Source: Candidatus Omnitrophota bacterium (lineage in GTDB: Bacteria; Hinthialibacterota; Hinthialibacteria; Hinthialibacterales; JAKPRU01). From it: a stretch of 47,281 bases of DNA. The stretch lies in the NCBI GenBank assembly GCA_029570205.1, contig JAKQSI010000073.1, positions 1 to 47,281 on the forward strand. The letters run 5' to 3'. The position numbers and the translations under genes were made by a program. Shown one piece after another: positions 1 through 47,281 of this stretch. Position 1 is the first letter of the stretch. Each line of letters starts with the position of its first letter. The notes under the pieces were generated by a model. That model made no database searches and was not told where the DNA came from. It worked only from the letters and a program-made list of their open reading frames with translations.

Positions 1-1
1 C

Positions 2-16
2 CATGGGAATCCTCCT
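2..16 (-). promoter_or_regulatory. Ribosome binding site and start codon of a gene leaving the left edge
   Basis: On the minus strand an AGGAGG (plus-strand 11-16) lies six bases before an ATG (plus-strand 4-2). This is ideal Shine-Dalgarno geometry for a gene reading leftwards out of the window, divergent from the sulfatase. Only the start codon is visible, so nothing can be said about the product. Confidence 0.45.
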
Positions 17-133
17 GGTATCTAGTTATATCACTAGATCCCAGGATACACCGAAAACCGGGCGAAATCAAGCAAAAATTTCACCCGATGTAATTTTCAG
101 TCCGTTTTCTCTAGTAAAAGGCCAAACTCCAGC

Positions 134-152
134 ATTCCGGCTAAGCCGGAAT
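134..152. repeat. Perfect 9-bp palindrome (REP-like hairpin)
   Basis: ATTCCGGCT and AGCCGGAAT are perfect reverse complements separated by one base. The hairpin lies in the roughly 390-base divergent intergenic region before the sulfatase. There is no U-run, so it is more like a dispersed palindromic repeat than a terminator. I see nothing else certain in 17-391. Confidence 0.5.
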
Positions 153-391
153 CCAGCCGTCCTTCGGATGGCTCGATAATAACCCGACGATTTATCGCCG
201 GGCATTTCGGGGTACCCCAGCCTTCCAGCCTGTCGTAATCTATGAAATCTCTCCGTTAGACTAGCACAACATTCATTCTGCCGAACGAGACCCCATTGGG
301 AATCAGACCGAACACCCGAATGGACATTACCCAGGTTCTATGCAAAATAGGCTGCATGGAACAGACCCCTGCCATAAAAGGAGAGTTCGAA

Positions 392-1816
392 ATGGATCGA
401 CCCGATTTTGTCAGGCAATCCCGCCGTCGTTTTCTGCAAAATGCCTCAGCGGCGATGCTGGGCGCAGCCGCGATGCCCATTTCGTGCAATAGCAAGTCTG
501 GACGGCTCAACCTGATTGTTCTGGTTACCGATGACCACCGCTGGGATTGCCTTGGATGTATGGGCCACCCCATTTTGCGCACACCAATCCTGGACCGCCT
601 TGCCCATGACGGTGTCCTGTTCACCAACCATTTCTGCACGACCTCCATCTGCATGACCAGCCGGGCTACGATTTTCACCGGCCTGTATTCCCGCTGCCAT
701 ACTGTCCACGATTTCAATCGGCCCCTGCCGGAATGTCTGTTCCCGGTGTCTTACCCGATGGCCCTTCGCCGTGCGGGATATCGAACGGGATTTGTCGGGA
801 AATGGGGGTTGGGCGGAGACCTTCCCGAAAAGGATTTCGATTATTTCAAAGGATTTCCCGGCCAGGGGCAGTATTTTCACGAAATCGACGGCCGGCGAGT
901 TCATTTAACCCGCATCCTGACCGACCAGGCCGAGGAGTTCCTTCGGGGCTGCTCCCCCAATCAGCCGTTCTGTCTGTCGGTGAGTTTCAAAGCCCCGCAC
1001 GTGCAGGATGGCGAATTCCCGCCGTTTCAGTATGACCCTGCCTTGGCGGATCTGTATGAAAATGACCGGATTCCTGTCCCGCAAACGGCCACGGAGGCGC
1101 ATTTTGCGGCGCTACCCGAATTTCTGCAGAAATCCGAGGGCCGGGTACGCTGGGGGCAGCGGTTCGCCACGCCGGACATGTACCAGGACTCGGTGAAAGG
1201 GTATCTGCGCTTGATTACCGGTGTGGACCGCGCGGTCGGGGAGATACTGAAATGCCTGGAACAGCAAAGCGCGCTCGACCGCACGGCGATTCTTTTCACA
1301 TCCGATAACGGCTTCTTCCTGGGCGAACACGGCCTTGCGGGCAAGTGGCTGATGTATGAGGAATCCATCCGTATCCCGATGATTCTGTGGCATCCATGTT
1401 TTCCCCCGTCTCAACGGGGACAGAAAATCGATAAAATGACATTGAATATCGACATCGCCCCGACCATCCTGGACCTTGCCGGGCTGGAGGCTCCGTCTTG
1501 GATGCAGGGGCGAAGCCTGATGCCGCTCGCATCCGGCAAGTCTGTTCCCTGGCGGCAGGAATGGTTCTATGAGCATCTGTTCACACATCCCGCAATTCCG
1601 AAGAATGAGGGGGTGCGGACGGAACGCTGGAAATACATTCGTTATATTGAGCAGGACCCGATTTACGAAGAACTGTATGATCTGGAGAATGATCCGGTAG
1701 AGGAACACAACCTGGTTGGAATCTCTTCTCATTTGCAGATTCTCGACGGGCTGCGGGCGCGACGAGAGAAATGGATTCAATCGTTAGACAATTGGAAGTT
1801 AGAGAGTCCGAGATGA
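392..1816 (+). CDS. Tat-exported arylsulfatase (sulfatase family S1)
   Basis: Hydrolyses sulfate esters, probably on sulfated polysaccharides, outside the cytoplasm. The ATG at 392 is chosen because AAAAGGAGAG precedes it by 6-7 bases and the protein then opens with a twin-arginine signal (QSRRRFLQ, residues about 9-16) and a hydrophobic Ala-rich stretch. The protein has 474 residues, normal for the family. The N-terminal metal-binding Asp pair is in VTDDHR (47-48). The formylglycine signature is ICMTSRATIFTGLYS, with Cys87 the residue to be oxidised; Thr replaces the usual Pro or Ala of CxPSR, which some sulfatases tolerate. DNGFFLGEHGLAGKW is the second conserved block. Activity needs a formylglycine-generating or anSME-type maturase, and neither is in the window. 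The substrate cannot be read from the sequence. Confidence 0.9.
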   Translation: MDRPDFVRQSRRRFLQNASAAMLGAAAMPISCNSKSGRLNLIVLVTDDHRWDCLGCMGHPILRTPILDRLAHDGVLFTNHFCTTSICMTSRATIFTGLYSRCHTVHDFNRPLPECLFPVSYPMALRRAGYRTGFVGKWGLGGDLPEKDFDYFKGFPGQGQYFHEIDGRRVHLTRILTDQAEEFLRGCSPNQPFCLSVSFKAPHVQDGEFPPFQYDPALADLYENDRIPVPQTATEAHFAALPEFLQKSEGRVRWGQRFATPDMYQDSVKGYLRLITGVDRAVGEILKCLEQQSALDRTAILFTSDNGFFLGEHGLAGKWLMYEESIRIPMILWHPCFPPSQRGQKIDKMTLNIDIAPTILDLAGLEAPSWMQGRSLMPLASGKSVPWRQEWFYEHLFTHPAIPKNEGVRTERWKYIRYIEQDPIYEELYDLENDPVEEHNLVGISSHLQILDGLRARREKWIQSLDNWKLESPR

Positions 1817-1931
1817 GACACTGTGACAAACACCTTTCTTATACGCCCGGATATTGATAGCCTCAAGAAAAGGATGTAACAAATACCGGTGGTCCCTCGG
1901 AGAAGGTCGCTTATTCTTGGGAGGATGCACT

Positions 1932-2864
1932 ATGATTGGACAAGAGACAATCCCACCGATGATCTTAAAAGGGCACGATCTCCACGGAAAATGCCTTCCG
2001 ATCAAATATGATCGCACTTGCCGATGCCCACCGACACATATTAATTGCATGACACCGAAGGATTGGCTGAAGAGTCAGCTGGGTATCTGGCAGTTTTCCT
2101 ACGAGGGCAGGGATGTTCGCGATAAGACTGTTCACCCGGCCACATTTCCCATTGCTTTGGCAAAGAAGGTCATTGAACTGTTTACGCATGAAGGCCAGTT
2201 GGTCTTGGACCCTTTTGTCGGAAGCGGTACAAGTCTTCTTGCGGCGAGCGATTTAAATCGAAATGCCGTGGGTTTTGACCTTCACAAACACTATGTCCAA
2301 TTGTGCGCAAGCAGGTTGTCCAAGAACGGTAATATGTTTAATTATTCAAAACAGGTAGCGGTAGAGGACGACGCGCGGAATATCCCGAATTATCTCCAAA
2401 AAGAATCGGTTTCACTCATTTGGACATCCCCCCCTTATGCACACCTTCTAAATCGAAAGCGAAGCAATAAGTCGCGGAGAAATCGAAATAACGAACAGCT
2501 GGGCAAAGTGGAGCAATATTCACAAGACGAACGAGATTTAGGCGTATTGGATCTCCCAAGTTATACGACAGCCATGGGCGACATCTTCGAGGGATTGTTG
2601 CTGTTTCTGAAGCCCAAGGGGCACTGTGTTATCAATGTCCCCGATATATGGTGGGAAAATGAGAGGATCACGATACACATTTCCCTTGTTGAAGAAATGA
2701 GAAAACGTGGATACGAATTGCGCAATATCATTATTTGGGACAGAACAAATGTCGTGAACCAAATCGGCATCTTTGGATGGCCCAGTAACTACATCACAAT
2801 GGGTGTGACCTTTGAGTATCTACTTGATTTTTGGCGACCGCTGCCGAGTGAGAGAAATCTGTAA
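1932..2864 (+). CDS. Orphan site-specific DNA methyltransferase (N4-cytosine/N6-adenine type)
   Basis: Transfers a methyl group from S-adenosylmethionine to an exocyclic amine of A or C in DNA. The start at 1932 follows GGGAGGA. In this 310-residue protein, HPATFP (68-73, motif X-like) is followed by the SAM-binding DPFVGSGT (93-100, motif I) and then by the catalytic TSPPY (165-169, motif IV). The order X-I-IV is the alpha/gamma type and not the beta order (IV first) common for TSPPY enzymes. No restriction endonuclease gene lies beside it, so it is an orphan methylase or the remnant of a restriction-modification system. The gene looks A+T-richer than its neighbours and borders an insertion sequence, which suggests horizontal acquisition. 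The recognition sequence is unknown. Confidence 0.85.
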   Translation: MIGQETIPPMILKGHDLHGKCLPIKYDRTCRCPPTHINCMTPKDWLKSQLGIWQFSYEGRDVRDKTVHPATFPIALAKKVIELFTHEGQLVLDPFVGSGTSLLAASDLNRNAVGFDLHKHYVQLCASRLSKNGNMFNYSKQVAVEDDARNIPNYLQKESVSLIWTSPPYAHLLNRKRSNKSRRNRNNEQLGKVEQYSQDERDLGVLDLPSYTTAMGDIFEGLLLFLKPKGHCVINVPDIWWENERITIHISLVEEMRKRGYELRNIIIWDRTNVVNQIGIFGWPSNYITMGVTFEYLLDFWRPLPSERNL

Positions 2865-3013
2865 TATCCGTGGACCGATGTAAAGAGGGAATCGGCGAGT
2901 AAGTATTCGTTACTTCTCTCTTCGTTCGATTTCTCACCAGGGATCACCTCCATGGCTGCTTTGCCCCCAAATCTCCCCCGCACAACCACGGGGTTCACCG
3001 GACTGTTACCGAA

Positions 3014-3039
3014 TGTAGAACATCTACAATATAAATTAC
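3014..3039. repeat. Dispersed 26-bp repeat with small hairpin, copy A
   Basis: This stretch contains GTAGA-ACA-TCTAC, a 5-bp stem, followed by an A+T-rich tail. It matches 25379-25404 at 24 of 26 positions in the same orientation. The rest of the 224-base gap between the methylase and the IS left end shows no gene I can support. Confidence 0.55.
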
Positions 3040-3206
3040 ACCGCCACGGCGCACATTGTGGCTTTTGCCGCAGGCGGCTAACTATGCCCTTCTTTGACGG
3101 TTGTGTAGTGAAAATGGGTGTTTTGGGGGGTAGTGAGTGAGGAAAATCAGGGATTTAGCGAATTTCGCTCCAAAAAAGATGTAGTAAATGGATTGTCATG
3201 GTATAG

Positions 3207-3234
3207 TTGACAGAGAAGTTGAGTCAGGTATATT
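3207..3234 (+). promoter_or_regulatory. Sigma-70 promoter of the IS transposase
   Basis: TTGACA (3207-3212), a 16-bp spacer and TATATT (3229-3234). The expected transcription start is about 3241, only a few bases before the transposase ATG at 3244. The transcript would therefore be essentially leaderless, and no Shine-Dalgarno sequence is visible. Confidence 0.6.
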
Positions 3235-3243
3235 CCGTAGTAT

Positions 3244-4896
3244 ATGTTTACGAAGGAAGTCACCGTATCCCGCAAGAAAGGCCCGGCGGTCCGGTATGTA
3301 CAGATCGTCGAGAGCGTTCGCCGTCCCGGTTCTCGGACCCCGCGTCACGAGGTGGTGCTGAACCTGGGGCGAGCGGATCGGATCGACCGGGAGCGCGTGG
3401 GACACCTGATCCGGCTGCTTCAAGACTGCCTGGGAGAGAACGCCCAAGAGGCGTTGCCGGAGGGGGTGGAGATCGGCCAGACGCGGGAGTTGGGGGTGGT
3501 GTGGCTGATGGAGGCGTTGTGGCATCGGCTGGGGTTGGACGGATTTTTTCGGCGGGAATTGAAGAAGCGAAAGATCGAATTTCCGATGGAGCGTGCATTG
3601 TTGGCGATGGTGGCGCATCGGGCGGTGGACCCGACGAGCAAGCCTCAGGACTTTTATTGGCTTCGAGAGGAAGCGTTTTTCCCGTGGGCTGAGGAGGTGG
3701 AGTTGCACCATTTATATCGGGCGCTGGATGTTCTGCAGGAGCATCGGGACGGATTGGAGAGTGCGTTGTATGCGCACCGGAGTGACTTGTTCAATCGGTC
3801 GGCGCAGTTGATTTATTTTGACACGACGACGGTGCATTTTGAGGTGGAGGACGATCCGGAGGAACCGGAGGGGGCGGGGCTTCGTCAATATGGCCGTCCG
3901 AAAGACGGTCGAATCTCGCATCGGCAGATCGTGGTGGGGTGGGCGGTGGACGGGGATGGGTTGCCGCTGGTGTCGGAGACGTTTGCGGGGAACACGGTGG
4001 ATGTGAAAACGCTGCCGGTGGTGGTGAAACGATTGAGAGGGATGGGGGTGGAGCAGGTGGTGTTTGTGGCGGACCGGGGGTGTGTGTCGAAGAAGAACCT
4101 GGAGGAGATTGGGCGGGCGGGGTTGGATTATATTGTGGGGCTGCGACTTCGGCGCGCGGGAGACCTGGTGCCCGCCATTCTGGCGGATACGAGTCCGTAT
4201 GAGCAAGTGCAAGAGAATTTATTGGCGAAGGCGGTGGAGCGGGAGGGGAAACGGTGGATTGTGTGTTATTCCCCGGAGACAGCGGAACGGGATCTGAAGA
4301 TGCGGGGGCGTGCTCTGGAGCGCTTGAACCAGAAGTTGGAAGCGGTCGGGAAGGCGCGGGATGGGCAGAAGGCAGAAAGTGAGATTTTGGGGCATCATCT
4401 GTTCCGGCGTTGGGTGGAGCGGGACACGCGGGGGAATCTGGTGGTTTCGCGGGAGAAGGTAGTCCAGGAGGGGATGTGTGATGGGACCTTTGTGTTGGAG
4501 ACAAGTAACGAGCGGTTGTCGCCGGCGGAAGTGGCGTTGGGGTATAAGGGGCTGTTGCGTGTGGAGCGGGCTTGGCAAAGTCTCAAGCACGTTCTGGATA
4601 TCCAGCCGGTTTTTGTGCGGACGGAGGAGCGAATCCGGGCGCATGTGACGCTTTGCATGATTGCGTATTTGTTGGAACGGTGGGCGGAGATCGCTACCGG
4701 GGAGTCCTTCGAGGAGATTCGCCGTCAGTTGCGTCCGATGCACGCGACGGAATTGATCGAAGACGGTCAAAGCCTTTGGAAGCCCAGTCGCTTGAGCGCT
4801 GCACAGGAGTCGCTGTGGAAGAAACTGGAGATTTCCCCGCCGGGGAAGGTAGTTCACGTCGGCCCGATCTCCTGCCTGCCCCCCCAGAAATTGTAG
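3244..4896 (+). CDS. IS1634-family DDE transposase
   Basis: Cuts and joins the ends of the surrounding element. The length, 550 residues, is typical for this family. The DDE catalytic residues can be placed: first Asp in LIYFDTTTVHFE, second Asp in VVFVADRGCVSKKN, and Glu in the C-terminal block YKGLLRVERAWQSLKH, which is the Y(2)R(3)E(6)K signature of IS4-superfamily enzymes. The coding strand is strongly G-rich with many G-ending codons, unlike the neighbouring methylase. Several long overlapping frames on the other strand, including a Pro-rich one, are side effects of this bias. The ATG at 3244 lacks an upstream ribosome binding site. Confidence 0.92.
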   Translation: MFTKEVTVSRKKGPAVRYVQIVESVRRPGSRTPRHEVVLNLGRADRIDRERVGHLIRLLQDCLGENAQEALPEGVEIGQTRELGVVWLMEALWHRLGLDGFFRRELKKRKIEFPMERALLAMVAHRAVDPTSKPQDFYWLREEAFFPWAEEVELHHLYRALDVLQEHRDGLESALYAHRSDLFNRSAQLIYFDTTTVHFEVEDDPEEPEGAGLRQYGRPKDGRISHRQIVVGWAVDGDGLPLVSETFAGNTVDVKTLPVVVKRLRGMGVEQVVFVADRGCVSKKNLEEIGRAGLDYIVGLRLRRAGDLVPAILADTSPYEQVQENLLAKAVEREGKRWIVCYSPETAERDLKMRGRALERLNQKLEAVGKARDGQKAESEILGHHLFRRWVERDTRGNLVVSREKVVQEGMCDGTFVLETSNERLSPAEVALGYKGLLRVERAWQSLKHVLDIQPVFVRTEERIRAHVTLCMIAYLLERWAEIATGESFEEIRRQLRPMHATELIEDGQSLWKPSRLSAAQESLWKKLEISPPGKVVHVGPISCLPPQKL

Positions 4897-5050
4897 ATAC
4901 ACACCCGCTTTATGAAAATCCTATCATAACCCCTGCAATAACAGCAACTTACAAAGATTTATTGACTACACAACTGTCAAAGAAGCGGCTAATCTTGGGA
5001 GCGCGACTCCGGCGGGGCCGGTCATTGGGTAAAGAAAGCATGATCGAGCC

Positions 5051-5845
5051 TTACCAGATCACCCGTTCGCTTGAGGGTTTTCTCGCCGGAATCTCCATTT
5101 GCCTGACAAGGCGGGCCAAACCAAATCCCGACGGTTGATAAAGCTCCTTCGATTTGCACCAATCGAAATACTGACACGTATCCGAACTCTCATCGAAATC
5201 ATTCACACAAAGATCCAGACCGATTTCGATTCCCTTATCCAATTCCGACACGCCCAAGTCGGTCCAGGGAACGGCCATTTCGGTTATGTATCCCTCATCC
5301 GGCTGGTCATCGTTCAGAGTTCCGGCGATCACGGTCTTGGAAAGCGCGTTCCCGTTCCATGAATTGTCGATCTTGCCGTCCGATGTGCCCCGACTATCAA
5401 GGATTGCATTGTTCAGATTGACATGCCAACAATAGTCATCCTGTAGCCATTTGTCGCTGCGATCCAATCGAGTATCGATCAGGATTTCTACCCCATCATC
5501 GCCGGGAAATGCCGTATCATGTTCCGTGTGCGTGGCGCGAAGGTATGAATCCTTAACAGAAAAGGCAAAATAAAGGTATTGCTTGTCCCACAGTACCCAT
5601 ACCCGTGCCGTATTGCGATTCGGCGGGTCGATGTCATCCATGAAAAACACCGGCTGCGCGTTCTGCCAGGACACCTCATCCATGATACCATCCACGCGGA
5701 TTGCCTCCGGTGTATAGGCCACTTCCATTACACAGGGCCATGGGGCAATCGCCATCCTCTCCAGCGGCTCCGAGGTCCGGCAGCCGGTGACGGCTGTCAA
5801 CATCAGTAAGGTAACCGATAGGATGACCGCATGTTGTCTACGCAT
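5051..5845 (-). CDS. CBM9-like carbohydrate-binding lipoprotein
   Basis: A predicted outer-surface lipoprotein of 264 residues. The start at 5845 is preferred because the protein then begins with a lipoprotein signal (MRRQHAVILSVTLLMLTAV) ending in the lipobox VTGC, with GGAGG upstream. A longer in-frame start would add a basic stretch with no signal. The mature part resembles carbohydrate-binding module family 9: AIRVDGIMDEVSWQNAQPV near the start, WVLWDKQYLYFAFSVKD, the GDDGVEILID strand, then EMAVPWTDLG. Such modules are usually attached to hydrolases, but here the module stands alone. It probably tethers or senses glycans and fits the other glycan genes of the window. It is the last gene of a minus-strand run with prs and ackA, 155 bases after prs. 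Confidence 0.75.
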   Translation of the reverse strand: MRRQHAVILSVTLLMLTAVTGCRTSEPLERMAIAPWPCVMEVAYTPEAIRVDGIMDEVSWQNAQPVFFMDDIDPPNRNTARVWVLWDKQYLYFAFSVKDSYLRATHTEHDTAFPGDDGVEILIDTRLDRSDKWLQDDYCWHVNLNNAILDSRGTSDGKIDNSWNGNALSKTVIAGTLNDDQPDEGYITEMAVPWTDLGVSELDKGIEIGLDLCVNDFDESSDTCQYFDWCKSKELYQPSGFGLARLVRQMEIPARKPSSERVIW

Positions 5846-6000
5846 TTCTGGAATGAACCTCCAAGCCACTCTCTTTCCCTCTGTTATCCCCGTTGGTTTT
5901 ATTCGTCCTGTTGTCCGCCTCTTCTTTCTTTTCCTCTGGGAGAAGGTTGGAGCGACGGTTCCGGAATGCCGATAGGTCAAAGCGATTCGACTCCTCCACA

Positions 6001-6969
6001 CTAGGGTTCCTCGAACGGCGAGAACAGCACGCTGACCGACTCGCCGTTGTGGATACGCCGGATCGCCTTCGCGAACATCCGCGCCACCGAGAGGACTCGG
6101 ATCTTGTCGATCCGTTTCTTGCCCTCCACCGGGATGGTGTTTGTGACAACAACCTCTTTCAGCGAGGATTCCTGGATACGTTCAACCGCCTGGCCCACGA
6201 GAACCGGATGCACGGCCCCGGCGCTGATTTCGAGCGCGCCGGAATCCTCAAGCGCGCTTACTGTATTCAGCAAAGACCCGCCGGTACTGATTTCATCATC
6301 CATAATGATCGCGCGCTTGCCTTTGACATCGCCGATAATGTGCCGGACCACGGATTGATCGTCGTTTCCGCCCCGTCGCTTATCCACAATGGCCAGGGGC
6401 AAGTTCAGTTGTCGGGCAAACTTTTCGGCTCGTTTGGCGCTTCCGGCGTCCGGGGCCACAACCACGCAATCGGTCAAATCCTGGTAACGCCAGTAATCCA
6501 CCAGAATGGGTGTGGCAATCAGATGGTCCGTTGGAATCCGGAAGAATCCCTGAATCTGGAACGAGTGAAGATTCATTGTCAGGATTCGGTCCGCTCCGGC
6601 GGCTTCCAGCAAATCGGCGACCAACCGCGCGGCGATGGATATTCGCGGCTGATCCTTCTTGTCCGATCGCACATACGGAAAATACGGAAGCACCGCGGTC
6701 ACTCGACATGCCGAGGCATGTTTCAGTGCATCAATCATCAACAGTAATTCCATCAGGCGTGTGTTGACCGGAGAACACGAGGTTTGCACAACAAACACAT
6801 CGCATTCCCGCACATTTTCCTGAATCTTGACAAAAAGATTCTCATTGGCGAATTCCTGGATTTCCACTTTTCCAGGTTCGATATCCAGATATGGACAAAT
6901 CTCGTTTACAAGGCTCTTGCTCGCATTGCCGCTGAAAACTTTCAAGGCTCTGCCTGTTCCTGCTGTCAT
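6001..6969 (-). CDS. prs: Ribose-phosphate pyrophosphokinase (PRPP synthase)
   Basis: Makes 5-phosphoribosyl-1-pyrophosphate from ribose 5-phosphate and ATP for purine, pyrimidine, His, Trp and NAD synthesis. The 322-residue length is normal for class I. Seen: FANENLFVKIQENVRECDVFVVQT at the N-terminus, LPYFPYVRSDKKDQPRISIAARLVADLL in place of the usual RQDRKxxPR block, MNLHSFQIQGFF for the metal-binding DLHAxQIQGFF, and the ribose-phosphate loop MDDEISTGGS. The last differs from the textbook DDMIDTGGT but keeps the acidic pair and TGG. Several positions diverge from enterobacterial enzymes, so it may be a divergent subgroup, but the catalytic framework is intact. Confidence 0.92.
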   Translation of the reverse strand: MTAGTGRALKVFSGNASKSLVNEICPYLDIEPGKVEIQEFANENLFVKIQENVRECDVFVVQTSCSPVNTRLMELLLMIDALKHASACRVTAVLPYFPYVRSDKKDQPRISIAARLVADLLEAAGADRILTMNLHSFQIQGFFRIPTDHLIATPILVDYWRYQDLTDCVVVAPDAGSAKRAEKFARQLNLPLAIVDKRRGGNDDQSVVRHIIGDVKGKRAIIMDDEISTGGSLLNTVSALEDSGALEISAGAVHPVLVGQAVERIQESSLKEVVVTNTIPVEGKKRIDKIRVLSVARMFAKAIRRIHNGESVSVLFSPFEEP

Positions 6970-7068
6970 TCTTCTACTCCATGCGGTTTCCGATAATGTC
7001 TTTGTCAGGTCTGCTCAACAGCAGAACCTCCGCCCTCCCAGTAAACGGAGCGTGAAATCAAAACCGAG

Positions 7069-8271
7069 TCACTCGCGCGCGTTCAGTAATTCGACTGTGG
7101 CGCGGGCCACGATCAATTCCTCGTTTGTCGGGATCACCCAGATGGCTGTCCTGCTTTCGTTAGAGCCGATGCGGCCTTCTTTCCCCGATTGTTCCGCATT
7201 CCGACGATCGTCCAGAACGATCCCCAACGGTTCCAGTCCGGCGCAGATCCGCCGGCGCACATCGACTCCCCGTTCCCCGATGCCTCCCGTGAAAACCAGG
7301 GCATCCAGACGACCCAATACGGCAAGAAAACCTCCGATTGTCTTCTTCACATCATAGCAGAATGCCTCCAGGGCGAGATGCGCATCGGTATCTCCCTCGG
7401 CCTCCGCCTTTTCAATGTCCCGCACATCCGCGGAGACCCCGGATAGACCGAGGAATCCACTCCGTTTTGTGAGAAGACAGACAACCTCATCAATGGAAAG
7501 ATTCTCCTGCTGCATGACATACAGCACGGCGAACGGGTCCAGATCGCCGTTCCGCGTTCCATGAAACAGCCCGGACTGCGGGGAGAATCCCATGCTGGTA
7601 TCGATACTCTTCCCGCCCCGGATCGCGCAAATTGAGGAGGAGCCGCCCAAATGGCAGGAAATCACATTGACCTGCTCTTTCGGCAGATTCAGAAGCGCCG
7701 GAGTTCGCTCGGAAATGTATCGATGCGAAGCGCCATGATAACCATACCGCCGGATGCCGTGGCGATCACGCCATTCTTTCGGCACCGCATACACCCGGGC
7801 ATATTCCGGCATTGTTGCGTGAAAGGCCGGTTCGAATAGTCCGACCAATGGCGTATCCGGCATTGCCTCATGGAACAGGCGAATCGCTTTCACGTATGGC
7901 GGATTGTGAGCCGGGGCCAGGAATGCGTATTCCTCCATTCCTTTCAGCACGGAATCGGTGATCCGGACACAGCCGTCAAAGCCTTTCGCGATCACTGTCT
8001 TAAACCCGGCTGCTGAAATCTCATCCAAGCCGGAGATGACCGGTGATGAACCGGAGGTAAGCAGCCGAATCATCCGCCCGATAGCCGCAGGGTAATCCGC
8101 CAAAGGTTCCACGGTGGACCCGCTCTCCCCCCCACATGTCCACGAGAGGATGGCGTCCTGCGACCCGATCTTCTCAAACCGTCCCCATGCCAGAGATTTC
8201 TCTTCCGGAAAACGGATCAATTGAAATTTCAGGGAGGTGCTCCCGACGTTGGCAACGAGGATGTTGGTCAT
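7069..8271 (-). CDS. ackA: Acetate kinase
   Basis: Interconverts acetyl phosphate plus ADP and acetate plus ATP, the substrate-level phosphorylation step of acetate fermentation. The start at 8271 gives the family-typical 400 residues beginning MTNILVANVGSTSLKFQL (the NxGSSSxK motif) and has CCGGAG seven bases upstream; a longer reading would run through REP-like hairpins. Further signatures are HLGGSSSICAIRGGKSIDTS, GFSPQSGLFHGTRNGDLDP and FTGGIGER near the C-terminus. No phosphotransacetylase is adjacent. Transcribed divergently from the leuA T-box unit. Confidence 0.92.
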   Translation of the reverse strand: MTNILVANVGSTSLKFQLIRFPEEKSLAWGRFEKIGSQDAILSWTCGGESGSTVEPLADYPAAIGRMIRLLTSGSSPVISGLDEISAAGFKTVIAKGFDGCVRITDSVLKGMEEYAFLAPAHNPPYVKAIRLFHEAMPDTPLVGLFEPAFHATMPEYARVYAVPKEWRDRHGIRRYGYHGASHRYISERTPALLNLPKEQVNVISCHLGGSSSICAIRGGKSIDTSMGFSPQSGLFHGTRNGDLDPFAVLYVMQQENLSIDEVVCLLTKRSGFLGLSGVSADVRDIEKAEAEGDTDAHLALEAFCYDVKKTIGGFLAVLGRLDALVFTGGIGERGVDVRRRICAGLEPLGIVLDDRRNAEQSGKEGRIGSNESRTAIWVIPTNEELIVARATVELLNARE

Positions 8272-8392
8272 GATTGTCTCCGGAAGGAGTATCGGATTGT
8301 ATGGTCCGGTTGGAAACCCGCACCTAGTGTACTGTCTGGGCCACGGTAAGACGAGGGATATCGCCCCGGGCGGTTCCGGCCAGTAGACAACG

Positions 8393-8458
8393 GCGCAGGC
8401 AAGGATATCACCTGCGCTACGGGTGAATCGCAGGGGCAATCCCCCTGTGGCTGCCCGT
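8393..8458. repeat. Pair of REP-like hairpins between ackA and the leuA leader
   Basis: The first hairpin pairs GCGCAGG (8393-8399) with CCTGCGC (8411-8417). Read on the minus strand it directly follows a GTAG, the tetranucleotide that marks REP elements. The second pairs CAGGGG (8431-8436) with CCCCTG (8442-8447), inside an outer ACGGG/CCCGT pairing (8419-8423 with 8454-8458). Neither has a U-run. The loop sizes differ from the 7-6-7 REPs around 46 kb, so this is a different repeat family or a diverged one. Confidence 0.5.
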
Positions 8459-8489
8459 GACTTCTCCACACCAAATTCTCTGCCCAACC

Positions 8490-8518
8490 TTGACTTGCGC
8501 AGTTTTTGTGCCGATAAT
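8490..8518 (+). promoter_or_regulatory. Sigma-70 promoter of the leuA T-box transcript
   Basis: TTGACT (8490-8495), a 17-bp spacer and GATAAT (8513-8518). The predicted start is near 8525, immediately before the T-box stem I. The position fits the leader very well. Confidence 0.8.
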
Positions 8519-8525
8519 TGAGAGC

Positions 8526-8793
8526 AAATAGGAAAAGGCGCCGAAGAGGAGTAGTAAGCGTCACTGCGGAAATCCAGAGAGCCGGTGGGTGGTGCAAACC
8601 GGTTTTCCGCCGCGCTGAACTCGCCTCTGAGCCGTCCCGGTGAACGGAGTACTCCTCGCTACTAGCCGGGGCCGGGTTCGCCCGTGATAGCGACCAATGA
8701 AGGGTGAGACGAAGCATTTCAGACACCTGTCTCACTGAACCAGGGTGGTACCGCGAAAACATTTCGCCCCTGAAGCAATTCAGGGGCGTTTTT
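8526..8793 (+). promoter_or_regulatory. T-box riboswitch (leucine specifier CUC) controlling leuA
   Basis: A tRNA-sensing leader: uncharged tRNA-Leu stabilises an antiterminator so that leuA is transcribed when leucine is short. The invariant T-box AGGGTGGTACCGCG is at 8742-8755 and is followed directly by a strong terminator. Stem I contains the conserved blocks GAGTAG, CCAGAGAGCCGG and GGTGCAAACCGG. The specifier loop CTGAACTCGCC offers CTC (8620-8622), a Leu codon, which agrees with the downstream leucine gene. T-boxes are mostly a Firmicutes device and are patchy elsewhere. Confidence 0.93.
8765..8793 (+). terminator. T-box transcription terminator
   Basis: CGCCCCTGAA and TTCAGGGGCG form a perfect 10-bp stem with a GCAA loop, followed by TTTTT. 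It overlaps the region that pairs with the T-box in the antiterminated form. Confidence 0.92.
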
Positions 8794-8824
8794 CATTTTT
8801 CGGACTTGAAAGGAGGTGGTCTCG

Positions 8825-8947
8825 ATGCAATGTCTTCTTACGGGCGATAGCGACGAGAGCGACCTTGGCAACCTTCCGCTATGTAGACTGAAGAATCCGG
8901 CCCTTCGAGGCCACCCATTTCATAAGGAGAACGAACATGTCAGATAA
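8825..8947 (+). CDS. Possible 40-residue leader ORF overlapping the leuA start
   Basis: An ATG at 8825 follows AAAGGAGGT (8810-8818) at ideal spacing, a better ribosome site than leuA has. The frame runs for 40 codons (MQCLLTGDSDESDLGNLPLC and on) and stops at 8947, 11 bases past the leuA ATG. Seven of 40 residues are Leu but there is no Leu run, so it is not a classical attenuator peptide. It could couple translation to leuA, be a real small protein, or be fortuitous. No homologue is known to me. Confidence 0.35.
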   Translation: MQCLLTGDSDESDLGNLPLCRLKNPALRGHPFHKENEHVR

Positions 8948-10475
8948 AATCATCCTATTCGATACCACGCTGCGGGACGGGGAACAAGCCCCCGGTTTTT
9001 CCATGAATCTGCAAGAGAAAATTGAATTCGCCCGCCAACTGCAACGGCTGAAAGTGGATGTGATCGAGGCGGGATTCCCGATTTCGTCCCCCGGCGATTT
9101 TGAATCGGTCAAAACCATTGCCGAGCAGATCGAGGGTCCACAGATCTGCGGTCTGGCACGCGCTCGAAATGAGGACATCGACTGCTGCTGGGAAGCGGTG
9201 AGAGCCTCCGCCCGTCCGCGTATTCACACGTTCATTGCGACCAGCGATGTGCATGTTGAGAAGAAGCTGCGCAAGACCCGGCAGGAGGTCAAGGAAATCG
9301 CCGTCCGCTCCGTCGAACGTGCCAAGAAATACACCGACAACGTGGAGTTTTCCACCGAGGACGCCGCAAGAACCGATTGGGATTACATCTGTGAGGTCAT
9401 TGAGGCAACCATCAACGCCGGGGCCACAACCATCAATGTCCCGGATACGGTGGGGTATTCCAATCCATGGGAAATAGAGAAATTGTTCCGGTACATCTTT
9501 GAGAATGTATCCAACATCCGTCAAGCCGTTGTGTCCTGTCACTGCCATAACGATTTGGGGCTGGCGGTGGCCAATTCGCTGGCCACACTTCGCGTTGGAG
9601 CCAGGCAGGTTGAATGTACTGTCAATGGCATCGGCGAACGGGCCGGGAATGCCTCGCTGGAAGAGGTTGTAATGAATCTGAAAACCCGTCGCGAATTCTT
9701 CGGATTCGAGACGGGTATCGACACCCGCCAGATTTACCCTGCCAGCCGCATGTTGACCCGCTTCACCGGCGTTTCAGTCCAGCCCAACAAGGCCATTGTC
9801 GGCGCCAACGCCTTTGCGCATGAGGCCGGTATCCACCAGGATGGCGTCCTGAAAGAACGTACAACTTACGAAATCATGACCCCCGAATCCGTCGGCTGGT
9901 CGGGCCAGGGCATGGTGTTGGGCAAACATTCCGGACGTCATGCTTTCAAGACTCGCCTGGAGGAACTGGGATTCCGCCTGAACGAGGAGGAACTGCAGAA
10001 GGCATTTGAGGCGTTCAAGGTGTTAGCCGACGTGAAAAAGAAGGTCTTCGATGAAGACCTGATTGTAATTGTCCACCAGCAGGCTCACTCTGCCGATCTG
10101 GATCGGTATATCCTGCACGATTTGATAGTCGAGGTCGGCAAAAACGGACCAAGAGCGACCGTGGTCTTGCGTTCAAACGGTAACACCTTCCAGGAAAGCG
10201 GAACGGGAGACGGTGTGCTGGATGCCGCATTCTCGGTCATTAAGAAAATCACGGGCCTGGAGGAATCCGTTCTCACGAACTACAACTGTTCCTCTGTAAC
10301 CCAGGGGACCGATGCCATCGCGCAATCAACCATCTCCCTGAGATACAAAGACAAAGAAGTGGTTGGGCGCGGGACCGATACCGACGTGGTCCGCGCCAGC
10401 GTCAAGGCGTTTGTGGATGCGGTCAACCGTCTGCTCATAACCGAGGCCAAAGAACCGGTAAAGGATATTGTCTGA
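8937..10475 (+). CDS. leuA: 2-isopropylmalate synthase
   Basis: Condenses acetyl-CoA with 2-oxoisovalerate, the committed step of leucine synthesis. 512 residues. The catalytic domain starts with LFDTTLRDGEQAPG (7-20). Divalent metal ligands are in SCHCHNDLGLA (His202, His204), followed by VNGIGERAGNASLEEV. KHSGRHAFKTRLEELG opens the linker, and a full C-terminal LeuA regulatory domain (about 380-512) should give leucine feedback inhibition. Its own ribosome site AAGGAG (8924-8929) lies seven bases before ATG. It stands alone downstream of a leucine T-box; no leuBCD or ilv gene follows within the window. Confidence 0.95.
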   Translation: MSDKIILFDTTLRDGEQAPGFSMNLQEKIEFARQLQRLKVDVIEAGFPISSPGDFESVKTIAEQIEGPQICGLARARNEDIDCCWEAVRASARPRIHTFIATSDVHVEKKLRKTRQEVKEIAVRSVERAKKYTDNVEFSTEDAARTDWDYICEVIEATINAGATTINVPDTVGYSNPWEIEKLFRYIFENVSNIRQAVVSCHCHNDLGLAVANSLATLRVGARQVECTVNGIGERAGNASLEEVVMNLKTRREFFGFETGIDTRQIYPASRMLTRFTGVSVQPNKAIVGANAFAHEAGIHQDGVLKERTTYEIMTPESVGWSGQGMVLGKHSGRHAFKTRLEELGFRLNEEELQKAFEAFKVLADVKKKVFDEDLIVIVHQQAHSADLDRYILHDLIVEVGKNGPRATVVLRSNGNTFQESGTGDGVLDAAFSVIKKITGLEESVLTNYNCSSVTQGTDAIAQSTISLRYKDKEVVGRGTDTDVVRASVKAFVDAVNRLLITEAKEPVKDIV

Positions 10476-10501
10476 TCCCGGATTTTGCGTGCGGAATCCT
10501 G

Positions 10502-10532
10502 AAAGGGGCGATTCTTGAACCGCCCCTTTTTT
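10502..10532 (+). terminator. Rho-independent terminator of leuA
   Basis: AAAGGGGCG pairs with CGCCCCTTT across a 10-base loop and continues into a T-run, 26 bases after the leuA stop. It supports monocistronic leuA transcription. Confidence 0.85.
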
Positions 10533-10843
10533 GGGGCAATCTTGCCGGATACAGAAGCCACTGAGAAAGATAGGGAGGGCATCAACGACAATACCGCTTT
10601 GAGAAGATCAGTACACCTTTTCGGAACCCCTGACTGAATCGATGGGTGTTATTACCCTGACGAAACCTGTGAAACAATCATCGGGCTGCAAAACGAATGC
10701 GGGGAGTCGCGCGATTAACAGGGAACCATATTTGGAAAAACTGCCGCTTTGAGCAGAAATTCCCGGCGATTCTCCTGTATCCCCGGATCCTCCACCTGCT
10801 CAATCGGGAACAGGGAACGAACAGGTCCCTCCTCCCGGACCGA

Positions 10844-10872
10844 TTGACTCCGGAAACCGCAGTCTGTAATGT
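10844..10872 (+). promoter_or_regulatory. Candidate sigma-70 promoter of the two-component genes
   Basis: TTGACT (10844-10849), a 17-bp spacer and TAATGT (10867-10872), with a predicted start near 10879 and the kinase ATG at 10900. Between the leuA terminator and this site (10533-10843) I find no convincing gene. Confidence 0.45.
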
Positions 10873-10899
10873 CCGAAAAGGATATTCGGGTGAAGATCT

Positions 10900-12669
10900 A
10901 TGGACAGATATCTTCCAGGACACGACGCAATGATTTCCTGCAACGGGAAGTCCCCGGAAGATTTCCGTGCCTTGGCACAGAAAATCCTCCACTATGCCGC
11001 CAGCGGTGTCTCTCGCATTGAGTTCCTGCGTGAAATCACACGGATGCTCCTCGAATCTTCCGAATGCGACTCGGTCGAGTTTCGTGTCAAAAAAGACGAC
11101 AAGTGTTTTCGATGTGAAGCCGTATCTCCCCTTGCGCTTCCACCTGCCGTGGAGATCTCACGCCATACATCCCCCGATGAAAACGTATTGCTCGCCTGCT
11201 CCCATGAATGGACCTGGTTTGAGAAGATTTGCCGAACTGTAGCCGAGAGGCAATACACCAGCGCAAAGCCTTTTTTTACGAAACACGGGAGTTTTCGGAC
11301 CGGCAAGTTGGACGATTCTCTGTCTCATCTCGCGGCGCTTGGTATTGCCGGTGTGGCAGGATCGTGCGGCCTCAGTGGGGATTACCGATCATTGACTGTT
11401 ATCCCGCTGGTGGCCGGCGAGGACACCATCGGACTTCTGGCGCTGAAGAGCAAGAGCGTTGATCGCTTTGACGAAAATGAAACGGCCGTTTACGAGAATC
11501 TGGCACAGACCCTCGGATTGGCCCTGGCAAGTCAACAAGATCATGTCACCCTGCGTGAGCGGGTAAAGGAATTGACATGTCTGTACAGCCTTGCTCAACT
11601 CGCCGAGCGTCCCCATGTCACCCTGGATGAGATTCTTCAGGGCATCGTGGAACTTCTGCCGCCTGCGTGGCAGTATCCGGAGATTACAGCCGCACGCATC
11701 ATTCTGGATGGGCGTGCGTATTCGACACCCAACTTCCAAAAGGCTGTTCACGTTCAGTCCAGCGATATTGTCGTGGAGGGTGAACCACGCGGCGTGATTG
11801 AAGTCATGTATAGCGAGGAGCGGATTGAACTGGATGAAGGACCTTTTTTGAAAGAGGAGAGAAGCCTGATCAACACACTGGCAAGGCAAATCGCGCTCAT
11901 CATCCGGAAACGGCAGGCAGATGAGGACAGGGCACATTTGCAAGAACAGCTGCGCCATGCGGATCGGCTAGCGACAATCGGCCAGCTGGCCGCCGGTGTC
12001 GCCCATGAGTTGAATGAACCCCTGGCGAGTATCCTTGGATTCGCTCAGCTTGCCGAGAAACATCCCTGTCTTCCGGACCAGGTCTCGAAGGACATTCGTC
12101 GCATTGTGACCACGGCGTTGTATGCGCGTGAAATCGTGAAAAAACTGATGTTATTCGCCCGTCAGACACCGCCACGCACAATACCCGTCAATCTGAACAA
12201 AATTGTGGCCGATGCGCTGGGCCTGCTGGAATCCCGCTGCGCCGAAAACGATATCATGGTCATGCAACATCTATCCGCCGATCTTCCCGAAATCACAGCC
12301 GATCCGTCGCAGATCCATCAGGTTCTGATCAATCTTGCGGTCAATGCCATTCAGGCCATGCCGAACGGTGGAACGCTCACAATCGGCACACAGGCAGAGA
12401 ATGACTGGGTGATTCTTACCGTACAGGATACCGGAGTCGGGATGACCCGGGAGGTGCTCCGACAACTGTTTATACCCTTTTTCACAACTAAAGATATCCA
12501 TGAAGGCACCGGACTCGGCCTTCCCGTAGTCCATGGAATTGTGACCTCACACGGGGGAAAAATTCATGTTCAGAGCGCTCCGGGAAAGGGGGCGCGGTTC
12601 GAAATCCGATTCCCGGCGCCCGACCGGTCGCAGGATAACGATCACAATGCCGATCCCCTCGTCATCTGA
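10900..12669 (+). CDS. Soluble GAF-domain sensor histidine kinase (NtrB-like)
   Basis: Autophosphorylates on His and passes the phosphate to the adjacent NtrC-type regulator. 589 residues with no membrane segment, so it senses a cytoplasmic signal. About 20-345 is divergent sensor sequence with GAF-like stretches (SLTVIPLVAGEDTIGLLALK near 165-183; a second repeat near 240-345). The dimerisation/phosphoacceptor helix reads GQLAAGVAHELNEPLASILG with His369. The ATPase domain shows the N-box (Asn482 in NLAVNAIQAMPNGG), DTGVGM (510-515) and GTGLGLP (536-542). The start is uncertain: an in-frame ATG at 10930 is also possible. Its 3-prime end overlaps the regulator by 23 bases, indicating translational coupling. 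It lies directly upstream of a sigma-54-dependent redox operon, its probable target. Confidence 0.88.
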   Translation: MDRYLPGHDAMISCNGKSPEDFRALAQKILHYAASGVSRIEFLREITRMLLESSECDSVEFRVKKDDKCFRCEAVSPLALPPAVEISRHTSPDENVLLACSHEWTWFEKICRTVAERQYTSAKPFFTKHGSFRTGKLDDSLSHLAALGIAGVAGSCGLSGDYRSLTVIPLVAGEDTIGLLALKSKSVDRFDENETAVYENLAQTLGLALASQQDHVTLRERVKELTCLYSLAQLAERPHVTLDEILQGIVELLPPAWQYPEITAARIILDGRAYSTPNFQKAVHVQSSDIVVEGEPRGVIEVMYSEERIELDEGPFLKEERSLINTLARQIALIIRKRQADEDRAHLQEQLRHADRLATIGQLAAGVAHELNEPLASILGFAQLAEKHPCLPDQVSKDIRRIVTTALYAREIVKKLMLFARQTPPRTIPVNLNKIVADALGLLESRCAENDIMVMQHLSADLPEITADPSQIHQVLINLAVNAIQAMPNGGTLTIGTQAENDWVILTVQDTGVGMTREVLRQLFIPFFTTKDIHEGTGLGLPVVHGIVTSHGGKIHVQSAPGKGARFEIRFPAPDRSQDNDHNADPLVI

Positions 12670-14011
12670 AAAACGCTCCATCCTGGTGGTGGATGATGCT
12701 CCGAATACGCTCGAACTGCTGGAGCGAAATCTGACCTCTCAAGGGTACACGGTGTTCACGGCCCCTGGCGTGCCGGAGGCGCTTGCCATTCTCCGGTCCA
12801 CGCAAATCGATCTGGTCATCACCGATCAGAAAATGCCCAGGGTAAGCGGCTTCGATCTTGTCCGCTATGTCCGGGAAAATCTCCGGGATACCGAAGTGAT
12901 GATGATTACCGGGTATCCCTCCATTGAGGGAGCGGTAAAAGCGGTCAAGATCGGGGCGGAAGAGTATCTCGCAAAACCGTTCACGGATGAGGAATTACTC
13001 TCCGCTGTGGACCGTGCGTTCGAGAAACTGCGTGTACGCAGGTGTGAGGAGGTTGCAATGAACCACGCAACTCCCACACCCTATGGCCTGATCGGCGAAT
13101 CCGAGCCCATGCGGCAGGTCTATAAAGCCATTACCAAGGCGGCATCCACCTCGGCAACCGTCTTGATTACCGGGGAAAGCGGCACGGGCAAGGAACTTGT
13201 GGCCAGAGCGATTCATTATGGAAGCCCGCGAGCTTCCGCGTCCTTTGTGCCCGTGAACTGTGGCGGGATACCGGAGAGTCTTCTCGAGAGCGAGCTGTTC
13301 GGCTTCACAAAAGGGGCCTTTACAGGCGCGACGGAAACCCGGGCCGGGTTCTTCCAAACCGCCGATGGCGGCACTATTTTTCTCGATGAAATCAGCGAAA
13401 CCAGCTTGAACATGCAGGTAAAACTGTTGCGTGTACTCCAGGAAAAAGAAGTGTACATGGTGGGATCGAGTCGGGGACGGAAAGTAGATGTCCGAATCCT
13501 GGCATCGACAAACAAAGATCTGCCGATTCTGGTCAAGAAAGGTCTCTTCCGGGAGGATCTCTATTTCCGACTTAACGTGATTGCCATCGATCTTCCTCCT
13601 CTTCGGCAGCGGGGTGACGACATCCTGTTGTTGATCCACCATTTCGCCCGAAAAATCTCGAACGAGCTCGGCAGATCGACGCCCCGGTTTACACCCGATG
13701 CCCTTCGTGTCCTCCAGGGTTGCCATCATTGGCCCGGCAATGTGAGGGAATTGGAGAATCTTGTCCACCGCCTGGTTGTTATGACCGAAGGAGATTGCAT
13801 ACGGGTCCCCGATCTCCCTCCCTACATGCGTTTCTCGGTTCCGCACAAACCGGATTTCAACCGGACATTAGCCGAAATCGAAGCGGAATATATACGAAAC
13901 GTGCTGGCAAGCGTCGACGGAAATAAAACCAAAGCGGCCCAGATACTCGGCATTGACCGAAAAACATTGCGGGACAAGATTAAACACGGAAACCAGAACG
14001 CCGAGGATTGA
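12647..14011 (+). CDS. NtrC-family sigma-54-dependent response regulator
   Basis: Activates transcription from sigma-54 promoters after phosphorylation by the upstream kinase. The ATG at 12647 gives 454 residues, normal length. Receiver domain: acidic pair Asp16-Asp17, phosphoacceptor Asp60 (VITDQKMP), Lys110. The AAA+ domain has Walker A GESGTGKE (176-183), the sigma-54 contact loop GAFTGA (223-228) and Walker B TIFLDE (243-248), then the arginine-rich sensor region. A Fis-type helix-turn-helix closes the protein (about 415-450: IEAEYIRNVLASVDGNKTKA then AQILGIDRKTLRDKI). All functional motifs are intact. A consensus sigma-54 promoter begins 155 bases downstream, in front of the redox operon, which makes that operon the natural target. 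Confidence 0.93.
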   Translation: MPIPSSSEKRSILVVDDAPNTLELLERNLTSQGYTVFTAPGVPEALAILRSTQIDLVITDQKMPRVSGFDLVRYVRENLRDTEVMMITGYPSIEGAVKAVKIGAEEYLAKPFTDEELLSAVDRAFEKLRVRRCEEVAMNHATPTPYGLIGESEPMRQVYKAITKAASTSATVLITGESGTGKELVARAIHYGSPRASASFVPVNCGGIPESLLESELFGFTKGAFTGATETRAGFFQTADGGTIFLDEISETSLNMQVKLLRVLQEKEVYMVGSSRGRKVDVRILASTNKDLPILVKKGLFREDLYFRLNVIAIDLPPLRQRGDDILLLIHHFARKISNELGRSTPRFTPDALRVLQGCHHWPGNVRELENLVHRLVVMTEGDCIRVPDLPPYMRFSVPHKPDFNRTLAEIEAEYIRNVLASVDGNKTKAAQILGIDRKTLRDKIKHGNQNAED

Positions 14012-14166
14012 AGGTTACCTGCCGAGGAAATTCTCCCCACCGGTACAAAAACTCCCAGCACAATCCCTCCCCGACCACCCTTGCATGTCCTTCCACCCGG
14101 TTGTCTACCTTTCTGATACCCTTGATTTTCAACGCTTTTGTATCGGTAGAACTCATTATTCATAAT

Positions 14167-14182
14167 TGGCACATAATCTGCT
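14167..14182 (+). promoter_or_regulatory. Sigma-54 (-24/-12) promoter of the redox operon
   Basis: TGGCACATAATCTGCT matches the RpoN consensus (TGGCAC, N5, TTGCW) with GG and GC in exact register and one mismatch in the -12 block. The expected start is near 14194, about 70 bases before the first gene. Upstream, TCTACC (14104-14109) and GGTAGA (14145-14150) form a separated dyad that could be an activator site; this part is weak. A leader hairpin pairs CCGCAATCTG (14210-14219) with CAGAGTTGCGG (14229-14239). Confidence 0.8.
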
Positions 14183-14266
14183 GTGGCCGTGTCCGTACTC
14201 GATCAAATCCCGCAATCTGTTTTTGTGACAGAGTTGCGGCAGGGAAGACCGAGAGGAGAAGCAGCA

Positions 14267-14542
14267 ATGCCTGATGAATATCATGGTCTTTGCTCGACAT
14301 GTAATCACAGCCCGACATGTCGTTCGCGCAGTGCCCACTACGGCCCCGTGTTCTACTGCGAGGAATTCGACAGTTATACAGATGTCCTTCCCCGGGTCGT
14401 TCCACCGCCGATTTCCGCTGAATCGGAACATACGGATCAGGTCAATCGATATACGGGCTTGTGTTCCGATTGCAAAAATATGGAAAGCTGCATGTTTCTT
14501 GAACCGGAGGGGGGAGTCTGGCACTGTGAGGAGTACCGATAA
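14267..14542 (+). CDS. Small double-repeat cysteine-rich protein (metal or Fe-S site?)
   Basis: First gene of the sigma-54 operon, 91 residues, with GAGGAGAA just before the ATG at 14267. It holds two copies of one motif: GLCSTCNHSPTC ... FYCEEF (about 7-31) and GLCSDCKNMESC ... WHCEEY (about 64-90). Each is C-x2-C-x5-C, then 10-12 residues, then a Cys followed by Glu-Glu and an aromatic residue. The four Cys per repeat suggest a bound Zn or Fe-S cluster. I do not recognise a characterised family. The stop is separated by a single base from the next start, so it is co-translated with the NuoE-like subunit and probably assembles with or matures the complex. Confidence 0.8.
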   Translation: MPDEYHGLCSTCNHSPTCRSRSAHYGPVFYCEEFDSYTDVLPRVVPPPISAESEHTDQVNRYTGLCSDCKNMESCMFLEPEGGVWHCEEYR

Positions 14543-14543
14543 A

Positions 14544-15083
14544 GTGACATACGATACATACATCGCAGATTCAGAGAAGACCGGTACACAAAGGGTCGTC
14601 GATCCGGAGACTATCGGGAAAATCCTGGACAAGCATAGCCGGGATCAGGGCGCTTTGATTGCTATCCTGGAAGACATTCAAGCCGAATATGGCTACCTCC
14701 CGGAAGAAGCCCTCCGGATGGTCGGCAAGAGAACAGGACGTTCTCTTGTAGACATCTATGGAATCGCCACCTTCTACCATGCATTCAGCCTGGAACCCCG
14801 TGGAAGACATCTGATTTGCGCCTGTTCCGGAACGGCATGCCATGTTCGCGGTGCGCCGAAGGTCATTGAAGAATTCGAACGACAACTCGGGATCAAGGCG
14901 GGTCAGACCACACCGGACGGAGAGTTCACTTTCCAAACGGTTAATTGTCTGGGCGCGTGTGCGCTCGGCCCCATTGTTGTGGTGGACGGTCACTATTTCT
15001 CGAATGTAAAAACGGCCAAAGTCAAAAAGATATTGATGAGCGCCCCTGTGGAGGGCGATCGGATCGAACATGCAGTCGCGTAA
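14544..15083 (+). CDS. NuoE/HydC-like [2Fe-2S] subunit (thioredoxin-like ferredoxin)
   Basis: Electron-transfer subunit of a soluble NAD(P)H oxidoreductase. I choose the GTG at 14544: GAGGAG lies 10 bases upstream, the preceding gene ends one base before, and the protein then has a family-typical 179 residues. Longer in-frame starts lie inside the upstream gene. The helical N-terminal half has ILEDIQAEYGYLPEEALRMV and ATFYHAFSLEPRG. The [2Fe-2S] ligands follow as CSGTACHVRGA (C-x4-C) and VNCLGACALGP (C-x3-C). This is the classic NuoE (24-kDa subunit) pattern. With the next gene it forms the NuoE-NuoF diaphorase core. Confidence 0.92.
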   Translation: MTYDTYIADSEKTGTQRVVDPETIGKILDKHSRDQGALIAILEDIQAEYGYLPEEALRMVGKRTGRSLVDIYGIATFYHAFSLEPRGRHLICACSGTACHVRGAPKVIEEFERQLGIKAGQTTPDGEFTFQTVNCLGACALGPIVVVDGHYFSNVKTAKVKKILMSAPVEGDRIEHAVA

Positions 15084-15101
15084 CTCCCGGCAGGAAAGGG
15101 A

Positions 15102-18100
15102 ATGAATGCATTGACGCAACGCCTGAAATCAATCACAGACTTGAGGACGCTTCAGCAACGTCTACACAGCCGGCCGGACTCGACCATCCCAACTCTCATC
15201 ATCCCGGCAGGGACATGCGGACGCGCCAGTGGCGCGAACGATTTGATCCGTATCGCCGAACAGGTGATCTCCGAAAAACGGTTAATCGGAAAGATTCACT
15301 TGCTGGTTACCGGCTGCCATGGATTCTGCGAAGTGGAACCCTCTGTCCTGGTTGTTCCCGAAAGAACCTTTTATCCGAGAGTCGCCCCCGAAAACATGTT
15401 ACAGATTGTCGAGGCTGTGGTTCGCGGCGAGGTTGTCGAACATCTCCTTTACCGCCATCCGGATAGCGGCGCTCGGATACAAAGACAGGAAGAAGTTCCA
15501 TTTTTCAGGAAACAGGTGCGTACGATTCTCGGCCACAATGAGAACATCGATCCCACTCGAATCGAAACCTGCCTGTTGAATGGCGGTTACTCGGCCCTGG
15601 CCGATGTATTGGAGAAAAATAGCCCCCGCTGGGTGGTAGAGGAAGTAAAAAAATCCGGATTGCGTGGCCGGGGCGGTGCAGGATTCCCGACAGGCCGTAA
15701 GTGGGAGATGTTAGCCGACCAACGCAACGGGCACGGCAAGATTCTGGTGTGTAACGCCGATGAAGGCGATCCAGGAGCGTACATGGACCGCAGTGTCCTG
15801 GAAGGTAATCCCCACAGCATAATCGAAGGAATGATTATTGGAGCCTACGGGACGGGAGCCACCGAAGGAATTCTCTACGTTCGAAATGAGTATCCTCTTG
15901 CCATTCAGCATCTTCTCGTTGCGCTGAATCAGGCCCGTGAACACGGCTTGCTGGGCAACGATATTCTTGGAAACGGATTCTCCTTCGATATCCGTCTGGT
16001 GCGAGGCGCGGGAGCGTTTGTTTGTGGTGAAGAAACCGCCCTGATCCGGTCCATTGAGGGCAAAATCGGTGAACCTCGTCAACGCCCGCCCTATCCGATT
16101 CAAAAGGGAATCAACGGCAAACCGACGGCGATCAATAATGTGGAAACATGGGCCAATATCCCCGTCATTATTCGCAACGGCGCGCAGGAATTTGCCAAAA
16201 TCGGGACAAAAAATAACTCCGGCACAAAAATCTTCAGCCTCGTAGGAAAAATCAGGAACACGGGTCTTGTGGAGGTCCCCATGGGGATCACGATCCGGGA
16301 AATCATCTACGATATCGGCGGCGGGCCGGTCGGCAAGGCGAAGATTAAGGCCGTCCAGACCGGTGGACCTTCCGGGGGATGCATTCCCGCCGACAAGTTT
16401 GATCTGGCCATTGACTATGACAGTCTGGCCAATGCGGGTTCAATTATGGGATCCGGCGGCATGATCGTCATGGACGAAAACACGTGCATGGTAGACGTCG
16501 CCAGGTATTTTATGAATTTTTTGAAAGATGAATCGTGCGGAAAGTGCTTTACCTGCCGAAAAGGCACGCAACGGATGTCTGAAATCCTTGGCGATATATC
16601 GAATGGGAACGGAATGCGGGAACAACTGGATCTCCTGGAAGAACTCGCCGTGGTGGTGAAAGACACCACGATGTGCGGTCTCGGGCAAACCGCGTCCAAT
16701 CCGGTTCTCAGCGCTCTCCGCTATTTCCGGAATGAATTCGAGCGGCACATCGCAGACAAAAAATGCGACGCTTTTGTTTGCAGCAAACTGGTGGGGGCGC
16801 CCTGTCAGACCGCGTGCCCACTGGGGACCGAGGCTTGGCGTTATATTGCTCTTATCGAGAAGGGGCAATACGAAGAGGCATACCGTGTTATCCGGGAACC
16901 CAATCCATTCCCCTCTGTTTGCGCCCGGGTGTGTGATCGCAAATGCGAACAGAGATGCCGGCTCGGTACCGGTGGCGGCGACCCTGTAGCCATCCGCGCG
17001 TTGAAACGATTTGTCACCGACTACGTCGATCCGTCGGTCTACAAACCGGTAAGGATCCGGCGAAACGACGATCCCATACCCAGGGTGGCTGTTATCGGAG
17101 CCGGTCCGGCCGGTCTCTCGGCGGCGAACCGACTCTCTCTTCTCGGATATAAGGTAACGGTATTCGAAGCCGAGGAGGAACCCGGTGGAATGCTGATCAG
17201 CTGTATCCCGGCCTATCGCCTGCCTCGGGAAACCATTCGTAAAGAGATTCGCTCGCTTCTTGATGAAAATATCAGCCTGAAATGTGGAACAACCCTGGGG
17301 CGGGACTTGACCATCGACGATCTGTTCCGGGATGGTTTCAAAGCAATCTTCCTGGCAATCGGAGCCAACCGGAGCCGGCGATTGGAACTCGAAGGGGAGA
17401 CGCTGGATGGAATCTATTCGTCCATGCAATTCCTGAAAACATATAATTTGAAAGAAAGAGAACTCGCCGGTGGGCTGGTGGGTGTTGTCGGCGGCGGTAA
17501 TTCCGCTGTCGACGCCGCCAGAGTAGCCATCCGTCAGAATTATGTCGATGGGGTGACCCTTCTCTACCGCCGCACGACACAGGAAATGCCTGCTTACGCC
17601 GAGGAAGTTGAAGCCGCCCTGGAGGAGGGAATCAAACTCGAAACGCTCGTCTCACCGGTGCGAATACGCTACATCGAAACGGCGATGAAAGAGGGAATCA
17701 AGGTCGAGACTATGGTCTCGCCGGTCAAAATCCACTCGAAAGACGGTCGCCTGGTCGGCATTGAATGTATCCGGAATACACTCGGCGAACCGGATGCCGG
17801 CGGCAGACGTAAACCCATCCCCATACCGGGTACTGAATTCACCATTCCCCTGAACACATTGATCGTCGCCATCGGTGAACGTCCGGATAGCGAGTGTCTG
17901 GCCTCCATGGGACTGAAACTCGATAAAGGCGGCCGATTATGCGTTGATCCGAAGACACTCCAAACGAATCGAGAGGGCGTATTTGGGGGTGGCGACCTGG
18001 TGACCGGCCCCTATACCGTCGTGGATGCCATTGCCGCCGGTCGACGAGCGGCAGCGTCCATCGACCGATATCTCCAGGGTGCAGAATCCGCGAAACTGCC

Positions 18101-18353
18101 TGCTTCGAGACTGCCGGAGGTATTTATTGAACCGCCTGTATTCGACGATGAAGAGCAGGGCGAATTGACAAGGGCAGAACCTCCCACCCTCCCCATTGTC
18201 TTAAGAAACAAGAGTTTTGCAGAAGTAGAGGGTGTCTTGTCCGTACAGGATGCAACTAGAGAAGCGAGAAGATGCCTGAGATGCGATCTCGAATTCACCC
18301 GGCCGAAACACAACTCCGTTGATTGTGGTGCAGCAGAAGGAACACCGGCATGA
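15102..18353 (+). CDS. NuoF-GltD fusion: NADH dehydrogenase flavoprotein joined to NAD(P)H glutamate-synthase small-subunit domain
   Basis: A 1083-residue fusion. Residues 1-125: thioredoxin-like domain with Cys39, Cys72 and Cys76 (possible [2Fe-2S]; one usual ligand not obvious). Residues 130-550: NuoF, with GLRGRGGAGFPTGRKW (187-201; FMN/NADH), NADEGDPGAYMDR, the SLBB region and 4Fe-4S ligands Cys479, Cys482, Cys485 and Cys525. Residues 555-625: a Cys-rich GltD-type double 4Fe-4S module (CQTACPLG, CARVCDRKCEQRC). Residues 660-1045: the GltD flavoprotein fold with FAD site VIGAGPAGLSAA and NADPH-type site VVGGGNSAVDAA (796-807). It therefore carries two flavin and two nucleotide sites in one chain. 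A 22-residue tandem duplication (842-863 and 864-885) sits in the second nucleotide domain. It overlaps the next gene by four bases. Confidence 0.92.
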   Translation: MNALTQRLKSITDLRTLQQRLHSRPDSTIPTLIIPAGTCGRASGANDLIRIAEQVISEKRLIGKIHLLVTGCHGFCEVEPSVLVVPERTFYPRVAPENMLQIVEAVVRGEVVEHLLYRHPDSGARIQRQEEVPFFRKQVRTILGHNENIDPTRIETCLLNGGYSALADVLEKNSPRWVVEEVKKSGLRGRGGAGFPTGRKWEMLADQRNGHGKILVCNADEGDPGAYMDRSVLEGNPHSIIEGMIIGAYGTGATEGILYVRNEYPLAIQHLLVALNQAREHGLLGNDILGNGFSFDIRLVRGAGAFVCGEETALIRSIEGKIGEPRQRPPYPIQKGINGKPTAINNVETWANIPVIIRNGAQEFAKIGTKNNSGTKIFSLVGKIRNTGLVEVPMGITIREIIYDIGGGPVGKAKIKAVQTGGPSGGCIPADKFDLAIDYDSLANAGSIMGSGGMIVMDENTCMVDVARYFMNFLKDESCGKCFTCRKGTQRMSEILGDISNGNGMREQLDLLEELAVVVKDTTMCGLGQTASNPVLSALRYFRNEFERHIADKKCDAFVCSKLVGAPCQTACPLGTEAWRYIALIEKGQYEEAYRVIREPNPFPSVCARVCDRKCEQRCRLGTGGGDPVAIRALKRFVTDYVDPSVYKPVRIRRNDDPIPRVAVIGAGPAGLSAANRLSLLGYKVTVFEAEEEPGGMLISCIPAYRLPRETIRKEIRSLLDENISLKCGTTLGRDLTIDDLFRDGFKAIFLAIGANRSRRLELEGETLDGIYSSMQFLKTYNLKERELAGGLVGVVGGGNSAVDAARVAIRQNYVDGVTLLYRRTTQEMPAYAEEVEAALEEGIKLETLVSPVRIRYIETAMKEGIKVETMVSPVKIHSKDGRLVGIECIRNTLGEPDAGGRRKPIPIPGTEFTIPLNTLIVAIGERPDSECLASMGLKLDKGGRLCVDPKTLQTNREGVFGGGDLVTGPYTVVDAIAAGRRAAASIDRYLQGAESAKLPASRLPEVFIEPPVFDDEEQGELTRAEPPTLPIVLRNKSFAEVEGVLSVQDATREARRCLRCDLEFTRPKHNSVDCGAAEGTPA

Positions 18354-19030
18354 TTTCATTGAAGATAAACGGTCTACAGGTTTCGGTTGAAGATGGCGCC
18401 ACGATCCTTGAAGCCGCACAATTTCTGGGATTCCCAATCCCAACCTTATGTTACATGGATGGGTTGTCGCCCTATGGCGCCTGCCGTCTGTGTGTGGTAG
18501 AGATCGGCGAAGGACCGAAAGCAAAACTGGTTTCCTCCTGTACCTATCCGGTCGAGGAAGGGTTGAGTGTGCGAACCGGCTCCCTGCGCGTGCTTCGGGC
18601 ACGCAAAATGATTATCGAACTGTTGTTGGCTTCCTGCCCCCAATCCAAAACAATCCAGGATCTCGCGGCGGCTCATGGTGTCCGTCAACAACGATTTAAA
18701 CAGGAATACGAGGATTGTATCCTTTGCGGCCGCTGTGTGCGGATGTGTGAGCAACAGATGATGGCCGGGGCCATCGGATTTCGGGGACGCGGGCAGAACC
18801 GCAGCATCGGTACCCCCTTCGACGTCCGGTCCGAGGAGTGCCGGCTGTGCGGGGGCTGTATCTACGTTTGTCCCGCCTGCCAACTTCGCTGTACATACAC
18901 GGAACCGGATAAGGCCGTCTGCGGCGGATGCGCCAACCTCCCTCCGCCCTGCGCCGAGAAAGAAGCATTCAACGATAGGATGTGCTACATGGACCCCTGT
19001 GTGGCTTGCGAAATAGAAAAGCAAGGATGA
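18350..19030 (+). CDS. NuoG N-terminal-like [2Fe-2S]/[4Fe-4S] ferredoxin subunit
   Basis: 226 residues; the start ATG overlaps the preceding TGA (ATGA), so it is translationally coupled. An N-terminal [2Fe-2S] ferredoxin domain (CYMDGLSPYGACRLCVVEI, then SCTYPV) is followed by a NuoG-type helical region and two [4Fe-4S] motifs (CILCGRCVRMC near 124-134, CRLCGGCIYVCPACQLRC near 164-181). A further Cys-rich tail (CGGCANLPPPC, CVACEIEKQG) ends the protein. It matches the iron-sulfur front end of NuoG and of [FeFe]-hydrogenase HydA but stops before any molybdopterin or H-cluster domain. It most likely conducts electrons between the NuoEF module and the GltB-like protein. Confidence 0.88.
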   Translation: MISLKINGLQVSVEDGATILEAAQFLGFPIPTLCYMDGLSPYGACRLCVVEIGEGPKAKLVSSCTYPVEEGLSVRTGSLRVLRARKMIIELLLASCPQSKTIQDLAAAHGVRQQRFKQEYEDCILCGRCVRMCEQQMMAGAIGFRGRGQNRSIGTPFDVRSEECRLCGGCIYVCPACQLRCTYTEPDKAVCGGCANLPPPCAEKEAFNDRMCYMDPCVACEIEKQG

Positions 19031-19049
19031 TCGAAAGGAATCCAATACA

Positions 19050-20636
19050 ATGTCGATGACTCTCTCCCGGATTAATGCTTCCGCAGCAACGTTGACGAAA
19101 AACAGGACCGAGCACTCCATCGTTCCCGCGTCGGGCATGTGCGTCACCTGCGTAGACGGCTGCATCGGGATGTGTGAAATCGGAAAATCCGCGTACCGTG
19201 GCCATGAGGTCATTTACCCGCAACCGTTCGGGGTGATCACCACGGCAGCGGAGAAGACGTATCCCGTTGACTATTCACACTTCAATATCATGGGCAGCGC
19301 GGCCGGCGCGCATGGAATGGAAGCCGACAGCGATAAAGCCATTTTCCCGGCCGTGAACCTTGAGGTCGTGTTCGGTCACGACAACGGGATCCGGTTCCGC
19401 CGTCCGTGGATTATCCCGGGGGTTGGGTCAACCGACGTGGCCAAGAACAACTGGGAGGGCCTGGCGATTGGGGCGGCTCTGGCGGGAACGGGTTTGACTA
19501 TCGGTGAAAATGTAGTCGGCATGGATATGCAGGCGGTCATCAACGATCGGGTGATCGACACCGTGGACCTGAAACGCCGGGTGAAACTCTATAAGGACCA
19601 TCAGCGGGACGGCTATGGCGCCGTTATCGTGCAGGCAAACATTGAAGACACGCGGCTTGGGGCGCAGGAATATGCGATTGAAAAACTCGGGGTGGAGTGC
19701 GTGGAACTCAAATGGGGTCAAGGCGCAAAAAATATCGGCGGTGAGGTAAAGATTCGCGATCTCAAGAAAGCACAGGTACTTTACGAGCGCGGCTACATTG
19801 TTCTTCCGAATCCGACTGATCCGCGTGTCATCGAAGATTTCCAGCGCGGCTTGTTTAAAGAATTTGAGCGTCATTCCCGGGTCGGAATGGTCACGGAAGA
19901 ATCGTTCGCCCAGCGAATCGCGGAACTGCGCAAAGCCGGCGCGAAGTATATCTTTCTTAAGACCGGGGCATATCGCCCGGCGGATCTCGCGCGCGCAGTG
20001 GTTTTCGCGTCGCGGTACAAACTCGACCTTCTTACCGTGGACGGCGCGGGCGGCGGAACGGGCATGAGTCCCTGGCGCATGATGAATGAGTGGGGGATCC
20101 CCCCGGTCTATTTGCACTCGCTTCTGTACCAATACGCCAAGCGCCTTGCGGACAGAGGCGAATATCTGCCCGCGCTGGCCGTGGCGGGCGGATTCACCTT
20201 TGAGGATCAGATTTTCAAAGGGCTTGCTCTCGGAGCGCCGTTTGTGAAACTGGTCGGCATGGCTCGCGCGCCGATTGCCGCCGCCATGGTCGGTAAGACA
20301 ATCGGCCGCAGCATCGAGGATCACCAGGTTCCCGTCTATATTGAGCGTTTCGGGTGCTCCAAGGAAGAGATTTTTGTAACGGCCGGGATACTCCGCCAGG
20401 AGCTGGGCAATGAAGCGTTTGAACAACTGCCTGCCGGCGCGCTGGGCCTTTACACCTACTACGAACGTCTGGATCAGGGCTTGCGTCAACTCATGGCCGG
20501 CAGCCGCAAATTTGCTCTGAAATACATCTCACGAGACGACATCGCGGCGCTGACCCGTGAAGCCGCCGCGGTCAGCGGGATTCAGTACATCTCCGATGTG
20601 GACCGGGATGAGGTGGAGAAGATTCTGGGAAAGTAA
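19050..20636 (+). CDS. FMN-dependent glutamate synthase-like protein (GltB2-type, no glutaminase domain)
   Basis: 528 residues; AAAGGAAT precedes the ATG. It corresponds to the FMN-binding synthase domain of glutamate synthase (TIM barrel). Seen: an N-terminal Cys cluster CVTCVDGCIGMC (about 32-43), TVDGAGGGTGMSPWRMMNEWG, LAVAGGFTFEDQIFKGLALGA and the phosphate-binding GMARAPIAAAMVGK. It lacks the N-terminal amidotransferase domain of classical GltB, so it cannot use glutamine by itself, and I do not see the usual 3Fe-4S CxxxxxC block after the barrel. Whether it makes glutamate at all is open; related stand-alone forms remain functionally uncertain. As last gene of the sigma-54 operon it is presumably the catalytic partner of the NuoEF-GltD electron module. 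Confidence 0.88.
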   Translation: MSMTLSRINASAATLTKNRTEHSIVPASGMCVTCVDGCIGMCEIGKSAYRGHEVIYPQPFGVITTAAEKTYPVDYSHFNIMGSAAGAHGMEADSDKAIFPAVNLEVVFGHDNGIRFRRPWIIPGVGSTDVAKNNWEGLAIGAALAGTGLTIGENVVGMDMQAVINDRVIDTVDLKRRVKLYKDHQRDGYGAVIVQANIEDTRLGAQEYAIEKLGVECVELKWGQGAKNIGGEVKIRDLKKAQVLYERGYIVLPNPTDPRVIEDFQRGLFKEFERHSRVGMVTEESFAQRIAELRKAGAKYIFLKTGAYRPADLARAVVFASRYKLDLLTVDGAGGGTGMSPWRMMNEWGIPPVYLHSLLYQYAKRLADRGEYLPALAVAGGFTFEDQIFKGLALGAPFVKLVGMARAPIAAAMVGKTIGRSIEDHQVPVYIERFGCSKEEIFVTAGILRQELGNEAFEQLPAGALGLYTYYERLDQGLRQLMAGSRKFALKYISRDDIAALTREAAAVSGIQYISDVDRDEVEKILGK

Positions 20637-20649
20637 GATTCCTGTTCGG

Positions 20650-20667
20650 ATGCGGGAGGGTCCGCAT
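20650..20667 (+). terminator. Hairpin after the redox operon (weak terminator)
   Basis: ATGCGG and CCGCAT pair across GAGGGT, 14 bases after the GltB-like stop. Only a short T-stretch follows, so it may be a transcript 3-prime stabiliser instead of an efficient terminator. The rest of the 284-base gap to the next gene shows nothing I can name. Confidence 0.4.
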
Positions 20668-20920
20668 TTCCCCGCCGATTCCTCAGATTCGTTCGGAATG
20701 AAACGCCCCCGATCACACGGTCCCTGTTCCATCCCGTGGCCCGGAGCGCAATATGCGTAATTACATGTATGGGCCTGTCGTTACATCCATCCTGTGTGCA
20801 TCCGCCGATCCTCTGCAATGGCGGTTGACAGCCCCCTGCCTTTGCCGCTAAATTCATCAACCTTGTTCAATGTGCCCCGACCAAACGGAGCCGTTTTATT
20901 ACACATTGAGGATTTGCCGC

Positions 20921-22819
20921 ATGAAAGCAACACGCTGGTTTCCAGGGCTGGTTCTATTCACCGCGTTTTTCTCAGGTATTGGTGTGCGGGCCGAGATCGA
21001 CTGCCGTTCTGTCTTATATTTGGATGGCGTTTGGAAATTCTTTCCGGCGTTTGAAGAATTGCAGTATAATCATGCATTTCTCCAGAGGAACACCTCAAAT
21101 CAGAACACCTGTTCCAAGGATGATTGCGACCGAAATTACGGCTGGATCGAGCCGGATTTCAATGACAACGCCTGGTGGGATATCAATGTTCCCGGCAGTT
21201 GGAACCGATCATTCTCGGACCTCTGGAGCTATGAGGGGTATGGCTGGTATCGAAAAACAGTATTCATCCCGGAGTTCTGGAAACACAAGCGTATCCTGTT
21301 CACGTCGGACGGCGCGAATTACCGTACGGTTCTCTACGTAAACGGCAGCAAGGCTGGGGTTCATGAAGGAGGTCATCTCCGCTTTTCATTCCCCATTCAC
21401 AAGTTTTTGAGATTTGGAGAAGAAAACACCCTGGCGGTTTCGGTAGACAATCTATCCCTGCCGGAACGCTGCCCCAGTGAGCGACATGACTGGTGGAATC
21501 ACGGCGGGCTGTATCGCTCTGTGCGGTTAGAAGTAACGGAGAAAGTCTACATTAACCGCACGATAATTGTAACAGATGCGACCGCCGATCCGCCGACGGT
21601 TCGGATTCAGTCGGTCATCCGATCCGAACTCGGACCGGAGGACCCCGTTTCACCTGACCTGGTATTAAGGACGAACCTCTATGCGCCGGGCGGCGGTTTC
21701 AACGCGGAGCATGTCACCCCTCTCCGCTTTGAGGCAGATGTCGCCTCCGTGACAACCGCCTTCCAAATTGACAACGCGCTTTTATGGTCGCCGGACAATC
21801 CGAATCTTTACCGTATCGCGATGGAAATTCATGAGAAAAACAGTAACCGGCAAATCGACCAATGGGCTACCCCTGTGGGGATTCGCTCCATTGAAATCAA
21901 AGGCGAACAATTATTGTTAAATGGGAAACCTTTCCTGATTCAGGGCGTCAACCGTTATGAGGACTATGCGGACACCGGTATGACACCGAATGACGCGGCG
22001 CTGAGGCGCGATATCTACCTGATGAAAACAATGGGCGTGAACACCGTCCGCTGCCACTATCCCCATTCGCCGGGGACCTACGACCTTTACGACGAGGCGG
22101 GGCTGCTCACGATCTGCGAAGTGCCGCTGTACCAGTGGGGACGGCCCGGTCATTCCACCAGGAATCTCGACGCCGCCAAAATCCAATTGACCGAAATGAT
22201 CGAAACTCTGGGCAACTATCCCTCGGTTATGATGTGGAGCGTAAGTAACGAAAACCGCATCCGCCCCAGGGAAGAATCTGAGGAACACCGGAGATTATCC
22301 GAAATGGTCTGTGCGGGGAATATCGAGTTGATCGAGCTGGCGCACCGCCTGGACCCGACCCGTCCCGCTATTGAAGTCAGCAATTGCTGGCCGAATGATC
22401 CGGTGTTTGAGGTGGCTGATCTCAATTCGGTCAATGTCTACATCGGCGGGGGCGCTCCGGTTGTAGATTCATTACCCGACAGGATGAATAAAATGCACGA
22501 ACAGATGGAGACCCTGCGGGAAATGCATCCCGGCAAGCCCATCCTGGTCACTGAGTTCGGTTCGTGGGGATTATATGGACTCAAAACGGACTACTATCCG
22601 GGTGAAATCTACCAGGCCGAATTGTTGCGACAGTTCTGGGAGAATTTTCTCCAGGAACCCGGATTTGTCGGCGGACTTATCTGGTGTTTCGCGGACTCCG
22701 ACGTGCACAGGCAGTACTCGACCATCTACGAGCTGCGCTGCGCATACGGGGTGTTCGATCTGCTTCGCAGGCCGAAAGCCGCGGCGGAGGTCATGCGGAG
22801 TTTATGGACACGAAAGTAA
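20921..22819 (+). CDS. Secreted glycoside hydrolase family 2 (beta-galactosidase/beta-glucuronidase type)
   Basis: Retaining exo-glycosidase acting outside the cytoplasm. The ATG at 20921 gives 632 residues with a Sec signal peptide (MKATRWFPGLVLFTAFF ... VRA, cleavage about residue 24) and a GAGG ribosome site. Domain order is standard GH2: jelly-roll sugar-binding domain (WDINVPGSWN, YEGYGWYRKTVFIP, LYVNGSKAGVHEGGHLRFSF), immunoglobulin-like domain, then the TIM barrel (IQGVNRYEDYADTGMTPNDA, GVNTVRCHYPHSPGTYDLYD). The acid/base Glu is in MWSVSNEN and the nucleophile Glu in ILVTEFGSWG. Size and motifs resemble beta-glucuronidases more than LacZ, but the substrate is not certain. It forms a glycan-degrading neighbourhood with the next two genes. 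Confidence 0.88.
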   Translation: MKATRWFPGLVLFTAFFSGIGVRAEIDCRSVLYLDGVWKFFPAFEELQYNHAFLQRNTSNQNTCSKDDCDRNYGWIEPDFNDNAWWDINVPGSWNRSFSDLWSYEGYGWYRKTVFIPEFWKHKRILFTSDGANYRTVLYVNGSKAGVHEGGHLRFSFPIHKFLRFGEENTLAVSVDNLSLPERCPSERHDWWNHGGLYRSVRLEVTEKVYINRTIIVTDATADPPTVRIQSVIRSELGPEDPVSPDLVLRTNLYAPGGGFNAEHVTPLRFEADVASVTTAFQIDNALLWSPDNPNLYRIAMEIHEKNSNRQIDQWATPVGIRSIEIKGEQLLLNGKPFLIQGVNRYEDYADTGMTPNDAALRRDIYLMKTMGVNTVRCHYPHSPGTYDLYDEAGLLTICEVPLYQWGRPGHSTRNLDAAKIQLTEMIETLGNYPSVMMWSVSNENRIRPREESEEHRRLSEMVCAGNIELIELAHRLDPTRPAIEVSNCWPNDPVFEVADLNSVNVYIGGGAPVVDSLPDRMNKMHEQMETLREMHPGKPILVTEFGSWGLYGLKTDYYPGEIYQAELLRQFWENFLQEPGFVGGLIWCFADSDVHRQYSTIYELRCAYGVFDLLRRPKAAAEVMRSLWTRK

Positions 22820-22834
22820 TTCGGGTAGATCAAG

Positions 22835-23908
22835 TCAGATGGGTTGGCTGGTCAGAAGACCGATGCCTCGCCCTTGCTTCCCTACGGCGCAATAATACAT
22901 GAAACAAGTATCCCGTTCTTTCTCATAAACGAAAGAAATTTTGTGCGCATAGGTGGAATCAAGGCCGGTGGGATGCCCCCCGGCCTTATAGAGGGGTTCC
23001 GGATCGCCGGTCCAGTCCGTCAAGTTACGAGAAAACGCTATCATGATGTGCGCACCGCCGCGCCCGACGCCGAAGTAAAACATGACCCAGTGATCGCCGT
23101 CCCGAAATACCTTACCGTCGGAACAGAATTGCTCATCGTATCCGCCCGGGCGGTTGCGCAGCACAGGATTGCCTTTGTAGCGGGTCCAATGTTCCATATC
23201 CGTAGACGTAGCCAAACCAAGCTGCTCCACCGACCCGTTTGCCGCATTGTAGAAATTGAAGAACGTCCGCTGATGTTCCAATAGCCAGGGTTGATAGATA
23301 CAGTCCTTCTCCCATTCGGCGGCTCCTTCTATCGAGAGAATCGGCCTGTCGCCGGATAGTCGGTTCCATTGTACACCGTCCGAACTCCAGGCGGCTCCTT
23401 CCGCGCCGGGACGCAATTCATACCCGCCCTGTCTCGGATAGCAGCCGTAAAGCGCCCAGTAACGGTCTTTCCATTTCTTGAGTGTACGGGGCGCGCGGAT
23501 CTCATAGGACTCAAAGAGCAGGCCCCCGAAAGTCACACCGCCGTGGTCATACGCACCCGGCTTTCCATAACTCATCACCAATCCCGCAGGAGTCCAATGA
23601 ATAAGATCGTTACTGACCGCGCGCGCCGTCTGGTAGCCGTTCCCGTCAAAACCCGTATAGAACATCTGCCATTGATCCGCGTGGCGGTACACCAGCGGGC
23701 AATCCGTCGATTGAAAGTGCAGACCATCATCCGGACTTGGAGGCAGAACGAATTCAGGATAGTAATGCCACCCCCGGTAGGGAGCAGACCACCGGCTCAA
23801 GGTCGGCTCATCAATCGTGTTGCTCTCTTCATGGGAACATCCCGCGCTGAATGCGATCCCAAAGAGCACAGGAAGAACAATTACGGAACAACCGGCCAGC
23901 CTTGTCAT
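22835..23908 (-). CDS. Lipoprotein with five-bladed beta-propeller glycosidase fold (GH43/GH32-like)
   Basis: 357 residues from ATG 23908, which gives a lipoprotein signal (MTRLAGCSVIVLPVLFGIAF) with lipobox FSAGC and GGGAGA upstream. The mature chain has propeller repeats typical of GH32/43/130-like enzymes: QWQMFYTGFDGNGYQTARAV with SNDLIHWTPAG, YWALYGCY with SSDGVQWNRL, GLATSTDMEHWTRYKGNPVL, and DGDHWVMFYFGVG with SRNLTDWTG. I cannot fix the three acidic catalytic residues, so the family assignment stays at fold level. It converges on the GH2 gene with a 15-base gap and is divergent from the sialidase-like gene. Confidence 0.7.
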   Translation of the reverse strand: MTRLAGCSVIVLPVLFGIAFSAGCSHEESNTIDEPTLSRWSAPYRGWHYYPEFVLPPSPDDGLHFQSTDCPLVYRHADQWQMFYTGFDGNGYQTARAVSNDLIHWTPAGLVMSYGKPGAYDHGGVTFGGLLFESYEIRAPRTLKKWKDRYWALYGCYPRQGGYELRPGAEGAAWSSDGVQWNRLSGDRPILSIEGAAEWEKDCIYQPWLLEHQRTFFNFYNAANGSVEQLGLATSTDMEHWTRYKGNPVLRNRPGGYDEQFCSDGKVFRDGDHWVMFYFGVGRGGAHIMIAFSRNLTDWTGDPEPLYKAGGHPTGLDSTYAHKISFVYEKERDTCFMYYCAVGKQGRGIGLLTSQPI

Positions 23909-24042
23909 GGTTTCGTTTTCTCCCGATTTGTTTTCCGGAAGGATACCACGTCCATGAAAGGAATTCACTGGAATTCCCCTTACGAACTTTTTGAGTTATT
24001 CTTTGTGAATAAATCCACACCGGATTGGAGGAATACGGTTCC

Positions 24043-25317
24043 ATGTCTATTCTCTCAAGACGATATTTTATGGCACAGATTGGGGCGGGCATCATCGTAA
24101 CCGGCTGCCGTGCCCACAGCCCGGGGATTGTCTCCAAACAGTCCCGGATCGAGCGGCTCGAAAAAGAGGTCTTCATTCCAAGTAGGGACCGGACCGGCGT
24201 CTTCCCGGGATTCATTACCTATATTCACAAACGCAAACCGATTCTGCTTCACCGTTTCGGCTGGGTGCAGGCTTCGGATACCTATGATGATTTTCATGAC
24301 AGTATCAGCGAAGACAACGGCAACACCTGGACCGAGCCGGTGTTGCGTCTCCGCAGCAAAGACGTTCAGGGCGGACAACTTCGCTATTCCGAAAACTCCG
24401 CGTTTTTCGATTCCGACACCGGAACTCTCATAACACTTGTCAGTAAGTTTTTTTACCCGGAAGGGCGGTTTAACCAGGATGTCTCCAGGAAGATCGAGAT
24501 GGATGTTTTCGATCCGATGAGGCCAGACTCCTCCAATCCGTTCACAACCGACTTCGGAGTTCCAGGCGGAATTGCGATCAGTTTCTGTTTCCCGATTAAA
24601 ACATCAAAAGGACGAATTGTCATTCCGGCTACATGTCTGGCTTTGGGGGCAAACGGAGCATTTCTTCACCACCCGAAATCGAATCTTGTGATCCATGAAG
24701 CGCGAATGATCCTGGCGGAGTACCATCCCAATGGTTCGCTCACGTGGCGGGTCGGCAGCCCGCTGAAGGCCGATCCGGAAAAGGTATCGCGCGGATTCAG
24801 CGAATCGACTCCTGTACAGTTACAGGACGGTCGCCTGGCGCTGGTTTGCAGGGGCAGCAATTACGGCATGGCGGAGGTGCCCGGCTACAAATGGCTCAGC
24901 TTCTCAGAGGACGAGGGAGAAACCTGGTCGGAAGCCGGTCCGCTGATGTGTACGGATGGCGGCACGATTGAATCTTCTGCTACCGGAGCCGCCTGCTTTC
25001 GATCCGTCAAAACCGGCAATATCTACTTCATCGGAAATCTCTGTGAAGAGAATGTCCACGCAGACGGGAACTGGCCGCGCAGCCCCCTGGTGATCGCTGA
25101 GATCGAAGAGAGTTCCTTCCGCCTTAAACGTGATACCATTACAGTGATCGACCGGCAAGGCCCGGAGGATTCCGAACGCACCCAAATCTCGAACTTCCGC
25201 TATTACCAGGATCGTAAAAATGGGGACATTGTAATTTTCGCCACCCGATTCGGCGAGCGCGATGCGCAACAATGGAAATGGGCGGACTACTATCGCTATC
25301 GTGTTCGCCTTGCATAG
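24043..25317 (+). CDS. Tat-type lipoprotein, sialidase-like (BNR/Asp-box) exo-glycosidase
   Basis: 424 residues from ATG 24043, with GGAGG 11 bases before. The N-terminus LSRRYFMAQIGAGIIVTGC combines a twin-arginine motif with a lipobox, so a folded, lipid-anchored export product is expected. It has at least two Asp-boxes: SEDNGNTWTEP and SEDEGETWSEAG (SxDxGxTW), the hallmark of six-bladed sialidase propellers. ETRs such as GRIVIPATCLALG and GRLALVCRGSNYG fit the fold. The family includes many non-sialic-acid enzymes, so the specificity is unknown. Confidence 0.75.
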   Translation: MSILSRRYFMAQIGAGIIVTGCRAHSPGIVSKQSRIERLEKEVFIPSRDRTGVFPGFITYIHKRKPILLHRFGWVQASDTYDDFHDSISEDNGNTWTEPVLRLRSKDVQGGQLRYSENSAFFDSDTGTLITLVSKFFYPEGRFNQDVSRKIEMDVFDPMRPDSSNPFTTDFGVPGGIAISFCFPIKTSKGRIVIPATCLALGANGAFLHHPKSNLVIHEARMILAEYHPNGSLTWRVGSPLKADPEKVSRGFSESTPVQLQDGRLALVCRGSNYGMAEVPGYKWLSFSEDEGETWSEAGPLMCTDGGTIESSATGAACFRSVKTGNIYFIGNLCEENVHADGNWPRSPLVIAEIEESSFRLKRDTITVIDRQGPEDSERTQISNFRYYQDRKNGDIVIFATRFGERDAQQWKWADYYRYRVRLA

Positions 25318-25378
25318 ATCGAGGGACTGTCTGTTTGTCGGAGAACAACCTGGAATCAGGAAGATGCAGGATGACAGA

Positions 25379-25404
25379 TGCAGAACATCTACAATACAAA
25401 TTAC
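25379..25404. repeat. Dispersed 26-bp repeat with small hairpin, copy B
   Basis: 24 of 26 bases are identical to 3014-3039 in the same orientation; the G(T/C)AGA-ACA-TCTAC hairpin is slightly degenerate here. It is the only structure I can support in the 324-base gap before hemB. Confidence 0.55.
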
Positions 25405-25641
25405 GCTCGAGTTGCGGAAATCCCCGCTCTTCCTTCAGGCTGTTATACCCCTCTCCCAACCTGGGGAGAAATGTCGCCTCCATGTCAAATTCTTGGGCCT
25501 GCCGATCGCCTGCCTGGGATAGTAATATGTTTTCCCTCCGGAATGCAGACGTGATCGCAGGAATTCCTTCCCGCCCTTTCGAGTATGTCTGTAAAAAGGC
25601 AATACTATGAGCAAAATGAGTGATTGTCAGGAGGAACGACC

Positions 25642-26613
25642 ATGGCTTTTCCGACCCATCGAATGAGACGGCTTCGGCGGAACTCTGCGCTGCGAAGCCT
25701 GGTACGGGAAACTACGTTGGATGTGGATGATTTCATTATGCCGTTGTTCGTGTGCGAGGGCAGCAGAATCCGCCGGGAGATCGCGGCCATGCCCCGTAAT
25801 TTCCATCTCTCTCCTGACCTCGCCGCAGAGGAATGTCGGGAGATCCGGGACCTGGGAATCCCCGCTGTGATTTTGTTCGGCATTCCGGAAAAGAAAGACG
25901 CTACCGGTTCCTCGGCCCTGGACCCGAATGGGGTCATCCAACAGGCGATTCGGAAAATCAAGGCGGTAGCGCCGGATCTCCTGATAATTACGGATGTTTG
26001 CCTGTGCGAATACACCAGTCATGGACATTGCGGGATCCTGAAAGAGCAGGAGGTGGATAATGACCGGACACTGGAGATTTTGACGGCGATGTCGGTCAGC
26101 CACGCGGAGGCAGGCGCGGATTTGCTTGCGCCATCGGACATGATGGATGGGCGAATCGGCGCCATTCGCCGAGGGTTGGATGATGCCGGGTTCTCACATC
26201 TGGCGATCATGGCCTACGCGGCGAAATATGCCTCCGGGTTTTATGGACCGTTTCGAGAGGCGGCAGACTCTGCGCCATCGTTTGGGGACCGAAGCAGCTA
26301 CCAGATGGACCCGCCGAATGCCCGGGAGGCGCTTCGGGAGATCGAACTGGATTTACAGGAGGGTGCGGATATTGTCATGGTGAAACCGGCGCTGGCATAT
26401 TTGGATGTCATCTGCCGTGCCCGCGACCGATTCGATGCTCCCATCGCAGCCTATAATGTCTCCGGGGAGTTCTCTATGGTAAAAGCTGCTGCTCAAAGCG
26501 GGTGGATCGACGAAAAGCGGGTCGCGCTGGAGATATTGACTTCGATCAAGCGTGCAGGGGCCGATATGATTCTGACCTACTTTGCGAAAGACGCGGCGCG
26601 GTGGCTGTCTTGA
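25642..26613 (+). CDS. hemB: Porphobilinogen synthase (delta-aminolevulinate dehydratase)
   Basis: Joins two 5-aminolevulinate molecules to porphobilinogen in tetrapyrrole (haem, corrinoid) synthesis. 323 residues from ATG 25642, with CAGGAGG upstream. The Zn-type active site is present: Cys120, Cys122 and Cys130 in [14 protein letters not shown]. The two substrate lysines are Lys195 ([17 protein letters not shown]) and Lys248 ([15 protein letters not shown]). It is therefore the Zn-dependent class, not the Mg-only type. The stop codon lies inside a large palindromic repeat. No other hem gene is adjacent. Confidence 0.95.
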
Positions 26614-26648
26614 GCCTGTCGATGGGCCGGCCTTTCGACAAACTCAAG
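26609..26648. repeat. Large REP-like palindrome overlapping the hemB stop codon
   Basis: CTTGAGCCTGTCGA and TCGACAAACTCAAG are inverted arms with 12 of 14 positions paired around a GGCCGGCC-containing centre. The hemB TGA is the TGA of the left arm. It lies between convergent genes and could stop transcription from both sides, but it has no U-run. It resembles a widely scattered bacterial palindrome type. Confidence 0.65.
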
Positions 26649-26731
26649 AACAGGCCCTTACAGAATTGTCAACTGGCCAGGAACGGCTTTGCTCTTGGAG
26701 GCGTTTCCGGAATCCCCCGCATAACTTGAAC

Positions 26732-27643
26732 TCAGTTTTCTCTCCCCAATCGTCGGTCCGCGATTCTGCGAACCCGGCGGATGTATTCCGGTCCGGTTCC
26801 GCAACATCCGCCCACAATGGTTGCCCCGTTATTGAAGAGATCCTCCACGCGAGTCGCCATGCGTTCGGGAGGATCGTCATAAATCACTGTTCCGTTTTCG
26901 GCGGGTCGTCCGAGACCGGCATTCGGCTGAAGGATAATCGGTTTTGAAGTGACCTCTTTGAAGCGGGTAGCCAGGTCCACGTAAGCATCAATAGAAAGTC
27001 CGCAGTTACTGCCCACGACATCGGCGCCCAGCGACTCGGCTTTTTCACAGATGGCGGCGGGCGTGTCGCCGTACATGGTGCGGAATTGTCCCGGATTCTG
27101 CTTATCGGTGTCGAAGAACATCGAGACGATCACGGGCAAATCGGACAGCGAACGAATGGCCTCGAATGCGCATCGTACTTCACCAAAATCCATCATGGTC
27201 TCGATGATAAACGCGTCCACACCACCATCGAGCAGCCCCTTCACCTGCCGGGCAAACTGTTCTTTCAAGACATTGAATTCCATATCGCCGAACGGTTCGA
27301 GGATCGCGCCGCTGGGTCCGATATCGCCCACGACCAGGGTTTGAGTGTCTTCGGTTGCCCGGCGGGCCACGCGAGCGCCGGCCGCATTGAGTTCCTCGGT
27401 GCGGTCTGCCAAGCTGTAGGAACTCAATTTACGCGGATTTGCGCCGAAGGTATTTGTCAGCAGTAAATCGGAACCGGCATCCACATATTGCCGCTGCAAA
27501 ACAACAACTTTCTCGGCCTGTTCCACATTCCACAATTCGCCGCAGACACCGACCGGCAGCCCGGCGCTTTGAAGCAGGGTTCCCATGCCGCCATCGCCGA
27601 CCAGACACCCACATGCCAGCTTTGCCTGAAATAAATTTTTCAT
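26732..27643 (-). CDS. Homocysteine S-methyltransferase family protein (MetH N-terminal/BHMT-like)
   Basis: Transfers a methyl group to homocysteine or a related thiol using a Zn-thiolate site. 303 residues from ATG 27643, with GGGAGG five bases upstream. The fold opens with LVGDGGMGTLLQSAG and carries DAGSDLLLTNTFGANPRKL. The three Zn ligands are Cys in VGSNCGLS and the pair Cys280-Cys281 in VGGCCGTGPEYI. It equals the homocysteine-binding barrel of cobalamin-dependent MetH without the folate, B12 and reactivation domains, so the methyl donor must come from a separate protein or a small molecule such as betaine or S-methylmethionine. Neighbouring hemB could serve corrinoid supply, but that link is only suggestive. 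Confidence 0.88.
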   Translation of the reverse strand: MKNLFQAKLACGCLVGDGGMGTLLQSAGLPVGVCGELWNVEQAEKVVVLQRQYVDAGSDLLLTNTFGANPRKLSSYSLADRTEELNAAGARVARRATEDTQTLVVGDIGPSGAILEPFGDMEFNVLKEQFARQVKGLLDGGVDAFIIETMMDFGEVRCAFEAIRSLSDLPVIVSMFFDTDKQNPGQFRTMYGDTPAAICEKAESLGADVVGSNCGLSIDAYVDLATRFKEVTSKPIILQPNAGLGRPAENGTVIYDDPPERMATRVEDLFNNGATIVGGCCGTGPEYIRRVRRIADRRLGREN

Positions 27644-27695
27644 TGAAACCTCCCACCCGAGAAGGATTGGCTCCGGTGTTCCTCAAGGTCGATCA

Positions 27696-27989
27696 TTATC
27701 GCGCATGGTTGACCCCGGCAACACCCGGTCGATCTTCCTCCTCGTCGGCCAGCGTTGCCCGGTTCGATTCCATGTAGAGCGTATCGGGACAAATGTCCTG
27801 TTCATGAGGCCAGACAACTGTTCCGTCAACCACCCGGGCTTGTTTGGAGTAGACCTTATTCCGCAATTCCTGAAAAGCGCCGAAGTTCAGCAGCGATGTG
27901 CAGTCGTATGTTCCCTGCTCGCCGTTGGTGAATGTGATGATCAGCTGATAATTGTCTGTCGGTATCACCGATTGGACCCTTGGGTTCAT
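27696..27989 (-). CDS. DUF2442 domain protein (partner of DUF4160)
   Basis: 97 residues. The sequence RVQSVIPTDNYQLIITFTNG followed by EQGTYDCTSLLNFGAFQELR fits the DUF2442 family, with VVWPHEQDICPDTLY near the end. It begins two bases after the DUF4160 stop on the same strand. DUF4160-DUF2442 pairs are common in bacterial accessory regions and behave in gene context like a toxin-antitoxin-type couple, but a biochemical function is not established. The C-terminal EEEDRPG tail is polar and variable. Confidence 0.8.
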   Translation of the reverse strand: MNPRVQSVIPTDNYQLIITFTNGEQGTYDCTSLLNFGAFQELRNKVYSKQARVVDGTVVWPHEQDICPDTLYMESNRATLADEEEDRPGVAGVNHAR

Positions 27990-27991
27990 TT

Positions 27992-28266
27992 CTACCTCAG
28001 TGGTTCGATCTTATATGGCGGCTGACCATTAACCGCAAGTTCCCAATCTGCCATGAGTTCATCCTTGTGGATCTCAATCCATGCAAGGACCAGCCTCATT
28101 CTGCTCCCCGGAAATTCGCCTTCCAGCAGATCTCCTTCCGGGATTCGAATCACGGCCTCATGTTCCCGATATCGTACATGAATATGCGGCTTCTTGTGGC
28201 GTTTAAGTGGCGCTTAATATAATATAAATATAAAATAACCCCATAAAACATTGAGATAACGGGCAT
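27992..28266 (-). pseudogene. DUF4160 gene broken by a frameshift
   Basis: On the minus strand an ATG at 28266 behind GGAGGAGA starts MPVISMFYGVILYLYYIKRH, a typical DUF4160 N-terminus. The remainder (RHKKPHIHVRYREHEAVIRI, then PEGDLLEGEFPGSRMRLVLA and WIEIHKDELMADWELAVNG, stop at 27994-27992) is in another frame. The two halves join near 28200-28210 at a short CGCCAC-repeat context; a one-base change restores a family-length protein of about 91 codons. Either the gene is inactive or the assembly has an indel. The sequence at the junction is not a canonical -1 slippery heptamer. With this gene broken, the DUF2442 partner would be alone. Confidence 0.75.
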
Positions 28267-28418
28267 ATTCTCCTCCGAGACACAATCAACCACCCGGTCA
28301 GGAAGTTGTTGGATGAAAGTTTTCCTCCAGGTTGTTCGACCCCGGGATTTACTCGCCTCCTATCTATCGCTTTTAACTTACCTTCTGTCCGCCGGAAATC
28401 AAGCGGGTTTATGGCGTG

Positions 28419-28467
28419 AAAGGAGGAGGTCTGAACCATGATTCGCTTGATTATGGGATTGACTTGA
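28419..28467 (+). other. Very strong Shine-Dalgarno sequence before a 9-codon ORF
   Basis: AAAGGAGGAGGT (28419-28430) is followed seven bases later by ATG (28438), but the frame ends after nine codons (MIRLIMGLT). It lies in a 345-base gap between DUF4160 and cheX and leads no long plus-strand gene. Similar near-perfect anti-SD complements occur at 8810 and 43754. It may be a leader-peptide remnant or chance. Confidence 0.3.
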
Positions 28468-28474
28468 TTACTCT

Positions 28475-28493
28475 CACAGGCTGGAAACCTGTG
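28475..28493. repeat. REP-like palindrome
   Basis: CACAGG and CCTGTG pair across CTGGAAA. Its GGC...CCTGTG composition resembles the palindromes of the 46-kb arrays but it lacks a flanking GTAG. Confidence 0.4.
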
Positions 28494-28611
28494 CCACCCG
28501 GTTTTATGGATAATGAATTGCAGGTTTCGTTGGAATGACGTCAATGGTCCGGGCATGAGAAGGGAGCGGAAGTATTTTGCTCCCAAACTTTGGGTTCTGA
28601 GAGTGCGCACA

Positions 28612-29097
28612 TTACCGTCTTTTTTTCTCTCCCCGCGATTCTTCGAGACCGACATGCAGATCGATGGTCCCCAGTTCGGTCTCCAGGGGAACCACGAGAA
28701 TCTGGGTGGAGGGAGAAGACACCGTGATGTTCTTCGCACTGATTAGAGTCGGAGGTGAGATATCGCACGGATACCCCGCCGATTCCAGGGCGATGGTCGC
28801 ACGGCCTGTGATCATGTTGCCCAGTTCAGCCAGAGCGCTTTTCGCCATGTCGTCCAGACTCTCAACGGGCAATCCCATCATCATGCGAGATGCGATATTT
28901 CGAGCGCAATCATCCTGCATGCCGTAGATCACCTGCCCTTCAACCTTGCCGACCACGCCCAGGACAATGCAGATCTCCGGATAGGGCTGGTTCGGCATTT
29001 TCAGCGCCAGGCGGCCACGGATAGTCCTGAGTTGAATCAGCTGAAGAAGCACTTCATCGGCGGATTCGAGAAACGGATTGATAAATTCAACACGCAT
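28612..29097 (-). CDS. cheX: CheX-type CheY-P phosphatase
   Basis: 161 residues. It resembles CheX/CheC phosphatases, which dephosphorylate the response regulator CheY and reset motility signalling. The N-terminus MRVEFINPFLESADEVLLQL and the catalytic helix DDMAKSALAELGNMITGRAT with the E-x2-N signature (Glu-Leu-Gly-Asn) are clear; PCDISPPTLISAKNITV follows as in CheX. There is a charged EESRGEKKRR tail. No other chemotaxis gene is nearby. It may act on pilus-linked (twitching) chemotaxis, given the pilB/pilT genes 8 kb downstream, but this is inference. No clear ribosome site precedes the ATG. Confidence 0.82.
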   Translation of the reverse strand: MRVEFINPFLESADEVLLQLIQLRTIRGRLALKMPNQPYPEICIVLGVVGKVEGQVIYGMQDDCARNIASRMMMGLPVESLDDMAKSALAELGNMITGRATIALESAGYPCDISPPTLISAKNITVSSPSTQILVVPLETELGTIDLHVGLEESRGEKKRR

Positions 29098-29283
29098 ACG
29101 TCGGCAACCGAGGAACCCAGGAAATCGGCCAGGATTCCCATAAGATAAAGCACGGAAAGCGTAACTGGAAGTGCTGATCCTCCTGTTTCATGCAATACGA
29201 TGTCTGGGGCTTTACATTCATCGTGGTTCTCCGGGATTAGCGATATTTGATTTTCCTTTCGGATTTTCGTTGGAGAAATACCT

Positions 29284-30165
29284 TTGCTCGACACAGGCCG
29301 GCGCAGCGTGATCTCTCCCCCACTGGTTCAGAGCCGGTTGGACGGGCATCCGTTCGGGGACCCGCTGATCCATATTCCATCCTGTGAATCGACCAATGAT
29401 GTGCTGTGGGTGGAAATCAAGCGGGGAGCGGGGATGGGAACGGTGGTAACGGCGGATTGCCAGACATTGGGTCGCGGGCGTTCCGGCAGCCGGTGGATAT
29501 CTCCGGTTGGAAAAGATCTCCTGGTGTCCGTGGCGACACCGTGGGAGGAGTCGCAACCGTCCGGATACCTGTCAATCTGGGCGGCGGTTTCCGTTGCGGA
29601 GATGTTGATTCGAGGCGCCGATGTGGGGGTATCGCTGAAGTGGCCGAATGATGTAATCGTAAACAGAAGGAAGATCGGGGGCGTCATGGCCGAGACGAAG
29701 GCCGGGTATTCCCTTGCTGTCGTGGGGATCGGTCTGAATGTCTCCAGTCGGGACTCGGACAGGCCACCGGAGCTGCGCGACAGGGCCATCTCCCTGTGCG
29801 AGGTCCGTGACCGGGCATGGGATCGCAATATCCTTCTGGCAGGTCTCCTCAATGCGCTTGGAGAGTGGTGGCAGCGATTGGATCGTGAGGGTTGGCCTGT
29901 ACTGTATCGGCGGTGGCTGGATCTCTGCTCGACGGTCGGTTGTCCGGTGCGTGTGACTTATCGGGGGGGGATCCTTGCAGGGATTGTGGAGGGAATCGAC
30001 CTCGACGGATGCCTGATGTTGCGCGAAATGGACGGCAGACAACGCCGATTCCACCCCTGGGAGATCACAGGTCTTGTCCCTCTTGAGGAGCTGCCCGAAA
30101 ATAGAATGTCTTCATCACACGAAAGGAAGAAAAACAATGCCGGTGGAACAGAGTCGTCGCGATGA
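29284..30165 (+). CDS. birA: Biotin-[acetyl-CoA-carboxylase] ligase without HTH domain
   Basis: Activates biotin to biotinyl-5-AMP and attaches it to the carboxyl carrier protein lysine. 293 residues beginning at a TTG (29284) with GGAG eight bases before; no ATG fits the N-terminal homology better. ATP/biotin-binding residues are in TLGRGRSGSRW and SPVGKDLLVS, the catalytic KWPNDVIVN and KIGGVMAET. The C-terminal cap domain is present (VGCPVRVTYRGGILAGIVEG). There is no DNA-binding winged helix, so it is a class I ligase that does not repress transcription. It overlaps the next gene by 29 bases, heading a tight five-gene run. Confidence 0.9.
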   Translation: MLDTGRRSVISPPLVQSRLDGHPFGDPLIHIPSCESTNDVLWVEIKRGAGMGTVVTADCQTLGRGRSGSRWISPVGKDLLVSVATPWEESQPSGYLSIWAAVSVAEMLIRGADVGVSLKWPNDVIVNRRKIGGVMAETKAGYSLAVVGIGLNVSSRDSDRPPELRDRAISLCEVRDRAWDRNILLAGLLNALGEWWQRLDREGWPVLYRRWLDLCSTVGCPVRVTYRGGILAGIVEGIDLDGCLMLREMDGRQRRFHPWEITGLVPLEELPENRMSSSHERKKNNAGGTESSR

Positions 30166-31246
30166 ATTTGCAGAGAAGTTGCTGAAAATCAGACGAATTA
30201 TCGAAAGTCTTGGATTAGACGGTCTCCTGTTGACCGAGCAGAGCACTATCGCCTGGCTGACGGGTGGGGCGGAGACATTCATTATGTTTGCCTCGGTGGA
30301 ATCGTGCGGGCCGCTTCTGGTGACCCAGGATTCCGTACATCTCATCTGCTCCAGCATTGAGACCTCGCGACTTTTGGAGGAGGAGTTTCCCGGTCTTGAC
30401 CTGGCGGACCTTCACTACCCCTGGCACAAGGGATATCGCGCTCTTAAGACAAGAATCGAAGACATTGTCGGCAGGGGGAAGTGGGTGTCGGAAGCCGACC
30501 CGATTGTGCGGAATCATATTCTGGAATGCTATAGCGTGCTGACCGAAGCCGAGCAGGATCGATACCGATGGATCGGGGGACGTTCCGAAGAGGCTGTTCG
30601 TGCCGCCTGTTTGAGTATCAAGAAGGGCATGAGCGAATTCGAGATTGCCGGGATCCTGTCCGCTGAGGCGCACAAGCGGGAGATATGGCCTGTGCTGATC
30701 CTTGTCGCGGCGGATGAACGGCTTCGGAAATATCGCCACCCCATTCCGACCGCGAACCGTGTGGAACATTGTGTCATGCTGGTTTTGTGCGCCCGGCGGT
30801 GGGGGCTGATCGCGAATCTGACCCGGCTGGTCCATTTCGGGCCTGTTCCCGATGATCTGGCGCAAAAACACAAAGCGGTCTGCACGGTGGATGCAACGTT
30901 TATTCACGAGACGCGGCCCGGTGTTTCCTATGGAGAGATATTTCGGAAGGGACAGGCCTGTTATGCGCAACAGGGATTTGCGGATGAATGGCAATCGCAC
31001 CACCAGGGGGGACCATCCGGCTACCTGGGTCGATTATTTACGGCGACTCCCGATTCGAAGGAATTGGTACACGAGGCGCAGGCAGTGGCCTGGAATCCCT
31101 CCATTGCGGGAACAAAGAGTGAAGATACTCTGCTGGTCCATGCCAAGCGGGTCGAATTTCTTACGGCTGCACGTAACTGGCCGATGCTGGAAATCAGTGT
31201 GGGCGGCAAGGCATACGAGCGGCCGGATATCCTGGTTCGATCATGA
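30137..31246 (+). CDS. M24 (creatinase/Xaa-Pro peptidase) fold protein with degenerate metal site
   Basis: 369 residues from ATG 30137 behind AAAGGAAG. It has the creatinase N-terminal domain (LLTEQSTIAWLTGGAETFIM) and the pita-bread C-terminal domain (KYRHPIPTANRVEHCVMLVL). Active M24 peptidases use Asp, Asp, His, Glu and Glu as metal ligands. Here the first Asp position falls in CARRWG without Asp, the SDxTR Asp is Asn227 (ANLTR) and the first Glu is Asn320 (AWNPSIAG). His288/289 and Glu329 remain. It should not bind the dinuclear metal centre, like creatinase itself, so it is probably a metal-independent hydrolase or a binding protein. The function is unknown. Confidence 0.82.
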   Translation: MPVEQSRRDEFAEKLLKIRRIIESLGLDGLLLTEQSTIAWLTGGAETFIMFASVESCGPLLVTQDSVHLICSSIETSRLLEEEFPGLDLADLHYPWHKGYRALKTRIEDIVGRGKWVSEADPIVRNHILECYSVLTEAEQDRYRWIGGRSEEAVRAACLSIKKGMSEFEIAGILSAEAHKREIWPVLILVAADERLRKYRHPIPTANRVEHCVMLVLCARRWGLIANLTRLVHFGPVPDDLAQKHKAVCTVDATFIHETRPGVSYGEIFRKGQACYAQQGFADEWQSHHQGGPSGYLGRLFTATPDSKELVHEAQAVAWNPSIAGTKSEDTLLVHAKRVEFLTAARNWPMLEISVGGKAYERPDILVRS

Positions 31247-31491
31247 ACCCGACACGGGATGCCTGGATCATCAAGGGGCGGGTTGCGCCGCATGAGATCG
31301 GATATTTGAACTCGCAACTGGATGCCTGCGAGGGACTGGCGGTGGTGAGGAGTATTGCGCCGAAAGAGGGGCGGGTGGTGTTCTGGGTTTCTCCGTCCTG
31401 CCTGAGTGAGTTTTATCGGTTCATCGAGGCGATTCAGAAAGAAATGCCGATCGAACTGGAACCGCACACCGGGCCATTGGATTCTCCATGA
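31243..31491 (+). CDS. Small DUF4911-like protein
   Basis: 82 residues; ATGA overlap with the preceding stop. IIKGRVAPHEIGYLNSQLDA then CEGLAVVRSIAPKEGRVVFW resembles the short DUF4911 family, whose function is unknown to me. The ~70-residue core is followed by a short acidic/proline tail. Its stop overlaps the start of the next gene by four bases. It is too small for an enzyme with a separate active-site domain; a binding or regulatory role is likelier. Confidence 0.65.
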   Translation: MNPTRDAWIIKGRVAPHEIGYLNSQLDACEGLAVVRSIAPKEGRVVFWVSPSCLSEFYRFIEAIQKEMPIELEPHTGPLDSP

Positions 31492-33806
31492 TGACACAAC
31501 GGCGCGATCTCTGTTGCCTGGGATTGATAGTGGTCATCGCACTCGCGATTCTCCCCCAACAGTTGCAGGGAACCCCCATTCGATGGGATTTTATTCACGC
31601 CTATGGGGCGGATGTGTTCTCTCTATTTCGGATAGAGACCATTACACACCATTGGCAGAAGTGCGCGTTGTTGCTGGTGTTCTGGTTTTCCGGGTGGGGA
31701 GCGGGGCGGCTCCTGCTTCGATGGCTGGTTCCGCAATCGGAACGGCTTCACTCATGGGCGGTGTCAACATTGGTTGGCTGGGGCTTGCTGTCGCACGGTC
31801 TGTTCGTGTTGGCGGTATTGCATCGGTTTTACTTTGTGGAAATTGCGTGCTTGTTGGGATTGGGGTGCATGGGGGGGGTGTGGGAATGTTTCACAGCCAA
31901 GATGCCTGTTCCACCCTTTTTATTGCGGATTGCAGGCCGACCGCCGCTCCCTCATCCCGAGTCAGAAAGTGCAGAATCGCTCGACCCTCACCCAGAAGGA
32001 GAGGAAAAAAAATCGGCCAAAATTCGGATCCCCCGGACCCCATCGGCGATTGTTCTGGGTATCGTGTGTTTTGTCCTGATGGCGGGTTCTTTTTTCTCAT
32101 CGTTGTTGCCGGAGACTCAGTCCGATGCGCTTCGGTATCACCTCACCACGCCAAAGATCTGGCTGGAAGAGGGCGGCTTTATACGCATTCCGCACCTTTC
32201 GTTCTCCAATTTTCCGATGACCACCGACATTCTATATGCGATCCCGCTGGCGTTCGGATTGCCGTCTGTGGCGAAGATGATCCACTGGTCGATGCTGGTA
32301 GCCTGCCTGGGATTGATTTACCGGATGGCCGTGCTCGGTGGCGGGTATGTGGCGGGCGGACTGGCCGTGGTGTTTTTCGTGAGTATTCCCTTCGTTCCGA
32401 TTCTGGCATCGTGGGCGTTTAATGAAATGGGGCTTTGCGCGTATCTTCTGCTGTCAGTTGCCGCCGGGATTCATCTTGCGAACAACCGGACATTTTCCCC
32501 GCGATTCGCGGTTTTGTATGGACTCGCGGGAGGGTGGCTCCTGGGGTGCAAATACACCGCGCTGATTTTCCTTTTTTCCCTTTCCTTATTGTTGCTGATT
32601 CCATACTTTTCCGGCCCGTGGGACTGGAGAAGATGCCGGGGAGTCGTTGGGGGGTCTGTGATAGCATTCCTGGTCGCATCCCCCTGGTATATCAAGAATG
32701 TGCTATATCATCGGAATCCGGTTTATCCGATGGGAATCAGTGTTTTCGGCGAAGGGGAATGGTCTGCGGCGAACGCAGCGTTCTTTTCCTTTCATGCCGG
32801 ATTGAAAGGGGATCTGAATGCGGCCAGATTTCTTTCTTTTCCCGAAAAGGTCCTGAACACACTGGGGCTGCTGATTGAGCCGCTCTGGTCGCCGATTGAT
32901 GTCGCCAAGAACAATTTCGGAGACTGGCCGGTCAGCGCGTTGTATGTGATCTCTCTGCCGGCCTTGTTTTTCTTTGGGCGGGGAGCGAGCGGCAAGAAAC
33001 TGCTTGCGGTGTTGGGGGGTGTGCTGTTTGTGGTCTGGGCGTGGACGTACCGGGATGCCCGGTTTTTGCTGCCGTGTTTGAGTGTGCTGGCGATTCCCCT
33101 GGCGGTGGGCACGGCGGGTCTCTGGGAGCGACAAATCATTTTTCGGTGGCTGGTGGTGTTTGTGGTGGCATATTACGGTCTATGGAATGTCGGGAAACTC
33201 TGTGACCGGAACGGATTTTCCCCCTGGCGGGTGGTTGGGGGCATTGTGGATGAGGAGCGGTATTTGCGTTTGATCAACCAGACAACGCGCACGTTTTATC
33301 ACGGTTTTGAGGCAGTGGCGCAATATGTTCCCCCAGACGAAAAAATCCTGGTTCACGGGCAGCATTACAACTTTCATTGTCCCCGTCGATACCTGGGTGC
33401 GGACTGGTTCGACACGCCGCCGTTGATTGGTATTGCGCGGGAAACAGGGACAGTGCGGGGAATCACGGATGTTCTGGCGAAACAGGGGATCCGGTACGTT
33501 CTTTATGACAAAAAGACTATTCAGGACTATAATCAATCTATAGAGCTCCCTGCATATTGGCTTCTGTGCCTTCCTGCTCAGCAAAGCGCAGAGTTTCTTA
33601 AACAATTGCAGGATATGGAGCCGTTGCGGTTGAAAGATGCCGCGGCCCGGTGGAAGCAGGTGATTGTATGGCATGACTCTGTGCGTACCGCCATTGAAGC
33701 GGATCCGGGATTTCAGAACCTGGAAGCGTTTTGGCAGAGCTCCGTTCTGGAAATCGTGTACAATAAGGATGGGATGATCTTGGCCCGGCTGAAACCGCAG
33801 GAATGA
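31488..33806 (+). CDS. Multi-spanning GT-C-type glycosyltransferase (ArnT/PMT-like)
   Basis: 772 residues with about 10-12 membrane segments (for example 13-24, 60-75, 180-205, 255-290, 340-370 and several near 480-560). After the first transmembrane segments of the conserved core comes ETQSDALRYHLTTPKIWLEE, an acidic loop of the kind that carries the catalytic Asp in lipid-linked-sugar transferases (GT39/GT83). ASPWYIKNVLYHRNPVYPMG is a second conserved block of such bacterial proteins. The C-terminus (about 600-772) is a soluble periplasmic domain. It probably transfers a polyprenol-phosphate sugar to lipid or protein; a pilin target is possible because pilus genes follow. The start may be ATG 31488 or 31491. 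Three bases separate it from the TPR gene. Confidence 0.78.
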   Translation: MMTQRRDLCCLGLIVVIALAILPQQLQGTPIRWDFIHAYGADVFSLFRIETITHHWQKCALLLVFWFSGWGAGRLLLRWLVPQSERLHSWAVSTLVGWGLLSHGLFVLAVLHRFYFVEIACLLGLGCMGGVWECFTAKMPVPPFLLRIAGRPPLPHPESESAESLDPHPEGEEKKSAKIRIPRTPSAIVLGIVCFVLMAGSFFSSLLPETQSDALRYHLTTPKIWLEEGGFIRIPHLSFSNFPMTTDILYAIPLAFGLPSVAKMIHWSMLVACLGLIYRMAVLGGGYVAGGLAVVFFVSIPFVPILASWAFNEMGLCAYLLLSVAAGIHLANNRTFSPRFAVLYGLAGGWLLGCKYTALIFLFSLSLLLLIPYFSGPWDWRRCRGVVGGSVIAFLVASPWYIKNVLYHRNPVYPMGISVFGEGEWSAANAAFFSFHAGLKGDLNAARFLSFPEKVLNTLGLLIEPLWSPIDVAKNNFGDWPVSALYVISLPALFFFGRGASGKKLLAVLGGVLFVVWAWTYRDARFLLPCLSVLAIPLAVGTAGLWERQIIFRWLVVFVVAYYGLWNVGKLCDRNGFSPWRVVGGIVDEERYLRLINQTTRTFYHGFEAVAQYVPPDEKILVHGQHYNFHCPRRYLGADWFDTPPLIGIARETGTVRGITDVLAKQGIRYVLYDKKTIQDYNQSIELPAYWLLCLPAQQSAEFLKQLQDMEPLRLKDAAARWKQVIVWHDSVRTAIEADPGFQNLEAFWQSSVLEIVYNKDGMILARLKPQE

Positions 33807-33809
33807 ATT

Positions 33810-36389
33810 ATGAAAAAGATACTGATTCCTCTCATATTGGCCGTGCTTCTGGGTCTCGTGATCGGATTTGTGCTGTATATCCGATATGAGCGCAGCTCGG
33901 CGTTGATTGTGGCAAAGGCGCAATTAAAAAAGGGCCAATGGCAAGAGGCGCTGGAAACGGTCACGCCGGTCTATGAACGCAACAAACGGGACCTGGAGGT
34001 GGCTCTGATTGTGGCGCAAGCGCAACGGGAGCTGGGAGAGACTGATGCGGCGCTGCTGACTCTGACGCCGTTTATTCCGCCTGCCGGGCGGGATCCGAGG
34101 GCTTTGGAGCTGGCGGGCTGGACCCAACTGGATGCGGGAGATACACAGTCTGCGCTGGAACAATTCTTAGCGCTCGGCGAGACCCCGGAGTACAATACTC
34201 AGTCGCTGATCGGGACCGCCGCGGCGAAACTGGTTCAAAGTGGCGGCTATTCTGAGCGACTGCTTTCGGAGGCCCGCCATTTCCTCAATTTGGCAATAGC
34301 CAAGAATCCGGAAATCGGCCTGGCGCATCTTGTTCTGGGACAGGTGTCGCTTGCCGAGCGGAATCTGGCCGAAGCGGAATCGGCCGCAGAAGAGGCTATC
34401 CGCCTGATGGAGAATCCGGCAAGGGCTTACCTGTTGCGCGGGGAGATCCGACTCGCAAAACGTCAATTCGATCGTGCGGAGTCCGACTTCCGCGAGGCGC
34501 TGGATTTGGGCGCGCTTGCTCCAGCGGTTGCCCGACAGAGGGCGCTGCTGGACTATCACCAGGGATTTATCGAGAGAGCGGCGTCTTCGCTTCAAGAAAT
34601 CGCAGAACAGAATACCCCGGAAGGACTTCAATCGCGTCTGAATCTGGCCGCGATTTGCGCACTGATGGAGAAGCCGACCCGGGTCACCGAGTTGTTGTCT
34701 CCCATCAAAGACAAGGTCGAGTCGCCGATTCTGCTTCTTCAGTTATATGAAGCGTATCTGGTCGCCGGTTTACGGGAGGAAGCGGAATTGACCCTTCGTG
34801 AGTTGATCCGGGAATCGCCGGTGTTTGTTGGGGGACTTCTGGAGCAGGCAATCCGCCAATCCGCTGCCGGCGAGAGCTGGACAGGTCCGCCGTTTGCCGG
34901 TTCCTTATCGGAAGGCGCTCCGGAGAATGTCTGGGTGGCTTTCTTTCAGCAGACGGCCTCACTACTGGAAGGCAATCCGATACGTGCCCTGGAGATTTCC
35001 GAGGTCCTGCTTCGTCATTCCGCGCCGCCGCCGGCGGCGTTTCTGAATACGGCGGTGGCAGCCCTCTTCCTGGGCCGACCGATTGAGGCGCGACAGGCGC
35101 TTTCGCGTGTCTATGTGCGACTTGCTGGTGATCCGCGCTACACGCGAATTTCCGTATTGGCGGAGCAACATGCCGGACACCTCCGGCAGGCATTGGCGCA
35201 TGTTTCCGGTGACAATACGGCTGAGGACCTCTGGCTTCGTGTCCAGCTCTTGCTGAGGGCTTATCGATTTGAGGAGGCCGAGGAGGCGCTGAGGCAAAAC
35301 AATCCGTTGCCGTCCAACCGATACCTCTTGCTCAAGTCGGCGCTTGCCGCGTTACAGGGCCGGTATTCCGAAGCGGAGATTCTCCTGAATCGATTCGATT
35401 CGACTCAGGCAAACCTGGACCGGACGCTTTCGGATTGGTGCGATTTGATCCGGGCCTGCTGCGCCGCGATGTCCGGAGATCGGAATCGGGCAGGGGAGTT
35501 ACTTTATCGCCTTACGCGGGTCGATTCTCCCATTTATGATCCGGCAAAGGCGCTCGCGCTGCGAATCGGGATCCCCGCTCAGGCAGGCGGCGCGGAGACC
35601 CCGGCTGCCGCTGAAGGAACTCCGTTTTATTTATACGAAGTTGCTTCCCGGTTGGAGCAGAGCGGCCAGCCCGAAGAAGCGATCCTGCGCTACCGTTCCA
35701 TTGTGGAAAAGAATCCGGATTTTGTTCCGGCGCTGGACCGGCTCGCGTATCTCTTCCGGCTTCGGGGAAATTTAGATGTGGCACAGGGGTACTATCGGGA
35801 CATGCTGCAGCTGGGATCGAACCGAAGCGTAGTGCAGCGGAATCTGGCCTGCCTGGCATGGGAAGCCGGAGACACCGTTTCCGCCGAGCGTTACTTTACC
35901 GAAGCGGAGGAGTCGAGCACGGATCGTTCGGATTTAAACATAGAGTATGCCCTCTTGCTGCTGCGCAAAGGCGAAATCGAGAAAGTGCGGAATCTGCTGG
36001 GACCGTTTCGAGAGGATGCGGGACCGGCTATTCTGGCCTTGTATGGATATCTGGCCGAAATGGAGCAGGACTGGTCGAGGGCGGCGCTTCTCCTGGAGCA
36101 GGCCGCGAAACTACGTCCCGATGATGCCTGGATCCGGCTGAACCATGGTGTAACAATGGTTCATTTGGGAAAATATACAGAGGCGGAAGGGTCTTTTCAG
36201 AAGACCCTGCGGATCGAACCGACATCGGCGGACGGGCATCGACTGCTGGGGCAGTTGTATGCGGACCAGGGTTTATATCAAGCGGCACACCGATCGCTTT
36301 CCACCTCTCTGCGATATAAGCCCGATCAACCGGATGTTCGAGCGATGATCGAGCGCATCGCAGGCTGGATCGGCTTTTCGGGGGCCTGA
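33810..36389 (+). CDS. Membrane-anchored TPR-repeat protein
   Basis: 859 residues: an N-terminal transmembrane anchor (about 5-26, ILIPLILAVLLGLVIGFVLY) followed by tetratricopeptide repeats along most of the length. Typical units are AKAQLKKGQWQEALETVTPV, AIAKNPEIGLAHLVLGQVSL, YRSIVEKNPDFVPALDRLAY and LRIEPTSADGHRLLGQLYAD. TPR arrays form protein-binding superhelices; here the array would lie in the periplasm. Its place between a GT-C transferase and type IV pilus ATPases suggests a role in envelope or pilus assembly, or in exopolysaccharide (EpsG/PilF-like) export. No enzyme motif is seen. Confidence 0.85.
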   Translation: MKKILIPLILAVLLGLVIGFVLYIRYERSSALIVAKAQLKKGQWQEALETVTPVYERNKRDLEVALIVAQAQRELGETDAALLTLTPFIPPAGRDPRALELAGWTQLDAGDTQSALEQFLALGETPEYNTQSLIGTAAAKLVQSGGYSERLLSEARHFLNLAIAKNPEIGLAHLVLGQVSLAERNLAEAESAAEEAIRLMENPARAYLLRGEIRLAKRQFDRAESDFREALDLGALAPAVARQRALLDYHQGFIERAASSLQEIAEQNTPEGLQSRLNLAAICALMEKPTRVTELLSPIKDKVESPILLLQLYEAYLVAGLREEAELTLRELIRESPVFVGGLLEQAIRQSAAGESWTGPPFAGSLSEGAPENVWVAFFQQTASLLEGNPIRALEISEVLLRHSAPPPAAFLNTAVAALFLGRPIEARQALSRVYVRLAGDPRYTRISVLAEQHAGHLRQALAHVSGDNTAEDLWLRVQLLLRAYRFEEAEEALRQNNPLPSNRYLLLKSALAALQGRYSEAEILLNRFDSTQANLDRTLSDWCDLIRACCAAMSGDRNRAGELLYRLTRVDSPIYDPAKALALRIGIPAQAGGAETPAAAEGTPFYLYEVASRLEQSGQPEEAILRYRSIVEKNPDFVPALDRLAYLFRLRGNLDVAQGYYRDMLQLGSNRSVVQRNLACLAWEAGDTVSAERYFTEAEESSTDRSDLNIEYALLLLRKGEIEKVRNLLGPFREDAGPAILALYGYLAEMEQDWSRAALLLEQAAKLRPDDAWIRLNHGVTMVHLGKYTEAEGSFQKTLRIEPTSADGHRLLGQLYADQGLYQAAHRSLSTSLRYKPDQPDVRAMIERIAGWIGFSGA

Positions 36390-36551
36390 AACGAGTGAAC
36401 GAGTCGAAAGGCAATATCGGGATGAGTGCTTGACGACTCTTTCACAGAATGGTTATCATTTTTAAATGGGTGATGAATCATCACGCCGTCCAAGGCAGCG
36501 CGGATTCTGCAACCATCCGAAAGCAACCTTTTTCAAAAGGAACCGGAAGTT

Positions 36552-38267
36552 ATGGCTCAGGAACAAACGGAAAACATTGCGATCCTCAATGGAGATATGG
36601 AAGACAGCGATTATGAGCCGAAGACCGGCCGGATAGGCGTCTCCGAAGAGGAAAGCGCGCAACGCATTTCCGACATCGATTATTCAACCGTGGAGACCAC
36701 CACGGTTGAAGATCGCATGGAGGTCCTTGCCAAACAGACGGGCATGGAAGTGATTCAGCTTCGCAAGTCCCGCCTGTTGCCGGAAGTAGTGAATCTGCTG
36801 CCGAAAAAGACGGCGGTCCGGTATAATGTGATTGTCACGGATTCGCAGGACGGAAAAGTCACGGTGGCGGTGGGCGATCCGCACAACGTGGAGGCCATCG
36901 ACACGGTTTCTCTGCTCCTTCCCGGCAAGCAATTGCGATGGGTTCTTGCCCGCCCGGAGGAAATCAAGTGGTCCATCGAGCGCTACTACACCGGAGAAAC
37001 CGCAATCGTGGAGGATATGCTGACCGAGATCAGCGAGTCCGCCTCGGAGGGTCCCGCCACTTACGAGCAGGCGCTAAAAGAAGTCAAAGCCGATGAGGAA
37101 GGTCCCATCAAGCGGCTGGTCGATTTGATCTTCACCGAAGCGTTGCGCATGAGATCCTCCGATATCCACTTTGAACCGTTCGAGAATAAGTTCCGAATCC
37201 GCTTCCGAATTGATGGTGTCCTGCATGAGATCCAATCGCCGGACAAGACGTTGCAGGGGCCGATCCTGTCCCGTCTCAAGCTGATGGCCGGTATGGACCT
37301 GGCTGAGAAACGTGTACCTCAGGACGGTCGGATTCAGCAGGTGGTACTCGGAAGAGAATTAGACTTTCGTGTATCCGCCCTTCCGGCGCTTCACGGAGAA
37401 AGCATTGTACTCCGTATTCTGGAGAAATCCGGAGTACTTTTGGGATTGGAGCAGATCGGATTCCTGGAGGACAACATCGAGAAATTCAAGTCGATGATCC
37501 GTCGTCCCAACGGGATCATCCTCATGACCGGGCCGACCGGTTCAGGGAAAACCACCACCCTCTATTCGGCGCTGAACGTGATCAATAATGTCGATACAAA
37601 AATCGTCACCGTGGAAAACCCGGTGGAGTATCAGATCGAGGGAATTAACCAGGTCCAGGTGAATGATGAAATCGGGCTGACTTTCGCCAAAGCGCTGCGA
37701 TCCATCCTGCGCCAGGCTCCCAACGTGATTCTGGTCGGCGAAATCCGTGACCTGGAAACCGCAGAAATCGCCATCAGTGCGGCCATGACGGGGCACTTGG
37801 TTTTCTCCACACTGCACACGAATGACGCTCCTGGCGCGAACACTCGTCTCGTGGAAATGGGGATTAAACCCTTCCTGGTTGCTTCCGCCATTCAGGCCGT
37901 GATTGCCCAGCGTCTTGTTCGAACAATCTGCAAAGAATGCAAGGAGACATACGAAGCCGATCCCACGGTGATCCGGAACCTCGGTTTTGACCCGGATGAA
38001 TACAAAGGCGTTCCGTTTTATCGGGGGCGAGGCTGTGAGATTTGCAATTATACAGGGTATAAGGGCCGTACCGCCATTCACGAAGTTATGGAAAACTCGG
38101 ACGAAATACGGAAGTTGGTTATGGAGAACTCTGGTTCCGACGTGATCCGCAAGGTGGCGCGGCAACAGGGGATGCGCACGCTGCGTGAGGACGGCTGGAA
38201 AAAAGTTCTTCGCGGCGACACCACAATGGTTGAGGTTGCACGAATTACCGCGGGCGACGAGATATAA
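36552..38267 (+). CDS. pilB: Type IV pilus assembly / type II secretion ATPase (PilB/GspE), copy 1
   Basis: Hexameric cytoplasmic ATPase that powers pilin polymerisation. 571 residues. The N-terminal MshEN/GspE-N domain spans about 50-150 (KQTGMEVIQLRKSRLLPEVV). Walker A GPTGSGKT is at 327-334, the Asp box in SSDIHFEPFENKFRIRFRID, and Walker B/His box in NVILVGEIRDLETAEIAISA and STLHTNDAPGANTRLVEMG. The C-terminal tetra-Cys Zn site is C-K-E-C-K-E ... GCEICNYTGYKGR. All are intact. It leads the ATPase cluster that follows the TPR gene by 162 bases. Confidence 0.92.
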   Translation: MAQEQTENIAILNGDMEDSDYEPKTGRIGVSEEESAQRISDIDYSTVETTTVEDRMEVLAKQTGMEVIQLRKSRLLPEVVNLLPKKTAVRYNVIVTDSQDGKVTVAVGDPHNVEAIDTVSLLLPGKQLRWVLARPEEIKWSIERYYTGETAIVEDMLTEISESASEGPATYEQALKEVKADEEGPIKRLVDLIFTEALRMRSSDIHFEPFENKFRIRFRIDGVLHEIQSPDKTLQGPILSRLKLMAGMDLAEKRVPQDGRIQQVVLGRELDFRVSALPALHGESIVLRILEKSGVLLGLEQIGFLEDNIEKFKSMIRRPNGIILMTGPTGSGKTTTLYSALNVINNVDTKIVTVENPVEYQIEGINQVQVNDEIGLTFAKALRSILRQAPNVILVGEIRDLETAEIAISAAMTGHLVFSTLHTNDAPGANTRLVEMGIKPFLVASAIQAVIAQRLVRTICKECKETYEADPTVIRNLGFDPDEYKGVPFYRGRGCEICNYTGYKGRTAIHEVMENSDEIRKLVMENSGSDVIRKVARQQGMRTLREDGWKKVLRGDTTMVEVARITAGDEI

Positions 38268-38325
38268 GCCCGGATCGAAAAATAAACCGAAATTCATTCT
38301 TCAGGCACCGGAGGCAGATTAGACC

Positions 38326-39414
38326 TTGGCCAACATAAGAAAAACTACTAAATACGAGATGGAGGATCTTTTGAAGATCGTTGTGGAGCGTGATGCTTCC
38401 GATCTTCATTTGCGTGTGGGCCGCCCCCCCGTGATCCGGATTGACGGTCGGCTCGAGGATCTCGGAAATGAGCCTCTCCGTCCCGAGGACACGGAATACC
38501 TGATGGAAAGTATCTCCCCGGACATGCACCGCGAGGCCATTGCGGAGATCGGCTCTGCCGACTACGGGTATGCGTTCCAGAACTTGGCGCGATTTCGTGT
38601 TTCCATTTTCCGAAACATGGGGAATTACGGGATGGTTATGCGTCTCATTCCGTCACGGATTCTCAGTTTCGAGCAGCTGGGATTGCCCATCGACGCGATC
38701 AAGGAACTGCTGCATCGTCCCCGTGGCCTGGTTCTGGTTGTGGGGCCGACCGGTTCCGGCAAAACGACAACCCTTGCGTCAATGATCGATTATATCAATC
38801 GCGAACGCGATACGCACATCATTACGATTGAAGACCCGATCGAATACTTTCATCCGCACCAGCGGTCCATTGTGACGCACCGGGAGCTGCATGTTGACGT
38901 GGTATCGTTTGCGAACGGTTTGCGGGCCGCGTTGCGGCAGGACCCGGATGTGATTCTTGTAGGCGAAATGCGTGACCCGGAAACAATGAGCGCGGCCATC
39001 ACCGCGGCGGAAACCGGTCACCTGGTGTTTGCGACACTGCATACGAACAGCGCTTCCCAGACCATCAACCGAATTGTGGACGCTTTCCCGGTTAATCAGC
39101 AGGAACAGATCCGAATGCAGCTGTCGGTGACCATGATCGCCTCCATCGCCCAGCAGCTGATGGGTCGAAAGGGAGGCAAGGGCCGAATCGCGGCTTATGA
39201 AATCATGCTGATGACCCCTGCTATTGCGAACCTGATCCGGGAACGAAAGACCAACCGGATTCTTTCCATGATTCAGACCGGCGCCCGGTTGGGAATGACG
39301 ACCCTGGACACTTTTCTGTTGAGACTGGTCAAGCAGGACCTTATTACGGCGGAGACCGCCATGGAACGATGCCAGGATCCGGAAGATATGCGACATAAAC
39401 TCATGTTTTCCTGA
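38326..39414 (+). CDS. pilT: Type IV pilus retraction ATPase
   Basis: Drives pilus depolymerisation for twitching and DNA uptake. 362 residues if the TTG at 38326 is used; an ATG at 38359 (12th codon) is also plausible and nearer the usual PilT length of about 345. Opening YEMEDLLKIVVERDASDLHL, Walker A VVGPTGSGKTTTLAS (about 138-150), Walker B VILVGEMRDPETMSAAITAA, and the PilT-specific C-terminal AIANLIRERKTNRILSMIQT then GARLGMTTLDTF are diagnostic. It lacks the PilB Zn site. Its location between two PilB copies puts extension and retraction motors in one transcription unit. Confidence 0.94.
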   Translation: MANIRKTTKYEMEDLLKIVVERDASDLHLRVGRPPVIRIDGRLEDLGNEPLRPEDTEYLMESISPDMHREAIAEIGSADYGYAFQNLARFRVSIFRNMGNYGMVMRLIPSRILSFEQLGLPIDAIKELLHRPRGLVLVVGPTGSGKTTTLASMIDYINRERDTHIITIEDPIEYFHPHQRSIVTHRELHVDVVSFANGLRAALRQDPDVILVGEMRDPETMSAAITAAETGHLVFATLHTNSASQTINRIVDAFPVNQQEQIRMQLSVTMIASIAQQLMGRKGGKGRIAAYEIMLMTPAIANLIRERKTNRILSMIQTGARLGMTTLDTFLLRLVKQDLITAETAMERCQDPEDMRHKLMFS

Positions 39415-39463
39415 TAAACACTTGTTAATCATCCGACCCTGTCGGATAAAACAAGGAGAAACC

Positions 39464-41335
39464 ATGCTGGGATTAGGCAGAAAAAAACCGAAGGCTCCCG
39501 AGACCGCGCCGGCCCCGGCGCCGAGTCAGGAAAAAGTACGAAGAACCTCCGGAACACCGGCGGCGGACATTGCCGCCAGTACGCTTGCGCTACTGGAAAG
39601 TGAAGAAGAGGCTCCCAAAGAAAAACGGGAGATTCTCTCCGAAACGGATATTGAATCGTTTGGAGATTCCTCGTCCGAAAGCGCCGGCCGGAACCACCTC
39701 GATCAGGAAGCCGCTCAATCCGTTCGCGATGCGGTAATGGAGCAGGCGGCGGCGGAATCGACTTCGGAATACGCGACCGAGGAGGACCTGCTGAAGCTGT
39801 ATGCCACTCAGGTCGGGATGCCGTTTGTCAAACTTTCGGAAATCGAATTCGATGAAGATGCCTTGAACCTCGTTTCTCCCGATCTGGCCCGGCAATACAA
39901 AATTTTTCCTATCCGTTTCAACAAACAGACAGGTGTGGTCACCATTGCCCTGGTTGATCCGCTTAATGTGCGCACCATCGATGATCTTCGGGTATGGCTG
40001 GGGCATGAGATTGAAGGTGTCATCGGGAATGCGGACGAAATTCAATCCCTGATCGATGAATACTATGGGACCGGTCACGAATCCGTGGACGAGGTGTTGT
40101 CAACACTTCAGAGCGAGCGATATCAAATTGACCTGAAGGACGACAATTTCGGGGACCTGGAACGGATTGCGAATGAGGCTCCCATTGTGAAACTGGTGAA
40201 CCTGGTTCTGTTGCAGGCAATCAAGGAACGCGCCTCCGACCTCCACATCGAACCGTTTGAGCGCTCGCTTCGTATCCGGTACCGCGTGGACGGTATTCTG
40301 CATGAGACGGTCCCGCCCCCGAAACACCTGACGAATGCGATTATCTCCCGTGTGAAGGTTATGGCCGGACTGAACATCGCGGAACGGCGTCTTCCACAGG
40401 ACGGTCGTATCAAACTGGCCATGGCAGACCGGAACGTGGAACTCCGTGTCTCCTGCCTGCCGACTGTGAACGGGGAAAGCGTCGTGATGCGTATCCTCGA
40501 CAGCGAGGTTATGGGCCTTCAGCTCGACCAGCTGGGAATGCTGCCGGATACGCTGGAGATTTATGAGAAGATCATCAGCCGGCCGAACGGAATTGTGCTG
40601 GTGACCGGACCCACCGGTTGCGGGAAAACAACTACGATGTACGCCTCGCTGGCGCGCATTTTCAGCCCCATGCTGAAGATGATTACCACCGAGAACCCGG
40701 TCGAATACCAGATGGACGGGATTGTTCAGGTCAATATCAACCAGGCGGTGGGATTGACCTTTGCCCGGTGTCTTCGCTCGATTCTTCGTCAGGACCCGGA
40801 CATCATCATGGTGGGAGAAATTCGTGACCTGGAAACCGCTTCCATGGCAATCGAGTCATCCCTGACTGGACACCTGGTGCTCTCCACCCTGCATACGAAT
40901 GATGCTCCTGGAACGCTGACCCGTCTCGTCGATATGGACGTGGAGCCGTTCCTGATTACCTCCGCAGTGGTGGCCGTACTCGCCCAGCGCCTGGTGCGCG
41001 TGATTTGTCTGGATTGCAAGGAACCCTATACCCCGGATCCGCACATCTTAAAAGAAATGGGAGTAAGTCCGGAAGATGTTGCGAATATCACCTTTTTCCA
41101 TGGAAAAGGCTGTTCCGAATGCAATTATACGGGATATCGCGGACGGGTGGGGATTTTTGAGTTGTTGACGTTATCGGATCCGGTCAAGGACTTGGTTTTG
41201 AAACGTGCAGCTAGCTCCGAGATATTCCACCAGGCTCGCAAGGATGGAATGCGAACCCTGCGTGAAGATGGTTGGCAGAAAGTGATCCAGGGGATTACTA
41301 CCCCGGAGGAGATTTTGCATTCAACGGTTCAGTAA
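39464..41335 (+). CDS. PilB/GspE-type ATPase, copy 2
   Basis: 623 residues from ATG 39464, with AAGGAG six bases before. It has an Ala/Pro/Lys-rich flexible N-terminus (KKPKAPETAPAPAPS) and a long acidic linker, then the MshEN domain (EEDLLKLYATQVGMPFVKLS). Walker A is GPTGCGKTT (about residue 380), with Cys in place of the Ser of copy 1. DIIMVGEIRDLETASMAIES and the Zn site CLDCKEP ... GCSECNYTGYRGR complete it. It differs enough from copy 1 to be an old paralogue and could serve a second pseudopilus or secretion system using the same inner-membrane platform. Confidence 0.92.
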   Translation: MLGLGRKKPKAPETAPAPAPSQEKVRRTSGTPAADIAASTLALLESEEEAPKEKREILSETDIESFGDSSSESAGRNHLDQEAAQSVRDAVMEQAAAESTSEYATEEDLLKLYATQVGMPFVKLSEIEFDEDALNLVSPDLARQYKIFPIRFNKQTGVVTIALVDPLNVRTIDDLRVWLGHEIEGVIGNADEIQSLIDEYYGTGHESVDEVLSTLQSERYQIDLKDDNFGDLERIANEAPIVKLVNLVLLQAIKERASDLHIEPFERSLRIRYRVDGILHETVPPPKHLTNAIISRVKVMAGLNIAERRLPQDGRIKLAMADRNVELRVSCLPTVNGESVVMRILDSEVMGLQLDQLGMLPDTLEIYEKIISRPNGIVLVTGPTGCGKTTTMYASLARIFSPMLKMITTENPVEYQMDGIVQVNINQAVGLTFARCLRSILRQDPDIIMVGEIRDLETASMAIESSLTGHLVLSTLHTNDAPGTLTRLVDMDVEPFLITSAVVAVLAQRLVRVICLDCKEPYTPDPHILKEMGVSPEDVANITFFHGKGCSECNYTGYRGRVGIFELLTLSDPVKDLVLKRAASSEIFHQARKDGMRTLREDGWQKVIQGITTPEEILHSTVQ

Positions 41336-41374
41336 ACGGAATCAAGCCGGGAAGACGGCAAAGGAGAATCGGCC

Positions 41375-42619
41375 ATGGCATTGTATTCCTATAAGGCCCT
41401 CGACAAAAGCGGCAAAGAGATTCGAGGAAATATCGAAGCCACCGGCGAAGAGGCAGTTGTCGAACGACTCCGTAGTATGGGATATTTCACAACGGAGGTG
41501 GCCCGGGTCAAAAGCGGCGTCGGGCAGATGGACCTGGCCGATCTCCCGATCTTCAAATGGGTCAGCAAAGCCATTTCGCGCGGGAAGGTGAATCTGAAAG
41601 ATCTTTCCGCGTTTACACGCCAGCTGGCGACACTGGTCGGCGCCGGTCTTCCTCTTCTGCGCAGTTTGCAGATTCTGGAGGAACAGGTCGAGAATCGGAA
41701 TCTGAAGGATGCGATTCATAGTATGATCGAAAGCGTCGAAGGCGGGTCCACTCTCTCGGAGGCCATGGCCAAACACCCCCGCATTTTCAACCGTCTTTAT
41801 GTCAATATGATTAAGGCGGGCGAGTTGGGGGGCGCGCTGGAAACCGTACTGGAACGCCTGGCTCTCTTCAGTGAAAAATCCGCCGCTGTCCGTTCCAAGG
41901 TCAAAGGCGCAATGTGGTATCCGGCGGTGGTTATCACCATTGCAATGACAGTGGTGTGCATTATTATGATTTTTGTGGTTCCCAAGTTTGCCGAAATGTT
42001 TTCCGGCCTCGGAGCCGACCTCCCTGTTCTGACTCAATACCTGATCGATTTCAGCGGTTGGATTGTTGTTAACTGGTGGAAACCATTGGCGGTGATAATC
42101 GGCACAATTGTGGCGTTGAAACTGTTTACGTCTACGGAATTCGGCGCTTATGTCATGGACCGTATTAAACTCCGGTTGCCTATTTTCGGGACGATTCTGC
42201 AAAAATCCGCTGTGGCGCGTTTCGCCCGAACCTTCGGAACCCTGCTGGACACCGGCGTTCCGATTCTTCAGGCGCTGCTGATCGTAAAGGACACATCCGG
42301 TAATGAGGTCATCTCACGCGCCACGGTGGATATCCACGCGTCTATCCGCGATGGGGATACGATCAGCGAGCCGATGCGGGCGTTCCCGGTGTTTCCGCCC
42401 CTGGTGGTCCACATGATCGCGGTCGGTGAAGAGACCGGCGCGCTGGACAAGATGCTGATCAAAGTGGCGGAAGCGTATGAGCGCGAGGTAGACGACGCAG
42501 TGGATGGGCTGGCGAAGTTGATCGAGCCGTTACTGATTGTGATGCTCGGAGGCATCATCGGAACCGTCGTTATCGCGCTTTATTTGCCGATCTTCAGCGT
42601 GACGAACGCGATTAAGTGA
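41375..42619 (+). CDS. pilC: Type IV pilus / type II secretion inner-membrane platform protein
   Basis: 414 residues, the usual PilC/GspF size. N-terminus MALYSYKALDKSGKEIRGNI, then two tandem T2SSF domains: FTRQLATLVGAGLPLLRSLQ near 80 and FARTFGTLLDTGVPILQALL near 285. There are three main membrane segments (about 178-203, 225-250 and 385-408), ending GTVVIALYLPIFSVTNAIK. The platform couples the ATPases to pilin insertion. Pilin, prepilin peptidase, PilMNOPQ and secretin genes are not in the window. Confidence 0.93.
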   Translation: MALYSYKALDKSGKEIRGNIEATGEEAVVERLRSMGYFTTEVARVKSGVGQMDLADLPIFKWVSKAISRGKVNLKDLSAFTRQLATLVGAGLPLLRSLQILEEQVENRNLKDAIHSMIESVEGGSTLSEAMAKHPRIFNRLYVNMIKAGELGGALETVLERLALFSEKSAAVRSKVKGAMWYPAVVITIAMTVVCIIMIFVVPKFAEMFSGLGADLPVLTQYLIDFSGWIVVNWWKPLAVIIGTIVALKLFTSTEFGAYVMDRIKLRLPIFGTILQKSAVARFARTFGTLLDTGVPILQALLIVKDTSGNEVISRATVDIHASIRDGDTISEPMRAFPVFPPLVVHMIAVGEETGALDKMLIKVAEAYEREVDDAVDGLAKLIEPLLIVMLGGIIGTVVIALYLPIFSVTNAIK

Positions 42620-42630
42620 AGGAGTCGTTT

Positions 42631-42744
42631 CCACCCCAACTTTCCCCGTAAACCCCAGTGGAACCCCACCCCAACCCTCCCCGTAAACGGGGAGGGAGCA
42701 AAGAAATCTTCCCCCCGTTTACGAGGGATTGAGGGGGGTGGGGG
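42631..42744. repeat. Triple G/C-rich repeat with nested hairpin between convergent genes
   Basis: One motif occurs three times: 42631-42653 and 42666-42688 as direct copies (21 of 23 bases) and 42717-42744 as a diverged inverted copy. Within it CCCTCCCC (42675-42682) pairs perfectly with GGGGAGGG (42689-42696) around GTAAAC. The block fills the gap between pilC (+) and the following minus-strand gene and may act as a two-way terminator. Confidence 0.6.
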
Positions 42745-42755
42745 CGACGGTTGCT

Positions 42756-43208
42756 TTATTCCTTATCCGGGGTGTTTGCGCCGGGGGGCTTGCGGACGGT
42801 CATTCGGCACATACCCTTTTCGCAGTCGATGATGTGGTAATCGACTTCGTACCCGTATTGGCGGATCAGCGGGGGGTATAACCATCGGCAGTGTTCACAG
42901 TACCTTTCATAAGGCGGAACTCGTCGGTCCTGGAAAATTAACCTGGCCGACGGGCAGTCGTGCATGTCGATGACAAACATGTCGTCATACAGGGTCAGTC
43001 GATGCCGCCCGCCCTCTTCTCCCAGGGTGTGAGACCAATAGCGGTGCATCCCCTTCAGGCCGTCTTCTTCAATGTACCGGCGCAGATTCCACAGGAACTT
43101 GTCGGCAATTTCCTGCCAGAATTGAATCACCCCGGCCTCGCCGCCGCGTTTTTCCAGGAATCGAAACAGTTCGCTGTATACCCAGATAAATTCAGTACAG
43201 GAAATCAT
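42756..43208 (-). CDS. Uncharacterised conserved-looking 150-residue protein
   Basis: I choose ATG 43208 (MISCTEFIWVYSELFRFLEK) because GGGAG precedes it and because the longer frame upstream runs through a REP palindrome that encodes the repeat-derived peptide GQASVP. No signal peptide or membrane helix is seen. The C-terminal half has RYCEHCRWLYPPLIRQYGYE with a C-x2-C, then DYHIIDCEKGMCRMTVRKPP with two more Cys; metal or Fe-S binding is conceivable. I do not recognise the family. Confidence 0.7.
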   Translation of the reverse strand: MISCTEFIWVYSELFRFLEKRGGEAGVIQFWQEIADKFLWNLRRYIEEDGLKGMHRYWSHTLGEEGGRHRLTLYDDMFVIDMHDCPSARLIFQDRRVPPYERYCEHCRWLYPPLIRQYGYEVDYHIIDCEKGMCRMTVRKPPGANTPDKE

Positions 43209-43226
43209 GGAGGTCTCCCAGGCGAT

Positions 43227-43246
43227 GGCAGGCACAGAAGCCTGCC
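43227..43246 (-). repeat. Diverged REP palindrome upstream of the unknown gene
   Basis: GGCAGGC and GCCTGCC (reading either strand) form a perfect 7-bp stem with a 6-base loop, the same 7-6-7 architecture as the 46-kb arrays. On the minus strand GGCAGGC-TTCTGT-GCCTGCC differs from the array palindrome by five substitutions, with CAGG in place of GTAG. It lies 18 bases before the ATG of the minus-strand gene. Confidence 0.65.
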
Positions 43247-43502
43247 CTGGTTCTCTGCCCATCCTGCCGGTCGTTATGTTACACAGCCGTTGGAGAACCC
43301 GATATCCCCCAGCTCTTGTCGAATAAGTGAGGTTCGGTTTTGCGCGAACGGGCGTATGGGGCCGCACGCGGCTCTCCGACATCGTACCTGATCATTTTCA
43401 GGATTTCTTTCTCGGTTGCCAAGTCATCGCCATATTTCTGAAAAATCCTTACCACGTGTCAATGAATCACCCTTTCTTGTTCTGTCCGGTACAAAGGCAA
43501 TT

Positions 43503-43524
43503 GTCGGGCAGAGACGTCTGATCT
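43503..43524 (-). repeat. Degenerate copy of the inverted partner REP
   Basis: This matches the inverted REP at 45957-45980 at 18 of 22 positions (shared core GGCAGAGACG), and the leading GTAG is partly lost. It lies in the 676-base region upstream of the secreted-protein gene. Confidence 0.55.
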
Positions 43525-43668
43525 GCCGGGGTGTTCATCCCCCCTTGACACCCCTGGACCTATTCCCAAAAACGTTGTTTGATACTTGCGCTACCTTGGG
43601 AAGAGGTACGTTTGACGCTGTCGGTTGTTTTTTTCGTGAAAAATAGCTCTGGAGGATGCGAGAGGGGC

Positions 43669-43696
43669 TTGAAACGGCAAAGAAAAGTAGTATCAT
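43669..43696 (+). promoter_or_regulatory. Candidate sigma-70 promoter of the secreted-protein gene
   Basis: TTGAAA (43669-43674), 16 bases, TATCAT (43691-43696); a start near 43703 would give a leader of about 180 bases. The leader contains GAAAGGAGGTG (43755-43765), a perfect complement of the usual 16S rRNA 3-prime end with no start codon at working distance, and a GACACA/TGTGTC hairpin near 43796-43817. Confidence 0.4.
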
Positions 43697-43884
43697 AGGG
43701 CGTTGTAAACATGGAAGACGAATCTTCCATTCAAACTAAAAGGCCCAGCGGCCGGAAAGGAGGTGCCCTCAGACACTCGGACCAAGCCCAGTTCCGACAC
43801 ACACGAACGTTGTGTCTGGACTGCATCGGAAATGAACCACGTGGTTGAGAAAACATCCCGAAAAGGGAACAAAAAGGAGATTTT

Positions 43885-45432
43885 ATGATGAGACTTCTGA
43901 AAACATTGGGATTGATCGCTTTGTGCGCCATGGTTGTAACGCCTGCGTTCTGCCAGACCCGCAATGTCAATCCGCAGGCTGTCGAGATCGAGGTATTGAT
44001 CCCCGACACGCCGATGGGGCTGCTGGGTGTGGATTACGCGGCAAACCTGGAACCTTATGTGGATTGCATGGGCGACGGTACGTTGATTGCAGCCTACGGT
44101 ACGAAAGATATCGACGGGAACGACTCCACCGAACGTCCCGCTATGCTCTTAGTCAAGCCGGACGGAACAATCATCGAAGCCGCCGGTTTCTACACGGACA
44201 AAGGGGAACCGTGGCTCTGGAACTGTGACACCTGGCGCCAGGATGGTAACCCGCCTCAGTGCGCCGGGATCCGGACTCCGGGAGCCACTCGCTACGCGAT
44301 CGGCATCGAAAGCACACCGTACAACGTCTCCGACGATTTCAATACCGACGGTCGGTGGAACAAACACACTTATTCGGATCACTTTTATTGCATCCAGGTT
44401 TTCGACCTGACCCCAAATGGCGTGGTTCCGGTCACGAAAGTCCTCGATGTCTTTTACAGCAAAGTTGATGACGAACTGTACCTTGGCAAAGGTCGTTGCG
44501 GTGGTGTCGCAGGCCTTGACAATGGGAACTTCGCGGCTGTCCTCGAAGACCGATCCGCAGCCGGGACGGTCTTCTCCTCCTTCAACAAGGCCCCCATTCT
44601 GTCCATTTTTAATGGACAGACGGGTGAAATTATCAAAGGCCCCTTCTTCCCTGGCGACGAAGATGCGAATCAGGACGGCTGGGACGGGATCACCTCCATG
44701 AAGGGCGGGTTTGCCTTCCGTCGCAGCGGCAGTGTCAAAATCTACTTCTATGACAATGCCGGGACCCTGCTGGGAGAGTGGACTCAGACTTCCAACGACA
44801 ACCCGGATAACATTCCGTTGACCAGTTTCACCGACTTCACCACATCCATCACTGGAACAGGCCGTGGTGACGGTTGCCACGTCTCCGCTTCCATCAACAG
44901 CAAATATGTGTACTATGCCAACAAGGGACTGGATGTTGATGGCGCGAGCAACTTCGTTTACCTGGTGAAGATTGACAGCACGACCGGAAAAACGGTCAAG
45001 GAAGTCATCGTGAACGAAGTGATGAACCTCGCAAGCGGTTACTCAAGCGGCGAGTACGAAAACTGGGCGCTTCCTGAGCGTGTGAGCTGCTATGTGGACG
45101 GTCGGGATAATGTGACTGTGGTGTATTCCGATACATCAAACGATGAAGTCGTTAAAGTCATTGGCCGTGTGTACAACAGTGACCTCACCCCAGTGACCGA
45201 GACCTTCATGTGCTTCCAGGCCAGTGATATCGACGGAACCACCTCGTTCGCCGATAACAAGATCTATCATGCCCAGGTTGCTATGACGGATGAGAGAATC
45301 CTGGTTACGGCACGGACTGAGAATTTCCTCATGCCGGATGGCGAGACAGCTTTGCCGCTGAACCAGCCTATCTTCACCGTGTTGAAGAACCCCTTGGCTC
45401 CGGTTGCCGTTCAGGATTGGAGTCTGTACTGA
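43885..45432 (+). CDS. Unknown secreted protein
   Basis: 515 residues with a clear Sec signal peptide (MMRLLKTLGLIALCAMVVTP, AFC, cleavage near 24); AAAAAGGAG precedes the ATGATG, and either ATG may be used. The mature chain is rich in Asp, Gly, Thr and Asn, with repeated strand-like blocks such as LLVKPDGTIIEAAGFYTDKG, ILSIFNGQTGEIIKGPFFPG, FVYLVKIDSTTGKTVKEVIV and VYNSDLTPVTETFMCFQASD, suggesting a beta-propeller or similar all-beta fold. DEDANQDGWDG looks like a calcium-binding loop. No catalytic motif is recognised. It has a strong terminator and its own promoter, so it is a single-gene unit, possibly an abundant surface or extracellular protein. Confidence 0.8.
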   Translation: MMRLLKTLGLIALCAMVVTPAFCQTRNVNPQAVEIEVLIPDTPMGLLGVDYAANLEPYVDCMGDGTLIAAYGTKDIDGNDSTERPAMLLVKPDGTIIEAAGFYTDKGEPWLWNCDTWRQDGNPPQCAGIRTPGATRYAIGIESTPYNVSDDFNTDGRWNKHTYSDHFYCIQVFDLTPNGVVPVTKVLDVFYSKVDDELYLGKGRCGGVAGLDNGNFAAVLEDRSAAGTVFSSFNKAPILSIFNGQTGEIIKGPFFPGDEDANQDGWDGITSMKGGFAFRRSGSVKIYFYDNAGTLLGEWTQTSNDNPDNIPLTSFTDFTTSITGTGRGDGCHVSASINSKYVYYANKGLDVDGASNFVYLVKIDSTTGKTVKEVIVNEVMNLASGYSSGEYENWALPERVSCYVDGRDNVTVVYSDTSNDEVVKVIGRVYNSDLTPVTETFMCFQASDIDGTTSFADNKIYHAQVAMTDERILVTARTENFLMPDGETALPLNQPIFTVLKNPLAPVAVQDWSLY

Positions 45433-45465
45433 TTGGTTGGGATACCGACAGAATCGGTTTTTATT

Positions 45466-45500
45466 CAGGCCTGCTTGCTTCAGCAAGCAGGCCTGTTGCT
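45466..45500 (+). terminator. Strong rho-independent terminator of the secreted-protein gene
   Basis: CAGGCCTGCTTGCT and AGCAAGCAGGCCTG are a perfect 14-bp stem around TC, followed by a T-rich stretch. It lies 33 bases after the stop. The REP array starts only nine bases later. Confidence 0.85.
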
Positions 45501-45508
45501 TTTTAACA

Positions 45509-46015
45509 GTAGGTCAGGCCTCCGTGCCTGTCGCCGTATGAATACAGTAGGACAGGCCTCCGTGCCTGTCACCGCATGAATACAGTAGGACAGGCCTCCG
45601 TGCCTGTCACCGTATGAATACAGTAGGACAGGCCTCCGTGCCTGTCACCGTATGAATACAGTAGGACAGGCCTCCGTGCCTGTCACCGTATGAATACAGT
45701 AGGACAGGCCTCCGTGCCTGTCACGTGCCTGTCACCGCACGAATACAGTAGGACAGGCCTCCGTGCCTGTCACCGCACGAACACAGTAGGACAGGCCTCC
45801 GTGCCTGTCACGTGCCTGTCACCGCACGAATACAGTAGGACAGGCCTCCGTGCCTGTCACCGCATGAATACAGTAGGACAGGCCTCCGTGCCTGTCGCCG
45901 TATGAATACAGTAGGACAGGCCTCCGTGCCTGTCATCCCGCGTTCTCCCGCCAGCTGTCAGGCAGAGACGCCTGACCTACTCACGAATACAGTAGGACAG
46001 GCCTCCGTGCCTGTC
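45509..46015 (+). repeat. REP array, left side of the RAYT gene (12 copies)
   Basis: Twelve copies of a 38-bp unit start at 45509, 45547, 45585, 45623, 45661, 45699, 45748, 45786, 45835, 45873, 45911 and 45992. Each unit is GTAG, then GACAGGCCTCCGTGCCTGTC (7-bp stem, 6-base loop), then a 14-base linker ACCGYRYGAAYACA. Two copies carry an 11-bp tandem duplication of the right arm (45723-45733, 45810-45820). The first copy has GTCAGGC in the left arm. The gap before the twelfth copy holds an inverted REP. GTAG plus palindrome is the known layout of REP elements. There are no spacers, so it is not CRISPR. Confidence 0.93.
45957..45980 (-). repeat. Inverted partner REP (left flank)
   Basis: On the minus strand it reads GTAG, then GTCAGGC-GTCTCT-GCCTGAC, again a 7-6-7 hairpin but with a different loop. 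It belongs to a 57-bp block (45925-45981) repeated exactly at 46851-46907. Opposed REPs of this sort form BIME-like units. Confidence 0.88.
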
Positions 46016-46526
46016 AGATCTTTTCCATCTTCTCCCATTGAGGAAATCCCATCCACTCATACTCCATCAGATCCGGCCAGCGTCTGAATGGATTCTTGGA
46101 GATATATTGAGCTTTCTCGTCGTATTCTGTTTCGTCTCGGATAATGCGATCAAAAGACTCAGCCTGCCAAACCACCCCTTGCCTTTTGTGCTGTTGTTGG
46201 AGCTCGTGTGCTGTGAATGATTTCCAGGAATGCAGAATACCTGACAGATTCTGTCCGGATGCCGGTTCGACAATTACATGCACATGATCATCCATGACAA
46301 CGTAAGCGTGTAACGAGTATCGAACGCCATCAAAGTGACGTAAGGCGTCCGCCACGAGACGGCGTTCCACAGGTTCCAGAGTCATTTGCCTTTGATGCAA
46401 CCGCCATGTCAGAAAATAGATTGAATCCCCCATCCGCCAGTGAGGCAATTTCCGCCGGTAGATTGAGAAGGCTTCTGGTGAGTGAGAACTCGGTACTTCT
46501 TTGACAGATGAAGAACGGTCCTGCAT
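46014..46526 (-). CDS. REP-associated tyrosine transposase (RAYT, TnpA-REP)
   Basis: A Y1 HUH-type single-strand transposase of 170 residues, normal for the family. ATG 46526 is preceded by AAGGAAAG. Opening PHWRMGDSIYFLTWRLHQR; the HUH metal motif is VVMDDHVHVIVEP with His81 and His83; the catalytic Tyr141 is in AQYISKNPFRRW. ILHSWKSFTAHELQQQ and WQAESFDRIIRDETEYDE complete the family pattern. RAYTs bind the GTAG and hairpin of REP elements and are thought to have spread them. The TGA stop (46016-46014) overlaps the palindrome of the adjacent REP copy by two bases, and the first REP of the right array starts 34 bases upstream of the ATG. Motifs are intact, so the protein may be active. Confidence 0.95.
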   Translation of the reverse strand: MQDRSSSVKEVPSSHSPEAFSIYRRKLPHWRMGDSIYFLTWRLHQRQMTLEPVERRLVADALRHFDGVRYSLHAYVVMDDHVHVIVEPASGQNLSGILHSWKSFTAHELQQQHKRQGVVWQAESFDRIIRDETEYDEKAQYISKNPFRRWPDLMEYEWMGFPQWEKMEKI

Positions 46527-46559
46527 TGGTTGTCTTTCCTTGCCAGCTGACTGCCAGGA

Positions 46560-46860
46560 GTAGGACAGGCCTCCGTGCCTGTCACCGCACGAATACAGTA
46601 GGACAGGCCTCCGTGCCTGTCACCGTATGAATACAGTAGGACAGGCCTCCGTGCCTGTCACCGCATGAATACAGTAGGACAGGCCTCCGTGCCTGTCACC
46701 GCATGAACACAGTAGGACAGGCCTCCGTGCCTGTCACCGCATGAATACAGTAGGACAGGCCTCCGTGCCTGTCACCGTATGAATACAGTAGGACAGGCCT
46801 CCGTGCCTGTCACCGCATGAATACAGTAGGACAGGCCTCCGTGCCTGTCACGTGCCTGTC
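46560..46860 (+). repeat. REP array, right side of the RAYT gene (8 copies)
   Basis: Eight copies of the same 38-bp unit start at 46560, 46598, 46636, 46674, 46712, 46750, 46788 and 46826, with perfect spacing. The last copy is followed by the same 11-bp arm duplication (46850-46860) found in the left array, then by the shared 57-bp block. All units point the same way as in the left array, opposite to the RAYT gene. Confidence 0.93.
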
Positions 46861-46882
46861 ATCCCGCGTTCTCCCGCCAGCT

Positions 46883-46906
46883 GTCAGGCAGAGACGCCTG
46901 ACCTAC
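46883..46906 (-). repeat. Inverted partner REP (right flank)
   Basis: Identical to the element at 45957-45980. Its GTAG supplies the TAG stop codon of the permease gene that ends at 46903. Confidence 0.88.
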
Positions 46907-47281
46907 TGGAGTTGCTTTAAATACAATTCTCGAACGAGCACGCGAACAACACACGCTGCGGGAACGGCGATCAGCATCCCTAACATTCCACCAAGACTGC
47001 CTCCCAGCATCAGCGCAAACAAAATCACCATGGGGTGCAAATGCACGGCCTCACTCATCACCCTCGGACTGATTACAAACCCCTCCAGCATCTGCACCGT
47101 CGCATACACAATGCCCACCCAGAAAAGCTGCCAGGCTACCGCCCCAAGTCCGAACGCATATTGCTCCACAACCGTGCTGCCCACCGCCGGAATCAGGCCC
47201 ATGATCGGCCCCAGGTACGGAATGATATTGCAGGCTCCCGCAAACAGGCCGATCAGAATCCCCGAATCCACACCCGCAATG
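46903..47281 (-). CDS. PerM/AI-2E-family membrane permease, C-terminal part (start outside window)
   Basis: About 126 residues of the C-terminal end; the frame stays open to the right edge (IAGVDSGILIGLF). The conserved end of the PerM (DUF20, AI-2E transporter-like) family is recognised: GACNIIPYLGPIMGLIPAVG, LFWVGIVYATVQMLEGFVIS, PRVMSEAVHLHPMVILFALM and LGGSLGGMLGMLIAVPAACV. Members are eight-helix inner-membrane proteins implicated in small-molecule or ion export; the substrate here is unknown. The last codon runs into the GTAG of an inverted REP, which provides the stop. Confidence 0.88.
   Translation of the reverse strand, partial: IAGVDSGILIGLFAGACNIIPYLGPIMGLIPAVGSTVVEQYAFGLGAVAWQLFWVGIVYATVQMLEGFVISPRVMSEAVHLHPMVILFALMLGGSLGGMLGMLIAVPAACVVRVLVRELYLKQLQ

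Follow-up and report, generated by a model that had tools for sequence, protein, structure and literature searches.

A candidate bifurcation-type redox complex with a glutamate-synthase-type FMN barrel, encoded by an operon conserved among anaerobic bacteria

Which reaction is served by an operon that joins NuoE-, NuoF-, GltD- and NuoG-type redox modules to a GltB-like FMN barrel? The question arises from a 47,281-nt stretch of DNA (the window), in which a kinase and an NtrC-type regulator, dedicated to the operon, and then a sigma-54 site are followed by five plus-strand genes at 14268-20636, in the order small Cys-rich protein, NuoE, NuoF-GltD fusion (1083 aa), NuoG-N and barrel. ORF and Pfam analysis recovered all five linked genes with the identities given in an earlier note on this DNA; of the span assigned there (14267-20636), the gene positions hold, while its start lies one base before the first gene. 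The features are as follows:

10900..12669, plus strand: GAF-domain histidine kinase (Pfam HisKA/HATPase_c/GAF)
12566..14011, plus strand: NtrC-type sigma-54-activating response regulator (Pfam Response_reg, Sigma54_activat, HTH_8)
14167..14181, plus strand: sigma-54 (-24/-12) promoter TGGCAC-N6-TGC, the sole exact match in the window
14268..14542, plus strand: small protein (ORF) with two GLCxxC...C...CEE(F/Y) Cys repeats
14544 or 14526 (GTG start) to 15083, plus strand: NuoE (BfuC/HydC-like), [2Fe-2S] (PF01257, E 4e-48)
15102-18353, plus strand: NuoF-GltD fusion, 1083 aa (Complex1_51K, NADH_4Fe-4S, Fer4_20, Pyr_redox_2)
15102..16781, plus strand: NuoF part, aa 1-560, BfuB/HydB-type FMN/NADH subunit (HydB match and ligand conservation)
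16782..18353, plus strand: GltD part, aa 561-1083, with Fer4_20 clusters and FAD and NADP(H) Rossmann domains (Pfam)
18350..19030, plus strand: NuoG-N, 226 aa, BfuA type 2-like (Fer2_4, Fer4)
19050..20636, plus strand: GltB-like FMN TIM barrel, 528 aa, N-terminal CxxCxxxCxxxC (PF01645, E 1e-13)

The set is not a one-off. The NuoE-NuoF-NuoG-barrel order is kept in all relatives with enough flanking sequence, anaerobes from more than 12 bacterial phyla, and chance clustering can therefore be excluded. NuoF lies within 6.5 kb of the barrel in 92 of 101 closer-group loci (the remainder are mostly truncated), and the barrel itself is about 75-85% identical across phyla among operon relatives. Homologues of the small Cys-repeat protein, which has no family match in Pfam or NCBIfam, sit between regulator and NuoE at more than half of 80 loci. 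This conservation, which answers the co-occurrence survey proposed earlier, supports the view of the set as a bifurcating-type NAD(P)H complex built of several subunits. In line with the view that the set is not a recognised one, literature searches, mostly of open-access papers, located no description of it as a whole.

The kinase and the NtrC-type regulator belong with the operon. Regulator homologues of 58-71% identity are found upstream in relatives, and a homologue of the kinase, likely the sensor of the operon, precedes it in most loci with enough flank. The sigma-54 site lies about 86 bp 5' of the first gene, and 28 of 81 loci carry an exact TGGCAY-N6-TGC site 5' of NuoE, versus 0.94 expected from shuffles, which bears out the suggested sigma-54 drive.

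On sequence criteria, the core made up of NuoE and NuoF is that of the electron-bifurcating, HydABC-like “Bfu” family. The best solved match of NuoF is HydB of the bifurcating NiFe hydrogenase of A. mobile (7t2r_B, E 2.8e-199), and NuoF has the FMN domain and B1 cluster of a HydB-like BfuB, the B1 cysteines (C479, C482, C485, C525) being invariant. Also present is the B2 [2Fe-2S] site, whose ligands include His as well as Cys (C462, S500, H549, C555, C560). Bifurcation-diagnostic B2 ligands have been defined for the Bfu family, and the His is reported to be absent from non-bifurcating homologues (PMC9304861). The bifurcation-specific Cys/His/Cys/Cys set C462, H549, C555 and C560 is kept in 84/84 sequences, and position 500 is mostly Ser/Thr. 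The BfuC [2Fe-2S] cluster (all four Cys ligands of NuoE are kept in 55/55 sequences) and the BfuA [2Fe-2S] and two [4Fe-4S] clusters are likewise indicated by Cys conservation, Pfam and the match to 9mqx_A. At the N-terminal B5 site the fusion has three Cys only (C39, C72, C76) and relatives vary; StnB is also reported with one [2Fe-2S] only (PMC10482914). Flavin-based bifurcation had been suggested after either NfnAB or HydABC. The HydBC/Bfu core stands, whereas an NfnAB-type bifurcating FAD does not: among solved structures, HydB/BfuB and Nfn-Bfu/StnC proteins come closest, which makes the HydBC mechanism the better fit.

The C-terminal B3/B4 ferredoxin domain of BfuB is absent from the window's fusion, which has GltD instead. 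Since many close relatives retain that domain, GltD is best read as its replacement. The ferredoxin domain is present in 30 of 82 BfuB rows of the tree, most of them from operons of this family, where relatives with an intact two-cluster tail are found. Parsimony counts 13 interchanges between ferredoxin and GltD tails, at least seven of them on supported branches. The GltD part matches Nfn-Bfu NfnA (9n5u_A), StnC (8oh5_C) and 9bov_A best among solved structures, and its Cys and nucleotide-binding motifs are invariant in 25 fusions. With B3/B4 and the ferredoxin site missing, and with NADH and NADPH so close in potential, the fusion form could be a plain NADH plus NADPH reductase or transhydrogenase, whose core only gathers electrons for the barrel, and NuoF homologues without bifurcation are known (PMC9304861). 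We regard this as a serious possibility, somewhat short of even: the B2 ligands, His included, are invariant in the fusions as well, and the BfuB tree interleaves fusions with ferredoxin forms, a single clade for tail type being rejected (p-AU 4e-21).

NuoG-N carries a [2Fe-2S] cluster, two [4Fe-4S] clusters and a conserved C-terminal 8-Cys tail, and 21 of its Cys are kept in most of 104 sequences. Its best solved match is 9mqx_A, and Pfam finds Fer2_4 and Fer4 and neither an H-cluster nor a molybdopterin domain, as expected for the NuoG-like ferredoxin without H-cluster described earlier. Judged by its conservation, the 8-Cys tail is likely a docking wire toward the barrel. This tail speaks against a Stn/Nfn-like transhydrogenase with the barrel gene as a merely co-transcribed neighbour, a reading invited by the NuoE, NuoF, GltD and NuoG-N parts of StnABC (PMC10482914). 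In StnC, moreover, GltD sits on BfuA, whereas here it is on BfuB and NuoG-N stands alone with 226 aa; no other neighbour is as constant as the barrel, which keeps about 80% identity from phylum to phylum and remains where GltD is absent. We hold the Stn/Nfn-like reading to be unlikely, and a set that is mainly a transhydrogenase is not supported.

The barrel is likely the third-substrate site, as suggested by its motifs and by the nitrogen-assimilation neighbours of its stand-alone cousins. PF01645 is the only Pfam domain matched, with a weak score, and neither glutaminase and GXGXG domains nor an NCBIfam match were found, which agrees with the proposed GltB-like barrel without glutaminase; the [3Fe-4S] Cys motif is also absent (Pfam; alignment). 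As single-template hhalign to GltB covered 32 columns only, motifs were aligned using MAFFT with a bridging archaeal-type GltB. GltB active-site motifs are present (E153, K221, QGAK, GG, K304, GGTG), with a Gln to Glu exchange (GGQ to GGE); we take the roles of these ligands to be those in A. brasilense GltS. The AF2 model (pLDDT 79, pTM 0.83) gives VIA Z scores of about 25-26 to FMN barrels, and PDB sequence searches, whether by the single barrel sequence or by a profile of it, returned chance matches only.

Alpha-hydroxyacid oxidases and IDI-2 lead the Foldseek and VIA ranks; canonical GltS chains are absent among the 50 fold matches listed, which excludes nothing. Alpha-hydroxyacid oxidases have a catalytic His/Arg. 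These residues are missing at the GGTG strand and the GltB motifs are retained, both of which argue against inferring alpha-hydroxyacid oxidase activity from fold rank.

As for genomic context, of about 24 stand-alone Bacillota barrel loci 11 encode GlnA and 15 an ANTAR regulator, and some have split GOGAT. Of 96 Bfu-form loci, 8 have a GDH gene in the Bfu-type operon or within 6.5 kb of it, versus about 0.7 expected by a rough estimate. A Dethiobacter relative carries the ferredoxin form, and Scalindua, another host, is reported to induce 'GS/GOGAT' genes at low ammonium (PMC7438415). There is no GDH near the window's own operon, and the present genome also has canonical GltB and GDH. In 12 of the 29 Bfu-form genomes examined, no PF01645 protein other than the barrel was found; GDH-family genes are also present in nearly all genomes tested, and the operon as sole glutamate route is therefore rejected. 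Lar_N (lactate-racemase-type) genes adjoin barrels in loci L098, L107 and probably L112, and TRAP transporter genes are found near barrels in L098 and L112.

The same Bfu-type complex might instead be a bifurcating dehydrogenase acting on another 2-oxo or imino acid, an amine-derived glutamate (e.g. N-methylglutamate) or an alpha-hydroxy acid. Besides the fold ranks, the Lar_N and TRAP neighbours fit such a substrate, and GDH-family genes include leucine/valine dehydrogenases. Considering that GlnA, ANTAR, split GOGAT and GDH are the strongest neighbour signals and that the barrel motifs are those of GltB, we hold this to be rather unlikely.

The architecture of the operon complex is well supported: genes, domains, motifs, gene order, the repeated tail swap, the sigma-54 site and the genomic context are all seen in sequence. 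We infer how the subunits assemble, how electrons pass, whether they bifurcate or confurcate, what the substrate is and in which direction the reaction runs. The complex would be a soluble, HydABC-like one, with the glutamate-synthase-type barrel as third-substrate module. NuoE (BfuC) and the NuoF half (BfuB) would exchange electrons with NAD(H) through their FMN/Fe-S core, and GltD, in the place of the ferredoxin-reducing domain at the BfuB end, would let NADP(H) replace ferredoxin. NuoG-N (BfuA) would pass core electrons through its 8-Cys tail to the [4Fe-4S] cluster and FMN of the barrel, where most likely 2-oxoglutarate and ammonium would yield glutamate. NADH together with a lower-potential donor (ferredoxin; here NADPH) could thus form glutamate at ammonium levels impossible with NADH alone, without the ATP cost of GS/GOGAT.

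That a bifurcation-type complex uses electrons from NADH and ferredoxin (or NADPH) to form glutamate from ammonium appears to us evenly balanced. The HydB match and B2 ligands, the ferredoxin-tailed relatives and the interchange of tails, the constant operon, the barrel as sole PF01645 protein found in some genomes, a thermodynamic sketch, the NtrC-type regulator and sigma-54 site, the nitrogen neighbours and the barrel motifs count for this reading; against it count GDH near only 8% of Bfu-form loci and not near this one, the missing [3Fe-4S] motif, the Gln to Glu exchange, the weak PF01645 score, a fusion lacking the Bfu-defining B3/B4 with only three Cys at B5, canonical GltB and GDH in the same genome, and Lar_N/TRAP neighbours that could mean a hydroxy-acid substrate. 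Furthermore, with ammonium in the millimolar range and metabolite ratios ordinary, 2-oxoglutarate reduction from NADH is downhill, which leaves no obvious need for coupling. More tentative still, and rather less likely than not, is a widespread electron-confurcating glutamate synthase, in which NADH and reduced ferredoxin (or, after repeated swaps, NADPH) would together power the reductive amination of 2-oxoglutarate without ATP when ammonium is micromolar.

The operon may be an undescribed way to glutamate from ammonium that uses redox energy instead of ATP. If the coupling is real, energy-limited anaerobes could assimilate scarce ammonium without ATP, and a confurcating glutamate synthase would be a third high-affinity ammonium assimilation route beside GS/GOGAT and GDH. 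Many Bfu clades lack an assigned third substrate; for one large multi-phylum group there is now a candidate class (glutamate, 2-oxoglutarate, ammonium), together with a named operon. The repeated exchange of the ferredoxin domain for an NADPH module, while the rest of the complex is conserved, is a natural experiment on the low-potential branch of Bfu enzymes.

Among known systems, Bfu Type 2 (Wor-, Por- and Bam-Bfu; Schut et al., 2022, PMC9304861) is the closest family. It shares a BfuB whose FMN core carries B1 and a His-containing B2, BfuC, BfuA with A1/A2/A4-type clusters, an extra subunit for the third substrate and, in many operon relatives, the B3/B4 ferredoxin domain. It differs in that the third-substrate module here is a GltB-type FMN barrel and GltD replaces B3/B4; the words glutamate and Glt are absent from the main text of that paper. 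StnABC, the Nfn-Bfu transhydrogenase (PMC10482914, PMC7483475), has NuoE-, NuoF-, NuoG-N- and GltD-type modules, but its GltD is on the NuoG subunit and its BfuB keeps the ferredoxin domain, whereas here GltD replaces that domain on BfuB and a barrel is added. With NADPH-glutamate synthase (GltBD) the operon has in common the GltB-type motifs of the FMN barrel and an NADPH/FAD subunit of GltD type; the operon barrel, in contrast, lacks the glutaminase, central and GXGXG domains and the [3Fe-4S] motif, and its electrons would enter via a NuoEFG-type core. The A. mobile HydABCSL NiFe hydrogenase (7t2r) offers the closest solved BfuB, but keeps the ferredoxin domain and has hydrogenase subunits in the barrel's stead.

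The genes and domains found in the window bear out the five-gene set that the earlier note had proposed here, with NuoE, a NuoF-GltD fusion, a NuoG N-terminal fragment (NuoG-N) and a GltB-like barrel. Its observation holds. The genes and the promoter site are as follows:

10900-12669, forward strand, GAF histidine kinase
12566-14011, forward strand, NtrC-type sigma-54 activator
14167-14181, forward strand, perfect -24/-12 site
14268-14542, forward strand, small protein with two Cys repeats
14544 (or 14526)-15083, forward strand, NuoE
15102-18353, forward strand, NuoF-GltD fusion, 1083 aa
18350-19030, forward strand, NuoG-N, 226 aa
19050-20636, forward strand, GltB-like barrel, 528 aa, weak PF01645 match

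We are confident that these genes encode a complex related to the HydABC-like electron-bifurcating Bfu family, with a GltB-type third module. The NuoF half matches the bifurcating HydB of A. mobile (E 2.8e-199) better than complex I, and its residues C462, S500, H549, C555 and C560 are equivalent to the ligands C438, C/T476, H525, C531 and C536 of the unusual B2 cluster (Schut et al., 2022; PMC9304861). The four Cys/His ligands are present in 84/84 sequences, with mostly Ser/Thr at position 500, and NuoE keeps its four cysteines in 55/55. NuoG-N retains the ligand sets for one [2Fe-2S] and two [4Fe-4S] clusters plus an 8-Cys C-terminal tail, whose conservation suggests that it may act as an electron wire to the barrel. 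The window NuoE (14544-15083) is devoid of a zinc-ribbon-like C-terminal extension of ~125 aa that most relatives carry, including the congener L016.

Two relatives from the same order and class (L017, L018) have a NuoF of 616 aa that ends in two [4Fe-4S] ferredoxin motifs. In the window and its congener, GltD replaces this part and begins directly after C560. On the BfuB-core tree the tail changed between both states 13 times by parsimony. At least seven of these changes fall on branches with support, and the tree test rejects a single GltD clade (p-AU 4e-21). Among solved proteins, NfnA of Nfn-Bfu and StnC are closest to the GltD part, whose nucleotide-binding and cluster motifs do not vary across 25 fusions. 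Judged from position and exchangeability, NADP(H) would most likely take the role held by ferredoxin in the sister enzymes. A small in-frame tandem duplication in GltD (approx. 17627-17735; EGIKLETLVSPVRI / EGIKVETMVSPVKI) is shared with the congener (L004).

The source genome encodes further NuoF systems. On contig C8 (L015:6122-12657), a second NuoE/NuoF-GltD fusion (1052 aa) sits among HoxU-, HoxY- and HoxH-like genes of a [NiFe] hydrogenase operon, thus placing the same NADPH module on a hydrogenase-type core. In the third system (contig C113, L020:3364-9547), a HydB-type NuoF with ferredoxin tail adjoins a NuoG-like subunit and, judging by its sequence, a Ni-hydrogenase large subunit.

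PF01645 is the only Pfam family matched by the barrel, and no NCBIfam family was found. Its AF2 model (pLDDT 79, pTM 0.83, with poor active-site loops) falls into the FMN TIM-barrel superfamily (VIA Z ~25-26, rmsd ~3.4 over 300 residues). Alignment with GltB and archaeal-type GltB shows that the SGEGGE-type Glu (E153), K221, QGAK (K227), the double Gly, K304 and GGTG are kept; the roles of the aligned residues we take to be those in Azospirillum GltS. In contrast to GltB, the barrel has Glu instead of Gln after the double Gly, and an N-terminal CxxCxxxCxxxC instead of the [3Fe-4S] cysteines.

Barrel relatives are encoded in at least 570 stretches of genome contigs. The best 80 of these come from Planctomycetota, Zixibacteria, KSB1, Latescibacterota, Ignavibacteriota, Bacteroidota, Acidobacteriota, several deltaproteobacterial lineages, Spirochaetota, Coatesbacteria, Eisenbacteria, Neomarinimicrobia, Armatimonadetes, Riflebacteria, Wallbacteria and Firmicutes. 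The order NuoE, NuoF, NuoG-N, barrel is kept in all loci with sufficient flank, usually preceded by kinase and regulator, and NuoG-N and barrel are ~75-85% identical in most loci. More than half have a small Cys-repeat gene 5' of NuoE, and an exact sigma-54 site precedes NuoE at 28 of 81 loci (0.94 expected). For the NuoEF-linked group (at least 66% identity), genome sampling gave a prevalence of 12/294 genomes of the Scalindua phylum, 13/247 of the Desulfobacteraceae phylum and 3/120 of the Neomarinimicrobial phylum. In several phyla the barrel gene is directly followed by one for a PPDK_N-domain protein (L057:9681-11978, L029, L037, L079). Barrels of a 51-57% group (L106, L107, L108, L115, L116) are preceded by a conserved set that comprises a regulator, in most cases together with a kinase, as well as between one and three iron redox proteins of haem-oxygenase-like type (Haem_oxygenas_2); the hosts probably include anammox-type bacteria, among others. 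Lar_N (lactate-racemase-type) and TRAP transporter genes adjoin barrels in Firmicutes and, by weaker match, a Planctomycetota-phylum genome (L098:9846-14196, L112:9781-11755); another Lar_N gene adjoins the L107 barrel.

Regarding the substrate, several neighbourhoods are nitrogen-related. Stand-alone cousins (57-66% identity) occur in Bacillota, in roughly one fifth of the phylum as sampled. Of ~24 such loci, 11 have a neighbouring glutamine synthetase gene and 15 a neighbouring ANTAR regulator, and some adjoin a complete split GOGAT. In L166 (a 54% member) the gene row reads GDH, barrel, GlnA, GATase, GltB. Among NuoEF-linked barrels, 8 of 96 loci have a member of the GDH family no more than 6.5 kb away, compared to ~0.7 expected for two copies per 4 Mb at random positions. 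GDH is present in nearly all NuoEF-linked genomes tested, and no other PF01645 protein was found in 12 of 29, MAGs being incomplete. The source genome itself has a canonical GltB (1680 aa, contig C21) and, on contig C46 (L131, L002), an additional GltB-type set made up of two open frames, one of 562 aa with an FMN domain (VELKYAQGAKPGLGGHLLGDK) and one of 877 aa with a GXGXG domain.

Glutamate/2-oxoglutarate chemistry is a reading that we somewhat favour. The core would be charged by NADH, entering at the FMN of NuoF, together with either ferredoxin or NADPH (via GltD) as second donor. From there electrons would pass through NuoG-N and reach the barrel, which would form glutamate from 2-oxoglutarate and ammonium. 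Based on the GDH constant, we calculate a standard potential of ~-150 mV for this couple, which falls to ~-360 to -390 mV if ammonium is at 1-10 μM and glutamate exceeds 2-oxoglutarate 100-fold. The latter is below NADH (-280 mV) and near the NADH/ferredoxin mean (-390 mV), while NADH with NADPH (-330 mV) would suffice down to ~100 μM ammonium (calculated with carrier potentials from PMC9304861). A couple below NADH at low ammonium could therefore be a reason for coupling two donors. That architecture, glutamate chemistry and energetic coupling all apply jointly is a tentative and rather doubtful proposal.

Among known systems, the BfuA of Type 2 Bfu enzymes has the same make-up as NuoG-N (Schut et al., 2022; PMC9304861). 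Since one defining feature, the ferredoxin domain with clusters B3/B4, is absent, we file the window protein not as a full Bfu member but as a variant that would work like a Bfu enzyme.

Follow-up and report, generated by a model that had tools for sequence, protein, structure and literature searches.

The stretch of DNA analysed here, referred to as the window, is a whole contig (C89) of 47,281 nucleotides from a draft genome of a Candidatus Omnitrophota bacterium (G000; 4.39 Mb, 131 contigs, 93% complete). Near its right end, a gene for a predicted REP-associated tyrosine transposase (RAYT) is located between two arrays of GTAG-hairpin units (REPs). The locus is compared across three genomes of one genus, namely G000, which holds the window, G001, and G002. 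The features are as follows.

43885..45432 (+): gene for a 515-aa protein without a Pfam match; left syntenic neighbour in all three genomes
45509..45934 (+): left REP array, 11 direct head-to-tail units GTAGGACAGGCCTCCGTGCCTGTC; period 38 bp, two units of 49 bp
45957..45980 (-): inverted REP of a second loop type (GTAGGTCAGGCGTCTCTGCCTGAC) in the block that ends the left array; has a counterpart in G002
45992..46015 (+): twelfth direct REP; its last two bases lie within the RAYT stop codon
46014..46526 (-): gene for the predicted RAYT / TnpA-REP of 170 aa; HUH motif H81-V-H83, WQ at 120-121, catalytic-type Tyr141 in YISKNP
46560..46849 (+): right REP array, 8 direct units, all 38 bp apart; same linker family as in the left array
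46850..46882 (+): 11-bp arm duplication and block CATCCCGCGTTCTCCCGCCAGCT, the latter common to the end of the left array
46883..46906 (-): another inverted REP of the second loop type, with the same sequence as 45957-45980
46903..47271 (-): 3' part of an AI-2E family transporter gene; right syntenic neighbour in all three genomes

The hairpin of the arrays consists of a 7-bp stem and a 6-nt loop (GACAGGC-ctccgt-GCCTGTC), and the stem stands directly at GTAG. When folded as DNA, the GTAG strand has an energy of -6.8 kcal/mol (z -3.4). The flanking REPs have one orientation on both sides of the RAYT, and each array is closed by one inverted REP of the second type. The cores are identical in 19 of the 20 units of both arrays, and the 38-bp unit otherwise varies at four linker positions only (mean pairwise identity 96%). 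The earlier note had counted 12 + 8 = 20 GTAG-hairpin units around the RAYT, and this count is correct. The strict 38-bp unit that it described holds for most spacings, but not for three units (45699-45747, 45786-45834, and 46826-46860) in which 11 bp of the 3' arm (CGTGCCTGTCA) are duplicated. Its 20-base palindrome is not continuous, since the loop separates the two arms. A similar 11-bp arm duplication is found at the orthologous place in G002 (L074, about 5618-5660). Such a duplication is possibly the mark of template switching at the hairpin. Several units together form a higher-order repeat with an 87-bp period in the arrays of the window. A CRISPR reading of the arrays was discarded because the spacers between the repeats are constant. 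Elevated deamination (C to T in single strands) was also considered as the origin of the unit variants; transitions account for 50 of 60 variable columns, compared with 31 of 45 between species, and the difference is not significant (P 0.10).

The RAYT reading frame is uninterrupted, with both the HUH motif and Tyr141 present, in agreement with the earlier description of an intact HUH/Y1 RAYT. The protein matches PF01797 in Pfam and scores 86.6 bits against NF047646 ('REP-associated tyrosine transposase', cut-off 80). A phmmer search of the PDB gave a weak match (E 0.033) to 4er8, which is the E. coli TnpA-REP bound to a REP hairpin. In a Foldseek search with the AlphaFold model, which is of moderate quality (pLDDT 71) and well ordered over residues 30-145, the best PDB match was again 4er8 (E 5e-7), followed by the ISDra2 and IS608 transposases. 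The fold search settles the structural identity. The class motifs are DHVH at 80-83 and YISKNP at 141, the latter providing one tyrosine in a Y---NP context. In an alignment with 21 relatives, H81, H83, W120, and R130 are kept, and Y141 is nearly always kept. The GTAG-contact positions W94, Q95, E/D100, H/R101, and R104 (E. coli numbering) correspond to W120, Q121, D126, R127, and R130, as assigned by eye from the 4er8 alignment and the alignment of the relatives. The D and R variants of the contact residues are listed for subclasses 2.5 and 2.7 (PMC6006769). Judged by its sequence and modelled fold, the protein is a RAYT / TnpA-REP (TnpA-Y1 Class 2).

This RAYT is present in a single copy in the genome, and its G002 orthologue (88-90% identity) keeps the syntenic position. 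Ka/Ks against this orthologue is 0.34, compared with 0.17 for each neighbouring gene, and these substitution ratios show the RAYT to be under purifying selection. The single copy, the synteny, and the Ka/Ks value together indicate a maintained, non-multiplying gene, as is known for RAYTs. An active IS200/IS605 element would be expected to have several near-identical copies and to move together with its ends, and was rejected in view of the one copy and its unchanged place in G002.

A genome-wide search, proposed in the earlier note, finds the palindrome to be abundant. The array core has 261 copies at up to 2 mismatches, while a backward control pattern has 0, and the wider REP family pattern gives 442 matches (about 440). 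The second stem pair (6/23) is complementary in 168 of 173 copies sampled from loci of the same genome, and the stem is therefore maintained. The pair is mostly A-T and C-G with a few T-A, and a few G-C are seen among the copies of the 1.18-Mb scan described below. With GTAG at the foot of the stem, a stem length within the 6-13 bp of the family, a high copy number, and compensatory changes, the repeats fit the GTAG REP family. The scan covered 1.18 Mb, sampled as nearly whole contigs chosen among those known to carry REPs; it found about 177 REPs in 42 clusters, ranging from single copies to 18, and its fuzzy matching may have misplaced or overlooked a small number of degenerate copies. Neighbouring REPs are arranged head-to-tail in 113 cases, tail-to-tail in 16, and head-to-head in 6. 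Isolated doublets are inverted (tail-to-tail) in 8 of 8 cases. The arrays consist of head-to-tail monomers, and a BIME or REPIN, in which alternating or inverted REP pairs form the repeat, was accordingly rejected as the repeated unit.

Two further Y1 genes were considered as suppliers of the array REPs and rejected; none of this REP type are nearby, and these genes have repeats of their own. A second RAYT-like gene of the genome (L034, G000:C48:79988-83266; 1330-1932 (-) and 1924-2249) scores 96 bits with NF047646 and contains NHYH and YVHNNP. It is flanked by a different hairpin (GGCGGGAGCTGACGCTCCCGCC), present as an array of 6.8 units of 48 bp on one side and as an inverted pair on the other. 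In a third RAYT-like gene (L223, G000:C126, contig 484-1011), in-frame double-foot palindromes GTAGGGGCACGTTGCAACGTGCCCCTAC separate the HUH part from the Tyr part, a split that has been reported for subclass 2.4 (PMC6006769). An IS200-type transposase gene (67 bits; L032, G000:C51:62120-65452, at 819-1450) is located just downstream of 150-160-bp tandem hairpin repeats.

The linkers of the arrays are informative about how they grew. The 14-bp linker of the window arrays, taken together with GTAGG (CCGYRYGAAYACAGTAGG, one mismatch allowed), has 17 matches in the genome, and 17 of 17 are on this contig, all at this locus; in the sister genomes G001 and G002, the same pattern has no match. About 20 other REP arrays are present in the 1.18 Mb, some of them larger than those of the window (17-18 units at most). 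Their linkers differ from those of the window arrays, and most of them carry a linker of their own, with periods of 25 to 41 bp. Tandem Repeats Finder detects 17 minisatellites of at least 4 units in the 1.18 Mb, comprising 13 REP arrays, 2 arrays of another hairpin, and 2 without a hairpin, one of which is a REP fragment. Since 15 of the 17 are hairpin-based, the formation of arrays is a property of hairpins across the genome, and the RAYT locus is one case among many.

The linkers also resemble the flanks of their own arrays more than those of other arrays. The matching suffix has a mean of 5.75 nt, compared with 1.57 after shuffling (0 of 2000), and the matching prefix 4.9 compared with 1.5; this signal comes partly from degenerate REPs at array ends, and clean cases are few (C95, C79, C117, C113, and C19). 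In the clearest case, C95, the unique 5' flank GCAGAGCTG is found inside the linkers, with 10-11 bp of unique flank per unit. The linker of C79 contains the end of a neighbouring inverted REP, and the linkers of C117 and C113 start with the four bases 3' of the last unit. From private linkers and the capture of own flank, it follows that arrays grow where a REP lands, via tandem duplication of the REP and some of its flank. Such arrays can therefore be read as documenting growth in place rather than export. Some linkers are common to several contigs (C37, C69, C93, C116, and C125; AGCTAA on C19, C20, and C21). Whole array blocks would thus also move or recombine, unless these contigs are pieces of one locus.

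The border between REPs and the surrounding DNA is not random. At 27 of 30 independent REP/non-REP borders, GTAG is directly preceded by a pyrimidine-purine (YR) dinucleotide, against a background of 23.5% (P 2e-14), with CA at 13, TA at 7, TG at 4, and CG at 3. The Marinomonas TnpA-REP cuts at CA, where C pairs with G4 and A with T2 of GTAG (PMC8266576). Allowing for G-T pairs, the dinucleotides that can pair with G4 and T2 are YR. The strict YR|GTAG rule, which is new to us, fits this guide-pairing model of TnpA-REP, and YR directly 5' of GTAG is the predicted cutting site of the window RAYT. The two bases might instead belong to the element. The rule offers a concrete prediction of a cutting site outside Proteobacteria.

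The history of the site can be followed in the sister genomes. In G002, the same RAYT stands at the orthologous position, but the REPs around it are few and their linker is a different one. The outermost left REP of G002 starts at the same base as in the window (TTTTTAACA|GTAGG), and an inverted REP of the second type is preceded by CATCCCG..CAGCT on the same side of the RAYT. Because G002 shares the boundary and the RAYT and lacks the array and its linker, both the RAYT and the inserted outer REP predate the species split, and the arrays arose after it. The recent amplification that the earlier note had read from the high identity of the units is thus borne out by G002. In the window, the CATCCCGCGTTCTCCCGCCAGCT block occurs with an inverted REP on both sides of the RAYT. 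Comparison with G002 suggests that the left block is the original and the right one a copy, presumably made by recombination between REPs.

In G001, searches by protein and by family found no RAYT. The orthologous spacer between the same two neighbouring genes (L227 1247-1500, G001 C257) contains neither a RAYT nor a REP. G001 has 47 REPs of the same types. Head-to-tail pairs within 100 bp number 1 among these 47 copies versus 35 among the 93 copies of G002 (Fisher P 1e-6), as counted by hand and with REP copies that are not independent of each other. To our knowledge, a genome that lacks the RAYT and has 47 REPs with 1 tandem pair is new. The genus forms a small natural experiment, in which two species have the RAYT and many hairpin arrays, while the third combines an empty site and the same REPs with hardly any arrays.

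For more than a decade, the spread of REPs and the role of an apparently tamed transposase in its host have been open questions. We consider it quite probable that the locus is a REPtron, in which a single-copy, maintained Class-2 RAYT is accompanied by its cognate REPs, and that the arrays are a local expansion and not the source of the other REPs. The RAYT probably binds the GTAG-hairpin as single-stranded DNA. It would cut at the YR directly 5' of GTAG, chosen via pairing with T2 and G4, and the cut REPs would be copied to new sites. A landed REP would then be duplicated head-to-tail with a few flank bases, and the resulting array would have a linker private to it. The two arrays of the window may represent one such expansion, partly copied across the RAYT by recombination between REPs. 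The duplication itself would be driven either by slippage or recombination provoked by the hairpin, or by the RAYT.

A rival explanation, growth by slippage alone, has a little less than an even chance. Replication slippage provoked by the hairpin, together with unequal recombination, would enlarge the arrays, and the RAYT would only seed single REPs. This is consistent with the fact that almost only hairpin sequences form arrays, with the 11-bp duplications of one hairpin arm here and in G002, and with the multi-unit repeats of 87-bp period. However, it leaves the lack of tandem pairs among the 47 hairpins of the RAYT-less G001 unexplained.

Array growth may instead depend on the RAYT. Repeated cut-and-join or rolling-circle copying of a REP and its flank, in the way suggested for BIMEs by Nunvar et al., is a tentative explanation with the balance somewhat against it; arrays would then arise at any REP that encounters an active RAYT. 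The contrast in tandem pairs between G002 and G001 points in this direction, as do the YR boundaries and the second RAYT-like gene of the genome, which has another hairpin and is also beside an array. Related RAYT loci from other phyla, 58 in all, contain 16 tandem hairpin repeats in the 111 kb within 1 kb of the RAYT, compared with 5 in the 264 kb beyond 2 kb. On the other hand, the three genomes belong to one genus, so that the pairs are not independent, and REPs are commoner near RAYTs anyway, hence arrays too. Unequal recombination explains the 87-bp higher-order blocks, and REP arrays need not be made by a RAYT. The G001/G002 contrast and the RAYT-proximal arrays fit growth driven by the RAYT, and they also fit slippage on hairpins that the RAYT supplies. 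That the RAYT builds arrays wherever a REP sits, by cutting YR|GTAG and rejoining or copying single strands into head-to-tail hairpin minisatellites, is on the unlikely side. If this were true, the hairpin VNTRs of the genome would be enzyme products, and their growth would stop on loss of the RAYT.

The earlier note had regarded the RAYT locus as a generator or reservoir that exports REPs to the genome. The array beside the RAYT is dense, and its REP core does not differ from that of the dispersed REPs. In addition, a bare 24-nt core carries nothing that reveals its origin, so that export of single cores would go unseen. Nonetheless, the linker of the window arrays is never found elsewhere, the other arrays have their own linkers and capture their own flanks, larger arrays exist at other sites, and the G002 RAYT locus has few REPs in a genome of about 93. 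A reservoir is therefore improbable. An assembly artefact is less probable still: the genome is a draft in which several contigs end inside arrays, but both window arrays are internal to the contig, their ordered linker variants and ordered 38/49-bp spacing are unlike a simple collapse, and REP pairs are found at the same place in the independently assembled G002. Contigs of G000 that end inside or near REP arrays are C1, C16, C19, C21, C69, C79, C113, C116, C117, and C125, and the true array lengths of the genome are therefore underestimated.

Many of the nearest relatives of the RAYT lie, in frame, within long and conserved genes of their hosts, and host domains flank them on both sides. The hosts include ispG (L078, L079, L086, L090, L092, and L102), carB (L096), metH (L093 and L099), valS (L108 and L115), leuS (L083), purH (L126), and dnaE, which encodes DNA polymerase III alpha (L091), as well as type I and MmeI-like restriction genes. 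Further loci with nested RAYTs are L037, L098, L106, L111, L121, L129, and, in G002, C679 (L220). More than 10 host families have Pfam domains on both sides of the nested RAYT, and isolates such as Luteolibacter pohnpeiensis are among the carriers. The interrupted ispG is the only ispG in 4 of 4 genomes checked. Over their length, four IspG-RAYT proteins share 73-77% identity with a fifth; the CPSCG and C-terminal cysteine motifs are kept, and the IspG and RAYT parts are both conserved. Nested RAYTs are flanked by inverted hairpins that are also read in frame. In or near such frames, hairpin arrays occur at L084 (5337-5519), L126 (5350-5441), and L131 (51-242, 789-889, and 1137-1298). Their periods are 42, 33, 51, and 36 bp, all divisible by three, and the reading frame is therefore kept. 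From their sequences, the nested RAYTs would seem either to live in the manner of inteins or to be domain insertions that are tolerated. Intragenic REPs are known (PMC3733652); for nested RAYT genes, we found no account in the literature searched. RAYTs inside essential genes (IspG, CarB, MetH, and ValS) may matter more than the finding on REP arrays.

In comparison with known systems, the locus is an ordinary one of the REPtron type. REPtrons, REP clusters beside RAYTs, and tandem REP arrays are all known already, and the view in the earlier note that REPs normally occur singly or in short BIMEs has to give way to descriptions of tandem arrays and RAYT-side clusters (PMC2613905, PMC3116915, PMC2817692, PMC3733652). 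The REPtrons described by Nunvar (2010, PMC2817692) and Di Nocera (2013, PMC3733652) share with the window a single-copy Y1 HUH gene, REPs on both sides, hundreds of REPs genome-wide, and a REP that overlaps the 3' end of the gene. In these textbook REPtrons, the REPs are inverted, and head-to-tail dimers are said to be rare (PMC2817692, PMC3733652), whereas the REPs of the window form long head-to-tail monomer arrays in one orientation on both sides, a less common arrangement. The SMAG arrays of Stenotrophomonas maltophilia (PMC2613905) are similar in that a 24-bp GTAG hairpin is duplicated with flanking DNA. The flank is 26 bp at one locus, the unit differs per locus, and the copy number varies between strains. 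However, SMAG has another hairpin sequence and belongs to another phylum, and its 12 typed loci are not presented as RAYT loci.

The REPIN clusters of Pseudomonas fluorescens SBW25 (PMC3116915) are also tandem repeats that include flank, and one cluster is located beside each RAYT; the units there are inverted doublets (REPINs), in contrast to the single REPs of the window. In Marinomonas, the REPs of REPtrons Ma and Mb are concentrated around tnpA, and GTAG-chosen cleavage takes place at CA or CT (PMC8266576). REP Mb has a 5-bp stem two bases from GTAG, unlike the window REP with its 7-bp stem directly at GTAG. One third of RAYTs are associated with BIMEs (PMC2817692). BIME-2 at the E. coli RAYT (yafM) likewise forms clusters on both sides of the RAYT, although BIMEs alternate in orientation and the window arrays do not (PMC2817692).
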